A stretch of DNA of 64,000 nucleotides from positions 62,001 to 126,000 of the forward strand of contig NZ_LMOZ01000001.1 of assembly GCF_001423695.1 (NCBI RefSeq), given 5' to 3'. The position numbers were made by a program, and so were the translations under genes. The stretch is from Leifsonia sp. Leaf336. Lineage in GTDB: Bacteria > Actinomycetota > Actinomycetes > Actinomycetales > Microbacteriaceae. The notes below the pieces were generated by a model. That model did not search any database, was not told where the DNA came from, and saw only the letters and a program-made list of their open reading frames with translations. Below, piece by piece: positions 1-64,000 of the stretch. How positions within the stretch are numbered: position 1 is the first letter of the stretch; the number at the start of each line of letters is the position of its first letter.

Positions 1-15
1 CTGGGGGATCTTCAT
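1..15 (-). CDS. Start of a gene cut by the window edge
   Basis: An ATG at 13-15 on the minus strand overlaps the TGA of the upstream gene at 12-14 in the 4-nt ATGA manner used throughout this cluster. Only five codons (M-K-I-P-Q) are in the window, so no function can be read. The tight overlap implies translational coupling to the ABC-like protein before it, and therefore that this gene is the next member of the TetR/YhgE/MMPL cluster. A membrane partner of the ABC-like protein is a reasonable guess from context only. Confidence 0.5.
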
Positions 16-722
16 GCGTTCTCCACCGGGTCGCTCAGGATCAGGTCGGGCACCTCGTCGGTGTCGTCCCGTCCCGGGTCTTCGTCGAATGTCTGGGGGC
101 CGGTCTGCGTCTCGTCGAGGCGCGAGACCAGGGAGGCCGCTGCGATCGCGGCGGCGGAGGCGTCGCCCGCGACCACGAGCACGGCGATGCCGCGGGCGGC
201 GAGCTCGCGGGCGAACTCCCACCACTCGACGGGGTCGCCGCCGTGCCGGTCTGGCGAGACGATCACGAGCCCCTCGACACCTGCGCGCATCAGCGCGAGC
301 TCGGCGAGCAGGCGGATGCGCACCGTCGGCGGAACCGTGCCGATCGCGGAGCGGCTGTACTCGGACGCGCCGAGCTCGCTCAGGCGGCGGCCGACGGCGA
401 TCGGGTGGGAGGCCCGGCCGGCGAACATGAGCTCCTCCGCGACGATCCCGGCGACGGTCACGTCGGGCGCCGGCTCGCACACGTCGGGCGCGTCGATCAG
501 AGCGATGCGCTTGCGCATGCTGCCGTAGTCCTGCCGCCCGTCGATGGTCACGGTGCCGGAGTCGGGCCGCATGCGTCCGGAGGCGATCAGGCCGAGCACC
601 GTCGGGCGCTGCTCGGTCTCGGCGCGAACCAGCGCCGCCTGCCCCGACTCGAACGTCGCGGAGGTCGCGGGCAGCACCGCGGAGCGCGGTCCTTTGGCGA
701 CCGCATCGAGCACGATCTTCAC
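12..722 (-). CDS. Degenerate ABC-ATPase-like protein (predicted ATPase-dead)
   Basis: A 236-residue protein with the layout of an ABC nucleotide-binding domain: a strand-turn around 20-33, then L-G-L-I-A-S-G-R-M-R-P-D-S-G-T-V-T-I-D-G at about 43-62, which is the usual stretch after the P-loop. The P-loop itself is gone: residues 33-41 read RAETEQRPT, with no GxxGxGK[ST]. The region expected to hold the LSGGQ signature reads GTVPPTVRI, and the Walker B position reads LVIVSPDRHGGDP instead of LLLLDEPxxxLDP. The GTG start at 720-722 overlaps the TetR stop (GTGA), and the stop overlaps the next gene, so it is translationally coupled on both sides. I infer a structural or regulatory pseudo-ATPase; ATP hydrolysis is unlikely. 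The acidic C-terminal tail (about 205-236) is not part of the fold. Confidence 0.75.
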   Translation of the reverse strand: MKIVLDAVAKGPRSAVLPATSATFESGQAALVRAETEQRPTVLGLIASGRMRPDSGTVTIDGRQDYGSMRKRIALIDAPDVCEPAPDVTVAGIVAEELMFAGRASHPIAVGRRLSELGASEYSRSAIGTVPPTVRIRLLAELALMRAGVEGLVIVSPDRHGGDPVEWWEFARELAARGIAVLVVAGDASAAAIAAASLVSRLDETQTGPQTFDEDPGRDDTDEVPDLILSDPVENA

Positions 723-1390
723 TTCTGAGCCTCCTGCGGCTGCTGCGGCTGCTGCGGCTGCACGGCTTCGAACGCCAGCTCCGGAGTGTCGTCGAGTAGC
801 GCGTCGGCCTCCCGCCAGCCCATGCCCGCCGCCGAGAGGGCGGCGAGGATGACGAGTCGGTGGCCCGCGCGATGGGAGAGACCGGCCCGCGTGGCCTCGT
901 CGAGCACGGACACGGCCGCGTTCTCGATGAGGCGGGTGACGGTCTCGCGGTCGAGGTCGGTGCGGATCGTGCCGTCGTTCATCCCGCGCTGCACGGTGCC
1001 CCGGAGGCGGTCGCGAGCGGGATCGAGCGCCGTGCCCACCAGCTCGCGGTGCGGCCCGCGCACGGCGAGGGCCGCGCTCACGCGGATGTGCTCGACCTCC
1101 GCCCACAGGGTCGCGCCGAACAGCGCGATCTCGACGCGCGCGTCAGGGTGCGACACGGGATCGAGAAGCGCCGAGAGTCGGGCGGCGCCACGGGTGAAGA
1201 CGTCGATCAGGAGGTCGTCCCGGTTGGCGAAATGGCCGTAGAGCGCGCGGCGGCTGAGGCCGGCGCGGGCGGCGATGGTCTCGAGGGAGGCGTCGATGTC
1301 CTCGTTGAGCGCCGCTGCGGCGGCGACGAGGATGGCCTCCCGGTTCGCGGTCGCGTCGCGTCGCGGTGCGCGCGTGGAGGGGGTGGGCAT
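719..1390 (-). CDS. TetR/AcrR family transcriptional regulator
   Basis: A 223-residue TetR-type repressor. The N-terminal helix-turn-helix lies at about residues 18-64, with the typical I-A-A-R-A-G-L-S-R-R-A-L-Y-G-H-F segment. The ligand-binding part follows, ending in a Q-P-Q-Q-P-Q-Q-P-Q low-complexity tail. It sits between the YhgE/MMPL genes and the ABC-like gene, all on the minus strand, and overlaps the latter by 4 nt. A TATCCT hexamer 6 nt before the ATG and no ribosome site suggest a leaderless transcript starting at the ATG. The 18-bp palindrome in the promoter is the obvious autoregulatory site. Its effector is unknown; control of the adjacent lipid/drug export-like genes is the usual role for this neighbourhood. 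Confidence 0.9.
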   Translation of the reverse strand: MPTPSTRAPRRDATANREAILVAAAAALNEDIDASLETIAARAGLSRRALYGHFANRDDLLIDVFTRGAARLSALLDPVSHPDARVEIALFGATLWAEVEHIRVSAALAVRGPHRELVGTALDPARDRLRGTVQRGMNDGTIRTDLDRETVTRLIENAAVSVLDEATRAGLSHRAGHRLVILAALSAAGMGWREADALLDDTPELAFEAVQPQQPQQPQEAQK

Positions 1391-1426
1391 GTCTCGAGGA
1401 TACTCTTCTTGCACACGCATGTGCAA
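1391..1426 (-). promoter_or_regulatory. Leaderless tetR promoter with TetR operator
   Basis: On the minus strand TTGCAC (1426-1421), an 18-nt spacer, TATCCT (1402-1397) and 6 nt lead straight to the ATG at 1390. The perfect inverted repeat TTGCACA-CGCA-TGTGCAA at 1409-1426 covers the -35 and half of the spacer, where a bound TetR would block RNA polymerase. It lies in the 47-nt gap between the YhgE and TetR genes, so TetR and the ABC-like gene can be transcribed separately from the MMPL promoter. Confidence 0.75.
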
Positions 1427-1437
1427 CTTAAGCCGGG

Positions 1438-3351
1438 TTACGCGGCGGCGGTACTGCGCGCGAGACGCGGCAGCCGGACGCTGCGCCGGGCCGCGACCGC
1501 CGCGAGCGTCAGCGCGAGCGCCGCCACCGCGTACACGAGCAACGGGCCGACGGTGCCGAACGCGCCTCCGACGTCGCCGCTCGCGGCCGAACGCAGCAGC
1601 GCGAGGGCGGGCGCCGTCGGCAGCGCGCCCGCCAGCGACGAGAGCGTCGCCGGCACGGTGGAGGACATCCCCGCCGTGAGGGCGACGATGCCGACGACGA
1701 GGGCGATCAGCCGGCCGACCCCGCCGAACGCGGCGGCCAGAGCCTGGTTGAGCACGCAGAAGACGGCGCCGACGAAGGCGGCCGCCAGTGCGAACCCCAG
1801 CCAGATGTCCGGGCGGAGGCCGAGGCCGAACTGCGCGGCGCCCGCGACGACGACGCCTTGGCCCGCGCCGATCAGCGCCATCCAGGCGGCGGAGCGCAGG
1901 GCGATCAGCGCAGACGGCACGGTCGACAGCAGCAGCCGGGAAGGCACGGCGCGGCGCGCGAGAGTGGTCGCCATCGCGCCCAGCCAGAGCGCGAGCACGG
2001 CGAAGAGGGGGAGGGTGGCGAGCCCGGCGGGCGGCGCCTTCTGCACCGCGCGCACCGGTTGGGCGGCCACGGCGGAGAGCGTCGTCATGTCGCTGTCGCT
2101 GTAGGTCGGGATCGATTGCGCGGCCTGCGCGAGCCCCGACGACAGCTGGGCGGCGCCGTCCGCGGTCTGTGCCGCACCGGTGGCGGCTGAGGACGCGCCT
2201 GCGCTGAGCGACGCCGCTCCCGACGCGGTCTGCGCGGCGCCGGCCGCGACCTGATCGGCGCCGGCCGCCGATGCGTCGATGCCGTCGACCAGCGCGGGCA
2301 TCGCCGCTGCGAGGGCCGCGTTGCCGGACGCGACCGCGTTCGACCCGGTGGCGAAAGCAGAGAGCCCGCTGCTCGCGTTCTGCAGAGTTGCGAGGGCGGC
2401 TTGAGCGCGCGTGCACAGCACGGCCGGGCCGGTCGCGCAGACCTGCGCGACGACCTGGGCGAACTGAGTCGTCGCCGACGCTGCTCCCGCGGAGGCCTGA
2501 TCGGCCGCCCCGGCGAGCGTGGCGGACCCCTGCGCGAGCTGCTGGGTCTGGCCGGGGAGGGGCTGCGACTTGTCGCTCAGCGTGCCGAGACCCGAGGCGA
2601 GCGATTGGGCGCCGGCATCGAGCGACTGCGTTCCCGTGGCGAGCGTCGCCGCCCCGCTCGCGAGGGACTGCGTGCCCTGCGCGAGCGACGACGCCCCTGC
2701 CGAGAGCGATGCCGCACCCGATGCGGCCGACCCGATCTGCTGGTCGATCGTGTTGAAGCCGGCGTAGACGTTCTGGAGGTACTGGGCGGTCAGCTGGCGG
2801 TCGAGGGCGGCGGTCGCCGCCTGGCTGACCGCCGCCGCGAGCGCCGGGTCGACGAGCGACGCGGCCGGGCTGGTCTTCACGGTCACGGTCGCCTGCTGCG
2901 CGCTCGCAGCAGGGCCTCCGATGGAGGTCGCGTCGGCGGAGAACGACGACGGGATGGTGAGCACCGCCGCGTAGTGCCCGTTCGCGAGCCCGGCGGCGGC
3001 GTCCGCGTCGTTCGTGAGCACCCAGGTGAAGTTCGTCGGGTCGTCGCTCGGCGGGGCCTCCGTCGGGGAGCCGGAGCCGGCCGCCGAGGCGGTCGACCCT
3101 CCGGCGATCAGTGAACCGGCGAACTGCCTCCCGAGCGGGACCGTCTTGCCGTTGACGGTCACCGGGGCGTCGTTGTTCACCACCGCCGCGGTCACCCGGT
3201 CGAGGTGCAGGGCGGGCGAGAAGAGGCCCCAGCCCAGCACGCCGACCACGAGGAGCGGTGCGAGGGCGAGCCCGATGAGCGTGACGGCGCGCGTGCGCTC
3301 GGATCCGGCGCGGGCGTCGAAGGGCGCCCGGTCGTCGTTGCGGTCTGTCAT
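1438..3351 (-). CDS. YhgE/Pip-family membrane protein
   Basis: A 637-residue protein of the YhgE/Pip (phage-infection-protein-like, ABC-2-permease-related) family. One membrane segment near residues 22-44 is followed by a large extracytoplasmic region, then a cluster of about five to six hydrophobic segments at the C-terminus. The middle of the external part is a long, nearly exact heptad-like series of G-A-x-x-L-A-x-G units rich in Ala, Ser and Gly, as seen in this family. The ATG at 3349-3351 overlaps the MMPL stop by 4 nt (ATGA), so the two are co-translated. Family members are often next to TetR regulators and MMPL transporters. The substrate is unknown; export of lipids, drugs or envelope components is inference. 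Confidence 0.88.
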   Translation of the reverse strand: MTDRNDDRAPFDARAGSERTRAVTLIGLALAPLLVVGVLGWGLFSPALHLDRVTAAVVNNDAPVTVNGKTVPLGRQFAGSLIAGGSTASAAGSGSPTEAPPSDDPTNFTWVLTNDADAAAGLANGHYAAVLTIPSSFSADATSIGGPAASAQQATVTVKTSPAASLVDPALAAAVSQAATAALDRQLTAQYLQNVYAGFNTIDQQIGSAASGAASLSAGASSLAQGTQSLASGAATLATGTQSLDAGAQSLASGLGTLSDKSQPLPGQTQQLAQGSATLAGAADQASAGAASATTQFAQVVAQVCATGPAVLCTRAQAALATLQNASSGLSAFATGSNAVASGNAALAAAMPALVDGIDASAAGADQVAAGAAQTASGAASLSAGASSAATGAAQTADGAAQLSSGLAQAAQSIPTYSDSDMTTLSAVAAQPVRAVQKAPPAGLATLPLFAVLALWLGAMATTLARRAVPSRLLLSTVPSALIALRSAAWMALIGAGQGVVVAGAAQFGLGLRPDIWLGFALAAAFVGAVFCVLNQALAAAFGGVGRLIALVVGIVALTAGMSSTVPATLSSLAGALPTAPALALLRSAASGDVGGAFGTVGPLLVYAVAALALTLAAVAARRSVRLPRLARSTAAA

Positions 3352-6143
3352 GGGATGGGCTCCCGTCGCGTGCCTGGGGTGGAGGGGTCGGATTCGGCCG
3401 TGCCGGACTGGAAGTCGGTGGGGAGGTCGGGCTCGGTGATGTGGGCGTCGGCGATGGGCGGGTTGGCGTTGGGCGGCAGGAGGTCCGCGACCGCCTCGGG
3501 GGAGGTCGCGGCGAGCACGAGAGCCGTGCCGCCGGCCGTGACCCGCGCGAGCTGATCGGCCAGCGCCTGCCGCTCGGCGCCGGTAACCGCCTCGGCGCCG
3601 TCCACGACCAGGACCACCGGCCGGTCGGCTGTCGCGTCCCGCACCGCCGCGACCGCGTCGCGCGTGCGGTCCAGCCGGGCGATCGCCGCGCGCGACCGCA
3701 CCGACGACCGCCGAACCGGCAGCAGGAGGCCGTCCACCTTGAGGCGCCCGGCCTCCAGGGGCGCGCGCCCGGCGATCGCCGACGCCAAGGCGGTGTGCCC
3801 CGGCCCGGTGAGCACGATGGCGCCGCCGCGCGGCACCAGGGCGTCGAACGATCCGGAACCTCCGGCTCGAGCGCCGTCGGCGGCGATCGCGTAAGTGGCG
3901 CCCGGTTCGGGCCAGTCGGCCGCGTCGAGCTCGGCCTGCACGCCTTCGCCCTCGATGTCGAGCACGGGCAGGGCGCGGTCCCACGACCGCGGCATCCACC
4001 AGGTCGCCCTCCCGAACAGCACGAGCACGGCGGGGATCAGGGTCATCCGCACGACGAACGCGTCCACGACGACTCCGACGGCGAGGCCGAGCGCGATCGG
4101 CTGGATCTGGGCGTCGCCGCCCGGGATGAAGGCGGCGAACACCGCGAACATGATGATCGCGGCGGCCGTGACCACCTTGGCCGATCCCTCGAATCCCTTG
4201 TGTACGGAGCCCTTCGTGTCCTCGCCGAGAAGGTGCTCCTCGCGCATGCGGCTGGCGAGGAACACCTCGTAATCCATGGCCAGCCCGAACAGCACGCCCA
4301 TCACGATGATCGGCATGAAGCTGATCACCGACCCGATGTGCGCGACGCCGAGCGGCCCGGCGAACCAGCCGCTCATGAATACCAGGCTGGTGACGCCGAA
4401 CGCCGCGCCGATGCTGAGCAGGTAGCCGAGCGCGGCCGTGACCGGCACCACGATCGACCGGAACACGATGGCGAGCAGCACCAGCGACAGCCCGACGACC
4501 AGCAGCGCGAACGGCAGCAACGCCCCTCCGAGCCGGGCGGAGATGTCGATGCCCGCGGCCGTGTACCCGGTGATCGACAGGTCGATGCCGTACTCGCGCT
4601 CGAAGTGGTCGTGCATCGAGCGGAGCTTCGCGACGAGCTCCTGCGTCTGCGGCGAATCCGGGGCGCCGGTCGGCACCACCTGGGCGATCCCGGTGTCGCC
4701 GGACTCGTTCGGCGTCGACAGCGGCACGGCCGCGACGCCGGGGACGGTCTTCAGCTCGGCGGCGAGGTCGTTCATCAGCCCGACCGGGTCGGTGCTGCCG
4801 ATCACCGACCCGGTGGCGATCAGCGGACCGTTGTAGCCCGGGCCGAAATGTTCGGCGACCAGGTCGTAGGCGATGCGTGCGGGCTCGTGCTCGTCGAGCG
4901 AGCCTGCGTCCGGCAGGGCGAGCCGCAGGGAGGCCGCCGGCAGCGCGACCAGCCCGAGCAGCCCGACCACGAGTACCACCGTGAGGATCGGAATGCGGGT
5001 GACCGCGTGCACCCAGGTGGTGGCGACGGGATGCTCGCGGCGGGGCTTAGGCGTGCGGCGCCGGGGCTTCGACATGCGACGCGGAGGCGGAGGAGTCGGC
5101 GCCGCGCCCTTCCGGTACCTCCTCGCCACCACCCGCATCCCCGCGAACCCGAGGAGTGCCGGCGTCAGCGTCATCGAGATCAGCACGGCGATCGTCACCG
5201 CGAGCGCGGCGGCGACGCCCATCGTCGTGAGGAACGGGATCCCCGCGACGCTCAGCCCCACCAGCGCGATGATGACCGTGACGGCCGCAAAAACCACGGC
5301 CGACCCGGCTGTCGCGACCGCGCGGGCGGCGGACTCCTCCGGCTCCATCCCGCGTTTCAGCTGCTCCTGGTGGCGGGAGACGATGAACAGCGCGTAGTCG
5401 ATCCCGACCGCGAGCCCGAGCATGAGGGCCAGCAGCGGAGTCGTGGAGGCGATCGTGAGCCAGTGGGTCGCCGCGAAGATCAGTGACAGCGAGAGCCCGG
5501 CGCCGAGCAAGGCCGTGATCAGGGGCAGGGTGGCGGCGATCACGGAGGCGAACGTCGCGATCAGCACCGCGAACGCGACGGCGATGCCGAGCAGCTCGGT
5601 GACGCTGATCCCGGCGACCGTCTGCGAGAACAGCTGGCCGCCGACCGCGACCTCCGAACCTTTCGGCAGGGCGGCCTCCAGGTCGCGCCCGGCCTTCTGG
5701 AGGGCGTCGGAGGTGGACGGCAGCACGGCCGTCTGCGAGACCGAGAGCTGGATGGGCACGATCACCGCGGAGCCGTCGGTGGCGATGTTGCCGGTCGACG
5801 GGCCGCTGTAGGGGGAGGACGCGGAGGTCACCTGCGGGATCTTCGCGATCGCGGCCGCCGACGACTCGACCGCCGACTGGAACGCGGGATCGTGGACGTC
5901 CGTGCCCTTCGGCGCGACGGCGACGAGCTGCGCGGAAGTGCCGCTGACCTCCGGGAAGGTGCGGGCGAGCGCGTCCTGAGCCTCCTGCGACTCGGTGCCG
6001 GGGATGCTGAAGGTGTTGTCGGTCCCGTTGCTGAGCAACCCGGCTCCGGCCAGCAGGAGGACGAGCGCCACCAGCCAGCCGGCGAGCACCCATCTCCGCG
6101 CCCGGAAGGCAGCGCGGCCCAACATGTACAGAAGGGACGACAT
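3348..6143 (-). CDS. MMPL/RND transporter with C-terminal ABC-like pseudo-ATPase domain
   Basis: A 931-residue protein. Residues 1 to about 725 are an MMPL (RND-superfamily) transporter: one N-terminal membrane helix, a periplasmic loop, a six-helix bundle, a second loop and a second six-helix bundle. Such proteins export lipids or drugs using the proton gradient. Residues from about 727 (positions 3967-3348) are unusual: a soluble domain resembling an ABC nucleotide-binding domain that has lost its P-loop (GPGHTA near residue 780 where GPNGAGKT is expected) and catalytic acid (VVDGAEA near 847 where LLDEPT is expected), and lacks an LSGGQ signature. I chose the ATG at 6141-6143 because promoter elements TTGTCG-17-TACATT end 7 nt before it. 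It overlaps the YhgE gene by 4 nt. Confidence 0.9.
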   Translation of the reverse strand: MSSLLYMLGRAAFRARRWVLAGWLVALVLLLAGAGLLSNGTDNTFSIPGTESQEAQDALARTFPEVSGTSAQLVAVAPKGTDVHDPAFQSAVESSAAAIAKIPQVTSASSPYSGPSTGNIATDGSAVIVPIQLSVSQTAVLPSTSDALQKAGRDLEAALPKGSEVAVGGQLFSQTVAGISVTELLGIAVAFAVLIATFASVIAATLPLITALLGAGLSLSLIFAATHWLTIASTTPLLALMLGLAVGIDYALFIVSRHQEQLKRGMEPEESAARAVATAGSAVVFAAVTVIIALVGLSVAGIPFLTTMGVAAALAVTIAVLISMTLTPALLGFAGMRVVARRYRKGAAPTPPPPRRMSKPRRRTPKPRREHPVATTWVHAVTRIPILTVVLVVGLLGLVALPAASLRLALPDAGSLDEHEPARIAYDLVAEHFGPGYNGPLIATGSVIGSTDPVGLMNDLAAELKTVPGVAAVPLSTPNESGDTGIAQVVPTGAPDSPQTQELVAKLRSMHDHFEREYGIDLSITGYTAAGIDISARLGGALLPFALLVVGLSLVLLAIVFRSIVVPVTAALGYLLSIGAAFGVTSLVFMSGWFAGPLGVAHIGSVISFMPIIVMGVLFGLAMDYEVFLASRMREEHLLGEDTKGSVHKGFEGSAKVVTAAAIIMFAVFAAFIPGGDAQIQPIALGLAVGVVVDAFVVRMTLIPAVLVLFGRATWWMPRSWDRALPVLDIEGEGVQAELDAADWPEPGATYAIAADGARAGGSGSFDALVPRGGAIVLTGPGHTALASAIAGRAPLEAGRLKVDGLLLPVRRSSVRSRAAIARLDRTRDAVAAVRDATADRPVVLVVDGAEAVTGAERQALADQLARVTAGGTALVLAATSPEAVADLLPPNANPPIADAHITEPDLPTDFQSGTAESDPSTPGTRREPIP

Positions 6144-6179
6144 CGGGGCCAATGTAGAGCTTCGCTCAGCTTCCGACAA
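6144..6179 (-). promoter_or_regulatory. Probable leaderless promoter of the MMPL-YhgE unit
   Basis: On the minus strand TTGTCG (6179-6174), a 17-nt spacer and TACATT (6156-6151) are followed by 7 nt and then the MMPL ATG at 6143. No purine-rich ribosome site is present. The geometry matches the tetR, clp-N and kynA promoters in this window. Confidence 0.6.
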
Positions 6180-6238
6180 TGCCTCGCCTTGGGGCGGCCC
6201 GGCCTCTCCCGAGGGTCGGGCCCGGCCTCCCAGGAGGG

Positions 6239-6967
6239 TCAGGCCCCGTGCCGCTCCGCCGTGATCCGCGCGACCTCCTCCGCGATGCCCGCCCGCACGA
6301 CCTGCTCGTCGAGCCCGAGCTCGACCAGTTTCGACGCCGCCGGCGTTCCGCTCAGAAGGGCACCGAGGAGGAGGTGCTCGGTGCCGACGTAGTTGTGGCT
6401 GAGGCTGAGGACCGCGCGCAGGGTCCCCTTGAGCACCTCGCCGCCGGACTCGGCGAAGTCTATGTCGCGCAGCTCCTCCGGGGTCGCGCCGGTCGTCCGC
6501 GCGAGTCCCACCTGGAGTGCCGTGGCGAGTCTCACCGCGTCGAGCCCGGCTCTGACCGCGATGCGACCGGCGAGGCCGTCCGGGTCGGAGACGGCGCCGA
6601 CGACGATGTGCTCGGCCTCCACCGGGCCGCCGTGCGCGCTCGCCGCGGCAGTCGCGAGCGCGTCGCCGGCACGCGGGGTGAAGCGCGAGAAGAGCTGGTC
6701 GCCCGGCACCTCGAACGCGACCGCCTTGCCGACGAACCGCTGCTGCGCCGCCTGCTTGGTCACGCCCATGCTCGCCCCGATCTGGCTCCAGGAGGCGCCG
6801 GACCGCCTGGCCTGGTCGACGTAATGGCCGATGAGCGCGTCGCCCTGCTCGTTGAGCTGCGAGCCGATGAGCACCGCGTCGCTCAAGCGGGCGAGCGGGT
6901 CGCCGTCGGGGTGGCGGTGCTCGACGTAGGCGATGAGGCTGTCGAAGGAGACGGGTGAGTTGTCCAT
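6239..6967 (-). CDS. Clp-N-domain protein with N-terminal helix-turn-helix
   Basis: A 242-residue protein. Residues about 40-75 form a helix-turn-helix (S-W-S-Q-I-G-A-S-M-G-V-T-K-Q-A-A-Q-Q-R-F). The second half holds two Clp N-terminal repeats, recognisable by E-A-E-H-I-V-V-G-A and G-T-E-H-L-L-L-G-A. In ClpA/ClpC these repeats bind substrates or adaptors; here there is no AAA+ ATPase module, so it is not a chaperone. I infer a transcription factor that senses proteostasis or an adaptor through the Clp-N part. Two perfect inverted repeats sit right at its start codon, which suggests autoregulation. The ATG at 6965-6967 is preceded by a -10-like TAACCT 6 nt away and no ribosome site, indicating leaderless translation. 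Divergent to purA. Confidence 0.85.
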   Translation of the reverse strand: MDNSPVSFDSLIAYVEHRHPDGDPLARLSDAVLIGSQLNEQGDALIGHYVDQARRSGASWSQIGASMGVTKQAAQQRFVGKAVAFEVPGDQLFSRFTPRAGDALATAAASAHGGPVEAEHIVVGAVSDPDGLAGRIAVRAGLDAVRLATALQVGLARTTGATPEELRDIDFAESGGEVLKGTLRAVLSLSHNYVGTEHLLLGALLSGTPAASKLVELGLDEQVVRAGIAEEVARITAERHGA

Positions 6968-7016
6968 GCGTCAAGGTTAGATTGACGCTGGTGCGGCGTC
7001 AAGACCGGCTTGACGC
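6968..7016 (-). promoter_or_regulatory. Tandem operators over a leaderless promoter
   Basis: Two perfect inverted repeats GCGTCAA-N7-TTGACGC lie at 6968-6988 and 6996-7016, 28 bp centre to centre. On the minus strand they contain TTGACG (7002-6997), a 17-nt spacer, TAACCT (6979-6974) and 6 nt to the ATG. Both operators therefore cover the core promoter. The 7-N7-7 layout is like HspR HAIR sites, but the sequence differs. The protein encoded directly downstream is the likeliest binder. Confidence 0.8.
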
Positions 7017-7111
7017 CCTTCGGTGTCCCCGCAAACGGCTCGCGATAGGATCGAGTGCGACGGTCGACCGCGAGGCGCCGACGCGCTCCCGACCATCGAG
7101 AGGACCGAAAC

Positions 7112-8398
7112 GTGCCCGCGATCGTGATCATCGGCGCCCAGTGGGGCGACGAAGGCAAAGGCAAAGCGACCGACCTGCTCGGCAGCCGCATCGACTACGT
7201 CGTCAAGTTCAACGGCGGCAACAACGCCGGTCACACGGTCGTCGTCGGCGACGAGAAGTACGCGCTGCACCTGCTCCCGTCCGGCATCCTGACCGACGGT
7301 GTCACGCCCGTGATCGCCAACGGCGTCGTCGTCGACCTGGAGGTGCTGTTCCAGGAGCTCGACGGACTGATCGCCCGCGGCGTCGACGTGTCGCGCCTCA
7401 AGGTCAGCTCCAACGCCCACGTGATCACGCAGTACCACCGCACCATCGACAAGGTCACCGAGCGCTTCCTCGGCAAGCGTCAGATCGGCACCACCGGCCG
7501 CGGGATCGGCCCGACCTACGCCGACAAGATCAACCGCGTCGGCATCCGCATCCAAGACCTGTTCGACGAGAACATCCTGCGGCAGAAGGTGGAGGGCGCC
7601 CTCGACCAGAAGAACCATCTGCTGGTCAAGGTCTACAACCGCCGCGCGATCGGCGTCGACGAGGTCGTCGAAGACCTGCTGGGCTACGCCGATCGACTGC
7701 GGCCGATGGTGGTCGACTCGTCGCTGCTGCTGAACGAGGCGCTCGAAGACGGCAAGTACGTGCTGTTCGAGGGCGGCCAGGCGACCATGCTCGACGTCGA
7801 CCACGGCACCTATCCGTTCGTCACGTCCTCCAACTCGACGGCGGGAGGCGCGGCCACCGGCTCGGGCATCGGCCCCAACCGCATCGACCGCGTCATCGGC
7901 ATCGTGAAGGCGTACACCACGCGCGTCGGCGCCGGTCCGTTCCCGACCGAGCTGTTCGACGAGTGGGGCGAGTTCTTGCGCGAGCGCGGCTTCGAGTTCG
8001 GCACCACCACCGGCCGCCCCCGCCGCACCGGCTGGTACGACGCCCCCGTCGCCCGCTACACGGCCCGCATCAACGGCGTCACCGATTTCGTGCTCACCAA
8101 GCTCGACACCCTCACGGGCATCGAGCGCATCCCGGTGTGCGTCGCCTACGACGTCGACGGCGTGCGCCACGACGAGGTCCCCTCCTCGCAGAGCGACTTC
8201 CACCACGCGGTGCCGATCTACGAGGAGTTCCCCGGCTGGACCGAGGACATCAGCGGCGCCCGCACCTTCGAAGAGCTCCCGAAGAACGCGCAGGACTACG
8301 TGCTCGCGCTGGAGGCCATCTCCGGTGCCCGCATCTCGGCGATCGGCGTGGGCCCGGCCCGCGACGAGATCGTCGTGCGCCACGACCTCGTCGACTGA
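7112..8398 (+). CDS. purA: Adenylosuccinate synthetase
   Basis: A 428-residue enzyme of normal length that joins IMP and aspartate using GTP to give adenylosuccinate, the first step from IMP to AMP. The N-terminal phosphate-binding loop G-D-E-G-K-G-K is at residues 12-18, followed by N-G-G-N-N-A-G-H-T. Other landmarks are [16 protein letters not shown] and the C-terminal [12 protein letters not shown] region. The GTG start at 7112 is chosen because it follows GAGAGGAC at good spacing and gives the conserved [12 protein letters not shown] start; the frame is open further upstream but with no family similarity. It is monocistronic, converging on the acetyltransferase gene through a palindromic element. 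Confidence 0.98.
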
Positions 8399-8424
8399 GG
8401 CGTCGAGCCCCAGCCGCGCCGACG

Positions 8425-8481
8425 ACACTCGTCACGAATCACGACATTCGTGCCACGAATCGCGACATTCGTGACGAGTGT
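8425..8481. repeat. Nested palindrome, probable bidirectional terminator
   Basis: Between the converging purA and acetyltransferase genes, 15-bp arms (8425-8439 and 8467-8481) pair perfectly. The loop holds two more half-sites, giving CACGAAT-N6-ATTCGTG twice with 1 nt between the units. A related copy of the CGACATTCGTG core lies between two other converging genes near 63320. It most likely forms an RNA hairpin ending both transcripts, but the doubled half-sites could also bind a protein. Confidence 0.65.
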
Positions 8482-8496
8482 GCGCCGCCGCGTGCC

Positions 8497-9780
8497 TCAG
8501 AACCAGGTGCTCAGCCGCGGCGGCACCGCGGTGCGGAACATCCGGTCGAGCCCCTCCGCGTCGCCCTCGATGCGGCCGGCGAGCGCGAGCCCGCGGGCCA
8601 GGTCGTGCCCGAGGTAGACGCTGCCGAGCGACTCGACAGGGAGCGTCACGTCCGGCGCATCCGTCGTCGGCTCGACGCGCGCCTCGCCGTCCTCCACGAT
8701 GAGCCGGTAGCGTCCGCCGGCGAACCCGAGTTCGTCCGTGACCTCCAGCACCAGGTCGCCGTCGCTCTCGTAACGGCGGGAGGTCAGCGTCGCCGGCACG
8801 TCGAGGATGCGGACCCACAGGTGGTCCTGCACGCTCGTGATCTGCGCGCCGCGGATGTCGTGCACCAGTAGCTGCAGCGGCTCGTCGACGCCGCGCGTCC
8901 ACGCCTTCACCTCGGCAACCAGGTCGAGCTCGAGGAGGTAGCGCCAGAGCGCGGTCAGGGCGGCGTCGGTGGCCGCCGCCAGGTAGGCGACCTCTACCAC
9001 GTGCCGCGAGAAGTCCTCCTCGCCGCCGCGCACAGTGTAGCTGACGAAGCCCTCGGGCCGTCCCTCCGGGGAGTCGTAGCGCACGAGCAGACGCTTGGCG
9101 CCGTCGTCGTCGCCCTTCAGCGGCCCGATCAGGCGGTCGGCGAGGTAGGGCTCCAGGCCGATCTCTCCCGCGCGGGAGGCCATGGCCTCCGCGAGCACGG
9201 CGTAGCCCGTCTCGCGGTACTCCTCCGGCGTCGTGAACGACAGCCGACCCGGCGTGGGGGCGCCGGCCCAGCGGACCCGCTTGGCGTCAACGCTCCAGCC
9301 GGTGGCGAACGTGGCCGGCCCGAAGCCCCAGCGCCCGTAGATCGTGGATTCCGACACGGTCAGGATCGCGGCGGGGACACCGAGCGCGTGGGCGGTGCGA
9401 AGCTCGGCGCCGAGCAGCGCGGTGGCGATGCCGCGGCGGCGGTGCGTCGGCGCCACCGTGACGGAGCTGATCGCCCACGTGTCGAGCGCAGCTCCGCCCG
9501 GGACGGTGAGCGGCGCGACCCAGGAGTTCACGGTGCCGACCGGCGTGCTCACGCCGTCGTCGTACACCGCGGTGGTGCGACGACCGTCGAAGTTGCCGCG
9601 TGCCTCCTCGAGCACTTCCTCCGTCGGCCGGCGGCCGTGGAAGCCGCGGAAGTCCGCGACGATCCAGGCGTCGAGGGCGGCCGTGTCGGTCGGGTCGACG
9701 AGCGACAGCCGGAGGCCGGAGTCGGCCAGCGCGCTCTTCGAACGCTCGTCAACGGGTGCGGTGAGGTGTGTCTCCGTCAT
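8497..9780 (-). CDS. Eis-like GNAT N-acetyltransferase
   Basis: A 427-residue protein of the Eis architecture: an N-terminal GNAT domain with the acetyl-CoA-binding R-R-R-G-I-A-T-A-L-L motif at about residues 112-121, a second diverged GNAT-like domain, and a C-terminal sterol-carrier-like domain ending in S-T-W-F, the conserved C-terminal end of the family. Characterised members acetylate aminoglycosides or other amines at several positions; the substrate here is unknown. The ATG at 9778-9780 follows GGAGG with only one nucleotide between, so expression may be weak or leaderless. A 14-bp tandem repeat fills the gap to the upstream MarR gene on the same strand. Confidence 0.88.
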   Translation of the reverse strand: MTETHLTAPVDERSKSALADSGLRLSLVDPTDTAALDAWIVADFRGFHGRRPTEEVLEEARGNFDGRRTTAVYDDGVSTPVGTVNSWVAPLTVPGGAALDTWAISSVTVAPTHRRRGIATALLGAELRTAHALGVPAAILTVSESTIYGRWGFGPATFATGWSVDAKRVRWAGAPTPGRLSFTTPEEYRETGYAVLAEAMASRAGEIGLEPYLADRLIGPLKGDDDGAKRLLVRYDSPEGRPEGFVSYTVRGGEEDFSRHVVEVAYLAAATDAALTALWRYLLELDLVAEVKAWTRGVDEPLQLLVHDIRGAQITSVQDHLWVRILDVPATLTSRRYESDGDLVLEVTDELGFAGGRYRLIVEDGEARVEPTTDAPDVTLPVESLGSVYLGHDLARGLALAGRIEGDAEGLDRMFRTAVPPRLSTWF

Positions 9781-9817
9781 GCCTCCACGCTATCGGGACG
9801 GTCCGACGCCGGGCCAG

Positions 9818-9887
9818 AGCCGTCCGGCGGGAGCCGTCCGGCGGGTGCCGTCCGGCGGGTGCCGTCCAGCGGGTGCCGTCCGGCGGA
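9818..9887. repeat. 14-bp tandem repeat, five copies
   Basis: Five head-to-tail copies of [A/T]GCCGTCCGGCGG[G/A], with one copy differing at a single internal base, followed by half a copy. It lies between the MarR stop and the acetyltransferase start, 38 nt before the latter. Such arrays can change copy number by slippage and could alter expression of the downstream gene. Non-coding. Confidence 0.85.
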
Positions 9888-9901
9888 TGCCGTGGCCCGG
9901 C

Positions 9902-10342
9902 TCACCGCTCCGCGAGCGCGTGGAGGATCGGGAGCAGTGCCTCGGGCGCGGCACTCGCCGCCGGCCCGAAGAACGCCGCATCCGCCGCCTCGACCGACCC
10001 GATCGCCGCGACCGCGACCGCGGCGCCCGACGGCGTCACCCGCAGGACCTTCGCTCGGCTGTCCGACGGGTCCTGCTCGCGCTCGAGGAGTCCCTTCGCG
10101 GCGAGCCGCCTCACGACCTCCGACGTCATGCGCGGGTCCGAGCCGGTGAGCTCGGACAGCCGCGACTGGCTCGGCCGTTCGTCCTGACCGTTCAGCCACC
10201 ACGTGGAGGCGAGCAGCACGAACTGAGCGTGGGTCAGGTCGTGCGGCTGCAGCGCATCCGCCATCGCGCGTTGCCAGCGCAGGGTGGCATGCCACAGCAG
10301 GAAGCCGGGGCTGGTCGCCGGCCCTTCGGGGAAGTCGGTCAT
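9902..10342 (-). CDS. MarR family transcriptional regulator
   Basis: A 146-residue winged-helix regulator. The core runs from L-T-H-A-Q-F-V-L-L-A through S-Q-S-R-L-S-E-L-T-G-S-D-P-R-M-T-S-E-V-V-R-R-L (recognition helix) to the wing R-E-Q-D-P-S-D-S-R-A-K-V-L-R-V-T. The ATG at 10340-10342 overlaps the stop of the SRPBCC gene by 4 nt (ATGA), so both come from one message. A 12-bp palindrome upstream of the SRPBCC gene is the likely autoregulatory site. Ligand unknown. Confidence 0.9.
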   Translation of the reverse strand: MTDFPEGPATSPGFLLWHATLRWQRAMADALQPHDLTHAQFVLLASTWWLNGQDERPSQSRLSELTGSDPRMTSEVVRRLAAKGLLEREQDPSDSRAKVLRVTPSGAAVAVAAIGSVEAADAAFFGPAASAAPEALLPILHALAER

Positions 10343-10809
10343 GCGTCCAGTGTGCCCTCGGCGGCGTCGGCCTCGGCGGCGGCGGCTGCGGCGCGGCGCT
10401 CCGCCTCCGCCAGCAGCGCGGCGAGCGAGGCGGGGAAGTCGGCGCTGATCTGCGGTCCGAGCTCGGGGCCGACAGTGTCGGAGTCCGCGCCGTCGATCGT
10501 GAGCGAGTAGCGGACGACGGTCCCCTCCTCCCGGTCGTCGAGGTCGTAGCGGAAGGTCAGCTGCACTTCGCCGAACTCGGTGAGGTCGGCGTAGGCGCGT
10601 CCGGCAGAGAGCTCCACGATCCGCGAGCGGATCGGCTCCTGGCCCTCCGGCGTGACGGTCAGCTCCGTGCCGACCTCGAACGGCCCGTGCAGTTCGAACC
10701 GATCGGCGCCCGGGTAGGTCAGGTCGCCGGTGTGGAGGTCGCGCACGGCCTCCCAGACGGCGGAGCGGGAGGCGGTGGTCTCTGCGACTTCTTCTGTAGT
10801 CCACATCAT
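10339..10809 (-). CDS. SRPBCC-family (START-like) protein
   Basis: About 156 residues of the SRPBCC/Bet v1-like fold, the hydrophobic-pocket group that includes polyketide cyclases and AHSA1-type proteins. It opens with E-E-V-A-E-T-T-A-S-R-S-A-V-W-E-A-V and includes the P-F-E-V-G-T-E-L-T-V-T and R-S-R-I-V-E-L strands, then ends in an Ala/Glu-rich helix. I chose the ATG at 10807-10809, which follows AAAGG at 5 nt; a GTG two codons upstream is in frame but overlaps that ribosome site. It is the first gene of a two-gene unit with the MarR regulator, so it may bind the small molecule sensed or detoxified by that unit (inference). Confidence 0.8.
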   Translation of the reverse strand: MMWTTEEVAETTASRSAVWEAVRDLHTGDLTYPGADRFELHGPFEVGTELTVTPEGQEPIRSRIVELSAGRAYADLTEFGEVQLTFRYDLDDREEGTVVRYSLTIDGADSDTVGPELGPQISADFPASLAALLAEAERRAAAAAAEADAAEGTLDA

Positions 10810-10835
10810 CGTCACCTTTCTCTGTGCGTAGATGA

Positions 10836-10847
10836 TCTATGCATAGA
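10836..10847 (-). promoter_or_regulatory. Palindrome, candidate MarR operator
   Basis: TCTATGCATAGA is a perfect 12-bp palindrome 27 bp upstream of the SRPBCC-MarR start, in the AT-richest part of the region. Position and size fit MarR autoregulation. A similar TATGCA-N2-TGCATA site precedes the luciferase-like monooxygenase gene at 20344-20357. Confidence 0.6.
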
Positions 10848-10978
10848 GTAAACCGAGCCAGCAGAGCGCGCAACCCCCTTCTGGTACCCGGGGACCACTC
10901 CGAGCGGATGAGGCGCCGGCGCCGGAATCGTGCTTCCGCCCGACGCGCGCGCACGCCCCCTTCACGAGGCTGGAGACC

Positions 10979-11683
10979 ATGACCTCATCACCCGTCCACC
11001 CCGTCCTCCAGGCCGCTGCGCTCACCAAGGCCTACGGCTCCGCTGTCGCTCTCGGCGGCGTCGACTTCCGCATCGCCGCAGGCGAGTCCGTCGCGATCAT
11101 GGGGGCATCGGGCTCGGGTAAGACGACCCTCCTGCACTGCCTGGCCGGGATCGTGAAGCCCGACTCGGGGAGGGTGGTGCTGAACGCGCCGGCCGGTCCC
11201 GTCGAGGTGACGGCCCTCCGGGAGTCGGAGCGGTCCAGACTGCGCCGCGAGGCGTTCGGGTTCGTCTTCCAGCAGGGCCTGCTCCTGCCGGAGTTGACGG
11301 CTGTGGAGAACGTCGCCCTCCCGCTGATGCTGTCGGGCACCCCGCGCAAGACCGCGGAGGTCTCTGCTGCCGAGTGGCTGGGCCGGCTCGGCCTCGCGGG
11401 GATGGAGGCGCGCCGCATCGGCGAGCTCTCCGGCGGCCAGGCCCAGCGGGTCGCGATCGCCCGCTCCCAGGTGACGGGCGCGTCGGTGGTGTTCGCCGAC
11501 GAGCCGACCGGGGCACTCGACTCCAGCACCTCGGCGGAGGTCATGGCGGCCCTGATCGCCTCCACCACCGGCAACGGACGCTCGCTCGTGGTCGTGACTC
11601 ACGACGACGAGGTCGCGCGGCAGTGCGCGCGCGTCCTCAAGCTGTCCGACGGCCGCATCGTCGACGAGGCGGTGACCCGATGA
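10979..11683 (+). CDS. ABC transporter ATP-binding protein (MacB/LolD type)
   Basis: A 234-residue ATPase with intact motifs: Walker A G-A-S-G-S-G-K-T at 42-49, Q-loop F-Q-Q-G-L-L-L-P-E-L-T, signature L-S-G-G-Q-A-Q-R, Walker B V-V-F-A-D-E-P-T-G-A-L-D and the H-loop T-H-D. The Q-loop and G-A-L-D type D-loop are those of the MacB/LolD/FtsE branch, which works with FtsX-like permeases rather than solute importers. The ATG at 10979 follows GGCTGGAG. Its stop overlaps the permease ATG, so they form one exporter. Likely role: export of a peptide, antibiotic or lipid-like compound. Confidence 0.95.
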   Translation: MTSSPVHPVLQAAALTKAYGSAVALGGVDFRIAAGESVAIMGASGSGKTTLLHCLAGIVKPDSGRVVLNAPAGPVEVTALRESERSRLRREAFGFVFQQGLLLPELTAVENVALPLMLSGTPRKTAEVSAAEWLGRLGLAGMEARRIGELSGGQAQRVAIARSQVTGASVVFADEPTGALDSSTSAEVMAALIASTTGNGRSLVVVTHDDEVARQCARVLKLSDGRIVDEAVTR

Positions 11684-13011
11684 CGACGCTCCGGATCGCC
11701 TGGTTGTTCGCGCGGCGCAGCGCCGCCGACCGCGCGACCGTGCTGCTGCCGGTCATCGCGTTCGCGGTGTCGTCGCTGTTGCTGCTCGTCGTCGCGGGAG
11801 GCGCTCAAGCGTTCTTCTCCTGGAGCGACGGCGACGCGTTCGTCTACCAGGCTCTCGCGGTCATCGCGCTCGCTCTGCTCGTCGTCCCGCTCGTCGGGCT
11901 CGGGGGCTCCGCCGCTCGGCTCTCCGCGCGCCGCCGTGACGACCGCCTGTCCGGTCTGCGGCTGCTCGGCGCGTCGCCGGCCATGGTGGCCGCCCTCACG
12001 GTGATCGAGTCGACCGCGCTCGCCGTCGCCGGCGCGGTCACCGGGGTCGTGCTGTATCTGCCCGTCGCCCCGCTGGTCGGGCTGATCCCGTTCCGCGGTC
12101 ACCCGCTCGGAGCCGACGCCGCCCTCCAGCCGGGCGCGGTCGCGTTGGCCGTACTGGCCGTCGCGGTGCTCTCCGCCGTGAGCGCGGGTCTCGGACTGCG
12201 GAGCGTCGTGGTGTCGCCCCTGGGCGTACGGACCCGCCAGACGGCGCCGCGGATGCACTGGATCCGCGCCCTCGTCGCCGTCGTCGTGGTCGTGGCGACC
12301 TACCTGTTCATGAGCGTCCTGCAGCTCTTCGACGGCGCGCTCATCGTGCTGACCGTCCTCGGGATCGGGTTCGGCGGCACGATCGCCGTACTCAACCTGG
12401 TGGGGCCGTGGGCGCTCCGGATGATCGCCTCCGGTCAGGCTCGGCGCGCCACCACCGCGCGTCGGCTACTGGCCGCCCGCGCAGTGCTCGAATCGCCGAA
12501 AGCGGCCTGGCGCCAGGTCTCGGGCGTTGCGATGACGAGCTTCATGGCCGTCTTCGCGGGCGTCGGGGTCGGGATCCTCGGGATCGCAGGCGAGGGAGGC
12601 GGCGACCAGGCCCGGACGCTCCTCGCCGACATCCGCACCGGCGTCGTGGTCACCGTGATCGTGTCGTTCCTCATGGTCGCCTGCTCCGCGGGCGTGAACC
12701 AGGCCGCGGCCGTGCTGGATCGTCGCGATCTCTACGTGAGCCTCGACCGCATCGGCATGCCCGTGCGCGAAATGGACGCGGCCCGCAGCCGCGCCGTGAT
12801 GTCGCCCCTCAGAGTGACCACGATCGGCTCCGCACTCACCGCGGCGATCGTCGTGCTGCCGCTCGCCGGGCTGAGCCTGCTGGTCGCGCCGCTCACGCTC
12901 CTCATGGTGGCGGGGTGCCTGGCGGCCGGCGTCCTGCTGGTCTGGGCGGCGCTGCGGGCGACACGGCCGGTGCTGGAGCACGTGCTCGCCGAGACCTCCC
13001 CGTCGCTCTGA
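11680..13011 (+). CDS. FtsX-like ABC transporter permease
   Basis: A 443-residue membrane protein translated from an ATG (11680) that overlaps the ATPase stop. It has a first helix near residues 20-45, a group of helices around 65-180 including the FtsX-type R-L-S-A-R-R-R-D-D-R-L-S-G-L-R-L-L-G-A-S segment that contacts the ATPase, another helix pair around 195-265, and a C-terminal group from about 280. It lacks the long external MacB periplasmic domain, so it resembles Gram-positive bacitracin/peptide-type exporters more than MacB itself. Partner: the ATPase at 10979-11683. Confidence 0.9.
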   Translation: MTTLRIAWLFARRSAADRATVLLPVIAFAVSSLLLLVVAGGAQAFFSWSDGDAFVYQALAVIALALLVVPLVGLGGSAARLSARRRDDRLSGLRLLGASPAMVAALTVIESTALAVAGAVTGVVLYLPVAPLVGLIPFRGHPLGADAALQPGAVALAVLAVAVLSAVSAGLGLRSVVVSPLGVRTRQTAPRMHWIRALVAVVVVVATYLFMSVLQLFDGALIVLTVLGIGFGGTIAVLNLVGPWALRMIASGQARRATTARRLLAARAVLESPKAAWRQVSGVAMTSFMAVFAGVGVGILGIAGEGGGDQARTLLADIRTGVVVTVIVSFLMVACSAGVNQAAAVLDRRDLYVSLDRIGMPVREMDAARSRAVMSPLRVTTIGSALTAAIVVLPLAGLSLLVAPLTLLMVAGCLAAGVLLVWAALRATRPVLEHVLAETSPSL

Positions 13012-13051
13012 ACCGCGCTCGTGCCATGCTCCGGCCCGGTAGGGTCGGAGC

Positions 13052-13366
13052 ATGGCTGAGAACGAGTCGACCGCACAGGCGCTGGAGCGTCTGCGGAGCA
13101 TCCGGCAGAGCATCGACAACATCGACGCGGCCGTCATCCACATGCTCGCCGAGCGATTCAAGTTCACCCAGCAGGTGGGCGCTCTCAAGGCCGAGCACGG
13201 CCTCCCGCCCGCCGACCCGGAACGCGAGCGGGAGCAGATCCAACGCCTCCGAGTGCTGGCGGAAGAGAGCCACCTCGATCCCGCTTTCGCGGAGAAGTTC
13301 CTGGGCTTCATCGTGGCGGAGGTCATCCACCACCACGAGCGCATCGCGTCCGAGAACGGCCGCTGA
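13052..13366 (+). CDS. Chorismate mutase (AroQ class)
   Basis: A 104-residue all-helical AroQ-type chorismate mutase, converting chorismate to prephenate for phenylalanine and tyrosine. The long first helix L-R-S-I-R-Q-S-I-D-N-I-D-A-A-V-I-H-M-L-A-E-R-F carries the family Arg and Asp residues, followed by V-G-A-L-K-A-E-H-G-L-P-P-A-D-P-E-R-E, where K and the following acidic/basic residues line the active site. It is a stand-alone domain with no fused prephenate dehydratase. TAGGGT (13040-13045) ends 6 nt before the ATG, which suggests a leaderless message. Only 3 nt separate it from the following SDR. Confidence 0.92.
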   Translation: MAENESTAQALERLRSIRQSIDNIDAAVIHMLAERFKFTQQVGALKAEHGLPPADPEREREQIQRLRVLAEESHLDPAFAEKFLGFIVAEVIHHHERIASENGR

Positions 13367-13369
13367 GGC

Positions 13370-14293
13370 GTGGCCTGGGATCCCGCGGAGCTTCCGGACG
13401 CCCACGGCCGAACCGTCGTCGTCACCGGAGGCAACTCCGGAGTCGGCTACTTCACCGGCGAGCAGCTCGCCCGTGCGGGCGCGCACGTCGTGCTGGCGTG
13501 CCGTGACCCGGAGCGCGCCGAGGCCGCGGTGTCGGCCATCCGCCGCCGGATGCCGGGCTCACGCGTGGAGGCCACCCCTCTCGACGTCACCGACCGCCGG
13601 TCGGTCGACGCCCAGGCCGCGGCGCTCCTCGAGCGAGGCCGCGTCGACGCCCTCGTGCTGAACGCGGGCATGGTGCACGCCCCGCGCGACCGTCGCACCG
13701 ACGCGTACGGCAACGAACTGGTACTCGCGACGAACGTGCTCGGCCACTTCCGGCTCGTCGCCCGCGCCCTCCCTGTGCTGGAGGCCACCGAGGGCGCCCG
13801 TGTGGTCACCCTCGGTTCCCTTGCGACACGACTCTCCCGGCTGCGGCTGGACGACCTCCAGCTCGAACGCGGGTACACGTCGTGGCGCGCGTACGCCGGC
13901 TCCAAGATCGCCGCCCAGGCGTTCGGCTTCGAGCTCGAGCGGAGGCTGCGGGCGGCAGGGAGCGGCGTCACGAGCATCGTCGTCCATCCCGGCTACTCGA
14001 CGTCCGGGCGCACGCCGGGAGTACGCGGGGTCAACCAGCCCACGAAGGCGAAGCGCTTCGCGGACAACCTGCAGGCGGCCTGGTCGCAGGGCAAAGATCA
14101 CGGCGCCTGGGCGCCGGTCCGGGCCGTCCTCGACCGCACCATCACGGGGGACGACTACCTCGGGCCGGTCGGCCGCACGAAGGGCCTCCCGACCCACGCG
14201 CATCCGACGCGCAGCTCGCGCTCGCCGCGCACCGGAACCCGGCTGTGGCCGCTTCTGGAGGCCGCGGCCGATCAGCCGTTCACGCTGCCCTGA
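13370..14293 (+). CDS. Short-chain dehydrogenase/reductase
   Basis: A 307-residue SDR of the retinol-dehydrogenase-like/extended-length type. The N-terminal cofactor motif is T-G-G-N-S-G-V-G (TGxxxGxG), then the structural N-A-G (L-N-A-G-M) and catalytic Y-A-G-S-K. An Arg after the second strand (A-C-R-D-P-E-R) suggests NADP(H). The GTG start at 13370 is only 3 nt after the chorismate mutase stop, so they are probably co-transcribed, although no shared pathway is evident. The substrate is not predictable from sequence. Confidence 0.88.
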   Translation: MAWDPAELPDAHGRTVVVTGGNSGVGYFTGEQLARAGAHVVLACRDPERAEAAVSAIRRRMPGSRVEATPLDVTDRRSVDAQAAALLERGRVDALVLNAGMVHAPRDRRTDAYGNELVLATNVLGHFRLVARALPVLEATEGARVVTLGSLATRLSRLRLDDLQLERGYTSWRAYAGSKIAAQAFGFELERRLRAAGSGVTSIVVHPGYSTSGRTPGVRGVNQPTKAKRFADNLQAAWSQGKDHGAWAPVRAVLDRTITGDDYLGPVGRTKGLPTHAHPTRSSRSPRTGTRLWPLLEAAADQPFTLP

Positions 14294-14322
14294 GACCGTG
14301 AGCGCGTCGGACTCCCGATCGG

Positions 14323-14370
14323 CCTAGGCGTCGTCGGGCCTAGGCGTCGTCGGGCCTACGCGTCGTCGGC
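14323..14370. repeat. 16-bp tandem repeat copied from a gene end
   Basis: Three adjacent 16-bp copies of CCTAGGCGTCGTCGGG, the third slightly diverged (CCTACGCG...GGC). The third copy contains the final Asp-Asp-Ala codons and stop of the minus-strand gene ending at 14356. The other two repeat this end, each again encoding D-D-A-stop, and look like a tandem duplication of the gene's 3' tail. They lie between converging genes. Confidence 0.8.
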
Positions 14371-14652
14371 GACGATCGACAGCAGCCGATGCCCTTCGGG
14401 CACCGCCGCTCTCAGAGCGTCGCGCGCAGTGATGTAGTCGGGGCCGTCCGCCTCGATCTCCGTCACGGCGGTCGCACGCACGACCGCGGTGGCGATCACG
14501 CGCCCACCGCGCGGCATCGCGTTGTGCACCTGGATCAGCTCGTAGCCCTCCGGGACCTGCGCTTCGACGAGCTCTCGCGCCGTCTGGGCGTCGTCCGCCT
14601 CGGCGGTGAGCTGCTGCGTCTCGCTGCTCTGGGTCAGTCCGCGGACCTTCAT
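14356..14652 (-). CDS. Small protein of unknown function with duplicated motif
   Basis: A 98-residue soluble protein that I do not recognise. It contains two copies of one module: A-R-E-L-V-E-A-Q-V-P-E-G-Y-E-L-I-Q-V near residues 24-41 and A-R-D-A-L-R-A-A-V-P-E-G-H-R-L-L-S-I-V near 76-94, each an amphipathic helix, a V-P-E-G turn and a strand, joined by an A-T-A-V-V-R-A-T-A-V strand region. I chose the ATG at 14650-14652; the open frame extends upstream only through Pro/Arg-rich sequence typical of GC-rich non-coding DNA. GAGGAG lies 12 nt upstream. No signal peptide or membrane segment. Divergent to ohr. Confidence 0.6.
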   Translation of the reverse strand: MKVRGLTQSSETQQLTAEADDAQTARELVEAQVPEGYELIQVHNAMPRGGRVIATAVVRATAVTEIEADGPDYITARDALRAAVPEGHRLLSIVADDA

Positions 14653-14886
14653 CGGCTGGAGCACTCCTCGTGGGGCGGGACGGGAAGGACCGAGGGCGGG
14701 GTGCGCAGGCGGTCCGAGATCGGGCGGGCGCTCGGGTCGGAAGCGGGCGTCCGCTGCAACGCTACCCGACCCGGCCGACGGCGGCCGATCCGCCACGGCC
14801 CGTGCCGGCCCGCCCCGGTTCCTATACACCCGCACGCGCCGCGTCCTCCCAGCGCACGTTCAGAACCCTGGAGTGGGCTGAGCAGC

Positions 14887-15306
14887 ATGGAAATCGCCTA
14901 CACCGCCATCGCGCACGCCTCGGGAGGCGGACGCGACGGTCACGTCCGCAGCGAGGACGACCTCATCGACCTTCCGACCCGCCCGCCGCGCGAGCTCGGC
15001 GGCTCCGGAGAGGGCACCAACCCCGAGCAGCTGTTCGCGGCCGGCTTCGCCGCCTGCTTCCTGAGCGCCATCCACGCCGTCGGGCGAGCCGAAAAGCTCG
15101 ACACCAGCGACGCCGCGGTCTCCGCGAGCGTGGGCATCGGGGCGAACGGCGAGGGAGGCTACGGGCTCGAGATCGAGCTGGACGTGTATCTTCCGCGCCT
15201 CGGCCGCGACCAGGCCGAGCAGACGATGGAGAAGGCCCACCACGTGTGCCCGTACTCCAACGCGACCCGGGGCAACGTCCCCGTCCGGCTCACGCTCGTC
15301 GACTGA
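14887..15306 (+). CDS. ohr: Organic hydroperoxide resistance protein (OsmC/Ohr family)
   Basis: A 139-residue thiol peroxidase of the Ohr branch. The two reactive cysteines are at 57 (F-A-A-C-F-L-S-A) and 121 (H-V-C-P-Y-S), with the Arg/Glu needed for catalysis in R-P-P-R-E-L-G-G-S-G-E-G-T-N-P-E-Q-L-F. It reduces organic peroxides with dihydrolipoyl donors. The length is typical. No OhrR-type MarR regulator is adjacent, which is the usual arrangement, so control is unclear. The ATG at 14887 gives the standard N-terminus. Confidence 0.93.
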   Translation: MEIAYTAIAHASGGGRDGHVRSEDDLIDLPTRPPRELGGSGEGTNPEQLFAAGFAACFLSAIHAVGRAEKLDTSDAAVSASVGIGANGEGGYGLEIELDVYLPRLGRDQAEQTMEKAHHVCPYSNATRGNVPVRLTLVD

Positions 15307-15330
15307 CGCGCAACTCCCGGGTCGCCGCGC

Positions 15331-16824
15331 TCAGCCGGTGGCGACCCGGCCGACCTTCTCGGTCTTGTCCCAGCGGGCCTCGGCGCCCGCCAGCTCCTTG
15401 AGGTAGGAGTCGAACGTGATCGCGCACAGCAGCGATCCGTACCCTGCCAGGTAGATGAGGGTGGGCGCCAGCCAGCGTCCGGCCCGTGTGCGCTCGGCGC
15501 GCCGCGCGAGCCAGGCGACGACCATCGAGAACGGGATCCAGATGTAGATCGCGAGGGTCAGGATGAACAGCGCGGCGGTGCTGAGCGTCACACCGAACAG
15601 GCCGGGCAGCCAGACCAGCGTGAGTGGCGGGAACAGCGCTGTGATCATCACCAGCATGTTGATGATGCCGGGGAAGAGCAGGATGTGCCCCAGCTCTTTC
15701 CTGCTCGTCTTCGCGTCGGTCAACGACCCGAGCACCAGCACGAACAGGTAGGCGAGCGCCGCCGAGATCCAGAGCACCCGGAACACCGAGGTCGCGAGGC
15801 CGTTCTGCAGGAACAGCAGACCGGCGAGGCCGATGGCCGAGGTCACCATGATCAGCGGCAGCAGCCACAGGCTGAACCACACGATGCCGAACGTCCACGC
15901 GCCGAGGTGATGCACCTTGGACGGCCGGAACCAGATCTTCGAATAGCGGGATGTCACGGAGACATTGCCCCGAGCCCACCGCAGCCGCTGCTTCCACAGG
16001 GCGTCGACCGCACGCGGCTCCTCCGCGAGCACGTGCGCGTGCGGCTCGAACACGACCCTCTTGCCGTGCAGCTGGGTCTCGAACGTCGTGATGGTGTCCT
16101 CGGCGAGGGTGGAGGTGTCCACGCGGCCGCCGAGCGCGACCAGGTTCTCGCGGGTGTGCAGCTGGGCGCCGCCGGCGAGGCACGCCTGTGCCCCGAGCAC
16201 GTTCTGCGCGCGCCGGGCCGCCGGCTGCGAGAGCACGTACTCGACGCTGACGAACTTGGTGAGGTAGTTGCGGTCGCTGCTGCCTTCGCGGATGTACGCG
16301 GACACGGCGCCGACCTCCGGATCGGCCAGGTGCCGGGTCATCCGCCGCAGCGAGTCGGGCAGGTAGATGACGTCGGCGTCCATGATCAGGAGCGCCTCCA
16401 TCCAGTCTTCGGCGAGCACGCGCTCGATCCCGTGGTTCAGCGTGTGCGCCTTGCCCTGGCCGCCCTGCTCGCGCCGCAGCAGGAAGACACTGCCGGGGAA
16501 CTGCTCCGCGCGACTCCGCACGACGTCGGGAGTCGCGTCGGTGCTGGCGTCGTCGACGACGTAGATGCGCAACGCCTCCTTGGGGTAGTCGAGGCCCATC
16601 AGGCGGTCGATGGAGGCGCCGATGACGGCGCCTTCGTTCCACGCCGGGACGATGATGGCGACACGGGGGAGGTAGGGCGCGGCCTTCTTGTAGTGGTTGA
16701 TCCAGGCATGGAAGGGGATCACGACGAAGGTCGCGGCTGCCGCGACCACGGGGATCAGCCCGCTCAGGGCCAGGATCAGGCACACGACGACGCCGATCCA
16801 TTGCAGTACGCCCAGCACGTCCAC
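15331..16824 (-). CDS. Membrane glycosyltransferase, family 2
   Basis: A 497-residue processive-type GT2 enzyme. Two N-terminal membrane segments (about 5-45) precede the catalytic domain, which shows I-I-V-P-A-W-N-E, the nucleotide-sugar V-V-D-D-A-S, the D-A-D metal site, the T-L-A-E-D catalytic acid, and Q-R-L-R-W (QxxRW), the mark of polysaccharide synthases such as cellulose, chitin or poly-GlcNAc synthases. Four to five C-terminal helices follow. The product is probably an exopolysaccharide or cell-wall polymer. No co-polymerase or export gene is next to it. The GTG at 16822-16824 follows AGGGGAG; another GTG two codons later is possible. Confidence 0.88.
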   Translation of the reverse strand: MDVLGVLQWIGVVVCLILALSGLIPVVAAAATFVVIPFHAWINHYKKAAPYLPRVAIIVPAWNEGAVIGASIDRLMGLDYPKEALRIYVVDDASTDATPDVVRSRAEQFPGSVFLLRREQGGQGKAHTLNHGIERVLAEDWMEALLIMDADVIYLPDSLRRMTRHLADPEVGAVSAYIREGSSDRNYLTKFVSVEYVLSQPAARRAQNVLGAQACLAGGAQLHTRENLVALGGRVDTSTLAEDTITTFETQLHGKRVVFEPHAHVLAEEPRAVDALWKQRLRWARGNVSVTSRYSKIWFRPSKVHHLGAWTFGIVWFSLWLLPLIMVTSAIGLAGLLFLQNGLATSVFRVLWISAALAYLFVLVLGSLTDAKTSRKELGHILLFPGIINMLVMITALFPPLTLVWLPGLFGVTLSTAALFILTLAIYIWIPFSMVVAWLARRAERTRAGRWLAPTLIYLAGYGSLLCAITFDSYLKELAGAEARWDKTEKVGRVATG

Positions 16825-16886
16825 GCGGCTCCCCTCGTCCCCCCACACAATACCCGGGAGGTCTGCCCCCGATGGGCCCGTGTCGT

Positions 16887-18320
16887 CTAGTCGGGACGGT
16901 GCGTGGCGGCGGCGGGCGCACTGAACTCGCCGTCCGCGAACGCCTGGCGGACCGTCAGGTAGTCCGCGTGAGCCTGGTCGGCGTACGAGAAGGCCCATTC
17001 CACCACGGCTGCGTCGAACGCGGCGCCGCTGCCGAGGTAGCCGGCGATGAATGGCGCGTCGGGGGACTGCGCGTGAGCGCGCGCCAGCACGGTGCCGCAC
17101 GCGTCCACGTAGTCGGCGAACGGCCGGAAGTCGAGCGTCTCGGTGTCGATCGACACGTTCTTGTCGCGGAACTGCCGGATGTAGAACGCGTGCCCGTCCT
17201 TGCGGGCGTAGCCGAGGAACGGATCGCTGACGGACTGGAGCACGCGCTGATTGCCGACGACGCGATGGCCGTGCTCGTCGTCGTGAGCGTGGTCATCGAA
17301 CACCGGGGACCGCCCGGCGGTGGCGCCTCCGAACTCGACGGCGACGGACTCGCTCGCCTCCTTGACCTGCAGCACGAGAGGCTCGCCCGCCGGCCCGGTG
17401 AGGACGATGATGTAGCACCGCGTGCCGACGCTGCCGACACCCACGACGCGGCGCGCGGCGTCCGTCGTCACGTACTGCGACAGCAGCACCGCGATGTCCG
17501 ACGGCACCGTGGCGAGGTAGGCATCGATGATCTCGAGCATGTTCTGCTCGGTGGCCTCCGGCACGTGTGCGAGCAGCGGAGGATTCTCGACGATCGTCAC
17601 GGCCCCGTCCTCCGCGCGGCGCGTGATCTTCCGCACGACCCGCGCCGACGTCCGCCGCGATGCGGCCGCGATCGCCCGGTCGAGCACCTCCTGGGAGCTC
17701 AGAGCTCGTCGCCCTCGGCTGACGTCGGCGCGGAGGTAGTAGCGCTCGAGGACTCCGAGCCCGGTCATCTGGCGCAGGCCGGTGCGATAGGCGGCAGCGG
17801 CTTCCAGTGCGGCGGCCTCCACCTTCGTCTCACGGAACCCGCTCTGGCGGGCCGCCAGGACGACGCTCCCGACGAAGCGCTTCACATCCCATTCCCACGG
17901 CCCGTACGCCGACTCGTCGAAATCGTTGAGGTCGAAGACGAGGCTGCGCTCGGGGGAGGCGTAGATCCCGAAGTTGGCGATGTGCGCATCGCCGCAGATC
18001 GTCACGTCGATGCCGGTGCGCTGCTCGCAGCTCAGATCCACCGCCTGGATGGCCGCCGATCCGCGGTAGAACGCGAACGGGTTGGCGGTCATCCGCTCGA
18101 GCCGGAGGGGGATCAGCTCCGCGACCCGGTGCACGTGCTGCCGCTTGAGGACGCCGACCGGGTCGCGGTCCGGTGCGGGCGTATACGCACCGTGGATGCT
18201 GCGCGGCACGCGGGTGCGCGCAGCCTTGCCCGCCTGGTACAGGTCGGCGGCGCTCCTGATCGCCTCGTGCTCGAAACGGAGGTGTCCCTCGTCGGTGGTC
18301 ACGTCGGCTTCAGTGGTCAC
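16887..18320 (-). CDS. DUF2252 family protein
   Basis: A 477-residue DUF2252 protein. Landmarks are R-M-T-A-N-P-F-A-F-Y-R-G near the N-terminus, C-G-D-A-H-I-A-N-F-G and D-L-N-D-F-D-E-S, reminiscent of aminoglycoside-phosphotransferase-like kinase loops (H-G-D, D-F-D). DUF2252 is distantly kinase-like, but no reaction is established. I chose the GTG at 18318-18320 because GAGGAG lies 7 nt before it; an ATG 12 codons upstream lacks a ribosome site. Single gene, minus strand, between the glycosyltransferase and the FMN-reductase pair. Confidence 0.88.
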   Translation of the reverse strand: MTTEADVTTDEGHLRFEHEAIRSAADLYQAGKAARTRVPRSIHGAYTPAPDRDPVGVLKRQHVHRVAELIPLRLERMTANPFAFYRGSAAIQAVDLSCEQRTGIDVTICGDAHIANFGIYASPERSLVFDLNDFDESAYGPWEWDVKRFVGSVVLAARQSGFRETKVEAAALEAAAAYRTGLRQMTGLGVLERYYLRADVSRGRRALSSQEVLDRAIAAASRRTSARVVRKITRRAEDGAVTIVENPPLLAHVPEATEQNMLEIIDAYLATVPSDIAVLLSQYVTTDAARRVVGVGSVGTRCYIIVLTGPAGEPLVLQVKEASESVAVEFGGATAGRSPVFDDHAHDDEHGHRVVGNQRVLQSVSDPFLGYARKDGHAFYIRQFRDKNVSIDTETLDFRPFADYVDACGTVLARAHAQSPDAPFIAGYLGSGAAFDAAVVEWAFSYADQAHADYLTVRQAFADGEFSAPAAATHRPD

Positions 18321-18387
18321 GACGGCGCTCCTCGCTCTGGCTGATGCGTGGCACAAGCCTAGAGGGAGGAGCGACCGTCTCCGCAGG

Positions 18388-19083
18388 TCAGCTGCGCGCC
18401 GGTCCTCCGAGCGAGCCGCCGGCCGCCAGCCGCATCAGGTCCGACCCCAGGTCGATCCCGAGCTCGTTGCCGCCCGCCGAGCCGAACTCGTGCTGGTAGC
18501 TGTCCCAGGACGCGTCCTTGATCCGCGCCTCCACACCGGCCTCCATGAGCACGACGAGCTCGCGTGCCGCACGGTCGATGCGCTTGCCGAGGGAGTTGTC
18601 CTGCCAGTCCTCCGTGGCGGCGAAGACCGAGGTCGGAGCCGTCATGGTGCGGAGGAACGCGAACATCGACCGCATCTGCTCGTCGACGACCAGCGCGTGC
18701 CTGGCCGTGCCGGCCGTCGCGCCGAGCACGACCGGCTTGGCGATCAGCACGTCGTTGTCGAGCACCTGGAAGAACGAGGTGAACAGCCCGCTCGGCCCGG
18801 CCTTGTAGACCGGGGCCGTCGCGATGATCCCGTCGGCCTCGGCGAGCTTCTCGATCGCGGCCGTGAACTTCGGCCCCAGGTGACCGGAGGCCAGGGCCCC
18901 CGAGAGCTCGGGCAGCAGCTCGCGCAGATCGAGGTGCTGCGTCTCGACGGTGCGTCCGTCGCGCTGGGCGGCGGCCTCCACCCGCAGGCTGAGGCGGTCG
19001 GCGAGCATCTTGGTGGACGACGGGTCGCTGACGCCCGCGTTGACGACGACGACCTTGAAGGGTCGCAGGTCGGTGCTGGTCAT
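18388..19083 (-). CDS. FMN reductase, CE1759 type
   Basis: A 231-residue NAD(P)H-dependent flavin reductase of the flavodoxin-like fold. The phosphate-binding loop appears as N-A-G-V-S-D-P-S-S-T and the isoalloxazine-facing segment as T-A-P-V-Y-K-A-G-P-S-G. The family (CE1759) is found next to CE1758-type luciferase-like monooxygenases, exactly as here, and supplies reduced FMN to the partner. The ATG at 19081-19083 follows GAGAAGGA. It is the second gene of the minus-strand pair, 40 nt downstream of the monooxygenase. The organic substrate of the pair is unknown. Confidence 0.88.
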   Translation of the reverse strand: MTSTDLRPFKVVVVNAGVSDPSSTKMLADRLSLRVEAAAQRDGRTVETQHLDLRELLPELSGALASGHLGPKFTAAIEKLAEADGIIATAPVYKAGPSGLFTSFFQVLDNDVLIAKPVVLGATAGTARHALVVDEQMRSMFAFLRTMTAPTSVFAATEDWQDNSLGKRIDRAARELVVLMEAGVEARIKDASWDSYQHEFGSAGGNELGIDLGSDLMRLAAGGSLGGPARS

Positions 19084-19123
19084 GATGTCCTTCTCTCGCA
19101 CGCGTTCGATGCGTTGGTCGTCG

Positions 19124-20311
19124 TCAGAGCGCCGGGTACTCGGCCTGGAACTCGTCGGCCGAGTCCTGGTACGGGGAGGCGCCGGTGACGTTGTCGCCGC
19201 GATTGGCGTTCGGGCGGGGCTGACGCGGGGTGGCGTCGCCGTACTTCGCGCGCACCAGCGACTCGTGGGTGGGGGCCTCCGGCGTCTCCGGGTCCTTGCG
19301 GGACTCGGTCTCCTTGCGGAGCACGGGCACGACCTCCTCGCCCAGCAGGTCGAGCTGCTTCAGCACGGTTTTCAGGGGGAGGCCGGCGTGATCCATCAGG
19401 AACAGCTGGCGCTGGTAGTCGCCCGCCCACTCGCGGAAGCCGAGCGTCTTGTCGATGACCTCCTGCGGGCTGCCGACCGTGAGCGGCGTCGCGTCGGTGA
19501 ACTCCTCCATCGTCGGTCCGTTTCCGTAGACGGGAGCCTCGTTGAAGTACGGACGGAACTCGTTCTTCGCGTCCTGCGAGTTCTTGGCGATGTACGCCTG
19601 GCCGCCGAGCCCGACGATCGCCTGCTTGGCGGTGCCGTGGCCGTAGTGCTCGAAGCGCTCGCGGTAGAAGGCGATCAGGTGCTGGTAGTGCTCCTTGGGC
19701 CAGAAGATGTTGTTCGCGAAGAAGCCGTTGCCGTAGTACGCCGCCTGCTCGGCGATCTCCGGTGTGCGGATGCTGCCGTGCCAGACGAACGGCGGCACGT
19801 CGTCCAGCGGGCGCGGCGTGGAGGTGAAGCCCTGCAGCGGCGTGCGGAAGCGACCCTCCCAGTCCACGACGTCCTCGTGCCACAGGCGGTGCAGGAGGTT
19901 GTAGTTCTCGAGCGCGAGCGGGAGGCTCTGGCGGATGTCCTGGCCGAACCACGGGTACACCGGGCCGGTGTTGCCGCGGCCGAGCATGAGGTCCATGCGG
20001 CCCTTCGACAGGTGCTGGAGCATCGCGTACTCCTCCGCGAGCCGCACCGGGTCGTTCGTGGTGATGAGCGTCGTGGAGGTCGTGACGATCAGGCGCTCGG
20101 TGAGGGCAGCGATGTGCGCGAGCAGCGTGGTCGGCGACGACGAGAAGAAGGGCGGGTTGTGGTGCTCGCCGATCGCGAAGACGTCGAGGCCCACCTCCTC
20201 CGCGTGGGTGGCGATCTTCACGATCGCATCGATGCGCTCCGCCTCGCTCGGCGTCTCACCCGACACCGGGTCGCGGGTGATGTCGCTGACGGAGAAGATT
20301 CCGTACTGCAT
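19124..20311 (-). CDS. FMN-dependent luciferase-like monooxygenase, CE1758 type
   Basis: A 395-residue TIM-barrel flavin monooxygenase. The N-terminal F-S-V-S-D-I-T-R-D-P-V-S-G and G-L-D-V-F-A-I-G-E-H-H (with the catalytic-pocket His pair) and the middle G-R-M-D-L-M-L-G-R-G-N segment are typical of LLM-class enzymes of the CE1758 group. It uses reduced FMN, presumably from the adjacent reductase, to oxidise an unknown substrate. The ATG at 20309-20311 follows GAGGAG at 6 nt. A 14-bp palindrome 33 bp upstream is a candidate operator. Confidence 0.88.
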   Translation of the reverse strand: MQYGIFSVSDITRDPVSGETPSEAERIDAIVKIATHAEEVGLDVFAIGEHHNPPFFSSSPTTLLAHIAALTERLIVTTSTTLITTNDPVRLAEEYAMLQHLSKGRMDLMLGRGNTGPVYPWFGQDIRQSLPLALENYNLLHRLWHEDVVDWEGRFRTPLQGFTSTPRPLDDVPPFVWHGSIRTPEIAEQAAYYGNGFFANNIFWPKEHYQHLIAFYRERFEHYGHGTAKQAIVGLGGQAYIAKNSQDAKNEFRPYFNEAPVYGNGPTMEEFTDATPLTVGSPQEVIDKTLGFREWAGDYQRQLFLMDHAGLPLKTVLKQLDLLGEEVVPVLRKETESRKDPETPEAPTHESLVRAKYGDATPRQPRPNANRGDNVTGASPYQDSADEFQAEYPAL

Positions 20312-20343
20312 TGCTGGCTCCTCAGGTTCGTTCTCGCCGTATC

Positions 20344-20357
20344 TATGCAAATGCATA
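20344..20357 (-). promoter_or_regulatory. Palindrome upstream of the monooxygenase-reductase pair
   Basis: TATGCA-AA-TGCATA, arms perfect, lies in an AT-rich stretch 33 bp before the monooxygenase start. Its TATGCA half-site is the same as in the palindrome of the MarR/SRPBCC promoter at 10836-10847. No regulator gene is adjacent, so a regulator encoded elsewhere must act here if the site is real. Confidence 0.45.
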
Positions 20358-20431
20358 CAACACCGGGAAGGCTCGAGTATTCCCGCAGCATAAACGTCGC
20401 TCTCGCTCGTTGCGCGGGATTCCATAACGAA

Positions 20432-20471
20432 AGTGGGCCTGCGCCCGGCGATCGCCGGGCACAGGCCCACT
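20432..20471 (-). terminator. Rho-independent terminator of the RCC1-like gene
   Basis: A long hairpin: AGTGGGCCTG (20432-20441) pairs with CAGGCCCACT (20462-20471), and inside it GCCCGGCG pairs with CGCCGGGC around a tiny loop. On the minus strand the stem is followed by TTTCGTTAT. It begins 17 nt after the stop of the gene ending at 20488. Confidence 0.85.
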
Positions 20472-20487
20472 CTGATTCTGCTGTGTG

Positions 20488-22152
20488 TTATTGGAGGATG
20501 GCGACGAAGGCGCCGTTGTCGGTGAGGCTGAAGTCGAGCACCTTGGCGGCCGGGTTGGTGTTGACCTTGGCCATGGTGGTGATGTTGTTGGCTGACGGGT
20601 TGGTGACTCCGAGCGGGTTCGTGGAGCCGACGCCCGCGGCGTACAAGGTTCCGTCGGTCATCAGGTAGAACGCGTGATTGTTGTTCATGGTGACGTTTGC
20701 GACGGTCTTGCCGGCCGCGACGTTGGTCTGGCGCCAGGCGCCGAAGGTGCTGCCGACAGCTCCGCTACCGCCCTGGCCATAGGCGTTCAATCCGGCGAAG
20801 TAGACGGCGTTGTCGGTCGTCTGGACGATGTAGTTGTTCTGGGAGCCCCAGATCTTCTTGACCTTCTTGCCGTCGGGAAGTGACACAGGCTTTGCCAGGG
20901 TGACGGGGGCCAGGGCCGTGAAGCCGGGAAGCTGGACCGCCCCGGAGCGGGATCCTGCGGTTCCGGCGCCCCACAGGTTTCCCGAGCCGTCGAGGAACAA
21001 CGAGGTGTCATCGCCGAAGGCGATGTCCACGACATCGGTCAGCGGGGTTCCGGGGGCCGTGAGGGTCTGGGTGGCCACATGTGAGGCACCGTTATAGCTG
21101 TCGTTGTTGCCCATCGCGCGGCCGGTGTTGACGCCGGACCACCACACGGTCTTGTCATCGAGGATGTAGGCGGCGCGAAGCAGGGCGGCGTGAACCGCGA
21201 TGATCTTCTTGCCCGGGTTGGCCTCGAGGATCTTCGTGCCGACTGCGACGGGCGTGTCGTAGCCTTTGCCGGCGCCGGTGGCCGGGCTGTTGTCGCCGAG
21301 GGAGAACATGTCGCCGTTGTTCGTGCCGAACGCGTTCAGGGTGCCGGCGCCGGACCAGAAGAACGTGGCGCCGTGGGGCTGGCCCGCGTTGGCGGCGACG
21401 ATGTGGTCCACGTCGAAGTCGCGACGCCAGCGCGGCTTGCCGACAATGCCGGTCCCGACGAGGCAGTCGTAGAGGTCGGAGTAGGCGGCCATGGTGTTGC
21501 CGGTGCCGACGATTGCGTTGTAGGTGGTGAACGTCGCGACTTCGTTGGCCCGGTAGCTCGAGGAGTAGGTCCACTGAGTCGGGACCATGACACCCGAACC
21601 GAGGCCGTTGACAGCGTTCGTCGAGGTGCCCCAGGCCCAGGCGGTGCCGCCGTTGAGGACGGTGATGAGGACGCTGTCGGTCACCCCCTGATAATCGACC
21701 GTGATGGGGTACTTGCCCGGCGCCGTGCCCCACGCCACGTTGATGTCCTGCGCGCCCAAGGCCACCGAGATCGTGTCGCCGGACGGATCGAAGCTCTTGG
21801 AAGTCGATCCGTCGGAGAAGGTGAACTGAGGAGGCAGATTCACGGTGATGCGGTTGGCGCTGGGATTGGCCGGCAGGCTATCCACCGTTGCACTGATCTC
21901 CATGCCTCGCAGCCTGGTGCCACCACTCCCGTCGCTGCCGTAGTACGCCGCATAGAAGCCGGGCCCGGTGAACGCTTTCGCCAGTGCATCGGCGTTGGCG
22001 ATCCGCACGCCTGGCACCGCGGGCTCCTTCGGCGTGGACGCAGCCTGCGCGGGAGAAGCGGCCGTGAGGGCGATGGCCGGCGCCGCCCAGGCAGCAGCCC
22101 CCACCATCGTCCGGCGAGAGAGCTTGGATTTCGGGTTCTCAGAGTCGTTCAC
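20488..22152 (-). CDS. Tat-exported RCC1-like repeat protein
   Basis: A 554-residue secreted protein. Residues 1-40 form a twin-arginine signal (S-R-R-T-M-V-G-A-A-A-W-A-A-P-A) ending near A-Q-A-A-S. An Ig-like region follows (about 70-165), then a series of RCC1/beta-propeller-like blades with W-A-W-G-T, W-S-G-A-G-T-L-N-A-F-G-T-N and L-W-G-A-G-T-A-G type units. Tat export implies folding or cofactor binding before export. Such propellers bind proteins or sugars; no catalytic site is visible. The GTG at 22150-22152 follows AAGGAA at 5 nt; an upstream GTG at 22215 has no ribosome site. Base composition is visibly less GC-rich than in most neighbours and Asn/Thr content is high, consistent with acquisition by transfer. 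Confidence 0.75.
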   Translation of the reverse strand: MNDSENPKSKLSRRTMVGAAAWAAPAIALTAASPAQAASTPKEPAVPGVRIANADALAKAFTGPGFYAAYYGSDGSGGTRLRGMEISATVDSLPANPSANRITVNLPPQFTFSDGSTSKSFDPSGDTISVALGAQDINVAWGTAPGKYPITVDYQGVTDSVLITVLNGGTAWAWGTSTNAVNGLGSGVMVPTQWTYSSSYRANEVATFTTYNAIVGTGNTMAAYSDLYDCLVGTGIVGKPRWRRDFDVDHIVAANAGQPHGATFFWSGAGTLNAFGTNNGDMFSLGDNSPATGAGKGYDTPVAVGTKILEANPGKKIIAVHAALLRAAYILDDKTVWWSGVNTGRAMGNNDSYNGASHVATQTLTAPGTPLTDVVDIAFGDDTSLFLDGSGNLWGAGTAGSRSGAVQLPGFTALAPVTLAKPVSLPDGKKVKKIWGSQNNYIVQTTDNAVYFAGLNAYGQGGSGAVGSTFGAWRQTNVAAGKTVANVTMNNNHAFYLMTDGTLYAAGVGSTNPLGVTNPSANNITTMAKVNTNPAAKVLDFSLTDNGAFVAILQ

Positions 22153-22514
22153 AGGATTTCCTTCGGTACGTGGATACGAGCGACCTCGTGGAATTTGGTC
22201 GATCAACGAGTTCACAGTGTAATTTCAAATGCTAACAATAAAAGTACACCATGGGTTGCCGGAGCTCGATGCCGAGATTCCGCTCGCGCGCACCCGTCAT
22301 AGTCGTTGTCCGTAAGACAAGCATGGCAGTCGAGGGTGCAATTGGGAATTGGGAATATGAATTTCACCTCCGTCACACGGGCTTGTCACCCTTGGTGGCG
22401 GAGTCGTTGCGCTAAATACTAACTAAAAGATCTTGAAATACAAATTCAAATGTAAAATGCAAACGTCCAGGTTCATGGATCAGAATGGCTCTGCTAACCG
22501 AGAGTGAGGATCCG
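22153..22514. other. AT-rich divergent intergenic region (362 bp)
   Basis: No gene is seen. This is by far the most AT-rich stretch in the window and separates the divergent RCC1-like and penicillin-binding-protein genes, so it should hold both promoters. Visible signals: the octamer TTCAAATG at 22224-22231 and again at 22445-22452; the inverted repeat TTGAA-N7-TTCAA at 22433-22449; and a doubled AATTGGG near 22340. The AT richness stands out against its flanks and fits imported DNA or binding by a nucleoid silencer such as Lsr2. Confidence 0.6.
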
Positions 22515-24638
22515 ATGAATCAGCCTGACCGCTTTGACGCCCGTTCAAGCGATCGGCGATCGACGTCGCTGCTCGGCTTCGTCGGTCTCAGTGTCGTGGC
22601 GGGAGCGCTGGTAAGTGCGCTGGTGACGCCCCTCGTCGCTGTCGCGGGCGTTGCCGCCGAGACGGGCATCCAGCTTTTCGAGACATTGCCGGAGGCCCTC
22701 GCCATCGATGCCCTCGCGCAGACGACCGATATCTACGCGAAGAACGCCGCGGGCGAACCCGTCCTCTTGGCGTCGGTCTACGAGCAGAATCGCAAGAGCG
22801 TGCCGTGGGAGGCCGTGTCGATCTTCGTCAAGGACGCGGTCGTCTCGACGGAGGACCCGCGGTTCTTCACGCACGGCGGCGTCGACATCACTTCCGCGCT
22901 GCGTGCCGCCATCGGCAACGCGGCATCGGGGGAGGTCGGCTCGGGCGCTTCGACGATCTCGATGCAGTACGTCAAGAACGTACTCGTGCAGCGCGCAGAG
23001 GCAATCCGCGACAAGGAGGCGCGCGAGGCCGCCTACGAGGAGGCCGTGAAGACGAGCGTCGACAGGAAGCTGCGCGAGATGCGCCTCGCGATCGGTCTCG
23101 AGAAGGCGCTGACCAAGGATCAGATCCTGCTGGGCTACCTCAACATCGCACACTTCGGCGGATCTGTGTACGGCATCCAAGCGGCAGCCGAGTACTACTT
23201 CGGTGTCAGCGCCTCCGAACTCACACTTGCACAGGCCGCTTCCCTCGTGGCCATGGTCAACGAGCCGAACGGCCTGCGTATCGATGACCCCGATAACATC
23301 GCCGACAACAAGTTCCGGCGCGACAACGACGTGCTCGCGGCGATGCTCCAGCAGCGCGCCATCACGCAGGCACAGTTCGACGCGGCAGTCGCGACCCCGA
23401 TCGAGCCGCGGATCACTCCGCCGTCCACGGGCTGTCATGCCGCGAACCCCCTCGGTGCAGGATTCTTCTGCGACTACGTGCAGCGCGTCATCGAGAATGA
23501 GAAGGTCCTCGCCGATCCCCAAGACATCGAACACACCACGCTGGCTCGAGGTGGGTACGACATCTTCACCACCCTCGACCTCGACCTCCAGGCCGCTGCG
23601 CTGAGCGCTGTCGACGCCTATGTCCCGCACAGCACGGAGGTCCTCGACATCGGCTCGTCGTTGGTCACCGTCGAACCGGGCACCGGACGCATCCTGGCGA
23701 TGGCGCAGAACAAGGACTTCAACGCGGATCCGGACGAGGTCTCCGCAGGGAACACCGCTATCAACTACGGGGCCGACTATGAGTACGGCGGATCGAGCGG
23801 CTTCCAGGCCGGCTCGGCCTACAAGATCTTCACGCTCGCCGAATGGCTCAAGAGCGGCAGATCGATCGGCGACGTGGTCAACGGCGACTCCCGAGCGCTC
23901 AATCTCTCCAGCTTCAAAGACAGCTGCCAGGGAACGGGTTCCGGGACCTACTCGCCGAAGAACGACGGCGCCCAGAAGCCGGGCAGCATGTCCGTGCGCG
24001 CGGCGACGGCTGGATCTGTCAACGGGGCCTACTTCTCGATGGCTCAGAAGCTCGACCAGTGCGAGATCCGCAAGACGGCCGAAGCCTTCGGCATGAAGCG
24101 TGCCGACGGTAAGGAACTGACCTCCTACGTCTCCGACGTGCTCGGGACGAACGAAGTGTCGCCGGTTCGGGTCGCCTCAGCGTTCGCCGCCATCGCCAAC
24201 AAGGGGGTGTACTGCTCGCCGATCGCGATCGACCGGATCGTCGCGCCGGACGGTTCGGAGGTTCCGGTTCCGAAGAGCGCTTGCTCCGAGGCCGTTGCGC
24301 CAGAGGTCGCCGCGACTATGGCATCGGCGCTCACCAGCGTCATCCAGGGCGGGACCGGCTCTGCTTCGAACCCGCATGATGGCATACCCGTGTTCGGCAA
24401 GACCGGCACGACCGACTCCGAGAAGGACACCTGGTTCGTCGGCGCGACCACCCGACTCGCCACTGCCGTCTGGGTGGGGAACGTCAACGGGAACGTCTCG
24501 CTGCGACGATCCGAGGTCGGAGGCATCCGGGCGGACAATCTGCGACACCGGGTTTGGAAGGAGTATATGACCTCCGCCAACACCAAATTCCCTGGGGGCC
24601 AGCTTCCTGACGCCGCGTCGCGCCCGGTGCGCAACTGA
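22515..24638 (+). CDS. Class A penicillin-binding protein
   Basis: A 707-residue bifunctional peptidoglycan synthase: one N-terminal membrane anchor (about 20-50), a GT51 transglycosylase domain with catalytic Glu113 in S-T-E-D-P-R-F-F-T-H-G-G-V-D, and a transpeptidase domain with S434-A-Y-K437, S501-V-N503 and K629-T-G. All catalytic motifs are intact. It lacks PASTA repeats and a long cytoplasmic N-terminus, so it is not the usual actinobacterial housekeeping PonA form. The ATG at 22515 follows GAGGA; an ATG at 22485 is in frame but poorly supported. Divergent from the Tat-exported RCC1-like gene and, like it, lower in GC than the surroundings. Confidence 0.93.
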   Translation: MNQPDRFDARSSDRRSTSLLGFVGLSVVAGALVSALVTPLVAVAGVAAETGIQLFETLPEALAIDALAQTTDIYAKNAAGEPVLLASVYEQNRKSVPWEAVSIFVKDAVVSTEDPRFFTHGGVDITSALRAAIGNAASGEVGSGASTISMQYVKNVLVQRAEAIRDKEAREAAYEEAVKTSVDRKLREMRLAIGLEKALTKDQILLGYLNIAHFGGSVYGIQAAAEYYFGVSASELTLAQAASLVAMVNEPNGLRIDDPDNIADNKFRRDNDVLAAMLQQRAITQAQFDAAVATPIEPRITPPSTGCHAANPLGAGFFCDYVQRVIENEKVLADPQDIEHTTLARGGYDIFTTLDLDLQAAALSAVDAYVPHSTEVLDIGSSLVTVEPGTGRILAMAQNKDFNADPDEVSAGNTAINYGADYEYGGSSGFQAGSAYKIFTLAEWLKSGRSIGDVVNGDSRALNLSSFKDSCQGTGSGTYSPKNDGAQKPGSMSVRAATAGSVNGAYFSMAQKLDQCEIRKTAEAFGMKRADGKELTSYVSDVLGTNEVSPVRVASAFAAIANKGVYCSPIAIDRIVAPDGSEVPVPKSACSEAVAPEVAATMASALTSVIQGGTGSASNPHDGIPVFGKTGTTDSEKDTWFVGATTRLATAVWVGNVNGNVSLRRSEVGGIRADNLRHRVWKEYMTSANTKFPGGQLPDAASRPVRN

Positions 24639-24694
24639 ACGCCCTGTCCGATTCCCGCGAGTGGCACGTCGGTGGTGGGCAGTAGCCTCGACGA

Positions 24695-25606
24695 GTGAAG
24701 GTCGCTCTGCAGTTCATCGCCATGGGACTGGTCTGGGGTGCCAGCTTCCTGTTCATGAAAGTCGCGCTCGAGGGTGTCTCGTTCGGGCAGGTGGCGTGGG
24801 CGCGTCTGGTGTTCGGCGCGGTGACGCTCGGCATCATCGTGCTCGCGACCCGCAGCCGGCTGCCACGACAACCGATCGTCTACCTCCACTTCGTGGTCGT
24901 CGCGGTCACGTACTGCGTGGTCCCGTTCCTGCTGTTCGCCTGGGCCGAGCAGTACGTGTCGTCGAGTCTGGCGAGCATCTACAACGCGGTCACCCCGATC
25001 ACCACGGCGATCCTCGCGACCGCTGCGTTCCGTGTCGAGAAGCTCAACCGCGACCAGGTGCTGGGGGTTCTCGTCGGGGTGGTCGGTGTCGTCGTGGTCG
25101 TCGGGCCGTGGTCGATCGCCGCGCTCTCCGGCAGCGTGTGGGGGCAGCTGGCCTGTCTCGGCGCCGTCACCTGCTACGGCTTCAGCTTCGGCTACATCCG
25201 GCGCTTCATCAGCCACAGGGACATCCCGGCGACCTCTGTCGCCTTCCTCAACATCGGAATCGCCGCGGCGATCATGCTGGTGCTCACACCGGTGGTCGCG
25301 CTGTCGCCGATCACTTTCAGCTGGCCTGTGCTGCTCAGCCTGCTGGCACTCGGCGCCCTCGGCACGGGGGTCGTCTACATCTGGAACATGAACGTGCTGC
25401 GCGCGTGGGGGCCGACCGCGACGTCCGGCGTGACTTACGTGACTCCGGTGGTCGGAGTCGCCCTCGGCATCCTGGTTCTCGGAGAGCACCTGAGCTGGAA
25501 TGAACCCGTCGGAGCGGTGATCGTGCTCGCGGGCATCCTGCTCACGCAGCAGCGCGTGCGCCTCTTCACGCGCCGGCAGGCCGAACTGGTCGGCAGCAGC
25601 AGCTGA
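24695..25606 (+). CDS. DMT-superfamily (EamA) transporter
   Basis: A 303-residue membrane protein with ten hydrophobic segments arranged as two EamA repeats; the first repeat carries G-L-V-W-G-A-S-F-L-F-M-K near the N-terminus and the second closes with V-T-P-V-V-G-V-A-L-G-I-L-V-L-G-E. Members export amino acids, nucleobases or metabolites; the substrate here is unknown. The GTG at 24695 is preceded 6 nt upstream by TAGCCT (24683-24688) with no ribosome site, fitting a leaderless message. It converges on purL. Confidence 0.9.
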   Translation: MKVALQFIAMGLVWGASFLFMKVALEGVSFGQVAWARLVFGAVTLGIIVLATRSRLPRQPIVYLHFVVVAVTYCVVPFLLFAWAEQYVSSSLASIYNAVTPITTAILATAAFRVEKLNRDQVLGVLVGVVGVVVVVGPWSIAALSGSVWGQLACLGAVTCYGFSFGYIRRFISHRDIPATSVAFLNIGIAAAIMLVLTPVVALSPITFSWPVLLSLLALGALGTGVVYIWNMNVLRAWGPTATSGVTYVTPVVGVALGILVLGEHLSWNEPVGAVIVLAGILLTQQRVRLFTRRQAELVGSSS

Positions 25607-25629
25607 GACGCTGCCTCTCGGGCTGCTGC

Positions 25630-27948
25630 TCAGGCGACCGTCGGGCCGAAGTGCTCCGGGAGGGTCGAGCGGTGCACGCCGTGGAGCTCCTCCAGGCCGA
25701 TCGTGAAGAGATCCTGCACCTCGAGGACCGGCTGCGTGCCGACCTCGGCGTCGGTCACGCCGATGCGGAGGAGCGGGACGCCGCGGCCTTCGCACAGTCC
25801 GCGGAACTTCACGTCGTCCTCCCGCGGAACCGAGACGATGACGCGTGCGGTCGACTCGCTGAAGAGGGCGGTCGCGGCGTCGACGCCGTCGCGCTCCTGC
25901 AGCTCACCCAGCCAGACGCGCGCGCCGACGCCGAACCGCATCACGCTTTCGGCCAGCGCCTGCGCGAGGCCTCCGTCGGCGAGGTCGTGGGCCGACGAGA
26001 TCAGGCCCTCCTGCGACGCGGCGTGCAGCGTCTCGGCCAGCGTGCGCTCGGCTGCCAGGTCGACCGCGGGGGGCCGGCCGCCCAGGTGGCCGTGCACCGT
26101 CCCGGCCCACGCCGAGCCGTCGAGCTCCTCACGTGTGATGCCGAGCAGGTAGACGTTCTCGCCTTCGTCTTGCCAGCCGGCGGGGATGCGACGGGCGACG
26201 TCGTCGATCACGCCGAGCACGCCGACGACGGGCGTCGGGAAGATCGGGGTGTCGCCGGTCTGGTTGTAGAACGAGACGTTGCCGCCGGTGACCGGGACCT
26301 CCAGCTCGAGGCAGGCGTCGGAGAGCCCCTCGACCGCCTGCGAGAACTGCCACATGACCTCGGGGTTCTCAGGGCTGCCGAAGTTGAGGCAGTCGGTGAC
26401 CGCGACGGGCACGGCGCCGGACGCGGCGACGTTGCGGTAGGCCTCCGCAAGGGCGAGCTTGGCGCCCTGCTTCGGATCGAGCTGGCAGTAGCGGCCGTTG
26501 GCGTCGGTCGCGATGGCGAAGCCCAGGCCGCTCTCCTCATCGACTCGGATCATGCCGGAGTCGTCGGGGAAGGAGAGCGCCGTGTTGCCGCCGACGAAGT
26601 AGTCGTACTGGTCGGTGATCCAGCTCTTGTCGGCCAGGTTGGCGCTTCCGAGGAGGGCGAGGACCTGCTCGCGCAGCTCGTCGCCGGAGGCCGGGCGGGC
26701 CAGCACGGACGCGGAGTCGGCCTGGAGGGCGTCGATCCACGCGGGGTAGGCAACGGGGCGCTCGTACACGGGGCCGTCGACAGCGACGGTGCGCGGGTCG
26801 ACGTTGACGATCTCCTCGCCCTGCCAGTTGATGACGAGGCGGCCGGTGTCGGTGACCTCGCCCAGCACGCTGGTCTCGACGTCCCACTTGGCGGTGACGG
26901 CGAGGAAGGCGTCGAGCAGCTCGGGCTTGACGACCGCCATCATGCGCTCCTGGCTCTCGGACATGAGGATCTCCTCCGCCGTGAGCGTGGGGTCGCGCAG
27001 CAGCACGCTGTCGAGCTCGATGAACATGCCGCCGTCGCCGTTGGAGGCGAGCTCGGAGGTGGCGCAGGAGATGCCGGCTGCGCCGAGGTCTTGGATGCCT
27101 TCGACGAGCTTGTCGCGGTAGAGCTCGAGGCAGCACTCGATGAGCACCTTCTCGGCGAACGGGTCGCCGACCTGCACGGCGGGGCGCTTGGTCGGGCCTC
27201 CGGCCGAGAAGGTGTCGGAGGCCAGGATGCTCGCGCCGCCGATGCCGTCGCCGCCGGTGCGGGCGCCGAACAGCACGACCTTGTTGCCGATGCCGGAGGC
27301 GTTGGCCAGGTGGAGGTCTTCGTGGCGCAGGACTCCGACCGAGAGGGCGTTGACGAGCGGGTTGCCCTGGTAGATCGGGTCGAAGTAGGTCTCGCCTCCG
27401 ATGTTCGGCAGGCCGAGGCAGTTGCCGTAGAAGGAGATGCCCGAGACGACGCCGTGCACCACGCGGGCGGTGTCCGCCTGGTCGATCGCGCCGAAGCGCA
27501 GCTGGTCCATGACCGCGACCGGGCGCGCGCCCATCGAGATGATGTCTCGCACGATGCCGCCGACGCCGGTGGCCGCGCCCTGGAACGGCTCGATGTACGA
27601 CGGGTGGTTGTGCGACTCCACTTTGAATGTGACGGCCCAGCCCTCGCCGACGTCGACGACGCCCGCGTTCTCGCCCATGCCGACCATGAGGTTCTTCTTC
27701 ATCGCAGGCGAGACCTTCTGGCCGAACTGGCGGAGGTAGATCTTCGACGACTTGTAGGAGCAGTGCTCCGACCACATGACGGAGTACATCGCCAGCTCGC
27801 CCGAGGTGGGGCGGCGGCCCAGGATCTCGCGGATGCGCGCGTACTCGTCGCTCTTGAGGCCGAGCGCCGCATACGGCTGCTCCTTCTCCGGCGTCGCGGC
27901 GGCGTTCGCGACAGTGTCGACGACGTGCTGGATTGAGGTGTCGGTCAC
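25630..27948 (-). CDS. purL: Phosphoribosylformylglycinamidine synthase subunit PurL
   Basis: A 772-residue small-type PurL, the synthetase subunit that converts FGAR to FGAM with ATP and ammonia from PurQ. It lacks the N-terminal PurS-like and C-terminal glutaminase domains of large PurL, consistent with separate purS and purQ genes at 33.8-34.7 kb. Landmarks: [10 protein letters not shown] near the N-terminus, the E-S-H-N-H-P-S substrate loop and G-V-G-G-I-V-R-D. The GTG at 27946-27948 gives the standard N-terminus; the frame is open far upstream but unrelated. Single gene, not linked to purSQ. Confidence 0.98.
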
Positions 27949-28119
27949 GCGGGCACTCCAGGCTGCTGGGCGGTGGCGGGGATGGGTCAAGTCTACCGGC
28001 GCGCGGCGGCATCCCGTCCCGGGCTCCGAGCCGCTCGGCCGGCCCGGGGCGAGGTGGCGCGTGGCAGGATGTGGGCAGGCGCTCCGCGCGCCTCCCGGAG
28101 CCGGATGGAGGGCCGCCCG

Positions 28120-28497
28120 ATGCAGATCCCACGACCGTCGCAGGAGACGATGGAGCTGTTCCGCTCGGTGGTGCCCGAGGCGCCGGGCGTGGAGGTCAAG
28201 CCGATGTTCGCCAACCTCGGGGCGTTCGTGAACGGCAACATGTTCGCCGGGCTGTTCGGTGAGAGTGTCGGGGTCCGTTTGCCCGACGAGGCGGTGCGCG
28301 AGCAGCTGCTCGCGATCGACGGAACGGGACCCTACGGGCCGGCCGAGCGGCCGATGGGCGGTTACGTCGCCCTCCCCGACTCCTGGCGCGACGAACCGGA
28401 TCGTCTGCGCGAGTGGATCGGCGTCGCGCTCGAGGAGGTCGGGGCGATGCCGCCGAAGGTGAAGAAGCCGCGGGCGCCGCGCGCGAGCGCACGTTAG
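28120..28497 (+). CDS. TfoX N-terminal domain protein
   Basis: A 125-residue TfoX-N-like protein. It has the hallmark [22 protein letters not shown] sequence and a basic C-terminal tail (K-V-K-K-P-R-A-P-R). In Gammaproteobacteria the domain belongs to competence regulators, but in Actinobacteria stand-alone copies have no established role. The ATG at 28120 follows GGAGGG at 7 nt; an ATG five codons upstream is less likely. The following cyclase gene starts 3 nt after the stop. Confidence 0.8.
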
Positions 28498-28500
28498 CCG

Positions 28501-29169
28501 ATGCGCCTCACTTCGTTCGTCGACCTGACGCATCCGCTCGGCGATGAGACGGACGTCTATCCGGGCGACCCGGAGGTGCGGCTCGAGCCGCACGCGACGA
28601 TCGCGGCCGACGGCTTCAACCTCCTCGCGGTGCAGCTGGGCTCGCAGTCGGGCACGCACGTCGATGCGCCGTTCCATTTCGCGGCGGACGGTGCCCGTGT
28701 CGACGAACTGCCGCTCGCGCTCTTCTCCGGGCCGGCCGTGATCGTCGACGTGAGCGGCCTCGGGCCGCACGGGAGGATCGGGCGGCGGCAGCTCGATCCG
28801 CTGGAGGACCGTCTGCACGAGGGCGTCGTGCTGCTGTTCCGCACAGGGTGGAGCGCCCACTACGGCACCGAGCGGTACTACGCGCATCCCTTTCTCGACG
28901 CGGACGCGTGTTCCGGGGCGCTCGACTGCGGCGTGCGGACGTTCGGTCTCGACGCCCCGAGCATCGACGAGACTCCGATCGAGGAGGGCTCGGGCAAGGA
29001 TTATCCGTGCCACCGGCTCATCGCGGCAGCAGGCGGGGTGATCTGCGAGAACCTGACGCGGCTGGAGGACGTGACCTTCGCCGACCCGTTCGTCTCGCTC
29101 TTCCCGATCCCGCTCAGCGGGGCCGACGGGGCGCCGGTGCGGGCGGTGGCGTTCCGTCTGGAGGCGTGA
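28501..29169 (+). CDS. Cyclase-family metal hydrolase (KynB-like)
   Basis: A 222-residue member of the cyclase/kynurenine formamidase family. The metal motif appears as [10 protein letters not shown] (HxDxPxHF) near residues 51-60, with the later [16 protein letters not shown] supplying the second His and Glu. True KynB enzymes open N-formylkynurenine; others cleave isatin or cyclic amides. It starts 3 nt after the TfoX-N gene. Because a kynureninase/tryptophan-dioxygenase operon lies 7-10 kb away without an obvious kynB, this gene is a candidate for the missing formamidase, but it is not linked to that operon. Confidence 0.82.
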
Positions 29170-29184
29170 CCTCCCGAGCCGGCA

Positions 29185-29646
29185 TCACCAATCGGAGCCG
29201 TAGCTGTCGGTGATGACCCCCGGTCGCATCGAGGTGCCGGGTGCCGAGTGGCCGGTGGTCGTCGAACCGGACGTCGTCGAACCGGACGTCTGACTCGGCG
29301 GCGTCGTCGTCGCAACGACGCCGCTGTTCGAGAAGGCGGCGGCGCCGACCACCAGCGCCCCGATGAGCGCGAAAGCGGCGAGCAACGCGGCCGCTAAGCC
29401 GAGCTCCCCATGCAGGAAGCGCCGCACCGACCCCACGGCGGAGGGCGGAGTGGACGGCTGCGATTCGCCGGCCACCAGGTCGGCGACGAGCACGTCGAGC
29501 TCGCTGGTGGAGAGGAGCGAAAACGCCTCGAGGTCGACCTCGCCGCGGTCGTCGAGCGGGGTGCCGGCGACGAGCTGGGTGTAGCGCTGTGCTCCCTCGC
29601 GGTCGGCGCGGCTGATGCGAGCCTTCACCCGGTTGCCGTGGTTCAC
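29185..29646 (-). CDS. Single-pass membrane protein of unknown function
   Basis: A 153-residue protein that I do not recognise. Residues 1-80 are hydrophilic and helical, one membrane segment spans about 83-110 (L-A-A-A-L-L-A-A-F-A-L-I-G-A-L-V-V-G), and the outside tail is Ser/Thr/Gly-rich with a repeated S-G-S-T-T unit. The shape resembles small anti-sigma-factor-like or envelope-anchored proteins, but there is no zinc motif or sigma gene nearby. GTG start at 29644-29646. It is transcribed in the same direction as ilvD, 55 nt downstream of it. Confidence 0.6.
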   Translation of the reverse strand: MNHGNRVKARISRADREGAQRYTQLVAGTPLDDRGEVDLEAFSLLSTSELDVLVADLVAGESQPSTPPSAVGSVRRFLHGELGLAAALLAAFALIGALVVGAAAFSNSGVVATTTPPSQTSGSTTSGSTTTGHSAPGTSMRPGVITDSYGSDW

Positions 29647-29700
29647 ATCACCAGTGTGAGCGGCCGGAGCCGGTCACGCAACGTGCCGTTCGCCGCGGGG

Positions 29701-31566
29701 TCAGGCGGCCGGGATCGGCGTGCGGGTGAGCTGGTCGACGTCGCGGGCGGCGCCCTGGTCGGCCGAGAGGGCCATGGCCGCGTAGGCGCGCAGCGCCGCC
29801 GACAGGGGGCGGTCGCGTTCGAGCGGGCGGTAGCCGCGCCCGGCCTCCAGCGCCTCGCGGCGCGCGTCGAGCACCGCATCGGGCACGTCGAGGCGGAGGG
29901 CGCGGGTGTGCACGTCGATGCTGATCGTGTCGCCGTCCTCGACGAGCGCGATCAGTCCTCCGGCCGCCGCCTCGGGCGACACGTGGCCGATCGACAGGCC
30001 CGAGGTTCCTCCGGAGAAGCGGCCGTCGGTGATCAACGCGCACTTCGCGCCGAGCCCGCGGCCCTTGAGGAACGACGTCGGATAGAGCATCTCCTGCATG
30101 CCGGGGCCGCCGCGGGGGCCCTCGTAGCGGATGACGACCACGTCGCCCTCCTTCACTCGCTTGCCGAGGATGGCCTCGACCGCGGCCTCCTGCGAGTCCA
30201 CGACCACCGCGGGGCCGGTGAAGGTGAGGATGCTCTCGTCCACGCCTGCCGTCTTGACCACGGCGCCGTCGGGCGCGAGGTTGCCGCGGAGGATCGCGAG
30301 GCCGCCGTCTTTCGAGTACGCGTGCGCGACGTCGCGGATCACGCCCGTCTCGGCGTCGAGGTCGAGCTCGTGCCACCGCTCCGACTGCGAGAACGCGGTC
30401 GACGACCGGACGCCTCCCGGAGCCGCGTGGAACAGCTCGATCGCCTCCTGCGTAGCGGAGCCGCCCCGGATGTCCCAGTCGGCGAGCCACCCCGCCAGCG
30501 TGGACGCGTGCACGGTGTGCACCCCGCGGTCGAGGAGGCCGGCCCGGTCGAGTTCGCCGAGGAGGGCGGGGACGCCGCCCGCGCGGTGCACGTCCTCCAC
30601 CAGCGCGGCGCCGTTGGGGGCGACCTTCGAGAGGCAGGGGACCCGGCGCGACAGCGCGTCGATGTCGGACAGATCGTAGTCGACGCCGCCTTCGCGCGCC
30701 GCGGCGAGCAGGTGGAGGATCGTGTTGGTGGAGCCGCCCATGGCGATGTCGAGCGCCATGGCGTTGCCGAAGGCGGCGCTCGTCGCGATCGAACGGGGGA
30801 GTACCGACTCGTCGTCCTGGTCGTAGTACCGGTGCGCCAGCTCGACGGCGGTCGCCCCGGCCTTCTCGTACAGCGCCTTGCGGGCGGTGTGAGTGGCGAG
30901 CGTCGAGCCGTTGCCGGGGAGGGCCAGGCCGAGCGCCTCGGTGAGGAAGTTCATCGAGTTGGCGGTGAACATCCCTGAGCACGACCCGCAGGTCGGGCAG
31001 GCGTTCTCCTCGATGCGGAGGAGGTCGGCCTCCGACACGGCGTCGTTCGCGGAGTCGGCGATCGCCGAGATGAGGTCGAGCTTGCGGACGGTGCCGTCGA
31101 CGAGGACGGCGCGGCCGCCCTCCATCGGGCCGCCCGAGACGAAGACGGTCGGGATGTTGAGGCGCAGCGCGGCGAGCAGCATCCCCGGCGTGATCTTGTC
31201 GCAGTTGGAGACGCACACCAGTGCGTCGGCGCAGTGAGCGTTCACCATGTATTCGACCGAGTCGGCGATCAGCTCGCGCGACGGCAGCGAGTAGAGCATG
31301 CCGCCGTGGCCCATCGCGATGCCGTCGTCGACCGCGATCGTGTTGAACTCGCGCGGGATGCCGCCCGCGGCCTGAACGGCCTGCGAGACGATGCGGCCGA
31401 CCGGCTGCAGGTGGGTGTGGCCCGGCACGAACTCGGTGAAGCTGTTGGCGACGGCAATGATCGGCTTGCCGAAATCTTCGCGGGCGACGCCGGCGGCGCG
31501 CAGCAGTGCGCGGGCGCCGGCCATGTTGCGGCCGTGGGTGACAGTGCGGGAACGGAGAGCGGGCAT
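29701..31566 (-). CDS. ilvD: Dihydroxy-acid dehydratase
   Basis: A 621-residue enzyme that dehydrates 2,3-dihydroxy-isovalerate or -methylvalerate in valine and isoleucine synthesis. The iron-sulfur cysteines are seen at 122 (S-N-C-D-K) and in [14 protein letters not shown] (190, 193, 196), and the C-terminal [16 protein letters not shown] segment is the conserved active-site loop. The length fits the long, E. coli-type form. It is not next to other ilv genes. It is divergent from the MmyB-type regulator with a 16-bp palindrome between them. Confidence 0.98.
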
Positions 31567-31608
31567 GCTCTCATGCTGCGGGCGCCCGGGTGTTGCAGGA
31601 AGACGGCG

Positions 31609-31636
31609 TCACTACTAGTAGTGAGAGCACTAGTAT
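31609..31636. promoter_or_regulatory. Palindromic operator between ilvD and the MmyB-type regulator
   Basis: TCACTACTAGTAGTGA (31609-31624) is a perfect 16-bp palindrome; a second ACTAGT core follows at 31629-31634, 15 bp further on. The plus-strand -10-like TAGTAT (31631-31636) ends 6 nt before the GTG of the regulator at 31643, so the site overlaps a leaderless promoter. Autoregulation by the XRE-type protein is the simplest reading; the palindrome centre is 50 bp upstream of ilvD. Confidence 0.7.
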
Positions 31637-31642
31637 CGACGC

Positions 31643-32434
31643 GTGGATGCCGACGGAGCGCGCGCGGAGCTGGGTCGCTTTCTGCGCAGCCGTCGCGAGC
31701 AGGCGGCGCGCGCGGATTACGGCCTCCCGCCGGTCGGCCGGTCTCGCGACCGCGGCCTCCGCCGCGAGGAGGTCGCCTACCTCTCCGGCGTCAGCGTCAC
31801 CTGGTACACGTGGCTGGAGCAGGGCCGGCCGATCAACCCGTCGCGATCCGTGCTCGACGCGGTCGCGCGCACGCTGCGGCTGTCGGCCCCCGAGCACGAG
31901 TACCTCCTCTCGCTCGCCGGCTTCGGCCTCCCGGCGCCCGGCGGCACCAGACCGGTGGAGGACGCACCGGCGCACGTGCAGCGCCTCCTCGACGCGCTCG
32001 GGGACAACCCGGCGTTCGCGCTGGCGCCCGACTGGGGGATCGCCGGCTGGAACGACGCGTACACGCGGCTCTACCCGAACGTCGCGCGGGTTCCGCGCGA
32101 GGACCGCAACCTCCTCTGGCTCGTCTACACCGACCCGGCCGTTCGCGAGCTGTTGCCCGACTGGGAGGAGACCAGCGCGCGGTTCCTGGCGGAGTTCCGG
32201 GCCGAGACCGGCACACGTGCGGGCGATCCGGCGGTGCGCGCGCTCGTCGAGCGGCTGCGGGAGGCGAGCCCCGAGTTCCGGGAGGCGTGGGACCGCTACG
32301 ACATCCAGGGCTTCACCTCGCGCGAGCGCCGCTTCCGTCATCCGCGCGACGGCGATGTTCGGCTCGAGCACCACCAGCTCGCCCCGACGGACCATCCGGA
32401 CCTGCGCGTGGTGGTGTACACGGCGCTCGGGTGA
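31643..32434 (+). CDS. XRE-family regulator with MmyB-like ligand domain
   Basis: A 263-residue regulator. An XRE helix-turn-helix covers about residues 5-80 (L-R-R-E-E-V-A-Y-L-S-G-V-S-V-T-W-Y-T-W-L-E-Q-G-R), then an MmyB-like PAS-type domain with G-W-N-D-A-Y-T-R-L-Y-P and N-L-L-W-L-V-Y-T-D-P. Related actinobacterial proteins bind fatty-acid-like ligands and control nearby redox or transport genes. The GTG start is directly downstream of a TAGTAT -10, with no ribosome site. The next gene, ltrA-like, starts 13 nt after its stop and is a plausible target. Confidence 0.9.
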   Translation: MDADGARAELGRFLRSRREQAARADYGLPPVGRSRDRGLRREEVAYLSGVSVTWYTWLEQGRPINPSRSVLDAVARTLRLSAPEHEYLLSLAGFGLPAPGGTRPVEDAPAHVQRLLDALGDNPAFALAPDWGIAGWNDAYTRLYPNVARVPREDRNLLWLVYTDPAVRELLPDWEETSARFLAEFRAETGTRAGDPAVRALVERLREASPEFREAWDRYDIQGFTSRERRFRHPRDGDVRLEHHQLAPTDHPDLRVVVYTALG

Positions 32435-32447
32435 GCAGAATGGGCGT

Positions 32448-33797
32448 GTGTCCGAGAGCACATCGCCGAGCACGCCGCCGACCTCACCGCCGAGCGCCGG
32501 AGCCGGGTTCAACCATCGTCTGATGCGGATGACCGGCCGCGACCCCGGAGAGGCGCATCGTGCCGCGACGCCGCTGGAGCTGCTGTTCGACCTCACGTTC
32601 GTCGTCGCGTTCGGCCAGGCCGGCGACCAGCTCGCTCACCTGCTCGCTGTCGGGGAGGTCGCGGCCGGGATCGCCGCGTTCGTTTTCGCCATGTTCGCGA
32701 TCTGCTGGGCCTGGATCAACTTCTCCTGGTTCGCGTCCGCGTACGACACCGACGATTGGTTCTATCGCGTCACCACGATGGTGCAGATGGTCGGCGTGGT
32801 CGTGCTCGCGCTCGGGCTGCCGCAGCTCTTCGCCTCGGTCGAGCACGGAGGGAGCTTCCTGATCGGCGGCCTGGTCGCGGGCTACGTCGTGATGCGGATC
32901 GCCATGGTCGCGCAGTGGCTCCGCGCGGCGGTGCAGGACCAGGTGCGACGAAGGGTGGCGCTGACCTACGCCTGTTTCGTCACTGCGGCCCAGATCGGCT
33001 GGGTCGTGCTCGTGATCGCGGCGCCCGACTTCATCACCGTGCTCATCGTCGCGGTGCTGCTCTACCTTCTCGAGCTCGGGGGCCCGGCCTTCGCGGAGAC
33101 CCGGCTCGGCGGCACGCCCTGGAACGCCGCGCACATCGCGGAGCGCTACGGCCTCCTGACGATCATCGCCCTCGGCGAGGTGCTCTTCGGCACGGTCACG
33201 TCGGTGTCGGCGCTCGTGGCCGAGCAGGGGTGGAGCGTGGAGGCCGCGCTGGTTGCGGTGGCGGGGGTCGGGCTCACGTTCGGCCTGTGGTGGACGTACT
33301 TCATCATCCCCTCGTCCGCGATCCTGCGCCGGTACCGCGGGCGCGCGGTGGTGTGGGGATACAGTCACGTGCTGCTGTTCGCCTCCATCGCCGCGACGGG
33401 CGCAGGACTGCACGTGGTCGCGTATCTGATCGAGGGTCAGGCCGAGATCGGGGTGACGGGCGCAATCGTGAGCGTCGCGGTGCCGGTGCTGCTGTTCTCG
33501 GTCGTGCTGTTCCTGCTCTACACCTACCTCGTGCACGAGGGCGACTCGTTCCACGTCGGGCTGTTCGCGGGCACGGTGGCGACGCTGGTCGCGGCGGTCT
33601 GGCTGGCGGCGGCGGGAGGCTCGCTCGGGGTCAGCCTCATGCTGGTGACGTTGTCGCCCGCGGTCGTCGTGGTGGGCTACGAGACGGTCGGGTACCGCCA
33701 CCAGGCGGATGTGCTCGCGCGCCAGCTGGCGTCGGCCGACGGGGACTCCGCCGGCCGGGGTCGTGCTGCTAGGCCTCGACCAGGGCCGAACGGATGA
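32448..33797 (+). CDS. Low-temperature-requirement A (LtrA) family membrane protein
   Basis: A 449-residue polytopic protein of the LtrA family, named after a Listeria gene needed for growth in the cold; the biochemical function is unknown. The family signature is the N-terminal [16 protein letters not shown], followed by about 11-12 hydrophobic segments and the conserved [14 protein letters not shown]. The GTG at 32448 follows the XRE-type gene by 13 nt. The last 29 bp overlap the converging purQ gene, so the charged C-terminal tail codes on top of the purQ 3' end. Confidence 0.88.
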
Positions 33798-34467
33798 CCG
33801 AGGTGAAGAACGTGAGTCCGTCGGTGCCGGAGCGCATCGCGGCCGCGGTGTCGGGGCCGAAGCCCGGCTCGACCGCGTGCTCGGGGTGCGGCATCAGGCC
33901 GACGACGTTGCCGCGCTCATTGCGAACGCCGGCGATGTCGTCGAGCGAACCGTTCGGGTTGACGCCGGTGTAGCGGAACACCACGAGGCCCTCGCCCTCG
34001 AGCCGCTTCAGCTCCTCGGCGGACGCGATGAAGCCGCCCTCGCCGTTCTTGAGCGGAATGACGATCTCCTGGCCCTGCTCGAAGCCGCTCGTCCACGGGG
34101 TGCTGGTGTTCTCCACCACGAGGTGCTGGTCGCGGCGGATGAAGTTGCCGTGGTCGTTGCGGATCAGGCCGCCGGCGACGAGGTGCGCCTCCGCCAGCAT
34201 CTGGAAGCCGTTGCAGATGCCGAGCACCGGCATCCCGCGGCCGGCGGCGTCAACGACCTCGGTCATGATCGGCGAGAGGCTCGCGATGGCGCCGCAGCGC
34301 AGGTAGTCGCCGTAGCTGAACCCGCCCGGCAGCACGAGGGCGTCGACGCCCTGGAGGTCGTGGTCGCCGTGCCAGAGCGCGACAGGCTCCGCGCCGGCGA
34401 GCCGCACGGCGCGCAGTGCGTCGCGGTCGTCGAGCGAGCCGGGGAACGTGATGACGCCGATGCGCAT
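33769..34467 (-). CDS. purQ: Phosphoribosylformylglycinamidine synthase glutaminase subunit PurQ
   Basis: A 232-residue class I glutamine amidotransferase. The nucleophile lies in V-L-G-I-C-N-G-F-Q and the catalytic His-Glu in M-P-H-P-E; the N-terminal [13 protein letters not shown] is typical of PurQ. It supplies ammonia to PurL, which is encoded about 6 kb away at 25.6-27.9 kb. Its ATG at 34465-34467 shares one base with the purS stop, so purS and purQ are translationally coupled. Confidence 0.98.
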
Positions 34468-34724
34468 CAGGCGTCGCCCTCCGGGTAGTGGATGCCCACG
34501 ACGTCTTCGATCACGGAGTTGGAGAGGATCTCGTTCGCGATCTCCTCGACGGCGGCCTTGGTCGCGTCGTCGATCGGGCCGTCGACGCTCAACTCGAAGC
34601 GCTTGCCGACCCGGACGGCCGAGAATTGGCCCTTGCCGATGCGGGCCAGGGCGCCGGCGACGGCCTTGCCCTGCGGGTCGAGCAGTTCTGCCTTGGGCAT
34701 GACTTCAACAACGATCGTCGACAA
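34467..34724 (-). CDS. purS: Phosphoribosylformylglycinamidine synthase subunit PurS
   Basis: An 85-residue PurS, the small subunit holding PurL and PurQ together. The sequence shows [20 protein letters not shown], then V-R-V-G-K-R-F-E-L and the C-terminal S-N-S-V-I-E-D-V. I chose the TTG at 34722-34724, which has GGAG 7 nt upstream and gives the usual family length; a GTG six codons further upstream overlaps that ribosome site. The rare TTG start may keep PurS in balance with PurQ. Confidence 0.93.
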
Positions 34725-34837
34725 GGGTGATCTCCGCTCCACTCGCGCATCCGGGGCCAGCAGCGATTCTACCGTGGCGGCGCGACCCTCCGAGCACGCG
34801 CGAATTCACCCGGGAGGGCGTCGGACGCGCAGAGAAT

Positions 34838-35659
34838 CTAGGTGCGCGACGGGACCGCGGCCTCGCGGGAGGCGAAGGCGACGGCGCGCGGGGCGAGGTC
34901 GCGGTGCAGGCGGGCGAACAGCGCCGCGGAGGCCTCCCCGGGCCATTCGGCCGGCAGCGCGGCGGCGGGGAAGCCCGGGTCGCGATACGGGATCACGCGC
35001 CACTCGTCGAGTACGCGGATCCACAGCGCGAACGCCTCGGCGTCGGCGGTGGGCACCGTCGTGTCGCCGAACCGGGAGAGGAACGACTCGTGCAGCGCGC
35101 GGAGGGCCTCCAGGTCGTACCAGCGGGAGACGGCGACCGCGAGCTCCGCTGCGTCGGCGGCGGGCCGGGCTCCGGTGAAGAGGTCGGCGCCGAACTCGGC
35201 CGCGACTTCCGCGAGCTCGGGCTCGAGACGGTCGGGGCCGATCCATAGCCCGTCCGCGACGGTGCCGCAGCCGAGAGCCGCGAGCCGCCGGCGCAGCTGA
35301 TGGCGCAGGGAGCGCTGGTGCTCGGGGAACGAGAAGGAGACCAGACACCAGTGCTCGGTGGCGCGGCGCTCGCCGAAGATGCGGGCGTCGCCGCGCTCGA
35401 GCATCGGCACGGCCTCCGGGTCGAGCGAGTACCCGGCCACGCCGTCCAGCGGCTCGCGGACGAGCACGCCGCGCGAGCAGAGCCGCGCGAGACTGGAACG
35501 CGCGGTCGCGGCGGGGAAGCCCAGCGCGCCCATCAGCTCGACCGCGCCCGCAGAGCTCATCCAGCCGCCGATCGGGCGCAGCGTGCTGCCGACGACCGTG
35601 CGGAGCAGGGCGGTGGCCGAGCCGCTGCGCGCCTCCAGATCCTCGCGGCCGATGGTCAC
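34838..35659 (-). CDS. PaaX-like transcriptional regulator
   Basis: A 273-residue PaaX-family protein with an N-terminal winged helix (S-S-A-G-A-V-E-L-M-G-A-L-G-F-P-A-A-T-A-R-S-S-L-A-R-L) and the PaaX middle and C-terminal domains (W-C-L-V-S-F-S-F-P-E; I-P-Y-R-D-P-G-F-P). PaaX represses phenylacetate catabolism in response to phenylacetyl-CoA; here it is the last gene of the kynurenine operon, overlapping kynU by 4 nt (GTGA). It is therefore the likely regulator of tryptophan breakdown, perhaps sensing an aromatic-acyl-CoA such as anthraniloyl-CoA (inference). Confidence 0.87.
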   Translation of the reverse strand: MTIGREDLEARSGSATALLRTVVGSTLRPIGGWMSSAGAVELMGALGFPAATARSSLARLCSRGVLVREPLDGVAGYSLDPEAVPMLERGDARIFGERRATEHWCLVSFSFPEHQRSLRHQLRRRLAALGCGTVADGLWIGPDRLEPELAEVAAEFGADLFTGARPAADAAELAVAVSRWYDLEALRALHESFLSRFGDTTVPTADAEAFALWIRVLDEWRVIPYRDPGFPAAALPAEWPGEASAALFARLHRDLAPRAVAFASREAAVPSRT

Positions 35660-36951
35660 TCGTGGATCAGCTCCCCGAGCACGTCGCGCACGGCGGCCAG
35701 GCCGACCGCGACCTCCTCGAAGCTCGTGCTCAGCGGCGACAGGCCGATCCGGAGGCCGCCGGGATCGCGGTAGTCGGGGATGACGTCCCGCTCCCAGAGC
35801 CGCGCGGTGACCTCCCGCATCGCCGGATGGTTCAGCGTGAGGTGACCTCCCCGGCGCTCAGGGTCGCGCGGACTCGCGAGCGCGACGCCGAGCGGGGTCA
35901 GCCAGGTCTCGGCCAGGCGCAGCGCGAACTCGGTGAGGGCGACCGACTTGTCGCGCACCGCCTGGATGCCGCACTCGCGGATCATCGCGACGGTGTCCTG
36001 GAGGGCGAGCATCCCGACGATCGGCGGGGTGCCGGACAGGAAGCGCCGGAGGCCGTCGGCCGGCTGGTACTCCGGTCCCATCAGGAAGACGTCGCGGACG
36101 CCCATCCAGCCCTGGATCGGCTGGACCAGCCGGCTCTGCAGGCGTTCGTTCACGTAGCCGAAGGCGGGCGAACCCGGGCCGCCGTTCAGATACTTGTAGG
36201 TGCAGCCGACGGCGAGGTCGACCTCCCAGTCGTCGAGCTCGACGGGCACGGATCCGGCGGAGTGGCACAGATCCCACAGCACGAGCGCGCCCGCGTCGTG
36301 CACGATGCGGGTGATCGCCCGGGCGTCGGCGAGGAAGCCGGAACGGTAGGCGACGTGGCTCAGGACCACCAGTGCGGTGCGCGGTCCGACGGCCGCGGAG
36401 ACCTGTTCCGGGGTGACGCCGGCCTCGGTGTCGGCCTCGATCCAGACGAGGTCGAGGCCCCGCTCGCGCGCGATGCCGTCGAGCACGTAGCGGTCGGTCG
36501 GGAAGTTGTCGGTGTCCAGCACGATCTCGCTGCGCTCGGGCAAGGAGTCGACGGCCGCGCGCGCGAGCTTGTAGAGCAGGACCGTCGTCGAGTCGCCGAT
36601 GAAGACCTGGCCGGTTCCGGCGCCGAGGGCGGTGGAGCCGAGGTCGTCGCCGATGCGGAACGGGAGTTCCATCCACTCCTCGTCCCACCCGCGGATCAGG
36701 CGGCCTCCCCAGCCGTCGATCACGAAGCGCTGGAGGCGCTCGACGCTCGCGACGGCGGGGCGGCCGAGCGAGTTGCCGTCGAAGTAGGCGAGCACGGGCT
36801 CCGGAGTCGCAGCGCTCGGCGTGACGCCGACGAAGCGCTCACGGTAGGCGGCGAGGGGGTCGGCGGCGTCGAGTGCGCGCGCCGCCGCCAGAGGGTCGCC
36901 GTCGAGGGCCTCGTCGTCGGCGAAGGGGTCGTCAGTGGGGGTGTCGGTCAT
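35656..36951 (-). CDS. kynU: Kynureninase
   Basis: A 431-residue PLP enzyme that splits kynurenine into anthranilate and alanine. It shows Y-F-D-G-N-S-L-G-R-P near the N-terminus, F-P-T-D-R-Y-V, W-D-L-C-H-S-A-G and the PLP lysine in C-T-Y-K-Y-L-N-G-G-P-G-S-P-A-F-G. The N-terminal 30 residues are acidic and variable. The ATG at 36949-36951 overlaps the amidohydrolase stop (ATGA), and the stop overlaps the PaaX-like start. Part of a four-gene operon beginning with kynA. Confidence 0.97.
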   Translation of the reverse strand: MTDTPTDDPFADDEALDGDPLAAARALDAADPLAAYRERFVGVTPSAATPEPVLAYFDGNSLGRPAVASVERLQRFVIDGWGGRLIRGWDEEWMELPFRIGDDLGSTALGAGTGQVFIGDSTTVLLYKLARAAVDSLPERSEIVLDTDNFPTDRYVLDGIARERGLDLVWIEADTEAGVTPEQVSAAVGPRTALVVLSHVAYRSGFLADARAITRIVHDAGALVLWDLCHSAGSVPVELDDWEVDLAVGCTYKYLNGGPGSPAFGYVNERLQSRLVQPIQGWMGVRDVFLMGPEYQPADGLRRFLSGTPPIVGMLALQDTVAMIRECGIQAVRDKSVALTEFALRLAETWLTPLGVALASPRDPERRGGHLTLNHPAMREVTARLWERDVIPDYRDPGGLRIGLSPLSTSFEEVAVGLAAVRDVLGELIHE

Positions 36952-38012
36952 GAGTGCTCCTGTCGGATGGGCGCGAGGTCGGAGAGGTGGAGGCCGCGCG
37001 CGCCGGCCAGCCAGGCGGCGAGGCGGGCGGGTTCTGCGGGAGGCGGGGAGGGGACCCAGGCGACGCGGGGGCCGAGGGGTGGGGTGGTTTCGATTGTGCT
37101 GGTGCCGCTGGTGCTGGTGGTGTCCGCGATCGTGCGGAGGAGGGCGGGGCCGTTCAGCCCTGCCTTCTGGAGGGCGGCGAGTTCGCGCGCGTTCACGCCG
37201 ACCGGGAGGTCGCCGTTGCCGAGGTCGGTGCCGTAGAGCACGCGCCCGCCGCGGGCCGCGAAGCGGCGGAGGTTGTCGACGGCGATGCGAAACGCGGCGG
37301 TCGGCGTGCCCCAGCCGTGGATGTCGAGGGTGCTGATCCAACTCATCCCCGCGTCGACCGCCTCGGCCACAAGCCCGTCGTCGAGGCGTTCGCTGAACGG
37401 GGTGTGGGCGAGCTGGTCGACGCCGGCGCGCAGGGCTCGGGCGGTCTGGCCGACGCCCTCCACGTGGGCGACGACCGGGATGCCGGCCGCATGAGACTCC
37501 TGCACAATCGCGCTCAAGGTCAGGTTGTCCACGGTTTCGCCCGCGTCGCTGTTGAGCGCGACTTTGATGCGGGAGGCTCCTGTCATGATCTGTTGCTGCA
37601 CTGCTTCTCCGGCCTCCCGGGGGCCGCCCACCTCGCTCGCCGCACCGGGAGGAGCCCACCCCGACATCACGGGGTAGCCACCGGGAGCGGTGAGGAGCGC
37701 GCCCGCGATGGCGACGGCCGGGCGGTCGCGCACGTCACGCAGCCAGGTGGCGGCGACGGACGGGACCCAGCCCAGGTCGACCGCGTGCGTGATGCCACCG
37801 CGGAAGAGTGCGGTGGGGTTGCTCAGGCCGAGGTGCGTGTGGTGGTCGGTGAGCGACGCGAAGAGGGTGCCGCCGAGCTCGACGACGTTCGACGTGGTCG
37901 CGACGTCCGTCGCCCGCTGGAGGCGCTCGCCGACGAGCGAGAGGAGGGTCGGGCCGGTGAAGCGGTCGCCGGTCCAGAGCGCGTCGACTCGGACGAGCCC
38001 GCCGCTGCTCAC
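36948..38012 (-). CDS. Amidohydrolase-superfamily enzyme in the kynurenine operon
   Basis: A 354-residue metal-dependent amidohydrolase with the full ligand set: H58-T-H60 in D-H-H-T-H-L-G, K150 in S-R-I-K-V-A-L (possible carboxylated lysine), H183 in V-V-A-H-V-E-G, H203 in L-A-H-T-P-F and D263 in Y-G-T-D-L-G-N. The overall shape is like imidazolonepropionase or prolidase-type members. It overlaps kynA upstream (GTGA) and kynU downstream (ATGA), so it is translated together with both. In the pathway kynA product N-formylkynurenine must be deformylated before kynU; this gene sits at exactly that step. I infer an alternative N-formylkynurenine deformylase, with hydrolysis of another tryptophan-derived amide as the alternative. 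Confidence 0.8.
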
Positions 38013-38869
38013 TCCGGCGCGCCGATCTCGGTGCGCACCGCGAAGAGCTCGGGGAAGAACGTGAGGTCGAGGGCCTTCTGCAAGAAGGACACGCCGCTCG
38101 AGCCGCCGGTGCCGACCTTCATGCCGATGGTGCGTTGCACCGTCTTGAGGTGGCGGAAGCGCCAGAGCTGGAAGTTGTCCTCCAGATCGACCAGTTCTTC
38201 GCAGGCCTCGTACTCGCTCCAGTGCTCCGCGGCGTGCTCGTAGATGTCGCGGAAGACGGGGACGAGTTCTGGGCAGAAGACGTGGGCCTCCGTCACGTCG
38301 CGGTCGAGCACCGACTGCGGCACGGGGTGGCCGGCGCGCGCCAGGTACCGCAGGAACTCGTCGTAGACGCTGGGCGCCTCCAGCAGCTCGGTCAGCAAGG
38401 CCAGGGCGTCGGGGTCGTCGCGGAACACGGTCAGCATGCGCCGGTTCTTGTTGCCGAGCACGAACTCCACGGCGCGGTACTGGTACGACTGGAAACCGGA
38501 CGAGTTGCCGAGGAATCCGCGGAACTGCGCGTACTCGGTCGGCGTCAGGGTGGCGAGCACGGACCACTGCTCGGTGAGCGTCTTCTGGATGTGCTTGACG
38601 CGCGCGATGCGCTTGAGCGCCTGCGGGAGCTGGTCGGCCCGGAGCAGGTCGCGGGCGTCCTCGAGTTCGTGCAGCACGAGCTTGAGCCAGAGCTCGGTCG
38701 TCTGGTGCTGGATGATGAACAGCAGCTCGTCGTGATGCTCGGGGACGCTCACCGGCTTCTGTGCGCTGAGCAAAGTGCCGAGGTCCAAGTACGACCCGTA
38801 CGACATCCGCTCACGGAAGTCGGTGACGATGTCCGGGTCGAACTCTCGGGTGTTCTCGTTGACAGCCAT
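38009..38869 (-). CDS. kynA: Tryptophan 2,3-dioxygenase
   Basis: A 286-residue heme dioxygenase that opens tryptophan to N-formylkynurenine. Typical segments are [39 protein letters not shown] and, at the C-terminus, [14 protein letters not shown] with the heme-ligand His, then [11 protein letters not shown]. The length is normal. It is the first gene of the operon; the ATG at 38867-38869 lies 6 nt after a -10-like CAGAAT with no ribosome site, suggesting a leaderless transcript. Confidence 0.97.
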
Positions 38870-38904
38870 GTTGCGATTCTGCGTCGATCGTCACGAAAGT
38901 GCAA
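38870..38904 (-). promoter_or_regulatory. Leaderless promoter of the kynurenine operon
   Basis: On the minus strand TTGCAC (38904-38899), a 17-nt spacer, CAGAAT (38881-38876) and 6 nt precede the kynA ATG. GTTGC at 38870-38874 and GCAAC at 38901-38905 form short inverted ends around the promoter and could be part of a PaaX-like site. Confidence 0.6.
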
Positions 38905-39061
38905 CAGGTAAGCCGCTCGCGGGGCACGAAGGGCGGCGGGAGGCCGATCGGCACCCGCACGTTCGCCTCCGTTCACCCGCCGGTTACCCGGAGTTGCCGC
39001 CTCCGTCGTCGCTGCCTCCTAGCGTGGAGGCGCTGCGTCGGCACGCGGACGGGAGACGGGC

Positions 39062-40219
39062 ATGGGCAGGCACTACGACCTCGCGATCGTCGGCGGTGGA
39101 ATCGTCGGACTCGGCCATGCCGTCGCGGCCCTGCGCCGCGGCCTCACCGTGGCCGTCGTCGATCGGGCGTCGAGCGTGAACGGCGCGTCCATCCGCAACT
39201 TCGGCCATCTCGGCATCACCGGTCAGGAGGGCGAAGCGCGGGCGTACGCCGAGCTGGCACGCGAGCTGTGGCTGACCCTGTCGGTCGAGGCGGGGTTCTG
39301 GCTGCGCGAGTCCGGCGCGGTGGTCGTCGCCCAGGCGCCGGACGAGCTGGACGTGCTCCAGGAGTTCCGCGATCGGCGCGGCGGCCACGATGTGCGGTTG
39401 CTCACGCCCGCGCAGGTGCGGGAGCGGATCCCCGTGGGAGACGGCGTCGCCGTCGGCGGTGCGCATCTTCCGGCCGACCTCCAGGTCGATCCGCGCGAGG
39501 CGGCCCCCGCGATCGCGCGCTGGCTCGACGCGCACGGGGTCGACTTCTTCTGGCAGACGACAGTGACCGGCGTCGAGACAGGACGCGTGCACACCTCGCG
39601 CGGACGCGTGTCGGCCGACGCGGTGGTCGTCGCCGTGAATCAGGACGTCGACCAGCTCTTCCCCGGCATCGCGGAGGCGAACGGCATCCAGCGCTGCGGT
39701 CTCGACATGATGCTCGTGGAGGCCGAGCTGGACGAACCGCTCGCGGCGCCCGTGCTCACCGGGTGGTCGCTCCTGCGCCTCCCCGGGTTCGCGCACACCC
39801 CGTCTGCGGACGCGCTGCGCGAACGGCTGGCCGCGGAGGATCCGGTGCCGGCCGCCCTCGACGCCGACCTGATGTACGTGCAGCGACCGGACGGCGCGCT
39901 GATCCTCGGCCACACCCGCCACCGCGGTGACGACGTGTCGCCGTTCCAGTCGGAGTCCGCCTCCGAGCTGCTCGTCGAGCGCGCACGGACGCTCTTCGGG
40001 CTCGGCCGCGTGCGAGTACTCGAGCGCTGGCAGGGCATCGATGCAGCGGCGCCCGACGACTTCCTCGTGTCGTCCCCGGCGCCGTCGGTGAGGGTCGTCT
40101 CCGTCACTGGTGGCATCGGCATGACAACCGGACTCGGTCTCGCGGACCGGGTCGTCGATGAGCTCTTCTCGACCGCTCCGGGAGTGCTGACCGCGGCAGG
40201 GGCCGCCCGCTCCCGCTGA
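39062..40219 (+). CDS. FAD-dependent oxidoreductase, TIGR03364-like (phosphonate-associated)
   Basis: A 385-residue D-amino-acid-oxidase-type flavoprotein. The dinucleotide-binding G-G-G-I-V-G is at residues 11-16; G-A-S-I-R-N-F-G-H-L-G-I-T-G and the C-terminal T-G-G-I-G-M-T-T-G-L-G-L-A are typical of the TIGR03364 group. Genes of that group recur beside phosphonatase-like hydrolases and a particular alcohol dehydrogenase, exactly as here, and are thought to oxidise an aminophosphonate (substrate here unproven). The ATG at 39062 follows GGGAG. First of three same-strand genes; 109 bp of CG-rich repeats separate it from the hydrolase. Confidence 0.85.
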   Translation: MGRHYDLAIVGGGIVGLGHAVAALRRGLTVAVVDRASSVNGASIRNFGHLGITGQEGEARAYAELARELWLTLSVEAGFWLRESGAVVVAQAPDELDVLQEFRDRRGGHDVRLLTPAQVRERIPVGDGVAVGGAHLPADLQVDPREAAPAIARWLDAHGVDFFWQTTVTGVETGRVHTSRGRVSADAVVVAVNQDVDQLFPGIAEANGIQRCGLDMMLVEAELDEPLAAPVLTGWSLLRLPGFAHTPSADALRERLAAEDPVPAALDADLMYVQRPDGALILGHTRHRGDDVSPFQSESASELLVERARTLFGLGRVRVLERWQGIDAAAPDDFLVSSPAPSVRVVSVTGGIGMTTGLGLADRVVDELFSTAPGVLTAAGAARSR

Positions 40220-40328
40220 CCTCCGCCGGCCGCCCGAGCCGGCCTCCCACCACCGACCGCCCCGCAACCGACCGCCCCGCCGACACCCGCCCCGCCGACC
40301 AGGAAGACCGCACAGAAAGGCTTCTGCC

Positions 40329-41231
40329 ATGTCCCCTGAAGGACTCATCACGAGTGAGTTCGACGACGCCGCGATCATCGACGCCGATGTCGCCGCCGTC
40401 GCCGCCGCCGTCGACGAAGGCGAGGATCCCGACGACCTCGCCGACCTCGAAGTCGTGGTGCTCGATCTGACGGGCACCACCGTGGTCGACGACGGCCTCG
40501 TGGAGCGGGCGTTCGAGCGCGCCGCAGACGCCGCAGGCATCGCCGAGTCCGACGACGAGTTCGAGCGCGCGCTCGCGTTCGTCCGCGCGACCACGGGTCG
40601 CTCGACCGTGGCGGTCTTCCGCGCCCTCACCGGCGATGAGGAGCAGGCGCAGCACGCCAACGCCGTCTTCGAGTCGTCCTACGCCGAGCTCGCGGCCGCG
40701 GGCGGGATCCGGCCCGTTCCCGGGGCCGCGGAGATCATCCGGCGTCTGCGCGCGATCGGCGTGGCCGTCGTCCTGACCACCGGGCTCTCGCGCGCCACTG
40801 CCGACGCCGTGCTCGACGCCGTCGGCTGGCGCGACCTCGCCGACCTCACCCTCACCCCGGCGGAGGCGGGCCGGGGCGGCCCGTACCCCGACCTCCCGCT
40901 GACGGCGCTGCTGCGGACGGGGACGTCCACCGTCGAGGGGATGGTCGTCGTCGGTGACACCTCCGCCGATATCGCGAGCGGCCTGGCCGCGGGCGCCGGT
41001 CTCGTCGTCGGGGTGTTGACGGGCTCGAACGACGAGCGCGCGCTCACCGCTGCCGGAGCCGATGCCGTCGTCGCGAGCGTCGCCGACCTCGGCGAGTTGC
41101 TCGGCCTCGACGACCTGGAGCACGTCGACAGGCTCGACGACGACTTCGACGACTTCGACGACTTCGACGACTTCGACGACTTCGATGACCTCGACGCGGA
41201 CGACCAGCCGGAGGGGCAGACCCCGCGGTGA
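40329..41231 (+). CDS. Phosphonatase-like HAD hydrolase with acidic repeat tail
   Basis: A 300-residue HAD-superfamily hydrolase of the PhnX-like (TIGR03351) group. The nucleophile motif is V-V-L-D-L-T-G-T-T: the second Asp of normal HAD phosphatases is replaced by Thr, as expected for phosphonatase relatives, where it is usually Ala. Later V-V-V-G-D-T-S-A-D-I is the metal motif. Unusual parts: an acidic 35-residue N-terminal extension (D-V-A-A-V-A-A-A-V-D-E-G-E-D-P-D-D) and a C-terminal tail of five exact D-D-F units encoded by a 9-bp tandem repeat. AGAAAGG lies upstream of the ATG. The stop overlaps the dehydrogenase start. Confidence 0.85.
   Translation: MSPEGLITSEFDDAAIIDADVAAVAAAVDEGEDPDDLADLEVVVLDLTGTTVVDDGLVERAFERAADAAGIAESDDEFERALAFVRATTGRSTVAVFRALTGDEEQAQHANAVFESSYAELAAAGGIRPVPGAAEIIRRLRAIGVAVVLTTGLSRATADAVLDAVGWRDLADLTLTPAEAGRGGPYPDLPLTALLRTGTSTVEGMVVVGDTSADIASGLAAGAGLVVGVLTGSNDERALTAAGADAVVASVADLGELLGLDDLEHVDRLDDDFDDFDDFDDFDDFDDLDADDQPEGQTPR
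41139..41192 (+). repeat. 9-bp coding tandem repeat (Asp-Asp-Phe)
   Basis: Five perfect in-frame copies of GACGACTTC and a sixth diverged copy (GATGACCTC) inside the phosphonatase-like gene. Perfect identity at third positions points to recent slippage; copy-number changes would keep the reading frame and only lengthen or shorten the acidic tail. Confidence 0.95.
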
Positions 41232-42391
41232 CGATCAAAGCAGTGACCCCGCGCGTCGTCGAGCCACCGGCGAGCCTGGGGATGGGGGTGAGCGTGTATC
41301 CGTCGGCCACCGCGATGGTGTGGCCGGGTGAGGGGCACACGCACGAGGCGGTCGCCGTGCCCGGTGTGCGGCTCGCGCCCGGCGACGCGCTCGTGGAGGT
41401 GGAGCTCGCGACGGTCTGCGGGTCCGATGTCGAGACGGTGCTCGGCCATCGGCCGGCCTCCACGCCGCTGGTGCTGGGTCACGAGCAGGTCGGCAGGGTG
41501 ATCGCACTCGGCCGCGGCGGCGCGAAGACGACCGACGGCAAGCGGGTGGCGCTCGGGGAGCGGGTGGTCTGGTCGGCCGCCGTGCCCTGCGGCCGGTGCG
41601 CGCGGTGCCGCCGAGGCGTCCCGCAGCAGTGCGTGAGCCTCCAGAAGTACGGGCACGAACGCATGCGGCGCGGCTGGGAGCTCTCGGGCGGCTTCGCCAC
41701 GCACACGCACATCCTGGACGGCACCCCGCTGGTGGCCGTCCCCGAGGGCGTCGCGGCCGAGGTGCTCGCACCCGCGTCGTGCTCCACCGCGACGGTCGCG
41801 GCGGCGCTCGAGGCAGCGGCGGCGATCGTCCCGCTCGACGGAGCGCTGCTGGTCATCGCCGGCGCAGGGATGCTCGGACTGACGGCCACCGCGATGGCGA
41901 CGGAGGCGGGGGCGAAGGTCGTCGTGATCGACCCCCTCCCGGAACGACGCGAGACCGCGCTGCTGTTCGGCGCCCTCGCGGTCGCCGACCCGAACGCCGC
42001 GCCGGGAGCCCGCTCGGGTCTGCAGCACGCGCTGGCCAAGGCGGGAGGCCGCGCCTCCGTGCCCTCGATCGCCCTCGAGCTCTCAGGTGCAGCATCCGCC
42101 GTCCGCTCGTTGCTCTCCGTCGTCGACGTGGGGGGCGTGCTGGTCCTCGCCGGTTCGGTGTCGCCCGGCCCGGAGCTGCCGGTCGTCCCCGACCTTCTCG
42201 TGCGGCACCTGCTCACCATCCGCGGCGTCCACAACTACGCGCCGCGGCACCTGGAGGAGGCGGTGCGGTTCCTGACCGACGCGGGCGCCAAGTATCCGTT
42301 CGCTCAGCAGGTCGGCGCCGTGTTCCCCCTCGCCGAGGTGGATGCGGCGCTGGTGTGCCGAGGTTCTGCGCGGGTGGCGGTGCGGCCGTAG
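41228..42391 (+). CDS. Zinc-type alcohol dehydrogenase, phosphonate-catabolism-associated family
   Basis: A 387-residue medium-chain dehydrogenase of the TIGR03366-like group. Catalytic-zinc residues appear in C-G-S-D and G-H-E-Q-V-G; four structural-zinc cysteines are in [15 protein letters not shown] (C-x2-C-x2-C-x7-C); the cofactor loop is G-A-G-M-L-G. The GTG at 41228 overlaps the hydrolase stop (GTGA). With the two upstream genes it forms a unit that probably oxidises and cleaves an aminophosphonate or a phosphonate-derived aldehyde/alcohol. No phn transporter or C-P lyase gene is in the window. Confidence 0.85.
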
Positions 42392-42458
42392 TTCTTTCCT
42401 GAGCGTTCTCACATTTTCGGGTTCGTATTCTGGGATCCGCCCGACCGTGAGGACACCC

Positions 42459-43124
42459 GTGATCGAGACCCCTGTCGCCCCGACCACCGCCCAGCCCGCC
42501 GCCGACGACCAGCCGCCCGCACCGCCCGCGCCGCGCCCAGCCGCGTCACCGTCCCCTCGGATGCCGAGCCGCGTGATCGGTGCCCTGATCTTCTCCAGCC
42601 GGTGGTTGCAGGCCCCGCTCTACCTGGGCCTGATCGTCGCGCAGGCCGTCTACGTCTACGTGTTCGTGGTCGAACTGTGGCACCTCACCGAGGAGGTGAT
42701 CTCCGACCCGAGCCACGTCGACGAGGCCTACGTCATGCTGGCGGTGCTCGGGCTGATTGACGTCGTGATGATCGCCAACCTCCTCATCATGGTGATCATC
42801 GGAGGCTACGAGACGTTCGTCTCGCGCGTGAACGTACAGGGGCATCCCGACCAGCCCGAGTGGCTCTCGCACGTCAACGCCAACGTGCTGAAGGTCAAGC
42901 TCGCGATGGCGATCATCGGCATTTCGTCCATCCACCTCCTGAAGACGTTCATCGCGGTCGGCGACCTGGGCGCCACGAACGGCGGCTCCATCGACGGGGA
43001 GCGGTACACCTCGCTCGGCGTGTTCTGGCAGGTGATGATCCATCTGGTGTTCATCGTGTCAGCCGTGGCGCTCGCCGCGATCGACCGGATGTCGAAGCCG
43101 CGCGGGGCCGCTGCGGTGCACTGA
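42459..43124 (+). CDS. YqhA/UPF0114 family membrane protein
   Basis: A 221-residue inner-membrane protein of the UPF0114 (YqhA) family, with four hydrophobic segments and the family stretch [34 protein letters not shown] and [10 protein letters not shown]. The first 40 residues are Pro/Ala-rich and probably cytoplasmic. Function is unknown. The GTG at 42459 follows GAGGA at 5 nt; an ATG at 42561 would start just before the conserved part and is an alternative. Confidence 0.85.
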
Positions 43125-43169
43125 CCGGCGGCGCTGACGCGCGCGCCGCCCTCGTGCCAGGGTGGAGGC

Positions 43170-43769
43170 GTGCCCGCCGATCCGCTCGCCCGCTTCTTCG
43201 AGCTGCTGCGCGCGCTGCCCGAACCCGTCGACGCAGAGCCGCTCTACGGTGACGACGCCGAGGGGCGGCGCCGCGAGCGCAACCTCCGCCGCTACTTCGC
43301 GATGCCGCACGCGCCCGTGCTGCTGCTCGGCGAGGCGCCGGGGTGGCGGGGGATGACCGTGACGGGAGTGCCGTTCGTGTCCGTTCGGGAGGCGCAGGCC
43401 GGGCTGGAGCTCCCCGAACATCCGCAGGCGCCGTGGGAGGCCTCCAGTCGGGTGGTGTGGGCGACGCTGCGCGACTGGCGCGGGCCGATCCCCCTGTCGT
43501 GGCCGGTGTATCCCCTGCATCCGTTCGTGGCGGGCGACCCGCGCACCAATCGCACGCCGAGGCCCGCCGAGGTGCGGGCCGGGGCGCCGGTCGCGCTCGA
43601 GCTGATCCGAGCGCTCGACATCGAGACTGTTGTCGCCGTCGGGCGCAAGGCGCAGGGCGCGATCGCCGCTGCGGGCGTGGAGGCGCCGGCGATCCGGCCC
43701 CCCGCGCAGGGCGGGGCGGCGCTCTTCGCCGAGCAGCTGATCGAGCTGAACCGCGGCCTTAAGCCGTAG
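43170..43769 (+). CDS. Uracil-DNA glycosylase family protein
   Basis: A 199-residue member of the uracil-DNA glycosylase superfamily. L-L-L-G-E-A-P-G-W-R-G matches the water-activating motif of family 4/5-like enzymes, V-Y-P-L-H-P-F-V is near the substrate Phe/Asn part, and V-V-A-V-G-R-K-A-Q-G-A with the following strand resembles the C-terminal DNA-intercalation region. The four iron-sulfur cysteines of classical family 4 enzymes are absent. It probably removes uracil from DNA or is a diverged relative. GTG start at 43170. Confidence 0.75.
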   Translation: MPADPLARFFELLRALPEPVDAEPLYGDDAEGRRRERNLRRYFAMPHAPVLLLGEAPGWRGMTVTGVPFVSVREAQAGLELPEHPQAPWEASSRVVWATLRDWRGPIPLSWPVYPLHPFVAGDPRTNRTPRPAEVRAGAPVALELIRALDIETVVAVGRKAQGAIAAAGVEAPAIRPPAQGGAALFAEQLIELNRGLKP

Positions 43770-43797
43770 CCGCTTGCGTCGCGATTGCCCCTCGCGT

Positions 43798-43817
43798 ATT
43801 ATTCCATGTGGAATAAT
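43798..43817 (+). promoter_or_regulatory. Candidate PadR operator
   Basis: A perfect inverted repeat with 9-bp arms, ATTATTCCA-TG-TGGAATAAT, 34 bp before the padR start. It is strikingly AT-rich against its surroundings and overlaps the likely promoter. Classical PadR sites are ATGT-N8-ACAT-like, so this is a relative rather than an exact match. Confidence 0.7.
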
Positions 43818-43851
43818 CCTCTCCGATCATCATCCACCACCCGAGAGATCC

Positions 43852-44433
43852 ATGCCGCACTCCCCCTCCCTGACACCTCTCGCCGTCGCAGCGCTCGCGC
43901 TGCTCGCCGAGGGGCCGACGCACCCGTACGAGATGTATCAGACGCTCGTGATGCGCTCGGAGGACCGGCTCGTCAAGGTGCGCCCGGGATCGCTGTACCA
44001 CACGGTCGACCGGCTGGCCCGCCAGGGCCTGGTCCGGTCGACCGGCACCGAGCGCGAGGGCAACCGCCCGGAGCGCACCACCTACGAGATCACGGAGGAG
44101 GGCACCCTGGCGCTGGGCGAACGCGTCGCGGACATCATCGCGACGCCGGTCAACGAGTTCCCGGAGTTCCCGCTCGGCCTCGGCGAGGCGCACAACCTCC
44201 CGCTCGAGACCGTGATCGACCTCCTGCGCAAGCGCGTCGGCCTGCTCCGTGCCGACATCGCGCTCCTCGACGACGGCATCCGCCGCGTCACGGCGAAGGA
44301 GCTGCCCGCCAAGTACTGGCTCGACGTGCGCTACCTGCGCACGATGGCGGAGGCCGACGCCTCCGCCCTCGAAGCCCTCATCGACGACCTCGACTCGGGA
44401 TCCATCTCCTGGGACGAGGAGAAGAAGCACTGA
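43852..44433 (+). CDS. PadR family transcriptional regulator
   Basis: A 193-residue PadR-type repressor. The winged helix (L-A-V-A-A-L-A-L-L-A-E-G-P-T-H-P-Y-E-M-Y-Q; P-G-S-L-Y-H-T-V-D-R-L-A-R-Q-G-L-V; T-T-Y-E-I-T-E-E-G) is followed by the Vir_act_alpha_C dimerisation helix. It starts an apparent operon with the MFS transporter 13 nt downstream, the classical drug-sensing arrangement. The ATG at 43852 follows GAGAG. Derepression of the pump by the pump's substrates is the expected role. Confidence 0.93.
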   Translation: MPHSPSLTPLAVAALALLAEGPTHPYEMYQTLVMRSEDRLVKVRPGSLYHTVDRLARQGLVRSTGTEREGNRPERTTYEITEEGTLALGERVADIIATPVNEFPEFPLGLGEAHNLPLETVIDLLRKRVGLLRADIALLDDGIRRVTAKELPAKYWLDVRYLRTMAEADASALEALIDDLDSGSISWDEEKKH

Positions 44434-44446
44434 GAGAAAGAATCAC

Positions 44447-46132
44447 ATGGAACGCCAACTGAAGCCGTGGCCCGCCCTCTGGGCGCTCGTCATCGGGTTC
44501 TTCATGATCCTGATCGACACGACCATCGTGTCGGTCGCCAACCCGTCGATCATGAAGGGCCTCGACCTCGGGACGGACTACAACGCGGTCATCTGGGTCA
44601 CCAGCGCCTACCTGCTCGCGTACGCCGTCCCGCTGCTGATCACCGGTCGCCTCGGCGACCGCTTCGGCCCCAAGAACATCTACCTCATCGGGCTCGTGAT
44701 CTTCACCCTGGCCTCCGCGTGGTGCGGGTTCTCCGGAGCGCTGCCGGGAGGCGGCATCGGGATGCTGATCGCCGCCCGCGTCGTGCAGGGTCTCGGCGCC
44801 GCGCTGATGACCCCGCAGACGATGGCCGTCATCACCCGCATCTTCCCGCCGGACCGTCGTGGTGCCGCCATGGGCCTCTGGGGCGCCGTCGCCGGCGTCG
44901 CGACCCTGATCGGCCCGCTGCTCGGCGGTGTCCTCGTCGACACGCTCGGCTGGGAGTGGATCTTCTTCATCAACGTGCCGGTCGGAATCGTCGCCTTCAT
45001 CCTCGCGATGCGCCTCGTGCCCAAGCTGCCGACGCACACGCACGCCTTCGACATCCTCGGCGTGCTGCTCTCGGGCGTCGGCATGTTCCTGCTGGTCTTC
45101 GGCATTCAGGAGGGCGGCACTTACAACTGGGGGACCATCGGCGACGGCCCGTTCAGCGTGTGGGGTCTGATCATCGCCGGCATCGTCGTCCTGATCGCGT
45201 TCGTCGTCTGGCAGGCGCTCAACAAGAAGGAGCCGCTGCTTCCGCTCCCGCTGTTCAAAGACCGCAACTTCTCGCTCAGCAACGGCGCGATCACCACGGT
45301 CGGCTTCGCGGTGACCTGTATGGCGCTGCCGCTGGTGTTCTACTTCCAGACCGTCCGCGGCCTCACCCCGACCGAGTCGGCGCTGATGCTCGCCCCGACT
45401 GCGGTGCTCTCCGGCGTGCTCGCCCCGGTGATGGGCCGGCTGATCGACAAGATCAACCCGAAGTGGGTCGCGACCCCGGGCCTCGTGCTCTTCTCGCTGT
45501 CGCTGTTCCTCTACTCGCGGATGCTCACGCCGGATGTCAGCATCTGGTGGCTGCTCGTCCCGAGCGCCCTGCTCGGCATCGCGATGTCCGGTGTCTGGGG
45601 TCCGATCTCCGCGACCACGACCCGCAACCTTCCGATGGACCAGGCGGGTGCGGGGTCGGGCGTCTTCAACACCACACGCCAGATCGGTGCGGTGCTCGGC
45701 AGCGCCTCCATCTCGGCGCTCATCACGAGTCGTCTCGCCGCCGACCTGCCGAAGGCGCCGGGCGGCGCGGCTCCGGCCACCACCACCGGCACCGAGCTGC
45801 CGACCTTCCTGCACGCCGGGTTCACCCAGGCGATGTCGGAGGCCCTGCTGCTGCCGGCGGCCGTCGCCTTCCTCGGCGCCCTCATCGTCATCTGGTGGGA
45901 GAAGCCCCGTCCGCCCGCGTGGGGACCGCGCGCCGTGGCCCCTGCGGGAGCACAGGCCGAGGCGACGCTGGGCTCCGCGGAGCCCGCGGCGGCCGGAGCC
46001 GCGCACGGCGCTCACGCCGCCGCGGCACCGATCGACGCGGTGCAGCACGGCGCGCACGCGGCCGAACCGGCCGAAGCGCTTCGCGACGGCGACGAGCACC
46101 ACGGCATCCACGCCGCGCCGGCCACCGACTGA
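44447..46132 (+). CDS. MFS drug efflux transporter, DHA2 (14-TMS) type
   Basis: A 561-residue proton-driven exporter of the DHA2/EmrB-QacA family: 14 hydrophobic segments, motif A in G-R-L-G-D-R-F-G-P-K and motif C in G-A-V-A-G-V-A-T-L-I-G-P-L-L-G-G. After the last helix (about residue 490) there is a 65-residue Ala/His-rich tail with repeated H-G-A-H-A-A and an E-H-H-G-I-H stretch, which could bind metal. ATG at 44447, 13 nt after padR, preceded by AGAGAAAG. Controlled by the adjacent PadR. Confidence 0.95.
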   Translation: MERQLKPWPALWALVIGFFMILIDTTIVSVANPSIMKGLDLGTDYNAVIWVTSAYLLAYAVPLLITGRLGDRFGPKNIYLIGLVIFTLASAWCGFSGALPGGGIGMLIAARVVQGLGAALMTPQTMAVITRIFPPDRRGAAMGLWGAVAGVATLIGPLLGGVLVDTLGWEWIFFINVPVGIVAFILAMRLVPKLPTHTHAFDILGVLLSGVGMFLLVFGIQEGGTYNWGTIGDGPFSVWGLIIAGIVVLIAFVVWQALNKKEPLLPLPLFKDRNFSLSNGAITTVGFAVTCMALPLVFYFQTVRGLTPTESALMLAPTAVLSGVLAPVMGRLIDKINPKWVATPGLVLFSLSLFLYSRMLTPDVSIWWLLVPSALLGIAMSGVWGPISATTTRNLPMDQAGAGSGVFNTTRQIGAVLGSASISALITSRLAADLPKAPGGAAPATTTGTELPTFLHAGFTQAMSEALLLPAAVAFLGALIVIWWEKPRPPAWGPRAVAPAGAQAEATLGSAEPAAAGAAHGAHAAAAPIDAVQHGAHAAEPAEALRDGDEHHGIHAAPATD

Positions 46133-46146
46133 CGAACGCCTGAACA

Positions 46147-46189
46147 AAGGGAGGACTCCCGAGCCGATCCGGCCCGGGAGTCCTCCCTT
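46147..46189. terminator. Bidirectional terminator
   Basis: Perfect 15-bp arms (46147-46161 and 46175-46189) with a 13-nt loop, between the converging MFS and VOC genes. The minus-strand exit is T-rich (TTTGTTCAGG), the plus-strand exit weaker (TTCGCTGCTTT). Confidence 0.85.
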
Positions 46190-46228
46190 CGCTGCTTTCC
46201 GGCGTCACGGCGCCGCGGATCTCCTCCG

Positions 46229-47122
46229 CTACGGCTCGGCGACCACCCGCACGGCGTTCGCCCACGGGTCGTCGAAGGCGACCGAGCGGCCGTCGTCGCG
46301 CGTCTGCACCCCGTAGTGCCGCATCCGCTCGGTCAGGGCGCCGATGTCGTCGGCCCCGGGGAGGCGCAGCTCCACCTCGCCGAGTCCGAGGGCGAGCCGT
46401 CGCGCGCCCGCACCTCGGCTGTTCCAGGTGTTCATCGCCATGTGGTGGTGGTAGCCGCCTGCGGAGACGAACAGTGCCGACGAGCCGACGGAGGCCGTGG
46501 CTTCGAATCCGAGCCGATCGACGTAGAAGGCGCGCGCAGTCGCGACGTCGCCCACCGAGAGATGCACGTGGCCGACGGTCGCGTCACCGAATCGCGGGTC
46601 GTCGCCGGGCGTGTCCGCAGCGGCCTCGGCCAGCGCGGCGCCACGGTCGGTGAGGTGCTCGCGGAGGAACGCGTTCGGGTCGAGGAAGAGCGTGTCCATC
46701 TCCACCTGACCGTGGGTCCAACTCCACTGGCTGCGGTCGCGGTCCCAGTACAGCTCGACGCCGTTGCCCTCCGGATCGGTGAAGTAGAAGGCCTGCGACA
46801 CCAGGTGGTCGGCGCTGCCGGTGAACGTGCCGGGCGCGCGTCGCGCGACGGAGTAGACCGCGGCGGCGAGGGCCTCCTGGCTGTCGAAGAGGATCGCCGT
46901 GTGGAACAGGCCGGCCTCGCCGGGTGAGGCGTGCTTCAGCTCCGGCGCATGCTCCAGGATGACGGACGGGGTCGCCCCTCGGCCCAGGATGACGCGTCCG
47001 CCCTCGGCGGCCAGCACGGCCAGCGTGACGGCGTCGCGGTAATAGGCGGTCATCGCATCGAGATCGGCGACGCGCAGCGTCACCGCTCCCATGGCGGAGT
47101 CGGCAGGCAGGAGTTCGGGCAT
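46229..47122 (-). CDS. VOC-family protein (CatE-like, two-module)
   Basis: A 297-residue protein with two vicinal-oxygen-chelate modules, as in ring-cleavage dioxygenases of the CatE/extradiol group. Metal residues are seen in L-F-H-T-A-I-L-F and G-N-G-V-E-L-Y-W-D in the first half and V-G-H-V-H-L-S-V in the second. Another possibility is a glyoxalase or resistance-type binding protein. Single minus-strand gene converging on the MFS gene. ATG at 47120-47122; no clear ribosome site. Confidence 0.85.
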   Translation of the reverse strand: MPELLPADSAMGAVTLRVADLDAMTAYYRDAVTLAVLAAEGGRVILGRGATPSVILEHAPELKHASPGEAGLFHTAILFDSQEALAAAVYSVARRAPGTFTGSADHLVSQAFYFTDPEGNGVELYWDRDRSQWSWTHGQVEMDTLFLDPNAFLREHLTDRGAALAEAAADTPGDDPRFGDATVGHVHLSVGDVATARAFYVDRLGFEATASVGSSALFVSAGGYHHHMAMNTWNSRGAGARRLALGLGEVELRLPGADDIGALTERMRHYGVQTRDDGRSVAFDDPWANAVRVVAEP

Positions 47123-47170
47123 GGGAGATTCAACAGCCGGGGGGCCGCAAGAATTTCGTCTCCCGTGCTT

Positions 47171-47887
47171 TCAGGTCTCGATCGCCCCACCGGTCTCGGC
47201 GAGGTAGCGGCGCAGCGTCAGCGTCGGGTCGGCGGATTGGAGCTCGCGGTAGCGGCGGAAGTCGAGCTGGTCGCGCAGGGAGGAACCGGCCCGCATCCGG
47301 TCGGCCTGGGCGCCTTCGACCGACTGGATGCGCTGCGCCTCCGCGAAGAGCTCGTCGTCGTGGCCGCCCGCGATGACGAGGATGCCGTCGTCGTCCCCTA
47401 CGATCCAGTCGCCCGGTGCCACGGCGACCCCGTCGAGGAACGCCCTGCGCATGGCCGTGCCGGCCGGAGGAACGCGCCGCGGCCCGAACGGATGCGCACC
47501 GAGGCTGAACAGCGGGAGGCCGATCTCGCGCAGCTGGGCGGTGTCGCGATGGAGCCCCCAGATGACCGCGCCGGCCATCCCGGCGCCGGCAGCCTCCAGC
47601 AGCATGAGGTCACCGACGCAGGCTTCGTCGCGGCGGCCTCCATTGTCGACCACGAGCACTGCCCCGGGCGGCGCGTCGTCGATCGTCTCGAGGAGGACGT
47701 CCACGCTGCCGAGGTGCGTGACCGGTGCGGCCGGTCCCTGGAAAGGGCGTCCGGGGAGGAGAGCGGTGAGGGTGACGGGTGCGACGGCGACCGGGATGCC
47801 GAGGCGCACCGCGGCGTCGGAGAGGGCGGCGGTCGCGACGGTAGTGGCCTCCGCGATCGAGGCAGGGAGCGCTGTGTTCGTATCCAT
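47171..47887 (-). CDS. RraA-like aldolase/demethylmenaquinone methyltransferase-like protein
   Basis: A 238-residue protein of the RraA fold. The active-site stretch reads G-D-L-M-L-L-E-A-A-G-A-G-M-A-G-A-V-I-W-G-L-H-R-D, matching the G-x-x-x-A...G-x-x-x-D-G-x-x-R-D pattern with W-G-L-H replacing the usual D-G-x-x before R-D. Family members are 4-hydroxy-4-methyl-2-oxoglutarate/oxaloacetate aldolases or RNase E inhibitors. Loss of the usual Asp makes the exact activity uncertain. Single gene on the minus strand upstream of purC. Confidence 0.8.
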   Translation of the reverse strand: MDTNTALPASIAEATTVATAALSDAAVRLGIPVAVAPVTLTALLPGRPFQGPAAPVTHLGSVDVLLETIDDAPPGAVLVVDNGGRRDEACVGDLMLLEAAGAGMAGAVIWGLHRDTAQLREIGLPLFSLGAHPFGPRRVPPAGTAMRRAFLDGVAVAPGDWIVGDDDGILVIAGGHDDELFAEAQRIQSVEGAQADRMRAGSSLRDQLDFRRYRELQSADPTLTLRRYLAETGGAIET

Positions 47888-47940
47888 GGCGCGACGCTAC
47901 CGCCGTCCGCATGCGCGCGGGGGAATGCGCCTCCTGACGC

Positions 47941-48843
47941 CTACTCCCCGGTCAGCCGCCGCAGCAGCTCACGGTAGCGGTCGGCGGTGCGGGCCACGAT
48001 CTCGTCGGGGAGGTGCGGAGGCGTACCGGTCTTGTCCCAGTTGGCGGCCAGCCAGTCCCGCACGATCTGCTTGTCGAAGCTCGCCATCCGCTCGCGGGCC
48101 GTTGAGGCGGTCGCGAACACCCGGGCGTCCCAGTACCGGCTGGAGTCGCTGGTCAGCACCTCGTCGGCGAGGGTGATCTCGCCCGTCGTCCGGTCGGCGC
48201 CGAACTCGAACTTCGTGTCGGCGATGATCACGCCGCGGTCCTCGGCGATCGCCGCACCTCGCGCGTACACCTCGAGCGAGAGCCGGCGCAGCTCCTCGGC
48301 GATCTGCGGGCCGACCAGCTCCACGGTGCGCTCGAAACTGATGTTCTCGTCGTGCTCGCCGAGCGGAGCCTTCCACGCGGGAGTGTAGATCGGCTCGGGG
48401 AGGCGGTCGCCGTCGGTGAGACCGGAGGGCAGGGGCACGCCGCAGACGCTCTGGGACTGCTGGTACTCGGCCCAGCCGCTGCCGGTCAGATAGCCGCGCA
48501 CGACGCACTCGATCGGGAACATGTCCAGAGGCTTCACGAGCATCGCGCGGCCCGACACGTCGGCCGGGATCCGCTCGACGACCCGGTCGCCGTCGAGGCG
48601 GTGGTCGGGGATCAGATGGTTGGGGACGCCGTGCAGCCGGTCGAACCACCATAGGCTCAGGGTGGTGAGCAGCTCGCCCTTGCCGGGGATTCCCGGCTCG
48701 AGCACGTGGTCGAACGCACTCACGCGGTCGGAGGCCACGACGAGCACGGCGTCGGTGTCCTCCAGCCCGTCCGCGCCCTCCGGCACGTACAGGTCGCGGA
48801 CCTTCCCGGAGTAGACGTGCTTCCAGCCTGCCAGTTCGCTCAC
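47941..48843 (-). CDS. purC: SAICAR synthetase
   Basis: A 300-residue phosphoribosylaminoimidazole-succinocarboxamide synthase joining CAIR and aspartate with ATP. Landmarks: Y-S-G-K-V-R-D-L-Y near the N-terminus, A-S-D-R-V-S-A-F-D, V-V-R-G-Y-L-T-G-S-G-W, P-E-P-I-Y-T-P and D-T-K-F-E-F-G. The GTG at 48841-48843 is preceded 6 nt upstream by TACGAT (48855-48850), fitting a leaderless start. Same strand as the upstream SDR, 26 nt away. Confidence 0.98.
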   Translation of the reverse strand: MSELAGWKHVYSGKVRDLYVPEGADGLEDTDAVLVVASDRVSAFDHVLEPGIPGKGELLTTLSLWWFDRLHGVPNHLIPDHRLDGDRVVERIPADVSGRAMLVKPLDMFPIECVVRGYLTGSGWAEYQQSQSVCGVPLPSGLTDGDRLPEPIYTPAWKAPLGEHDENISFERTVELVGPQIAEELRRLSLEVYARGAAIAEDRGVIIADTKFEFGADRTTGEITLADEVLTSDSSRYWDARVFATASTARERMASFDKQIVRDWLAANWDKTGTPPHLPDEIVARTADRYRELLRRLTGE

Positions 48844-48869
48844 CCGTCCATCGTAGAGGCGACGGCCGG

Positions 48870-49628
48870 TCAGATCGTGCGGCCGCCGTCCACCGCGAGC
48901 ACGGTCCCGGTCACGTAGGAGGCCGCGGGAGACGCGAGCCAGGCCACGGCCGCCGCGACCTCCGCCGGCGACCCCATGCGCCCCAGCGGCACGTAGCCGC
49001 CGACCCGCTCGCGCACAGCCGGGTCCTGCTTCATGATCGGGCCGGACTCGATCGGACCCGGCGCCACGGCGTTCACGCGGATGCCCGCGCGGGCCTCGTC
49101 GAGTGCGGTCGTGCGCGTGAGCCCGACGATCGCGTGCTTGGCCGCCGTGTACGCGGCCATGCCCGGGGCGCCGCTCACACCGGCGGTCGACGAGACGTTG
49201 ACGATCGCCCGAGGCCCGGCGGTAGCGCGCATGGCCCGCACCTCCTCGCGCATCGCGACCGCCACACTGCGGAACGTGACCGACACGACCGAGTCGAACT
49301 CGTTGAGGGGCATGTCCGCGAGCGGAATCGGTCGGTGGCCGCGGCCCACGTTGTTGACCGCGACGGCGAGATCGCCGAGGGAGGCCGCCTCCGCGACCGC
49401 GGACGCCAGCGCGGCGTCGTCGGTGGCGTCGACCGCGATGGTGCGCGGGCAATCGAGCGCGGCGTCCACAAGTTCGCTCCGGAGTCGCGCCAGTGCCTGC
49501 ACGTCGCGGGCGCACGGCACGACCGCCAGCCCCTCCTCGCCGAGCGCGTGGCAGATCGCGTTGCCGATCCGGCCGTCGGCGCCGAGGACGAGGGCGATCC
49601 GGGTGTCGGCGGGAAGCGCGTCGGTCAC
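48870..49628 (-). CDS. Short-chain dehydrogenase/reductase (FabG-like)
   Basis: A 252-residue classical SDR: cofactor loop L-G-A-D-G-R-I-G (an unusual GxDGRIG in place of TGxxxGIG), N-N-V-G for the structural Asn, catalytic S-S and Y-T-A-A-K, and the C-terminal L-A-S-P-A-A-S-Y-V-T-G-T-V-L-A-V-D-G-G. The GTG at 49626-49628 overlaps the stop of the membrane-protein gene (GTGA), so both are translated together under the MarR-flanked promoter. Substrate unknown. Confidence 0.88.
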   Translation of the reverse strand: MTDALPADTRIALVLGADGRIGNAICHALGEEGLAVVPCARDVQALARLRSELVDAALDCPRTIAVDATDDAALASAVAEAASLGDLAVAVNNVGRGHRPIPLADMPLNEFDSVVSVTFRSVAVAMREEVRAMRATAGPRAIVNVSSTAGVSGAPGMAAYTAAKHAIVGLTRTTALDEARAGIRVNAVAPGPIESGPIMKQDPAVRERVGGYVPLGRMGSPAEVAAAVAWLASPAASYVTGTVLAVDGGRTI

Positions 49629-50368
49629 GATCGCACCTCCGTCTGAGCGCCGCGCGCGCCGCCTCCGCCGCGGGCATCGCGCACCTCGCGCCGGTCGAGT
49701 GGCAGGAGGAAACCGGCGGCGATCAACCAGGCCATCCCCACGAATCGTCCGACCGGCAGGAGGAACTGCAGGGGCTCGACGGCGAGCGACAGGAACGAGA
49801 GCTCGGAAAGTGCTGCGACGACCAGCCCGACCCAGGCCAGCCACCGGGGGAGGAGGCCGAGGATGAGCCCCGGCACCGCCATCCCCGCGATCAGCAACCC
49901 CAGGCCGACGACGTAGCCGACGCCGCCCGCGGCGAAAGCGAGGAAGGAGAACGCGAGGGCGAGGTGCGGGTCGGCGGTCAGTTCGGGCCGGCTGAGCAGG
50001 TAGCTGCCGAGCGCCGACACCATGAGCATGATGGAGGCGGTCAGCCCTCCGGCGAAGCCGATCGCGGGGCCAGGAACGCGCACGCCCAGTCGTTGCAGGC
50101 GAGCGAACGCGGTCGCGGCGTAGATGCCGAGCGGGACGGCCGAGCCGAACTGCAGCATCGCGCCGACACGGATCGCGGCCCAGTCGGCGTGCGCGTGGGC
50201 GGCGACGGCATCGGCGCCGGCGAACGGCGAGAGGAAGGCGCCGGTGCCCGAGAGCAGCACGCCGACGAGCAGCGCGAGCAGGAACAGCCCCGCGTGCACG
50301 ATCGCGAGAATGCCGAGCGGAGGCCCGCCCGAGCCGCGACGACGGGAGGTCGGCTGAATATCGTTCAT
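49625..50368 (-). CDS. Polytopic membrane protein of unknown function
   Basis: A 247-residue protein with about seven hydrophobic segments from residue 18 to 225 and short charged ends; an alternating Gly/Ala/Leu composition and no recognisable catalytic motif. It resembles DUF4386-like small membrane proteins only in general shape, so I leave it unnamed. It is divergent from a MarR regulator with operator-like repeats between them and overlaps the following SDR by 4 nt, which suggests a MarR-controlled two-gene unit. Confidence 0.7.
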   Translation of the reverse strand: MNDIQPTSRRRGSGGPPLGILAIVHAGLFLLALLVGVLLSGTGAFLSPFAGADAVAAHAHADWAAIRVGAMLQFGSAVPLGIYAATAFARLQRLGVRVPGPAIGFAGGLTASIMLMVSALGSYLLSRPELTADPHLALAFSFLAFAAGGVGYVVGLGLLIAGMAVPGLILGLLPRWLAWVGLVVAALSELSFLSLAVEPLQFLLPVGRFVGMAWLIAAGFLLPLDRREVRDARGGGGARGAQTEVRS

Positions 50369-50373
50369 GTCGA

Positions 50374-50399
50374 TAATCGTTACATAGTGTAATCGTTAC
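50374..50399. promoter_or_regulatory. Direct repeats in a MarR-flanked divergent promoter
   Basis: TAATCGTTAC occurs at 50374-50383 and 50390-50399, 16 bp apart; GTTACATAGTGTAATC between them is also nearly palindromic. The region lies between divergent starts at 50368 and 50422 and overlaps the -35 areas of both. TATTCT (50410-50415) ends 6 nt before the marR GTG. Confidence 0.65.
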
Positions 50400-50421
50400 G
50401 CGCAAGCGCTATTCTGGATCC

Positions 50422-50946
50422 GTGACGAACGCTCCCCTCACCGACCCCGCCGCCGAACCCGGTCCAGACGGCGTCCCGTCGGCCCGGCCCCGCCGCGGAG
50501 CGCCCCCGCGCACCGCGTTCCTGCTCGCCCAGCTCGGAGCCGACGCGGCCGACCGCTTCGCCGACCGGGTCGCCGAACTCGGTCTGACGCCTCGGGAGGC
50601 CGGCGCCATCCGCGTCCTCGGCCGCCGCCAGGGCCTCAGCCAGCGCGAGCTCGCCGAGCTGCTGGGAACCGTGCCGAGCCGCCTCGTCGCACTCGTCGAC
50701 GAACTCGAGACCAAGGGCTACGTGGTCCGCGAGCGCAGTGAGGGGGATCGCCGCAACAACGTCCTCACGCTCGCGCCCGGCGGCGAACGCATGCTGGCGC
50801 AGTTGCGGGAGGTCGCGCAGACCCATCAGCGCGACGTGCTCGCTCCGCTCGACCCAGGCGAGCAGCAGGCACTCGCTGCGCTCCTGGCCAAGCTCGCCGC
50901 GGCCTCCGATCTCACCCCCGACGGACACCCCGGCTACCGCCGCTGA
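50422..50946 (+). CDS. MarR family transcriptional regulator
   Basis: A 174-residue MarR protein with a 30-residue Pro/Arg-rich N-terminal extension. The winged helix reads L-T-P-R-E-A-G-A-I-R-V-L, S-Q-R-E-L-A-E-L-L-G-T-V-P-S-R-L-V-A-L-V-D-E-L and a wing R-S-E-G-D-R-R-N-N-V-L-T-L. The GTG start at 50422 is immediately downstream of a -10-like TATTCT with no ribosome site. The probable target is the divergent membrane protein/SDR unit. Transcription ends at a strong hairpin at 50957-51008. Confidence 0.92.
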   Translation: MTNAPLTDPAAEPGPDGVPSARPRRGAPPRTAFLLAQLGADAADRFADRVAELGLTPREAGAIRVLGRRQGLSQRELAELLGTVPSRLVALVDELETKGYVVRERSEGDRRNNVLTLAPGGERMLAQLREVAQTHQRDVLAPLDPGEQQALAALLAKLAAASDLTPDGHPGYRR

Positions 50947-50956
50947 CGTCGAACGA

Positions 50957-51008
50957 TTCGTCCCGGCACGCCGCACGAGTGCGCTCGTGAACGGCGTGCC
51001 GGGACGAA
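50957..51008. terminator. Bidirectional terminator with extended hairpin
   Basis: Perfect 17-bp arms (50957-50973 and 50992-51008) enclose a second stem CACGAG-TGCG-CTCGTG, giving an almost continuous hairpin between the converging marR and SHOCT genes. There is no good T-tract on either strand. Confidence 0.75.
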
Positions 51009-51021
51009 GGGTTCGTCGGCC

Positions 51022-51378
51022 TCAGGCGAGCAGCTTGGCCTTGGCGGCCGAGAACTCCTCGTCCGACAGGATGCCCTGCGAGTGCAGCGTGCCCAGCTGC
51101 TGCAGCTTCGTCATCATGTCGTCCGCGGGCGCCGCCGCTGCCGCGGGGATCGCAGCTTGCTGCTGCGCGGCCTGCTGCTGTGCAGCCTGCTGCGCCATCG
51201 CCTGCATCTCCATCTGCTGCTGTTGCTGCTCGTACTGCTGTTGCTCGTACTGGTCCTGCGCCTTCGATTGCTGGTGGCGCTGGACGCTCCCGGAGACCGC
51301 CGTCGCGGTACCGGCCACGACCGCGGTGCGTGCGGCCATGCCGATGAGTCCCGGTCGTCCCATCCGTCGTAATGGCAT
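51022..51378 (-). CDS. SHOCT-domain protein
   Basis: A 118-residue protein. A short hydrophobic segment (about 12-30) is followed by a Gln-rich coiled stretch (Y-E-Q-Q-Q-Y-E-Q-Q-Q-Q-Q) and a C-terminal SHOCT domain, L-Q-Q-L-G-T-L-H-S-Q-G-I-L-S-D-E-E-F-S-A-A-K-A-K-L-L. SHOCT domains mediate oligomerisation and are often paired with stress or membrane proteins. It follows the DUF6325-like gene by 9 nt on the same strand, a pairing common in Actinobacteria. Function unknown. Confidence 0.88.
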   Translation of the reverse strand: MPLRRMGRPGLIGMAARTAVVAGTATAVSGSVQRHQQSKAQDQYEQQQYEQQQQQMEMQAMAQQAAQQQAAQQQAAIPAAAAAPADDMMTKLQQLGTLHSQGILSDEEFSAAKAKLLA

Positions 51379-51387
51379 GTCTGCTCC

Positions 51388-51861
51388 CTACTTCTCGACC
51401 GGCTGGATGTCCGGCTCTGAGTCCGATTCGATGAACGCCTCGAAGTCTTCGGCGATGGCGGCGTTGACCACCGGCGCCGGGATGCGTTCGCTGTGCACGA
51501 CCAGACCGCCCGCCTGGAAGAACTTGCTCGCCAGGTCCCTGGCCCACAGGTGCTCGATGATGAGGATCGCGCCGGTGGTCCCCGGCTCGACCAGCTCGGC
51601 GATCGAGTCGACGTCCTCGTCGCCGGCGAGCCCGCTCGCCTCGAGCGTGACTCCGGCCATGCCGATCTCGTCGCCGATCTCCTCCAGCTCGACGATGTCG
51701 ACGCTGCCGTCCTCATGGCGGGTGACGAACAGGAGGTCGAGCAGCCGCAGCGTGCCGCTCTCGACGAGGTCGAGGATCGCCTGAACCACCCCCGGCGACG
51801 GTCTGTCGTTGTCGAACTGGGCGACGATGAACTCCGCCGGACCGTACTCGAATTCAGCCAT
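51388..51861 (-). CDS. DUF6325-like acidic protein
   Basis: A 157-residue acidic, soluble protein with Y-G-P-A-E-F-I-V-A-Q-F, G-T-L-R-L-L-D-L-L-F-V-T-R-H-E-D-G-S-V-D-I-V-E-L and a C-terminal helical part, matching the general pattern of DUF6325/DUF1269-type proteins. Two alpha-beta halves are visible. No catalytic residues are evident. The ATG at 51859-51861 begins the conserved part. It is the first gene of a pair with the SHOCT protein; both may act in a membrane-stress response (inference). Confidence 0.75.
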   Translation of the reverse strand: MAEFEYGPAEFIVAQFDNDRPSPGVVQAILDLVESGTLRLLDLLFVTRHEDGSVDIVELEEIGDEIGMAGVTLEASGLAGDEDVDSIAELVEPGTTGAILIIEHLWARDLASKFFQAGGLVVHSERIPAPVVNAAIAEDFEAFIESDSEPDIQPVEK

Positions 51862-52040
51862 CTCGTGCCTCCGTCTGCGGGCCGGTCCCGCTTTCACGGC
51901 AGACGATACACACGCGTACTCGTCCCCGGCAATGACCGAATCCGCGTGGATTCCGAGGGCGAAATGTGCACGTTCACATCCTTAGACTGGGACGACGGAC
52001 ACGGCTGCCGACGGCGCGCCGACGCGAGGAGGGAACCCTG

Positions 52041-53297
52041 GTGGGCGAGAAGAATTGGGCGGGAAACTACGAGTACCGGGCGCAGCGCATCCTGCAGCCC
52101 GCCGACCTCGACGAGCTGCGCGAGATCGTCACGACGGCTCCGAAGATCCGGGCGCTCGGCAGCAGGCACTCGTTCAACGACCTCGCCGACACGGCCGCCG
52201 ATGTCGACGGCGTGCTAGTGAGCACAGCCTCCCTCCCGGCCGGCATCAGCATCGACGCCGATGCGCGCACGGTCACCGTGGGAGGCGGCGTGCGTTACGG
52301 CGATCTCGCCCGCGAGCTCCAGACCGCGGGATGGGCCCTCCACAACCTCGCCTCGCTGCCGCACATCTCGGTGGCCGGTGCGATCGCCACCGCGACGCAC
52401 GGGTCGGGCGATCGCAACGGCAACCTGTCGACCGCGGTCTCCGGTCTGCGCATCCTCACGGCGTCCGGCGAGCTGGTGAGCCTCACGCGCGGCGACACCG
52501 AGTTCGCGGGGGCGGCGGTCGCGCTCGGCGCCCTGGGCGTGGTGACCGACGTCACGCTCGACATCCGCCCGACCTTCGACGCGCGGCAGCGGCTGTTCGC
52601 CGGTGTGCCGTGGGAGGCCGTGCTCGACCGGTTCGACGAGGTCACCTCCGCCGCTTACAGCGTCTCGCTGTTCACGACGTGGGAGGAGGACACGGTCTCG
52701 CTCGCCTGGCTGAAGGAGCTCGACGGTGCGCCGACCGCGATCGGCGAGGACTTCTTCGGAGCCCCGGCGCTCACCGAGGCGCGGCACATGATCTCGACCA
52801 TGGACGTCCGCAACACCACCGAGCAGCTCGGCGTCGTGGGCCCGTGGAGCGAGCGGCTGGCGCACTTCCGCTTCGAGTTCACGCCCTCCAACGGCGAGGA
52901 GATCCAGTCGGAGTACCTGGTGCCGCGTGCGCGAGCGGTGGAGGCCATCCGTGCGGTGCGAAACCTCGCCCCGGTGATCGCGCCCCTGCTGCAGATCAGC
53001 GAGATCCGCACCGTCGCGGCCGACGACCTGTGGCTCTCGAGCGCGTACGGCACCGACGCGGTCGGCCTCCACTTCACGTGGCTGCGCGACCAGGCCGGTG
53101 TGGAGGCCGTGCTGCCTGCGGTGGAGGCCGCCCTGCTGCCGCTCGGCGCCCGCCCGCACTGGGGCAAGGTCTTCGTCGACGCCGACGGGGTCGTCCCGAC
53201 CCTCTACCCGAAGCTCGACGCGTTCCGCGCTCTCGCCGACCGCCTCGATCCGGAGCGCCGCTTCCGCAACCCCTTCCTCACCCGCCTGCTCGGCTAG
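52041..53297 (+). CDS. FAD-linked alditol/aldonolactone oxidase family protein
   Basis: A 418-residue flavoprotein of the VAO/PCMH group, with the FAD-binding domain first (R-A-L-G-S-R-H-S-F-N-D, in which the His is the expected covalent FAD attachment point, then S-V-A-G-A-I-A-T-A-T-H-G-S-G) and a D-arabinono-1,4-lactone-oxidase-type C-terminal domain (P-H-W-G-K-V-F). Its length equals that of Streptomyces alditol oxidase, which oxidises xylitol and sorbitol. The substrate here may be an alditol or a sugar lactone. The GTG at 52041 follows AGGAGG at 8 nt. Single gene. Confidence 0.9.
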   Translation: MGEKNWAGNYEYRAQRILQPADLDELREIVTTAPKIRALGSRHSFNDLADTAADVDGVLVSTASLPAGISIDADARTVTVGGGVRYGDLARELQTAGWALHNLASLPHISVAGAIATATHGSGDRNGNLSTAVSGLRILTASGELVSLTRGDTEFAGAAVALGALGVVTDVTLDIRPTFDARQRLFAGVPWEAVLDRFDEVTSAAYSVSLFTTWEEDTVSLAWLKELDGAPTAIGEDFFGAPALTEARHMISTMDVRNTTEQLGVVGPWSERLAHFRFEFTPSNGEEIQSEYLVPRARAVEAIRAVRNLAPVIAPLLQISEIRTVAADDLWLSSAYGTDAVGLHFTWLRDQAGVEAVLPAVEAALLPLGARPHWGKVFVDADGVVPTLYPKLDAFRALADRLDPERRFRNPFLTRLLG

Positions 53298-53313
53298 CTG
53301 TACAGCCAGCCGC

Positions 53314-54576
53314 TCAGGAGAGCGCGACGCGGGCGGCGATGTCGGTGCGGTATTGCGAGCCCTCGAGGTGGATGCGCGCGACGGCGTCGTAGGCGCGCTC
53401 GCGCGCCTCGTCGAACGAGGTGCCGCGCGCGACCACGGAGAGCACCCGGCCTCCGGTCGCGAGCAGGGCGCCGGTCTGCGGGTCGATGGCGGTCGCCGCG
53501 TGCGCGATCGTGACCTCGGGCACGTGCGCCGCCTCGTCGAGGCCGGTGATCGGGCGACCGGTCTGCGGAGCCTCGGGGTAGCCCTCGCTCGCGAGCACGA
53601 CCGTCACCGCGGTGTCGAGCGCGAACTCGGGACGCGGCATGCCGGCCAGCTCGCCGGTCGCGGCGGCGTATAGCAACGACGACAGCGGCGTCACCAGCCG
53701 CGGCAGCACGACCTGCGTCTCCGGGTCGCCGAACCGTGCGTTGAACTCGATGACCCGGATGCCCTTCGGCGTCACGATCAGGCCGCAGTAGAGGAGGCCG
53801 ATGAACGGCGTCTGCTCGGCGGCGAGCTGCCGGACGGTCGGCAGGGCGATCGTGTCGATGACCTCGTCGACGAACGTCTCGGACAGCCAGGGCAGCGGGG
53901 AGTAGGCGCCCATGCCGCCGGTGTTCGGGCCGGCGTCGCCGTCGAGGAGGCGCTTGTAGTCCTGCGCCGGGCTGAGCGGCAGGACGGTGTGGCCGTCGCT
54001 GACGAGGAACAGCGACACCTCCTGCCCGTCGAGGAACTCCTCGACGAGCACCCCGCCCTGCACGAGGTAGTGGCGCGCGTGCTCGACGGCGGCGGCGCGG
54101 TCGGAGGTGACGATCACGCCCTTGCCCGCCGCGAGGCCGTCGGCCTTCACGACGTACGGCGCCCCGAACTCGTCGAGGGCGCCCTCGGCTTCGGCGAGGG
54201 TGCTCGCGCGCACGGCGCGGCCGGTCGGGACACCGGCCTCCTCCATGATCCGCTTGGCGAAGGTCTTGGACCCCTCGAGCTGGGCGGCGGCGCGGCCGGG
54301 GCCGAAGACGGGGATGCCGCGCGTGCGCAGCGGGTCGGCGACACCGGCGACGAGCGGGGCCTCCGGGCCGATCACGACGAGCTCGACGCCGTTCTCGATC
54401 ACGTACTCGGCGACCGCGGCGCCGTCGAGCGGGTCGAGCCCGGTCTCGACGGCCACGTCGGCGGCGATCCCCGCGTTGCCGGGCGCGGCGACGATCACGT
54501 GGCCCGCCTCCTCGGCCAGGAGCGCGGTGATGATGGCGTGCTCGCGGGCACCGGAACCGAGGACCAGAATCTTCAC
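53314..54576 (-). CDS. purD: Phosphoribosylamine-glycine ligase
   Basis: A 420-residue ATP-grasp ligase forming GAR from phosphoribosylamine and glycine. Landmarks: V-L-G-S-G-A-R-E-H-A-I at the start, I-G-P-E-A-P-L-V-A-G, Y-V-V-K-A-D-G-L-A-A-G-K-G-V, D-A-G-P-N-T-G-G-M-G-A-Y and E-F-N-A-R-F-G-D-P-E-T-Q. The GTG at 54574-54576 has TAGCAT 7 nt upstream (54589-54584), suggesting a leaderless start. The frame is open far upstream across purF, but only the part from this GTG is PurD. Divergent from the small sterol-carrier gene. Confidence 0.98.
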   Translation of the reverse strand: MKILVLGSGAREHAIITALLAEEAGHVIVAAPGNAGIAADVAVETGLDPLDGAAVAEYVIENGVELVVIGPEAPLVAGVADPLRTRGIPVFGPGRAAAQLEGSKTFAKRIMEEAGVPTGRAVRASTLAEAEGALDEFGAPYVVKADGLAAGKGVIVTSDRAAAVEHARHYLVQGGVLVEEFLDGQEVSLFLVSDGHTVLPLSPAQDYKRLLDGDAGPNTGGMGAYSPLPWLSETFVDEVIDTIALPTVRQLAAEQTPFIGLLYCGLIVTPKGIRVIEFNARFGDPETQVVLPRLVTPLSSLLYAAATGELAGMPRPEFALDTAVTVVLASEGYPEAPQTGRPITGLDEAAHVPEVTIAHAATAIDPQTGALLATGGRVLSVVARGTSFDEARERAYDAVARIHLEGSQYRTDIAARVALS

Positions 54577-54635
54577 GCGACCAATGCTAGAGGGCGCTGC
54601 CGAGCCGCGCCGACCCCCGGTGGAAGGATGGGGAT

Positions 54636-54992
54636 ATGGCCAAGGCGAAGATATCTGTGGAGGACGGCGGTGCGGCCGTGCGCGCGGCGCTGGGCGACGA
54701 CGCCGATCGCAACACGACGGCGATGGCCGTGCGCTACCTCCTGCAGCTGCTCGCCGAGCGGGCGCCGGGCAATACGGTGGAGGTGCGGGTGCCGCCGTTC
54801 GGAGCCGTGCAGTGCATCCCCGGGCCGCGGCACACGCGCGGCACGCCCCCGAACGTGATCGAGACCGATGCCGCCACCTGGCTCGCCCTGGCCTCCGGTC
54901 GCCTGGCCTGGGACGATGCGCTGGGGTCCGGCGCGGTGCACGCCTCCGGTCAGCGGGCGTCCCTCGAAGGCCTCGTTCCGCTCCGGTACTGA
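54636..54992 (+). CDS. Sterol-carrier-family small protein
   Basis: A 118-residue protein similar to the sterol-carrier/MDMPI-C-like domain seen in Actinobacteria: N-T-V-E-V-R-V-P-P-F-G-A-V-Q-C, G-T-P-P-N-V-I-E-T-D-A-A-T-W-L-A-L-A-S-G-R-L-A-W. No catalytic residues are evident. The ATG at 54636 follows GGAAGGAT. It lies between purD and purF, as in related genomes, but a role in purine synthesis is not established. Confidence 0.85.
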   Translation: MAKAKISVEDGGAAVRAALGDDADRNTTAMAVRYLLQLLAERAPGNTVEVRVPPFGAVQCIPGPRHTRGTPPNVIETDAATWLALASGRLAWDDALGSGAVHASGQRASLEGLVPLRY

Positions 54993-55110
54993 CCTCGGCC
55001 TCCTGTCGCGGGGACGCGACATGCCGCTTCGCGCGAGCGGTGACGGCGAGTCGCGACCCCTCGTCGGGCCGTGGGCGAGCGCTCAGGTGCGGTGAGGGAG
55101 AATGGAGGCC

Positions 55111-55575
55111 ATGAGCGACACCGCCCCGCGACCCGAGCAGCAGCCCGAAGAGCCGCAGCCCGAGCAGCGCCAGGCCGCGGCGCAGGAGGCCGCCGCGCAC
55201 GAGGCCGAAGAGCAGGCCACCGTCACCGAGGCGGCCGTGCGCGTCCAGCGCTCTCCGCGGTACTTCCGGTTCATGATCACCGGAGCGGTGGTCTTCGCCG
55301 TCGTCGCGCTCATCCTCACGTACTCGTTCCCCGAGAACCCCACCTACGACCGAGGCGCTGTCTTCGGCTTCCTGCTCGCGATCTGCGCGACGATCGGTGT
55401 CGCCCTCGGCGCCCTGGTCGCCCTCCTGATCGACCGGGCGGCGACCCGCCGGGCGCGCACCGTGCAGGCGGATAGAATCGACGTGCGCCTGCCCGACACC
55501 GAGAACGACTCCGCGAGCGATTCCGAGCCGGGCGACACGCGGCCGAGCGACCAGCGCCCGTCCGTCGACAGCTGA
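55111..55575 (+). CDS. Small membrane protein between purD and purF
   Basis: About 154 residues. The N-terminal 45 residues are Gln/Glu/Pro-rich and hydrophilic, two membrane segments lie at about 55-77 and 86-108 with T-Y-S-F-P-E-N-P-T-Y-D-R-G between them, and the C-terminal tail is acidic and polar. I do not know its function. The start is ambiguous: the ATG at 55111 has AGGGAG about 11 nt upstream, while an ATG three codons earlier (55102) is nearly on top of it. It is followed by purF 33 nt later on the same strand. Confidence 0.75.
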   Translation: MSDTAPRPEQQPEEPQPEQRQAAAQEAAAHEAEEQATVTEAAVRVQRSPRYFRFMITGAVVFAVVALILTYSFPENPTYDRGAVFGFLLAICATIGVALGALVALLIDRAATRRARTVQADRIDVRLPDTENDSASDSEPGDTRPSDQRPSVDS

Positions 55576-55608
55576 ACATCCCGACAACCCTCGAGAAAGG
55601 GGTCCGCT

Positions 55609-57195
55609 GTGGCCGGAGGCGACGGTCGTCTGAGTCATGATCTTCTTCCAGGAGAGAAGGGCCCGCAGGACGCCTGCGGTGTCTTCGGCGTCTGGGCGCC
55701 CGGCGAGGAGGTCGCCAAGCTCAGCTACTTCGGTCTCTACGCCCTGCAGCACCGCGGCCAGGAGTCCGCGGGCATCGCGACCAGCGACGGCAGCAAGATC
55801 CTCATCTACAAAGACATGGGCCTCGTCTCGCAGGTCTTCAACGAGAACGCGCTCAACTCGCTGACCGGCCACATCGCCGTCGGCCACACGCGGTACTCCA
55901 CCACCGGGGCCTCCAGCTGGCAGAACGCGCAGCCCACGCTGGGCCGCACCTCCAGCGGAACCGTCGCCCTGGGCCACAACGGCAACCTGACCAACACCGC
56001 AGAGCTGATGCAGCTGGTGCACGACCGCTACCCGCAGCTCGACGGCGAGCTGAGCCGCGGCAACACGACCGACACCGCCGTCGTTACGGCGCTGCTCACG
56101 GGCGACCTCGACCACACGCTCGAGGCGACTGCACTGGAGGTCCTGCCCCGGCTGCGCGGCGCCTTCTGCCTGGTCTTCATGGACGAGCACACGCTGTACG
56201 CGGCGCGCGACCCGCAGGGCGTGCGCCCGCTGGTGCTCGGCCGCCTCGACCGCGGCTGGGTGGTCGCCTCCGAGACCGCCGCGCTCGACATCGTCGGCGC
56301 GAGCTTCGTGCGCGAGGTGGAGCCCGGCGAGCTGATCGCCGTCGACGAGAACGGCCTCCGCACGCAGCGGTTCGCCGCCGAGAAGCGCGCCGGGTGCGTG
56401 TTCGAGTACGTCTACCTCGCCCGGCCCGACACCACCATCGCCGGCCGCGGCGTCTACGAGGCCCGCGTCGAGATGGGCCGCCGGCTGGCCCGCGAGCACG
56501 AGGTAGAGGCCGACCTGGTCATCCCGACGCCCGAGTCCGGCACCCCGGCGGCGATCGGCTACGCGCAGGCCTCCGGCATCCCGTTCGGTCAGGGCCTGGT
56601 CAAGAACTCCTACGTCGGCCGCACGTTCATCCAGCCGTCGCAGACCATCCGCCAGCGCGGTATCAAGCTCAAGCTGAACCCGCTCAAGGAGGTCATCAAG
56701 GGCAAGCGCCTCGTCGTGGTCGACGACTCGATCGTGCGCGGCAACACGCAGCGCGCGCTGGTGTCGATGCTGCGCGAGGCCGGCGCTGCCGAGGTGCACG
56801 TGCGCATCTCCAGCCCGCCCATCACCTGGCCGTGCTTCTACGGCATCGATTTCGCCTCCCGTGCCGAGCTGATCGCGACCGGCCTGGGCGTCGACGAGGT
56901 GCGTCAGTCCATCGGCGCCGACTCGCTCGGCTATCTCTCGGAGGACGGCATGATCGCCGCGACCGAGCAGCCGCGCGAGCGCCTCTGCACGGCGTGCTTC
57001 ACCGGCGTGTACCCGATCGAGCTGCCGGACGCGCACCACCTGGGCAAGAACCTCCTCGAGCGCCCGGAGGCCGAGGCCCAGACGGTCGCGGAGACAGATG
57101 ACGGCGCGAGCGCCACGAGCGACGGCTGCGAGCCCGGGCCTGACTCGGAGTACGAGCGCCTTCTGAGCTTCGGCGACCCCGGTCGGCAGGAGTAG
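55609..57195 (+). CDS. purF: Amidophosphoribosyltransferase
   Basis: A 528-residue enzyme catalysing the first committed step of purine synthesis, PRPP plus glutamine to phosphoribosylamine. A 22-residue propeptide precedes the nucleophile Cys23 in D-A-C-G-V-F-G. The phosphoribosyltransferase site V-V-V-D-D-S-I-V-R-G-N-T is present, and cysteines in A-G-C-V-F-E-Y, W-P-C-F-Y-G-I-D and L-C-T-A-C-F-T-G are the four iron-sulfur ligands of the Bacillus-type enzyme. The GTG at 55609 follows AGAAAGG. It is followed by purM 43 nt downstream. Confidence 0.98.
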   Translation: MAGGDGRLSHDLLPGEKGPQDACGVFGVWAPGEEVAKLSYFGLYALQHRGQESAGIATSDGSKILIYKDMGLVSQVFNENALNSLTGHIAVGHTRYSTTGASSWQNAQPTLGRTSSGTVALGHNGNLTNTAELMQLVHDRYPQLDGELSRGNTTDTAVVTALLTGDLDHTLEATALEVLPRLRGAFCLVFMDEHTLYAARDPQGVRPLVLGRLDRGWVVASETAALDIVGASFVREVEPGELIAVDENGLRTQRFAAEKRAGCVFEYVYLARPDTTIAGRGVYEARVEMGRRLAREHEVEADLVIPTPESGTPAAIGYAQASGIPFGQGLVKNSYVGRTFIQPSQTIRQRGIKLKLNPLKEVIKGKRLVVVDDSIVRGNTQRALVSMLREAGAAEVHVRISSPPITWPCFYGIDFASRAELIATGLGVDEVRQSIGADSLGYLSEDGMIAATEQPRERLCTACFTGVYPIELPDAHHLGKNLLERPEAEAQTVAETDDGASATSDGCEPGPDSEYERLLSFGDPGRQE

Positions 57196-57238
57196 GGGCG
57201 CGACCGGGCGGCGCCGCGCTCCCCGATACCATGGAGCA

Positions 57239-58360
57239 GTGACCGAGCCCACCGCATCCTCGTCCTCTTCTTACGCCGCCGCCGGTGTCGACACCGCAGC
57301 GGGCGACCGCGCCGTCGAGCTGATGAAGGCGGCCGTCGCGCGCACGCAGGGCCCGCAGGTGCTCGGCGGGGTCGGCGGGTTCGCCGGGATGTTCGACGTC
57401 TCGGCGCTGAAGGATTTCCGTCGCCCGCTGCTGGCGACCTCCACCGACGGTGTGGGCACCAAGGTCGCGATCGCGCAGGCGCTCGACAAGCACGACACCA
57501 TCGGTCAGGACCTCGTCGGCATGGTCGTCGACGACATCGTCGTGGTGGGCGCGCGCCCCCTGTTCATGACCGATTACATTGCGTGCGGCAAGGTCGTGCC
57601 CGAGCGTATCGCGACGATCGTCGCGGGCATCGCGCGCGCGTGCGAGGCGACCGGTACCGCGCTGGTGGGCGGCGAGACCGCCGAGCACCCCGGCCTCCTC
57701 GGGCCGGACGACTACGACGTCGCCGGTGCCGCCGTCGGCGCCGTGGAGGCGGACGAGCTGCTCGGCGCCGACCGCGTGCGCGACGGCGACGTGGTGCTGG
57801 CGATGGCGTCGTCGGGCATCCACTCGAACGGCTTCTCGCTCGTGCGGCACATCCTGGCCCAGCGCGGCATCGGCTTCGAGGACCGCTCGGACGACTTCGG
57901 CGGCGTGGTCGGAGAGGCCCTGCTGGAGCCCACCCGCCTCTACACCTCCCCGCTGCTGCGCGTACTCGGCGAGCCGTCGCTGAACGGCGCGGTGCACTCC
58001 CTCAGCCATGTGACCGGCGGCGGTATCGCGGCGAACCTCGCTCGCGTCCTCCCGGTGGGGTCGTGGGTGGAGGTCGACCGCTCCACCTGGTCGCCGACCC
58101 CGGTGTTCCGGGTGCTGAGCGACCTCGCCGGCAGCACGCTGGAGTCGTCGGAGGGCACCTGGAACCTCGGCATCGGCATGTTCGCCGTCGTCGCTCCGGA
58201 GGCCGCGAGCACGGTCGCCGCCGCGATCACGGCCGACGGCATCCCGACCTGGCCGGTCGGCACGGTCTCCACAGCGGCCCGCGACCTGACCGGTTTCGAG
58301 CAGGGCGCCAAGGGTGTCGACGGCGGCGCGGTGCGTCTCGTCGGCGCGTACGCCGGCTGA
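57239..58360 (+). CDS. purM: Phosphoribosylformylglycinamidine cyclo-ligase
   Basis: A 373-residue AIR synthetase. It shows Y-A-A-A-G-V-D at the start, A-T-S-T-D-G-V-G-T-K, D-D-I-V-V-V-G-A-R-P-L-F-M-T-D-Y, L-V-G-G-E-T-A-E-H-P-G, S-S-G-I-H-S-N-G-F-S-L-V-R and H-V-T-G-G-G-I-A-A-N-L. TACCAT (57227-57232) lies 6 nt before the GTG at 57239, so it may have its own leaderless promoter although it follows purF closely. A strong terminator begins 13 nt after the stop. Confidence 0.98.
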   Translation: MTEPTASSSSSYAAAGVDTAAGDRAVELMKAAVARTQGPQVLGGVGGFAGMFDVSALKDFRRPLLATSTDGVGTKVAIAQALDKHDTIGQDLVGMVVDDIVVVGARPLFMTDYIACGKVVPERIATIVAGIARACEATGTALVGGETAEHPGLLGPDDYDVAGAAVGAVEADELLGADRVRDGDVVLAMASSGIHSNGFSLVRHILAQRGIGFEDRSDDFGGVVGEALLEPTRLYTSPLLRVLGEPSLNGAVHSLSHVTGGGIAANLARVLPVGSWVEVDRSTWSPTPVFRVLSDLAGSTLESSEGTWNLGIGMFAVVAPEAASTVAAAITADGIPTWPVGTVSTAARDLTGFEQGAKGVDGGAVRLVGAYAG

Positions 58361-58372
58361 ACCCGCGCCGAA

Positions 58373-58421
58373 GGGCACGTTGTTGTCCCTTTCGCGCCCC
58401 GAAAGGGACAACAACGTGCCC
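58373..58421 (+). terminator. Terminator of the purF-purM unit
   Basis: Perfect 22-bp arms (58373-58394 and 58400-58421) with a 5-nt loop, one of the longest exact inverted repeats in the window. There is no T-tract, which is common in high-GC actinobacterial terminators. Confidence 0.85.
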
Positions 58422-58495
58422 CTCGGCGAGGCATCGACCGCGTGACCCCTTCGTGGAGGCGCGAGCGCGCGCAGCCGCCCGCTAGAGTGGCCGCT

Positions 58496-59758
58496 GTGAC
58501 CCCTCCGCATGCCAGCATTCGTGTGGCATGCGTGCTCGGGATCGTGGCATTCGCGGCCACGGCGGCACTCGGCCTGGCGACAGCGCCCGCGGAGGCCACG
58601 CCGGCCGGCCCCCCCGCGCCCGCGGCCTCCCTCACGCCGGTCGTCGACTGCGTCCAGGACGCACCGCTCGGCGCCGTCACCTCGCGCACGGTCGTCCTCG
58701 GGTACCGCTCGACCGCCGCAGTGCCGGTGGAGGTCGCACCGGGCTCCGGCACTAACGACTTCGTGCCGGGGACACCCGACCGCGGGCAGCCGTCGACCTT
58801 CCTTCCCGGCGACCATCACGCTGCCTGGCTGCTCACCCTCGACGCGGCCGCCGAGCCGACCCTCGCCTGGAACCTCGGCGGTGCCACCGCCACCGTGGAC
58901 GCGTCCGTGCCGTCGTGTACCGACGCCACCGCCGTGACGCTGAGCGCACCGACGACCGCCGCCGACGGAGGCCGGGTCGCCGTCACGGCGGTCGTTTCGC
59001 GGTTCCTGCTCGGGCCGCCTGAGGACGGAACGGTCGCGTTCTCGTTCGACGACGCCGCGCCGACCACGGTCCCGGTCGCCGCGGGCGGTGTCGCCCGCAC
59101 AGACCTCCCCGTGCCGGCGCTTGGGGACCACACGCTCACCGCACAGTTCGTCCCGGCCGCCGACTCGACACTCCGCCCGGCGACGGCGACCGCCGCCCTC
59201 ACGGTCGTGCCGATCTCCGGGCCGCTCACGATCGTCGCGGACAGCGTGGTCGCCGGCAGCCGGACCGTTCTCGTCACGGTCACGCGCCCGAGCCCGGTCG
59301 GGCCGGCGACAGCGGCGTTCACGACGAGCGACGGCACGGCCTCCGCCGGGACGGATTATGTCGCCACCACGGGGAACGTCACCTTCGCCGACGGGCAGTC
59401 GAGCGCCACGGCGACGGTTCCGCTCCTCTCACGGCAGGCGGGGTCGCCCTCCTCGAGGTTCTTCGTCGTCCTGACCCGGGCATCGATCCCGGTCGCGACC
59501 GGCGTCGCGACCGTGTCGCTCCCGGCCGTGCCGGTGGCGCCCGCCGCCACCGTCGCGACGTCGAGCGGAGGCGGTGACGCAGCCGGGCCGGCCTCCGCCC
59601 TCCCGGAGGCTGATCCGACCGCGACCGCGGCGCGCCCTGCCCAGCCGATCGGCCAGGACCTCCTCCTGATCCTCGGTGCCCTGCTCGTCACGGCGGGCGG
59701 CATCGCCGGCGTGATCGGGTTGTTCCGCGCGGTCCGCTCGCGCGACGCGTTCTCGTAG
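58496..59758 (+). CDS. Secreted Ig-like/Calx-beta surface protein
   Basis: A 420-residue export protein: signal peptide (about 1-34, V-A-C-V-L-G-I-V-A-F-A-A-T-A-A ending near A-E-A), a first beta region, a bacterial Ig-like repeat (about 140-225, T-V-A-F-S-F-D-D-A-A-P-T-T-V-P-V...H-T-L-T-A-Q-F-V-P), a Calx-beta domain (about 230-325, G-T-A-S-A-G-T-D-Y-V-A-T-T-G), a Thr/Ala-rich linker and a C-terminal membrane helix with a basic end (R-A-V-R-S-R-D). There is no LPXTG motif, so it is tail-anchored. GTG at 58496, with TAGAGT 7 nt upstream; a GTG at 58442 is an alternative. Likely adhesion or surface structure. Confidence 0.8.
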   Translation: MTPPHASIRVACVLGIVAFAATAALGLATAPAEATPAGPPAPAASLTPVVDCVQDAPLGAVTSRTVVLGYRSTAAVPVEVAPGSGTNDFVPGTPDRGQPSTFLPGDHHAAWLLTLDAAAEPTLAWNLGGATATVDASVPSCTDATAVTLSAPTTAADGGRVAVTAVVSRFLLGPPEDGTVAFSFDDAAPTTVPVAAGGVARTDLPVPALGDHTLTAQFVPAADSTLRPATATAALTVVPISGPLTIVADSVVAGSRTVLVTVTRPSPVGPATAAFTTSDGTASAGTDYVATTGNVTFADGQSSATATVPLLSRQAGSPSSRFFVVLTRASIPVATGVATVSLPAVPVAPAATVATSSGGGDAAGPASALPEADPTATAARPAQPIGQDLLLILGALLVTAGGIAGVIGLFRAVRSRDAFS

Positions 59759-59856
59759 CCGTCACCAGCGGCCCGGCGACAGCATGACAAATGTCACCCC
59801 CAGACCCTGACGGAGGCCCTGCGTAGGGAGGCCTCCGGGCCGCCAGTCTGGGAGAC

Positions 59857-60780
59857 GTGAACGAGACACCAGCCATCCGCCTCTCCGGTCTGCGCAAGAC
59901 CTTCGGGTCGTTGACCGCCGTCGACGGCGTCGACCTGACCGTGCGCCCCGGCGAGGTCGTCGCCCTCCTCGGCCCCAACGGCGCCGGCAAGTCCACCACC
60001 ATCGACCTCGCGCTGGGCCTCGGCCGGCCGACCTCCGGAACCGCCGAGCTCTTCGGCGCCGACCCCCGGCGCGCGATCCGCGACGGTCGCGTGGGCGCGA
60101 TGCTGCAGGGAGGCGCCCTCCTCCCGACCCTCACCGTCGCCGAGTCGGTCGCTCTGGTCGCGGCCGCGCACAAACACCCGCTCAGCGTCGCGGAGGCGCT
60201 CGAACGGGCGCGCTGCACGGAGATCGCCAAGCAGAGGGTCGCCAAGCTCTCGGGAGGCCAGATGCAGCGCGCGCGGTTCGCGGTCGCCGTCGTGTCGAAC
60301 CCCGACCTGCTCTTCCTCGACGAGCCGACCGCGGCGATGGACGTGGAGGCGCGGCGCACGTTCTGGCTCTCGATGCGGGAGTTCACCGCGGAGGGCCGGA
60401 CCGTCGTGTTCGCCACCCACTACCTCGACGAGGCCGACACCTACGCCGACCGCATCGTCATGCTGGCCCGCGGGCGGATCGTCGCCGACGGGACGCCCAC
60501 CGAGGTGAAGGCCGTCGTGTCCGGGCGCCGCATCCGCGCCACCGCCGGCTTCGCCTGGACGACCGACGCCGCAGCCTCCATCTCGGCTCTGCCGGGCGTG
60601 CGCACCGTCGAGCACCGCGCCGGCCTGCTGACGATCGTCAGCGACGACTCCGACGCCACCCTGCGCGGCCTGCTGGCCGCGCACGACGACCTCCACGACA
60701 TCGAAGTGACCGCGCACACGATGGACGAGGCCTTCCTCGCCCTCACCGAGCAGCGCGACCCGGAAGGAGCAGTCCGATGA
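59857..60780 (+). CDS. ABC transporter ATP-binding protein (DrrA type)
   Basis: A 307-residue ATPase: Walker A G-P-N-G-A-G-K-S at 39-46, signature L-S-G-G-Q-M-Q-R-A, Walker B L-L-F-L-D-E-P-T, H-loop A-T-H-Y. The C-terminal 80-residue extension is typical of ATPases that pair with ABC-2 permeases. GTG start at 59857; the stop overlaps the permease ATG. The two-component system 28 nt after the permease probably controls it, as in antibiotic- or lipid-sensing exporters. Confidence 0.95.
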   Translation: MNETPAIRLSGLRKTFGSLTAVDGVDLTVRPGEVVALLGPNGAGKSTTIDLALGLGRPTSGTAELFGADPRRAIRDGRVGAMLQGGALLPTLTVAESVALVAAAHKHPLSVAEALERARCTEIAKQRVAKLSGGQMQRARFAVAVVSNPDLLFLDEPTAAMDVEARRTFWLSMREFTAEGRTVVFATHYLDEADTYADRIVMLARGRIVADGTPTEVKAVVSGRRIRATAGFAWTTDAAASISALPGVRTVEHRAGLLTIVSDDSDATLRGLLAAHDDLHDIEVTAHTMDEAFLALTEQRDPEGAVR

Positions 60781-61520
60781 GCATCGCCTACCTGGGGCGC
60801 GAGTCGCTCCGCCAGCTGAAGAACATGCGGGCCATGATCTTCACCCTCGCCGTCCCGCTGGTCATGCTGCTGGCCTTCGGCGGCACGTTCGGAGGCCGGG
60901 GCCAGGTGGATGCCGTCACCCACCTCCCGTGGATCGTCGTCACGACCATCCAGGTCTCGGCGTACGGCGGCATGATGGCCGCGCTGTCGCAGGCCTTCAC
61001 CATCGTCACCGAGCGATCTCTCGGCTGGAACCGGCAGCTGCGGATCACGCCGCTGAGCGGCACCGGCTATCTGGTCTCCAAGGTGGTCGCCGCGCTCGCG
61101 CTCGCTCTGTTCAGCATCGTCGTCATCGTGACGGTGTCGGTGATGCTCTACCACCCCGCGCTTCCCGTCGGGAGCTGGCTGCTCGCCTGCCTCGGCATCT
61201 GGTGCGGCCTCGTGCCGTTCGCGCTCCTCGGCATCCTGATCGGCCAGTTCGCGAAGCCCGAGTTCGCGCAGCCGTTGTTCATGGCCGTTTTCATGGGCAT
61301 GGCAGTACTGGGAGGCCTGTGGATCCCACTGCAGATCTTCCCCGCCTGGGTGGCGAACGTCGCACAGGCCGTGCCGTCGTACTGGCTCAACCGAGTCGGC
61401 CAGCTCGGAGCGCTGCAGAGCGGCGACGCCCTCACCCCGGCCGTGGTGCTGACCGCCTGGACGCTCGCGCTCGGTGCGCTGATCGTGTGGCGCTACCGCC
61501 GCGACGCGGCCCGCGGCTGA
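60777..61520 (+). CDS. ABC-2 type transporter permease
   Basis: A 247-residue six-helix ABC-2 permease (L-A-V-P-L-V-M-L-L-A-F-G; T-I-Q-V-S-A-Y-G-G-M-M-A-A-L-S; F-V-P-F-A-L-L-G-type helix near 140-160). The ATG at 60777 overlaps the ATPase stop by 4 nt. Partner of the DrrA-type ATPase in a drug, antibiotic or lipid exporter. Confidence 0.9.
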   Translation: MSIAYLGRESLRQLKNMRAMIFTLAVPLVMLLAFGGTFGGRGQVDAVTHLPWIVVTTIQVSAYGGMMAALSQAFTIVTERSLGWNRQLRITPLSGTGYLVSKVVAALALALFSIVVIVTVSVMLYHPALPVGSWLLACLGIWCGLVPFALLGILIGQFAKPEFAQPLFMAVFMGMAVLGGLWIPLQIFPAWVANVAQAVPSYWLNRVGQLGALQSGDALTPAVVLTAWTLALGALIVWRYRRDAARG

Positions 61521-61548
61521 CCCGGTCGAAGCTGGCTAGGGTAGGGAC

Positions 61549-62691
61549 GTGTTCAGCAGCGACGTCGACGAGTACCGCCCCGTCGGGGTGTGGGCGCGGC
61601 TGACGCACCGGTCGGCCTTCCGCTGGTATCCGGGCGCGGTCATCGGCCTCCTGTACCAGATCTCGGTCCTCGGCGGGCTCTGGACCTCCTCCGGCGACCT
61701 CGGCACGAAGATCGTCGCGACCGCCCTCCTGACCCTGGTCTACGTCGGCTTCCTCGCCCTCCCTCCGGTGCTCTGGTGGGAGGGCGAGCGCACGCGGCTG
61801 ATCGGGGTGTTGGTCTACTTCGGTCTGACGCTGACGCTCATCCCGTTCATCGGCATCGCGACGCTCTGGACGTGGGTATACGTCGCCTGCGTCGCCGGCA
61901 TGGCGATCGCTCGCACGTGGGTGTCGACCATCATCATCTGCGCGCTCGGCGCCGTGCAGCTGATCGTCTTCCTGCTCACCGGCACCTTCGAGGACAACTG
62001 GTTCATCGCGCTGATCACGGTCTCCATCGGCATCATGATGAGCGCCTTCGCCCGCCAGATCGACGCCCTCCGGAGGCTGCGGAACGCACAAGGAGAGATC
62101 GCCCGGCTGGCAGTGGTGGAGGAGCGGGCGCGGTTCTCGCGCGACATGCACGACGTGCTCGGCCACTCGCTGACCGTGGTGACGGTCAAGTCGGAGCTGG
62201 CCCGCCGGCTCATCCCGGTCGACCCGGGCCGGGCGGAGGACGAGCTCGCCGACATCGAGCGGCTCACCCGGTCGGCGCTGGCCGACCTCCGCGCGGCCGT
62301 GGCCGGCTACCGCGAGATGAGCCTCTCCACAGAGCTCGCCGCGGCGCAGGCGGGGCTCGCGGCGGCCGACATCCAGGCGCACCTCCCGCGCAACGGCGAG
62401 GAGGTCGCTCCCGACCTCCGCGAGCTGTTCGGCTGGGTGCTGCGGGAGGGCGTGACGAACGTCATCCGCCACTCCGGTTCGCGCAACTGCTGGGTCACCG
62501 TCGAGCCCGAGGTGCTGCGGATCGAGGACGACGGCCGCGGGCCAGCGCCGTTCGGCTCCGACCGGCGCGACCTCGTGCGGGGGTCGGGCATCGCCGGGCT
62601 GGCGGCGCGCGCGGGGGAGTCGGGCGCCGCCCTCACTGTGGAGGCCGGGCCGCGCGGCGGCACCCTGCTCACCGTCCGGAGGCTGCCATGA
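61549..62691 (+). CDS. Sensor histidine kinase (DesK/NarL-type, HisKA_3)
   Basis: A 380-residue membrane sensor kinase. Five to six N-terminal helices (about 28-165), with almost no extracellular domain, are followed by the phosphoacceptor H201 in R-D-M-H-D-V-L-G-H-S-L and an ATPase domain with N-V-I-R-H-S, E-D-D-G-R-G and G-S-G-I-A-G-L. The intramembrane-sensing layout is that of DesK-like kinases that detect membrane state or cell-wall antibiotics. TAGGGT ends 6 nt before the GTG at 61549. The stop overlaps the regulator ATG. Confidence 0.93.
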   Translation: MFSSDVDEYRPVGVWARLTHRSAFRWYPGAVIGLLYQISVLGGLWTSSGDLGTKIVATALLTLVYVGFLALPPVLWWEGERTRLIGVLVYFGLTLTLIPFIGIATLWTWVYVACVAGMAIARTWVSTIIICALGAVQLIVFLLTGTFEDNWFIALITVSIGIMMSAFARQIDALRRLRNAQGEIARLAVVEERARFSRDMHDVLGHSLTVVTVKSELARRLIPVDPGRAEDELADIERLTRSALADLRAAVAGYREMSLSTELAAAQAGLAAADIQAHLPRNGEEVAPDLRELFGWVLREGVTNVIRHSGSRNCWVTVEPEVLRIEDDGRGPAPFGSDRRDLVRGSGIAGLAARAGESGAALTVEAGPRGGTLLTVRRLP

Positions 62692-63296
62692 CCATCCGCC
62701 TGCTGCTCGCCGACGACCAGGCGCTCGTCCGCGGGGCGCTCGCGGCCCTCCTCGACCTCGAGCCAGACCTGGAGGTCGTGGCCCAGGTGGGCCGCGGAGA
62801 CGAAGTGCTCGACGCGGCCCGCTCCGCGGCGGCCGACGTCGCGCTGCTCGACGTCGAGATGCCGGGCCTCGACGGCATCCAGGTGGCGGCGCAGCTTCAG
62901 GCCGCGCTGCCGTCGTGCCGCTCGCTGATCGTGACGACGTTCGGGAGGCCCGGCTACCTGCGCAGGGCGATGGAGGCCGGCGCCGCGGGATTCATCGTGA
63001 AGGACACCCCGTCGGGACAGCTCGCCGACGCGGTGCGTCGGATCGCCTCGGGCCTCCGCGTCGTCGATCCCGCGCTCGCGGCCGAGTCGCTGGCCTCCGG
63101 GGCCTCACCGCTGACGGCGCGCGAGGCCGAGGTGCTCGCGGTCGCCGGGCAGGGCGGCACGATCACCGACATCGCCCGTCGGCTGCATCTCAGCGACGGC
63201 ACCGTGCGCAACCACCTGTCGAACGCGATCGGCAAGACGGGCGCGCGCAATCGCTCCGAGGCCGTCGCGATCGCCACGCGTCAAGGGTGGCTGTAG
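62688..63296 (+). CDS. Response regulator (LuxR/NarL family)
   Basis: A 202-residue response regulator: receiver domain with phosphoacceptor D55 in L-L-D-V-E-M-P-G, conserved T and K (I-V-K-D), and a C-terminal LuxR helix-turn-helix (L-T-A-R-E-A-E-V-L-A...T-D-I-A-R-R-L-H-L-S-D-G-T-V-R-N-H-L). The ATG at 62688 overlaps the kinase stop (ATGA). It probably controls the adjacent ABC exporter genes. Confidence 0.95.
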   Translation: MTIRLLLADDQALVRGALAALLDLEPDLEVVAQVGRGDEVLDAARSAAADVALLDVEMPGLDGIQVAAQLQAALPSCRSLIVTTFGRPGYLRRAMEAGAAGFIVKDTPSGQLADAVRRIASGLRVVDPALAAESLASGASPLTAREAEVLAVAGQGGTITDIARRLHLSDGTVRNHLSNAIGKTGARNRSEAVAIATRQGWL

Positions 63297-63318
63297 CGCC
63301 ACGCGCCGCTGACGCGAG

Positions 63319-63340
63319 GCGACATTCGTGATGAATCGCG
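63319..63340. repeat. Relative of the 8.4-kb palindromic element
   Basis: CGACATTCGTG (63320-63330) followed by ATGAATCGCG makes an imperfect inverted repeat between the converging response-regulator and DUF3073 genes. The same 11-mer is found twice in the element at 8425-8481, which also separates converging genes. Confidence 0.45.
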
Positions 63341-63360
63341 CCGTTCGCGGGAGGCGTCGG

Positions 63361-63594
63361 TCAGGCGCGCTTCGGCGTCTCGGTCTCGGTCTCTTCGTAG
63401 TCCTCGTCGGCGTCGTCGTACTCGTCGGCGCCCTCGGGCTCGTAGTCGGCCCACGCGTCGTACTGGTGCTCGTCGTCGTGGTGGGAATGCCCGGTCAGCT
63501 CGCGCTCGAGTGCGTCGTAGTTGACGTTCGGGCTGAACGACTTCAACTGGCGAGCGATCTTCGTGTGCTTTGCCTTTTGACGGCCGCGCCCCAT
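63361..63594 (-). CDS. DUF3073 protein
   Basis: A 77-residue actinobacterial DUF3073 protein: basic N-terminus M-G-R-G-R-Q-K-A-K-H-T-K-I-A-R, conserved L-K-S-F-S-P-N-V-N-Y, and a very acidic C-terminus. It is usually found near the purF-purM locus, as here, though a block of about 5 kb now separates them. Function unknown. ATG at 63592-63594. Confidence 0.92.
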   Translation of the reverse strand: MGRGRQKAKHTKIARQLKSFSPNVNYDALERELTGHSHHDDEHQYDAWADYEPEGADEYDDADEDYEETETETPKRA

Positions 63595-63744
63595 GCGTGA
63601 CCCCCTTTTGATCCTGCCCGGGGAATGTCACCCGGGGATCCAACAGAAATAGTGAAAACTAGCGTCGAGTTTAGCATGGTGACCCCTAGAGACCCCGAGT
63701 AGTCGCACAGCGTCGGATGATGGAATGAGCGCGTGATCAGTGGC

Positions 63745-64000
63745 ATGACCGACACCCAGGTGGTGATCGTCGGCGCTGGGCAGGCCGGGCTCGCGGTCGC
63801 CTACTACCTGCGCCGGTTCGAGCTGACTCCCGGAGAGGATTTCGTGATCCTCGACCGTGGTCCCGGCACGGGAGGAGCGTGGCAGCATCGCTGGGACGCG
63901 CTGCGTCTCGGCAGCGCCCACCACGTGAACGACCTCCCAGGGATGTCGGAGTTGGGACTCAGCTTCGACACCGCCGATCGCACCCTGCCGGCCAAGGACA
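63745..64000 (+). CDS. FAD/NAD(P)-binding monooxygenase-like protein (N-terminal part)
   Basis: An open frame running off the window. The first 85 residues give V-V-I-V-G-A-G-Q-A-G-L-A-V-A-Y-Y-L, an FAD-binding Rossmann motif (GxGxxG), then F-V-I-L-D-R-G-P-G-T-G-G-A-W-Q-H-R-W, where G-G-x-W is the second FAD contact of flavin-containing and Baeyer-Villiger-type monooxygenases. The ATG at 63745 is chosen; a GTG four codons earlier is an alternative. Substrate unknown. No ribosome site is clear. Confidence 0.85.
   Translation, partial: MTDTQVVIVGAGQAGLAVAYYLRRFELTPGEDFVILDRGPGTGGAWQHRWDALRLGSAHHVNDLPGMSELGLSFDTADRTLPAKD

Follow-up and report, generated by a model that had tools for sequence, protein, structure and literature searches.

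A putative kynurenine formamidase of the amidohydrolase superfamily in the kynA-kynU operon of Leifsonia sp. Leaf336 and other Actinomycetota

The breakdown of tryptophan via kynurenine is textbook metabolism, in which the deformylation of N-formylkynurenine is performed elsewhere by enzymes unrelated to the one considered here, the product of a gene named amh. For example, the AFMID-type arylformamidase is a serine hydrolase of the alpha/beta fold, which has no metal, bears the HGGxW motif, and has N-formylkynurenine as its known substrate. A hydrolase of this type occupies operons related to the one analysed here, although it is not homologous to Amh. A second described enzyme, KynB (PF04199), shares with Amh the proposed reaction, the place in the pathway, and the two-metal chemistry, as far as the available part of its description goes, whereas the two sequences are unrelated and their ligand sets differ (PMC4243253).

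An enzyme named as an amidohydrolase, MymD/MyeD (513 aa), has already been suggested to hydrolyse the amide bond of N-formylkynurenine during mycemycin biosynthesis, acting after a TDO and before a kynureninase, and the deletion of myeD abolishes the product, according to the portion of the paper available (PMC5867642). The likeness to Amh lies in the name and in the proposed step, for which that portion gives no assay of the enzyme, and MymD/MyeD belongs to a biosynthetic cluster, whereas Amh is shorter, at 354 aa. The suggestion that Amh may represent an undescribed class thus stands in part, as no described kynurenine formamidase of the amh family was found in the open PMC literature, but a larger amidohydrolase has been put forward for the same reaction. 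The actinomycin cluster encodes AcnG, a 326-aa "arylformamidase" (PMC6521150), which was considered as an Amh-like protein on the basis of the accessible description and set aside. Given that a related locus (L262) contains a 320-aa frame of an HGGNW alpha/beta hydrolase preceding kynA-kynU, AcnG is more likely to be an alpha/beta hydrolase of that kind.

Operon layout and the predicted metal site

The window, i.e., the whole stretch of 64,000 nucleotides that was analysed, contains on its minus strand, in 5' to 3' order, the genes kynA, amh, kynU, and a PaaX-like gene, all four with open frames. The first, kynA (38009..38869), encodes a tryptophan 2,3-dioxygenase of 286 aa (TIGR03036, PF03301), which passes TIGR03036 with 401.5 bits at a cut-off of 390.7, and is followed by amh (36948..38012), which encodes the putative formamidase and has a GTG start that overlaps the kynA stop by 4 nt. 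The third gene, kynU (35656..36951), begins with an ATG in a 4-nt overlap with the end of amh and encodes a kynureninase of 431 aa, which passes both KYNU_C (PF22580, 84.8 bits for a cut-off of 27) and Aminotran_5, with 228.6 bits on TIGR01814, below the cut-off of 246.4. The last gene (34838..35659) has a GTG start and encodes a transcriptional regulator of 273 aa, in which all three PaaX domain models (PF07848, PF20803, and PF08223) are above cut-off, with 103 bits on TIGR02277, below the 264.6 required. The sequence-only reading had described 4-nt overlaps throughout this series, and they are present at all three junctions (GTGA, ATGA, and GTGA), making translational coupling possible. Upstream of kynA, an inverted-repeat scan returned short pairs only.

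Amh is a short amidohydrolase-superfamily protein of the binuclear metal type, with a metal content that is predicted. Its membership rests on the matches of a 30-row profile (alignment A2) to solved amidohydrolases, the Pfam score alone (Amidohydro_1, 21.2 bits) being under the cut-off of 25. This profile matched 19 PDB sequences at E<=0.001, the best of which is an "Amidohydrolase family protein" at E 2.5e-21. The superfamily includes the amidohydrolases 8ihq and 9l36, the amide hydrolase LlADH (9l2t), the arginine carboxypeptidases 3mtw and 3be7, and ochratoxinase (4c5y), which are longer than Amh (403-438 aa versus about 340) and are not known to have a role in tryptophan catabolism. Neither the KynB model TIGR03035 nor, in a Pfam domain search, an alpha/beta hydrolase domain was matched in Amh.

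Six putative metal ligands are found in the protein, all encoded on the minus strand: H58 and H60, in the HxH motif H58-T-H60 (37833..37841), K150 (37563..37565), H183 (37464..37466), H203 (37404..37406), and D263 (37224..37226). All six are invariant across the 30 rows of A2, and in 148 distinct aligned rows, which include some split pieces of one protein, these positions are unchanged except for one Gln, in a truncated copy (L074). The six ligands also align in the solved chains shown, with the exception of 9l36, where an Asn replaces the Asp that 8ihq and 9l6p have at the position of D263. The metal site is therefore complete, as the initial reading had it, and, by superfamily role, K150 is presumably the carbamylated bridging lysine and D263 the proton shuttle.

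The same profile matches include the arginine carboxypeptidases, and the Xaa-Pro dipeptidase model NF051886 also matches Amh, which would be consistent with a peptidase-like amide hydrolase (of the Xaa-Pro dipeptidase or carboxypeptidase type), supplying the pathway with tryptophan or kynurenine from peptides. However, the dipeptidase match is of 35 bits, far below the cut-off of 500, and such a function would leave the slot between KynA and KynU, the exchange of hydrolases, and the missing KynB-family genes (see below) unexplained, which makes it most improbable.

Recurrence of the gene order and the exchange of hydrolases

The arrangement kynA-amh-kynU, in this order and on one strand, is found in 24 of 30 family-level loci, the window's own locus included, and in 62 of the 80 loci retained from a search of genome contigs (the best 80 of 438 loosely related stretches), whose carriers include Rhodococcus, Halopolyspora, Cellulosimicrobium, and Oerskovia. 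It is also present on an Embleya replicon, and is not due to chance. Of 66 kynA/amh junctions, 47 could have a 4-nt overlap, as could 69 of 76 amh/kynU junctions, although these counts lean towards overlap, since the start codon taken was the one closest to the stop.

Across 199 genomes of the family, kynA is present in 49 of the 57 that carry amh (Fisher p 5e-22, uncorrected for kinship), counting one genome (G141) in which kynA and kynU are kept and amh is truncated. Among 394 genomes of the class, kynA occurs in all 30 of those with amh, versus 236 overall (p 9.5e-8). When class-level linkage was assessed, in 22 of these 30 genomes, amh and kynA lay on different contigs in three (G613, G738, and G743), the last of which has, apart from its distant relative of amh, a separate locus of kynA, kynU, and an alpha/beta hydrolase (L274).

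This hydrolase leads to the second line of evidence, which is the exchange of amh for an unrelated gene. In the family set, eight genomes have a close-type kynA without amh, and seven of these have a homologue of the operon-type alpha/beta hydrolase, which, among the matches listed, appears in none of the 49 genomes with both kynA and amh at E<1e-20; four of the seven seeded the profile, and without them the count is three of four (p 1.7e-4). The motif in the seven is HGG(Y/F)W in five, HGGYY in L039, and HGGYF in G138. At one locus (L250), the hydrolase lies between kynA and kynU, exactly in the slot of amh, and it is also found in the related kyn operons L038, L039, L042, and L049. The function of these hydrolases is presumably of the arylformamidase kind; that of L038 has a weak match to the solved kynurenine formamidase 4e11 (E 2e-4), and their closest NCBIfam model is hormone-sensitive lipase, far below cut-off. 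In the Leaf336 genome, no operon-type hydrolase was found at E<=1e-15 among the 13 of 63 candidates scored, nor at E<=0.001 among 19 of 19 scored in a search run without a positive control. In 27 of the 39 kynA loci of the class, neither amh nor an alpha/beta hydrolase was found.

KynB-family genes and the proposed reaction

The Leaf336 genome has three PF04199 genes, one of which is KynB-like and lies outside the operon on the same contig, some 6 kb away (28501..29169, plus strand, 222 aa, PF04199 at 102.5 bits). It may be this cyclase, or another hydrolase of the genome, that deformylates N-formylkynurenine, leaving Amh to act elsewhere, for example on another aromatic amide. The closest PDB chains of the cyclase, 4cz1 and 4co9, are named kynurenine formamidase (E 3e-23), and two of the 80 loci (L075 and L076) have a homologue of it some 4.5 kb past the operon. 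One genome with kynA and without amh (G084) has no alpha/beta hydrolase match, and its cyclase shares a Gln with that of Leaf336. On the other hand, this Gln aligns with His50, a zinc ligand that is kept in 99.7% of KynB sequences, according to the available part of the study (PMC4243253), so that one metal ligand is missed, and the cyclase scores 87.1 bits on the KynB model TIGR03035, where 223 are needed.

Beyond Leaf336, PF04199 has no match in 16 of the 49 genomes of the family that have both kynA and amh, its presence is unrelated to that of kynA in the 199 genomes (OR 1.2, p 0.63), and none of the 39 kynA loci scanned at class level shows a KynB motif. The cyclase is thus an unlikely agent of the step, and a KynB elsewhere in the genome was rejected as a general answer. 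The sequence-only reading had raised the question of whether kynB is missing from genomes that have this operon, and had named a working KynB that is always present as an argument against its proposal; given the 16 genomes and the independence from kynA, that argument fails. In these 16 genomes, the known families would leave the middle step empty.

Taken with the gene order, the conserved ligands, and the co-occurrence, the gaps in PF04199 and the exchange with an alpha/beta hydrolase in sister operons support the placement of an amidohydrolase in the formamidase slot. Amh is very probably a kynurenine formamidase that replaces the known ones without being homologous to them, and there is good reason to expect that it performs this role in the Leaf336 operon. 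In the proposed sequence of events, KynA would open the indole ring of tryptophan to yield N-formylkynurenine, and the two-metal site of Amh (H58/H60, carbamylated K150, H183/H203, and D263) would activate a bridging hydroxide, which would attack the formyl carbon, with D263 passing the proton, to release formate and kynurenine. KynU would then split kynurenine into anthranilate and alanine, with the PaaX-like repressor probably controlling the operon. Amh would stand in for both the alpha/beta hydrolase of the sister lineages, of the arylformamidase kind, and the KynB of other bacteria. If so, the amh family would fill the vacant deformylation step, providing another instance in which one reaction has been taken on by unrelated enzymes, a signature for annotation, and possibly a useful deformylase scaffold.

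Loci with amh but without kynA

In Frigoribacterium, in a clade nested within clades that have kynA, this gene is gone and amh is still found with kynU, and the amh-kynU pair occurs without a nearby kynA in 13 of the best 80 of the 438 stretches. Five family genomes with amh-kynU have no TIGR03036 match anywhere in the genome, and indoleamine dioxygenase (PF01231), a possible stand-in for the absent kynA, had no match in 13 genomes, in a search in which no positive control matched. As amh is tied to kynU even without kynA, and the order of the reactions is not fixed by that of the genes, KynU might cleave N-formylkynurenine first, to yield N-formylanthranilate, which Amh would then deformylate. 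This is very improbable, however, given the resemblance to arylformamidases of the alpha/beta hydrolases found in place of amh. Kynureninase, moreover, is described for kynurenine and 3-hydroxykynurenine in the part of the literature available (PMC5867642).

If Amh is instead the formamidase acting before KynU, a broader proposal may be made, which we hold tentatively and with more doubt than confidence: amh would have founded a further, non-homologous class of kynurenine formamidases, on an amidohydrolase-superfamily scaffold, that spread through the Actinomycetota, and lineages that lost the tryptophan dioxygenase would have kept amh and kynU together to salvage N-formylkynurenine that is of extracellular origin or derives from the photo-oxidation of tryptophan.

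Some copies of amh have neither kynA nor kynU at their locus (L102, L103, and three genomes of the genus g35). In a different class, 13 of 20 amh loci include a nearby kynureninase-like gene, which passes the kynureninase cut-off in one of the five tested, and a tryptophan dioxygenase was found in one of four genomes searched (84-96% complete). A neighbour of amh of about 672 aa in that class, suspected of being a peptidase, is UvrB in both loci tested (L195 and L199). Finally, amh diverges faster than its partners, with a median distance of 0.49 versus 0.27 for kynA and 0.34 for kynU, and mirror-tree correlations over 63 loci, computed without a neutral-gene control, are 0.75 for amh-kynU, 0.62 for amh-kynA, and 0.88 for kynA-kynU.

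Operon architecture and the metal site of the amidohydrolase

The four-gene operon with 4-nt overlaps described by the sequence-only reading was recovered at 34838..38869, on the minus strand and with three such overlaps, in the order kynA, the amidohydrolase-superfamily gene amh, kynU and a PaaX-like gene. The kynA product scored above the cut-off of its curated model and the last gene passed all three PaaX domain models, while KynU passed the Pfam kynureninase domain and remained under the cut-off of its NCBIfam model (228.6 vs 246.4). Divergent from the operon, three plus-strand genes (39062-42391) match phosphonate-catabolism families, i.e., an FAD oxidoreductase (TIGR03364), a phosphonatase-like gene with DDF repeats near its end (TIGR03351, 206.0 bits, under its 218.9), and an alcohol dehydrogenase (TIGR03366).

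The amh product (354 aa, encoded by the second gene) very probably functions as the kynurenine formamidase. It matches Pfam Amidohydro_1 weakly (21.2 bits, cut-off 25), and a 30-row amh profile reached solved amidohydrolases at E 2.5e-21. The six metal ligands (H58, H60, K150, H183, H203 and D263), which form the same set as in the binuclear amidohydrolases, align in the three PDB chains compared, with Asn replacing Asp in one. The proposed completeness of this site was borne out, as the sole deviation in 148 distinct aligned rows, some of which are split pieces of one protein and in which gaps are left uncounted, is one Gln in a truncated copy. This copy (L074 from G141, 5680-6189, minus strand, about 170 aa) lies between kynA and kynU, and it is the first ligand His that is replaced. 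The metal type, the carbamylation of K150 and the role of D263 as proton shuttle are presumed from the superfamily. The structure 8ihq and its kin, which we take to be ochratoxin degraders, are labelled amidohydrolase in the PDB listing, where 4c5y is named ochratoxinase.

The suggestion of an undescribed class stood in part. The general idea of an amidohydrolase as a kynurenine formamidase is already in print, given that in PMC5867642 MymD/MyeD, an amidohydrolase of 513 aa, is proposed to split the formyl amide during mycemycin biosynthesis, its knock-out abolishing the product. The amh family and its catabolic role were not found in the open-access literature searched, where this class of predicted kynurenine formamidase is undescribed.

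Distribution and gene order

Strong amh matches (E < 1e-40) occur in 56 of the 199 Microbacteriaceae genomes, and one further genome, G141, has its truncated copy adjoining kynA; with G141 counted, kynA is present in 49 of 57. The order kynA-amh-kynU on a single strand was found in 24 of 30 family loci (the window's own included), kynA being absent at L019, L022, L027 and L031, and kynU at L029 and at L016, which ends at a contig end. Of 438 stretches of genome_contigs with loose similarity, the 80 best comprise 62 with the trio, 13 with amh-kynU, three with kynA-amh and two with amh alone. Trio hosts include Leifsonia (the closest to the window among these 80), Cryobacterium, Agromyces, Cellulosimicrobium, Oerskovia, Rhodococcus and Halopolyspora, as well as an Embleya replicon, and the amh-kynU-only hosts include Frigoribacterium, Nocardia and Nocardioides. 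The sequence allows a 4-nt overlap at 47 of 66 kynA/amh junctions and 69 of 76 amh/kynU junctions.

At the class level, amh was found in 30 of 394 genomes, all 30 of which belong to the 236 that match kynA. Among the amh genomes with a listed kynA position (all but G597, G617, G632, G670, G700, G707, G715 and G724), the two genes are on different contigs in G613, G738 and G743. G743 has a kynA-kynU-hydrolase locus (L274) plus a distant amh relative (E 5e-32).

Other candidate formamidases

Of the 69 kynA genomes, 57 have a close-type kynA and the other 12, which are small, have a divergent type. Eight of the 57 have no amh, and four of these eight (L038, L039, L042 and L049) have an alpha/beta hydrolase in the operon. 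The profile built from these four found a homologue adjoining kynA in G116, elsewhere in the genome in G138, and in two pieces in G009, which is only 86% complete, with none found in G084. L038, L042, L049, G116 and G009 carry the motif HGG(Y/F)W, whereas L039 has HGGYY and G138 HGGYF. At E < 1e-20, the profile matched in none of the 49 genomes with both kynA and amh, among the candidates scored (at most 13 per genome), G075 and G142 having only weak ones of about 1e-16 that were left out of the count; the contrast (8 vs 49 genomes) has a Fisher p of 3e-8, or 1.7e-4 without the four seed genomes. In 39 class-level kynA loci, picked non-randomly from the 236 kynA-bearing genomes, amh lies beside kynA in three, an HGGxW hydrolase is near in eight (in L250 in the order kynA-hydrolase-kynU), and L240 adds a profile match without HGGxW; neither gene was found in 27, both together in none, and the KynB motif in none. 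This occurrence across kynA genomes and loci is as expected when an enzyme displaces one that has a different origin.

The twelve small family genomes (L036, L037, L040, L043, L044, L046, L048 and L050-L054) have their divergent kynA, whose identity is about 31-40% over the main piece, in the neighbourhood of kynU; neither amh nor an alpha/beta hydrolase match was found in them, nor PF04199 in nine.

PF04199, the KynB family, is present in 126 of the 199 family genomes independently of kynA (OR 1.2, p 0.63), and the possibility that operon genomes lack kynB holds for 16 of the 49 with kynA and amh, in which it had no match. The window's genome has three PF04199 genes, and in this genome alone the chief rival to amh as formamidase is a KynB-like cyclase (28501-29169, plus strand), whose nearest solved relatives are kynurenine formamidases, but which scores 87 bits on the KynB model, where 223 are needed, and has Gln at the position of the zinc ligand His50, found in 99.7% of the KynB sequences aligned in PMC4243253. 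The same Gln occurs in the cyclase of G084 (L276), where kynA is present without amh or an alpha/beta hydrolase match.

The amidohydrolase without kynA

Against the assignment of amh as formamidase counts its occurrence with kynU and without kynA in Frigoribacterium and relatives (L055-L059, L088, L092, L096, L097, L110, L117, L119, L136 and L137); a TIGR03036 search for kynA gave no match in five amh-kynU genomes (G004, G035, G110, G150 and G167). In the amh tree (128 rows, quick method, midpoint root), this clade is nested within kynA-bearing clades (support 99 for the clade and 96 for the fork above), so that kynA was probably lost, with amh and kynU retained. A methyltransferase gene lies alongside amh-kynU in L056-L059, L110, L117 and L136.

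Also counted against it are the genus g35 (G034, G109 and G166), with amh but neither kynU at the locus nor kynA in the genome, and another class of the phylum, where 13 of the 20 loci read have a kynureninase-like gene close to amh. One of five such genes tested scored above the kynureninase cut-off, and a tryptophan dioxygenase was found in one of four genomes searched (84-96% complete); the function of amh may differ in this class. In L186-L199, from the same class, the amh relative and the kynureninase-like gene are often convergent, and uvrB adjoins the amh relative in L195 and L199, the two loci where this neighbour was tested.
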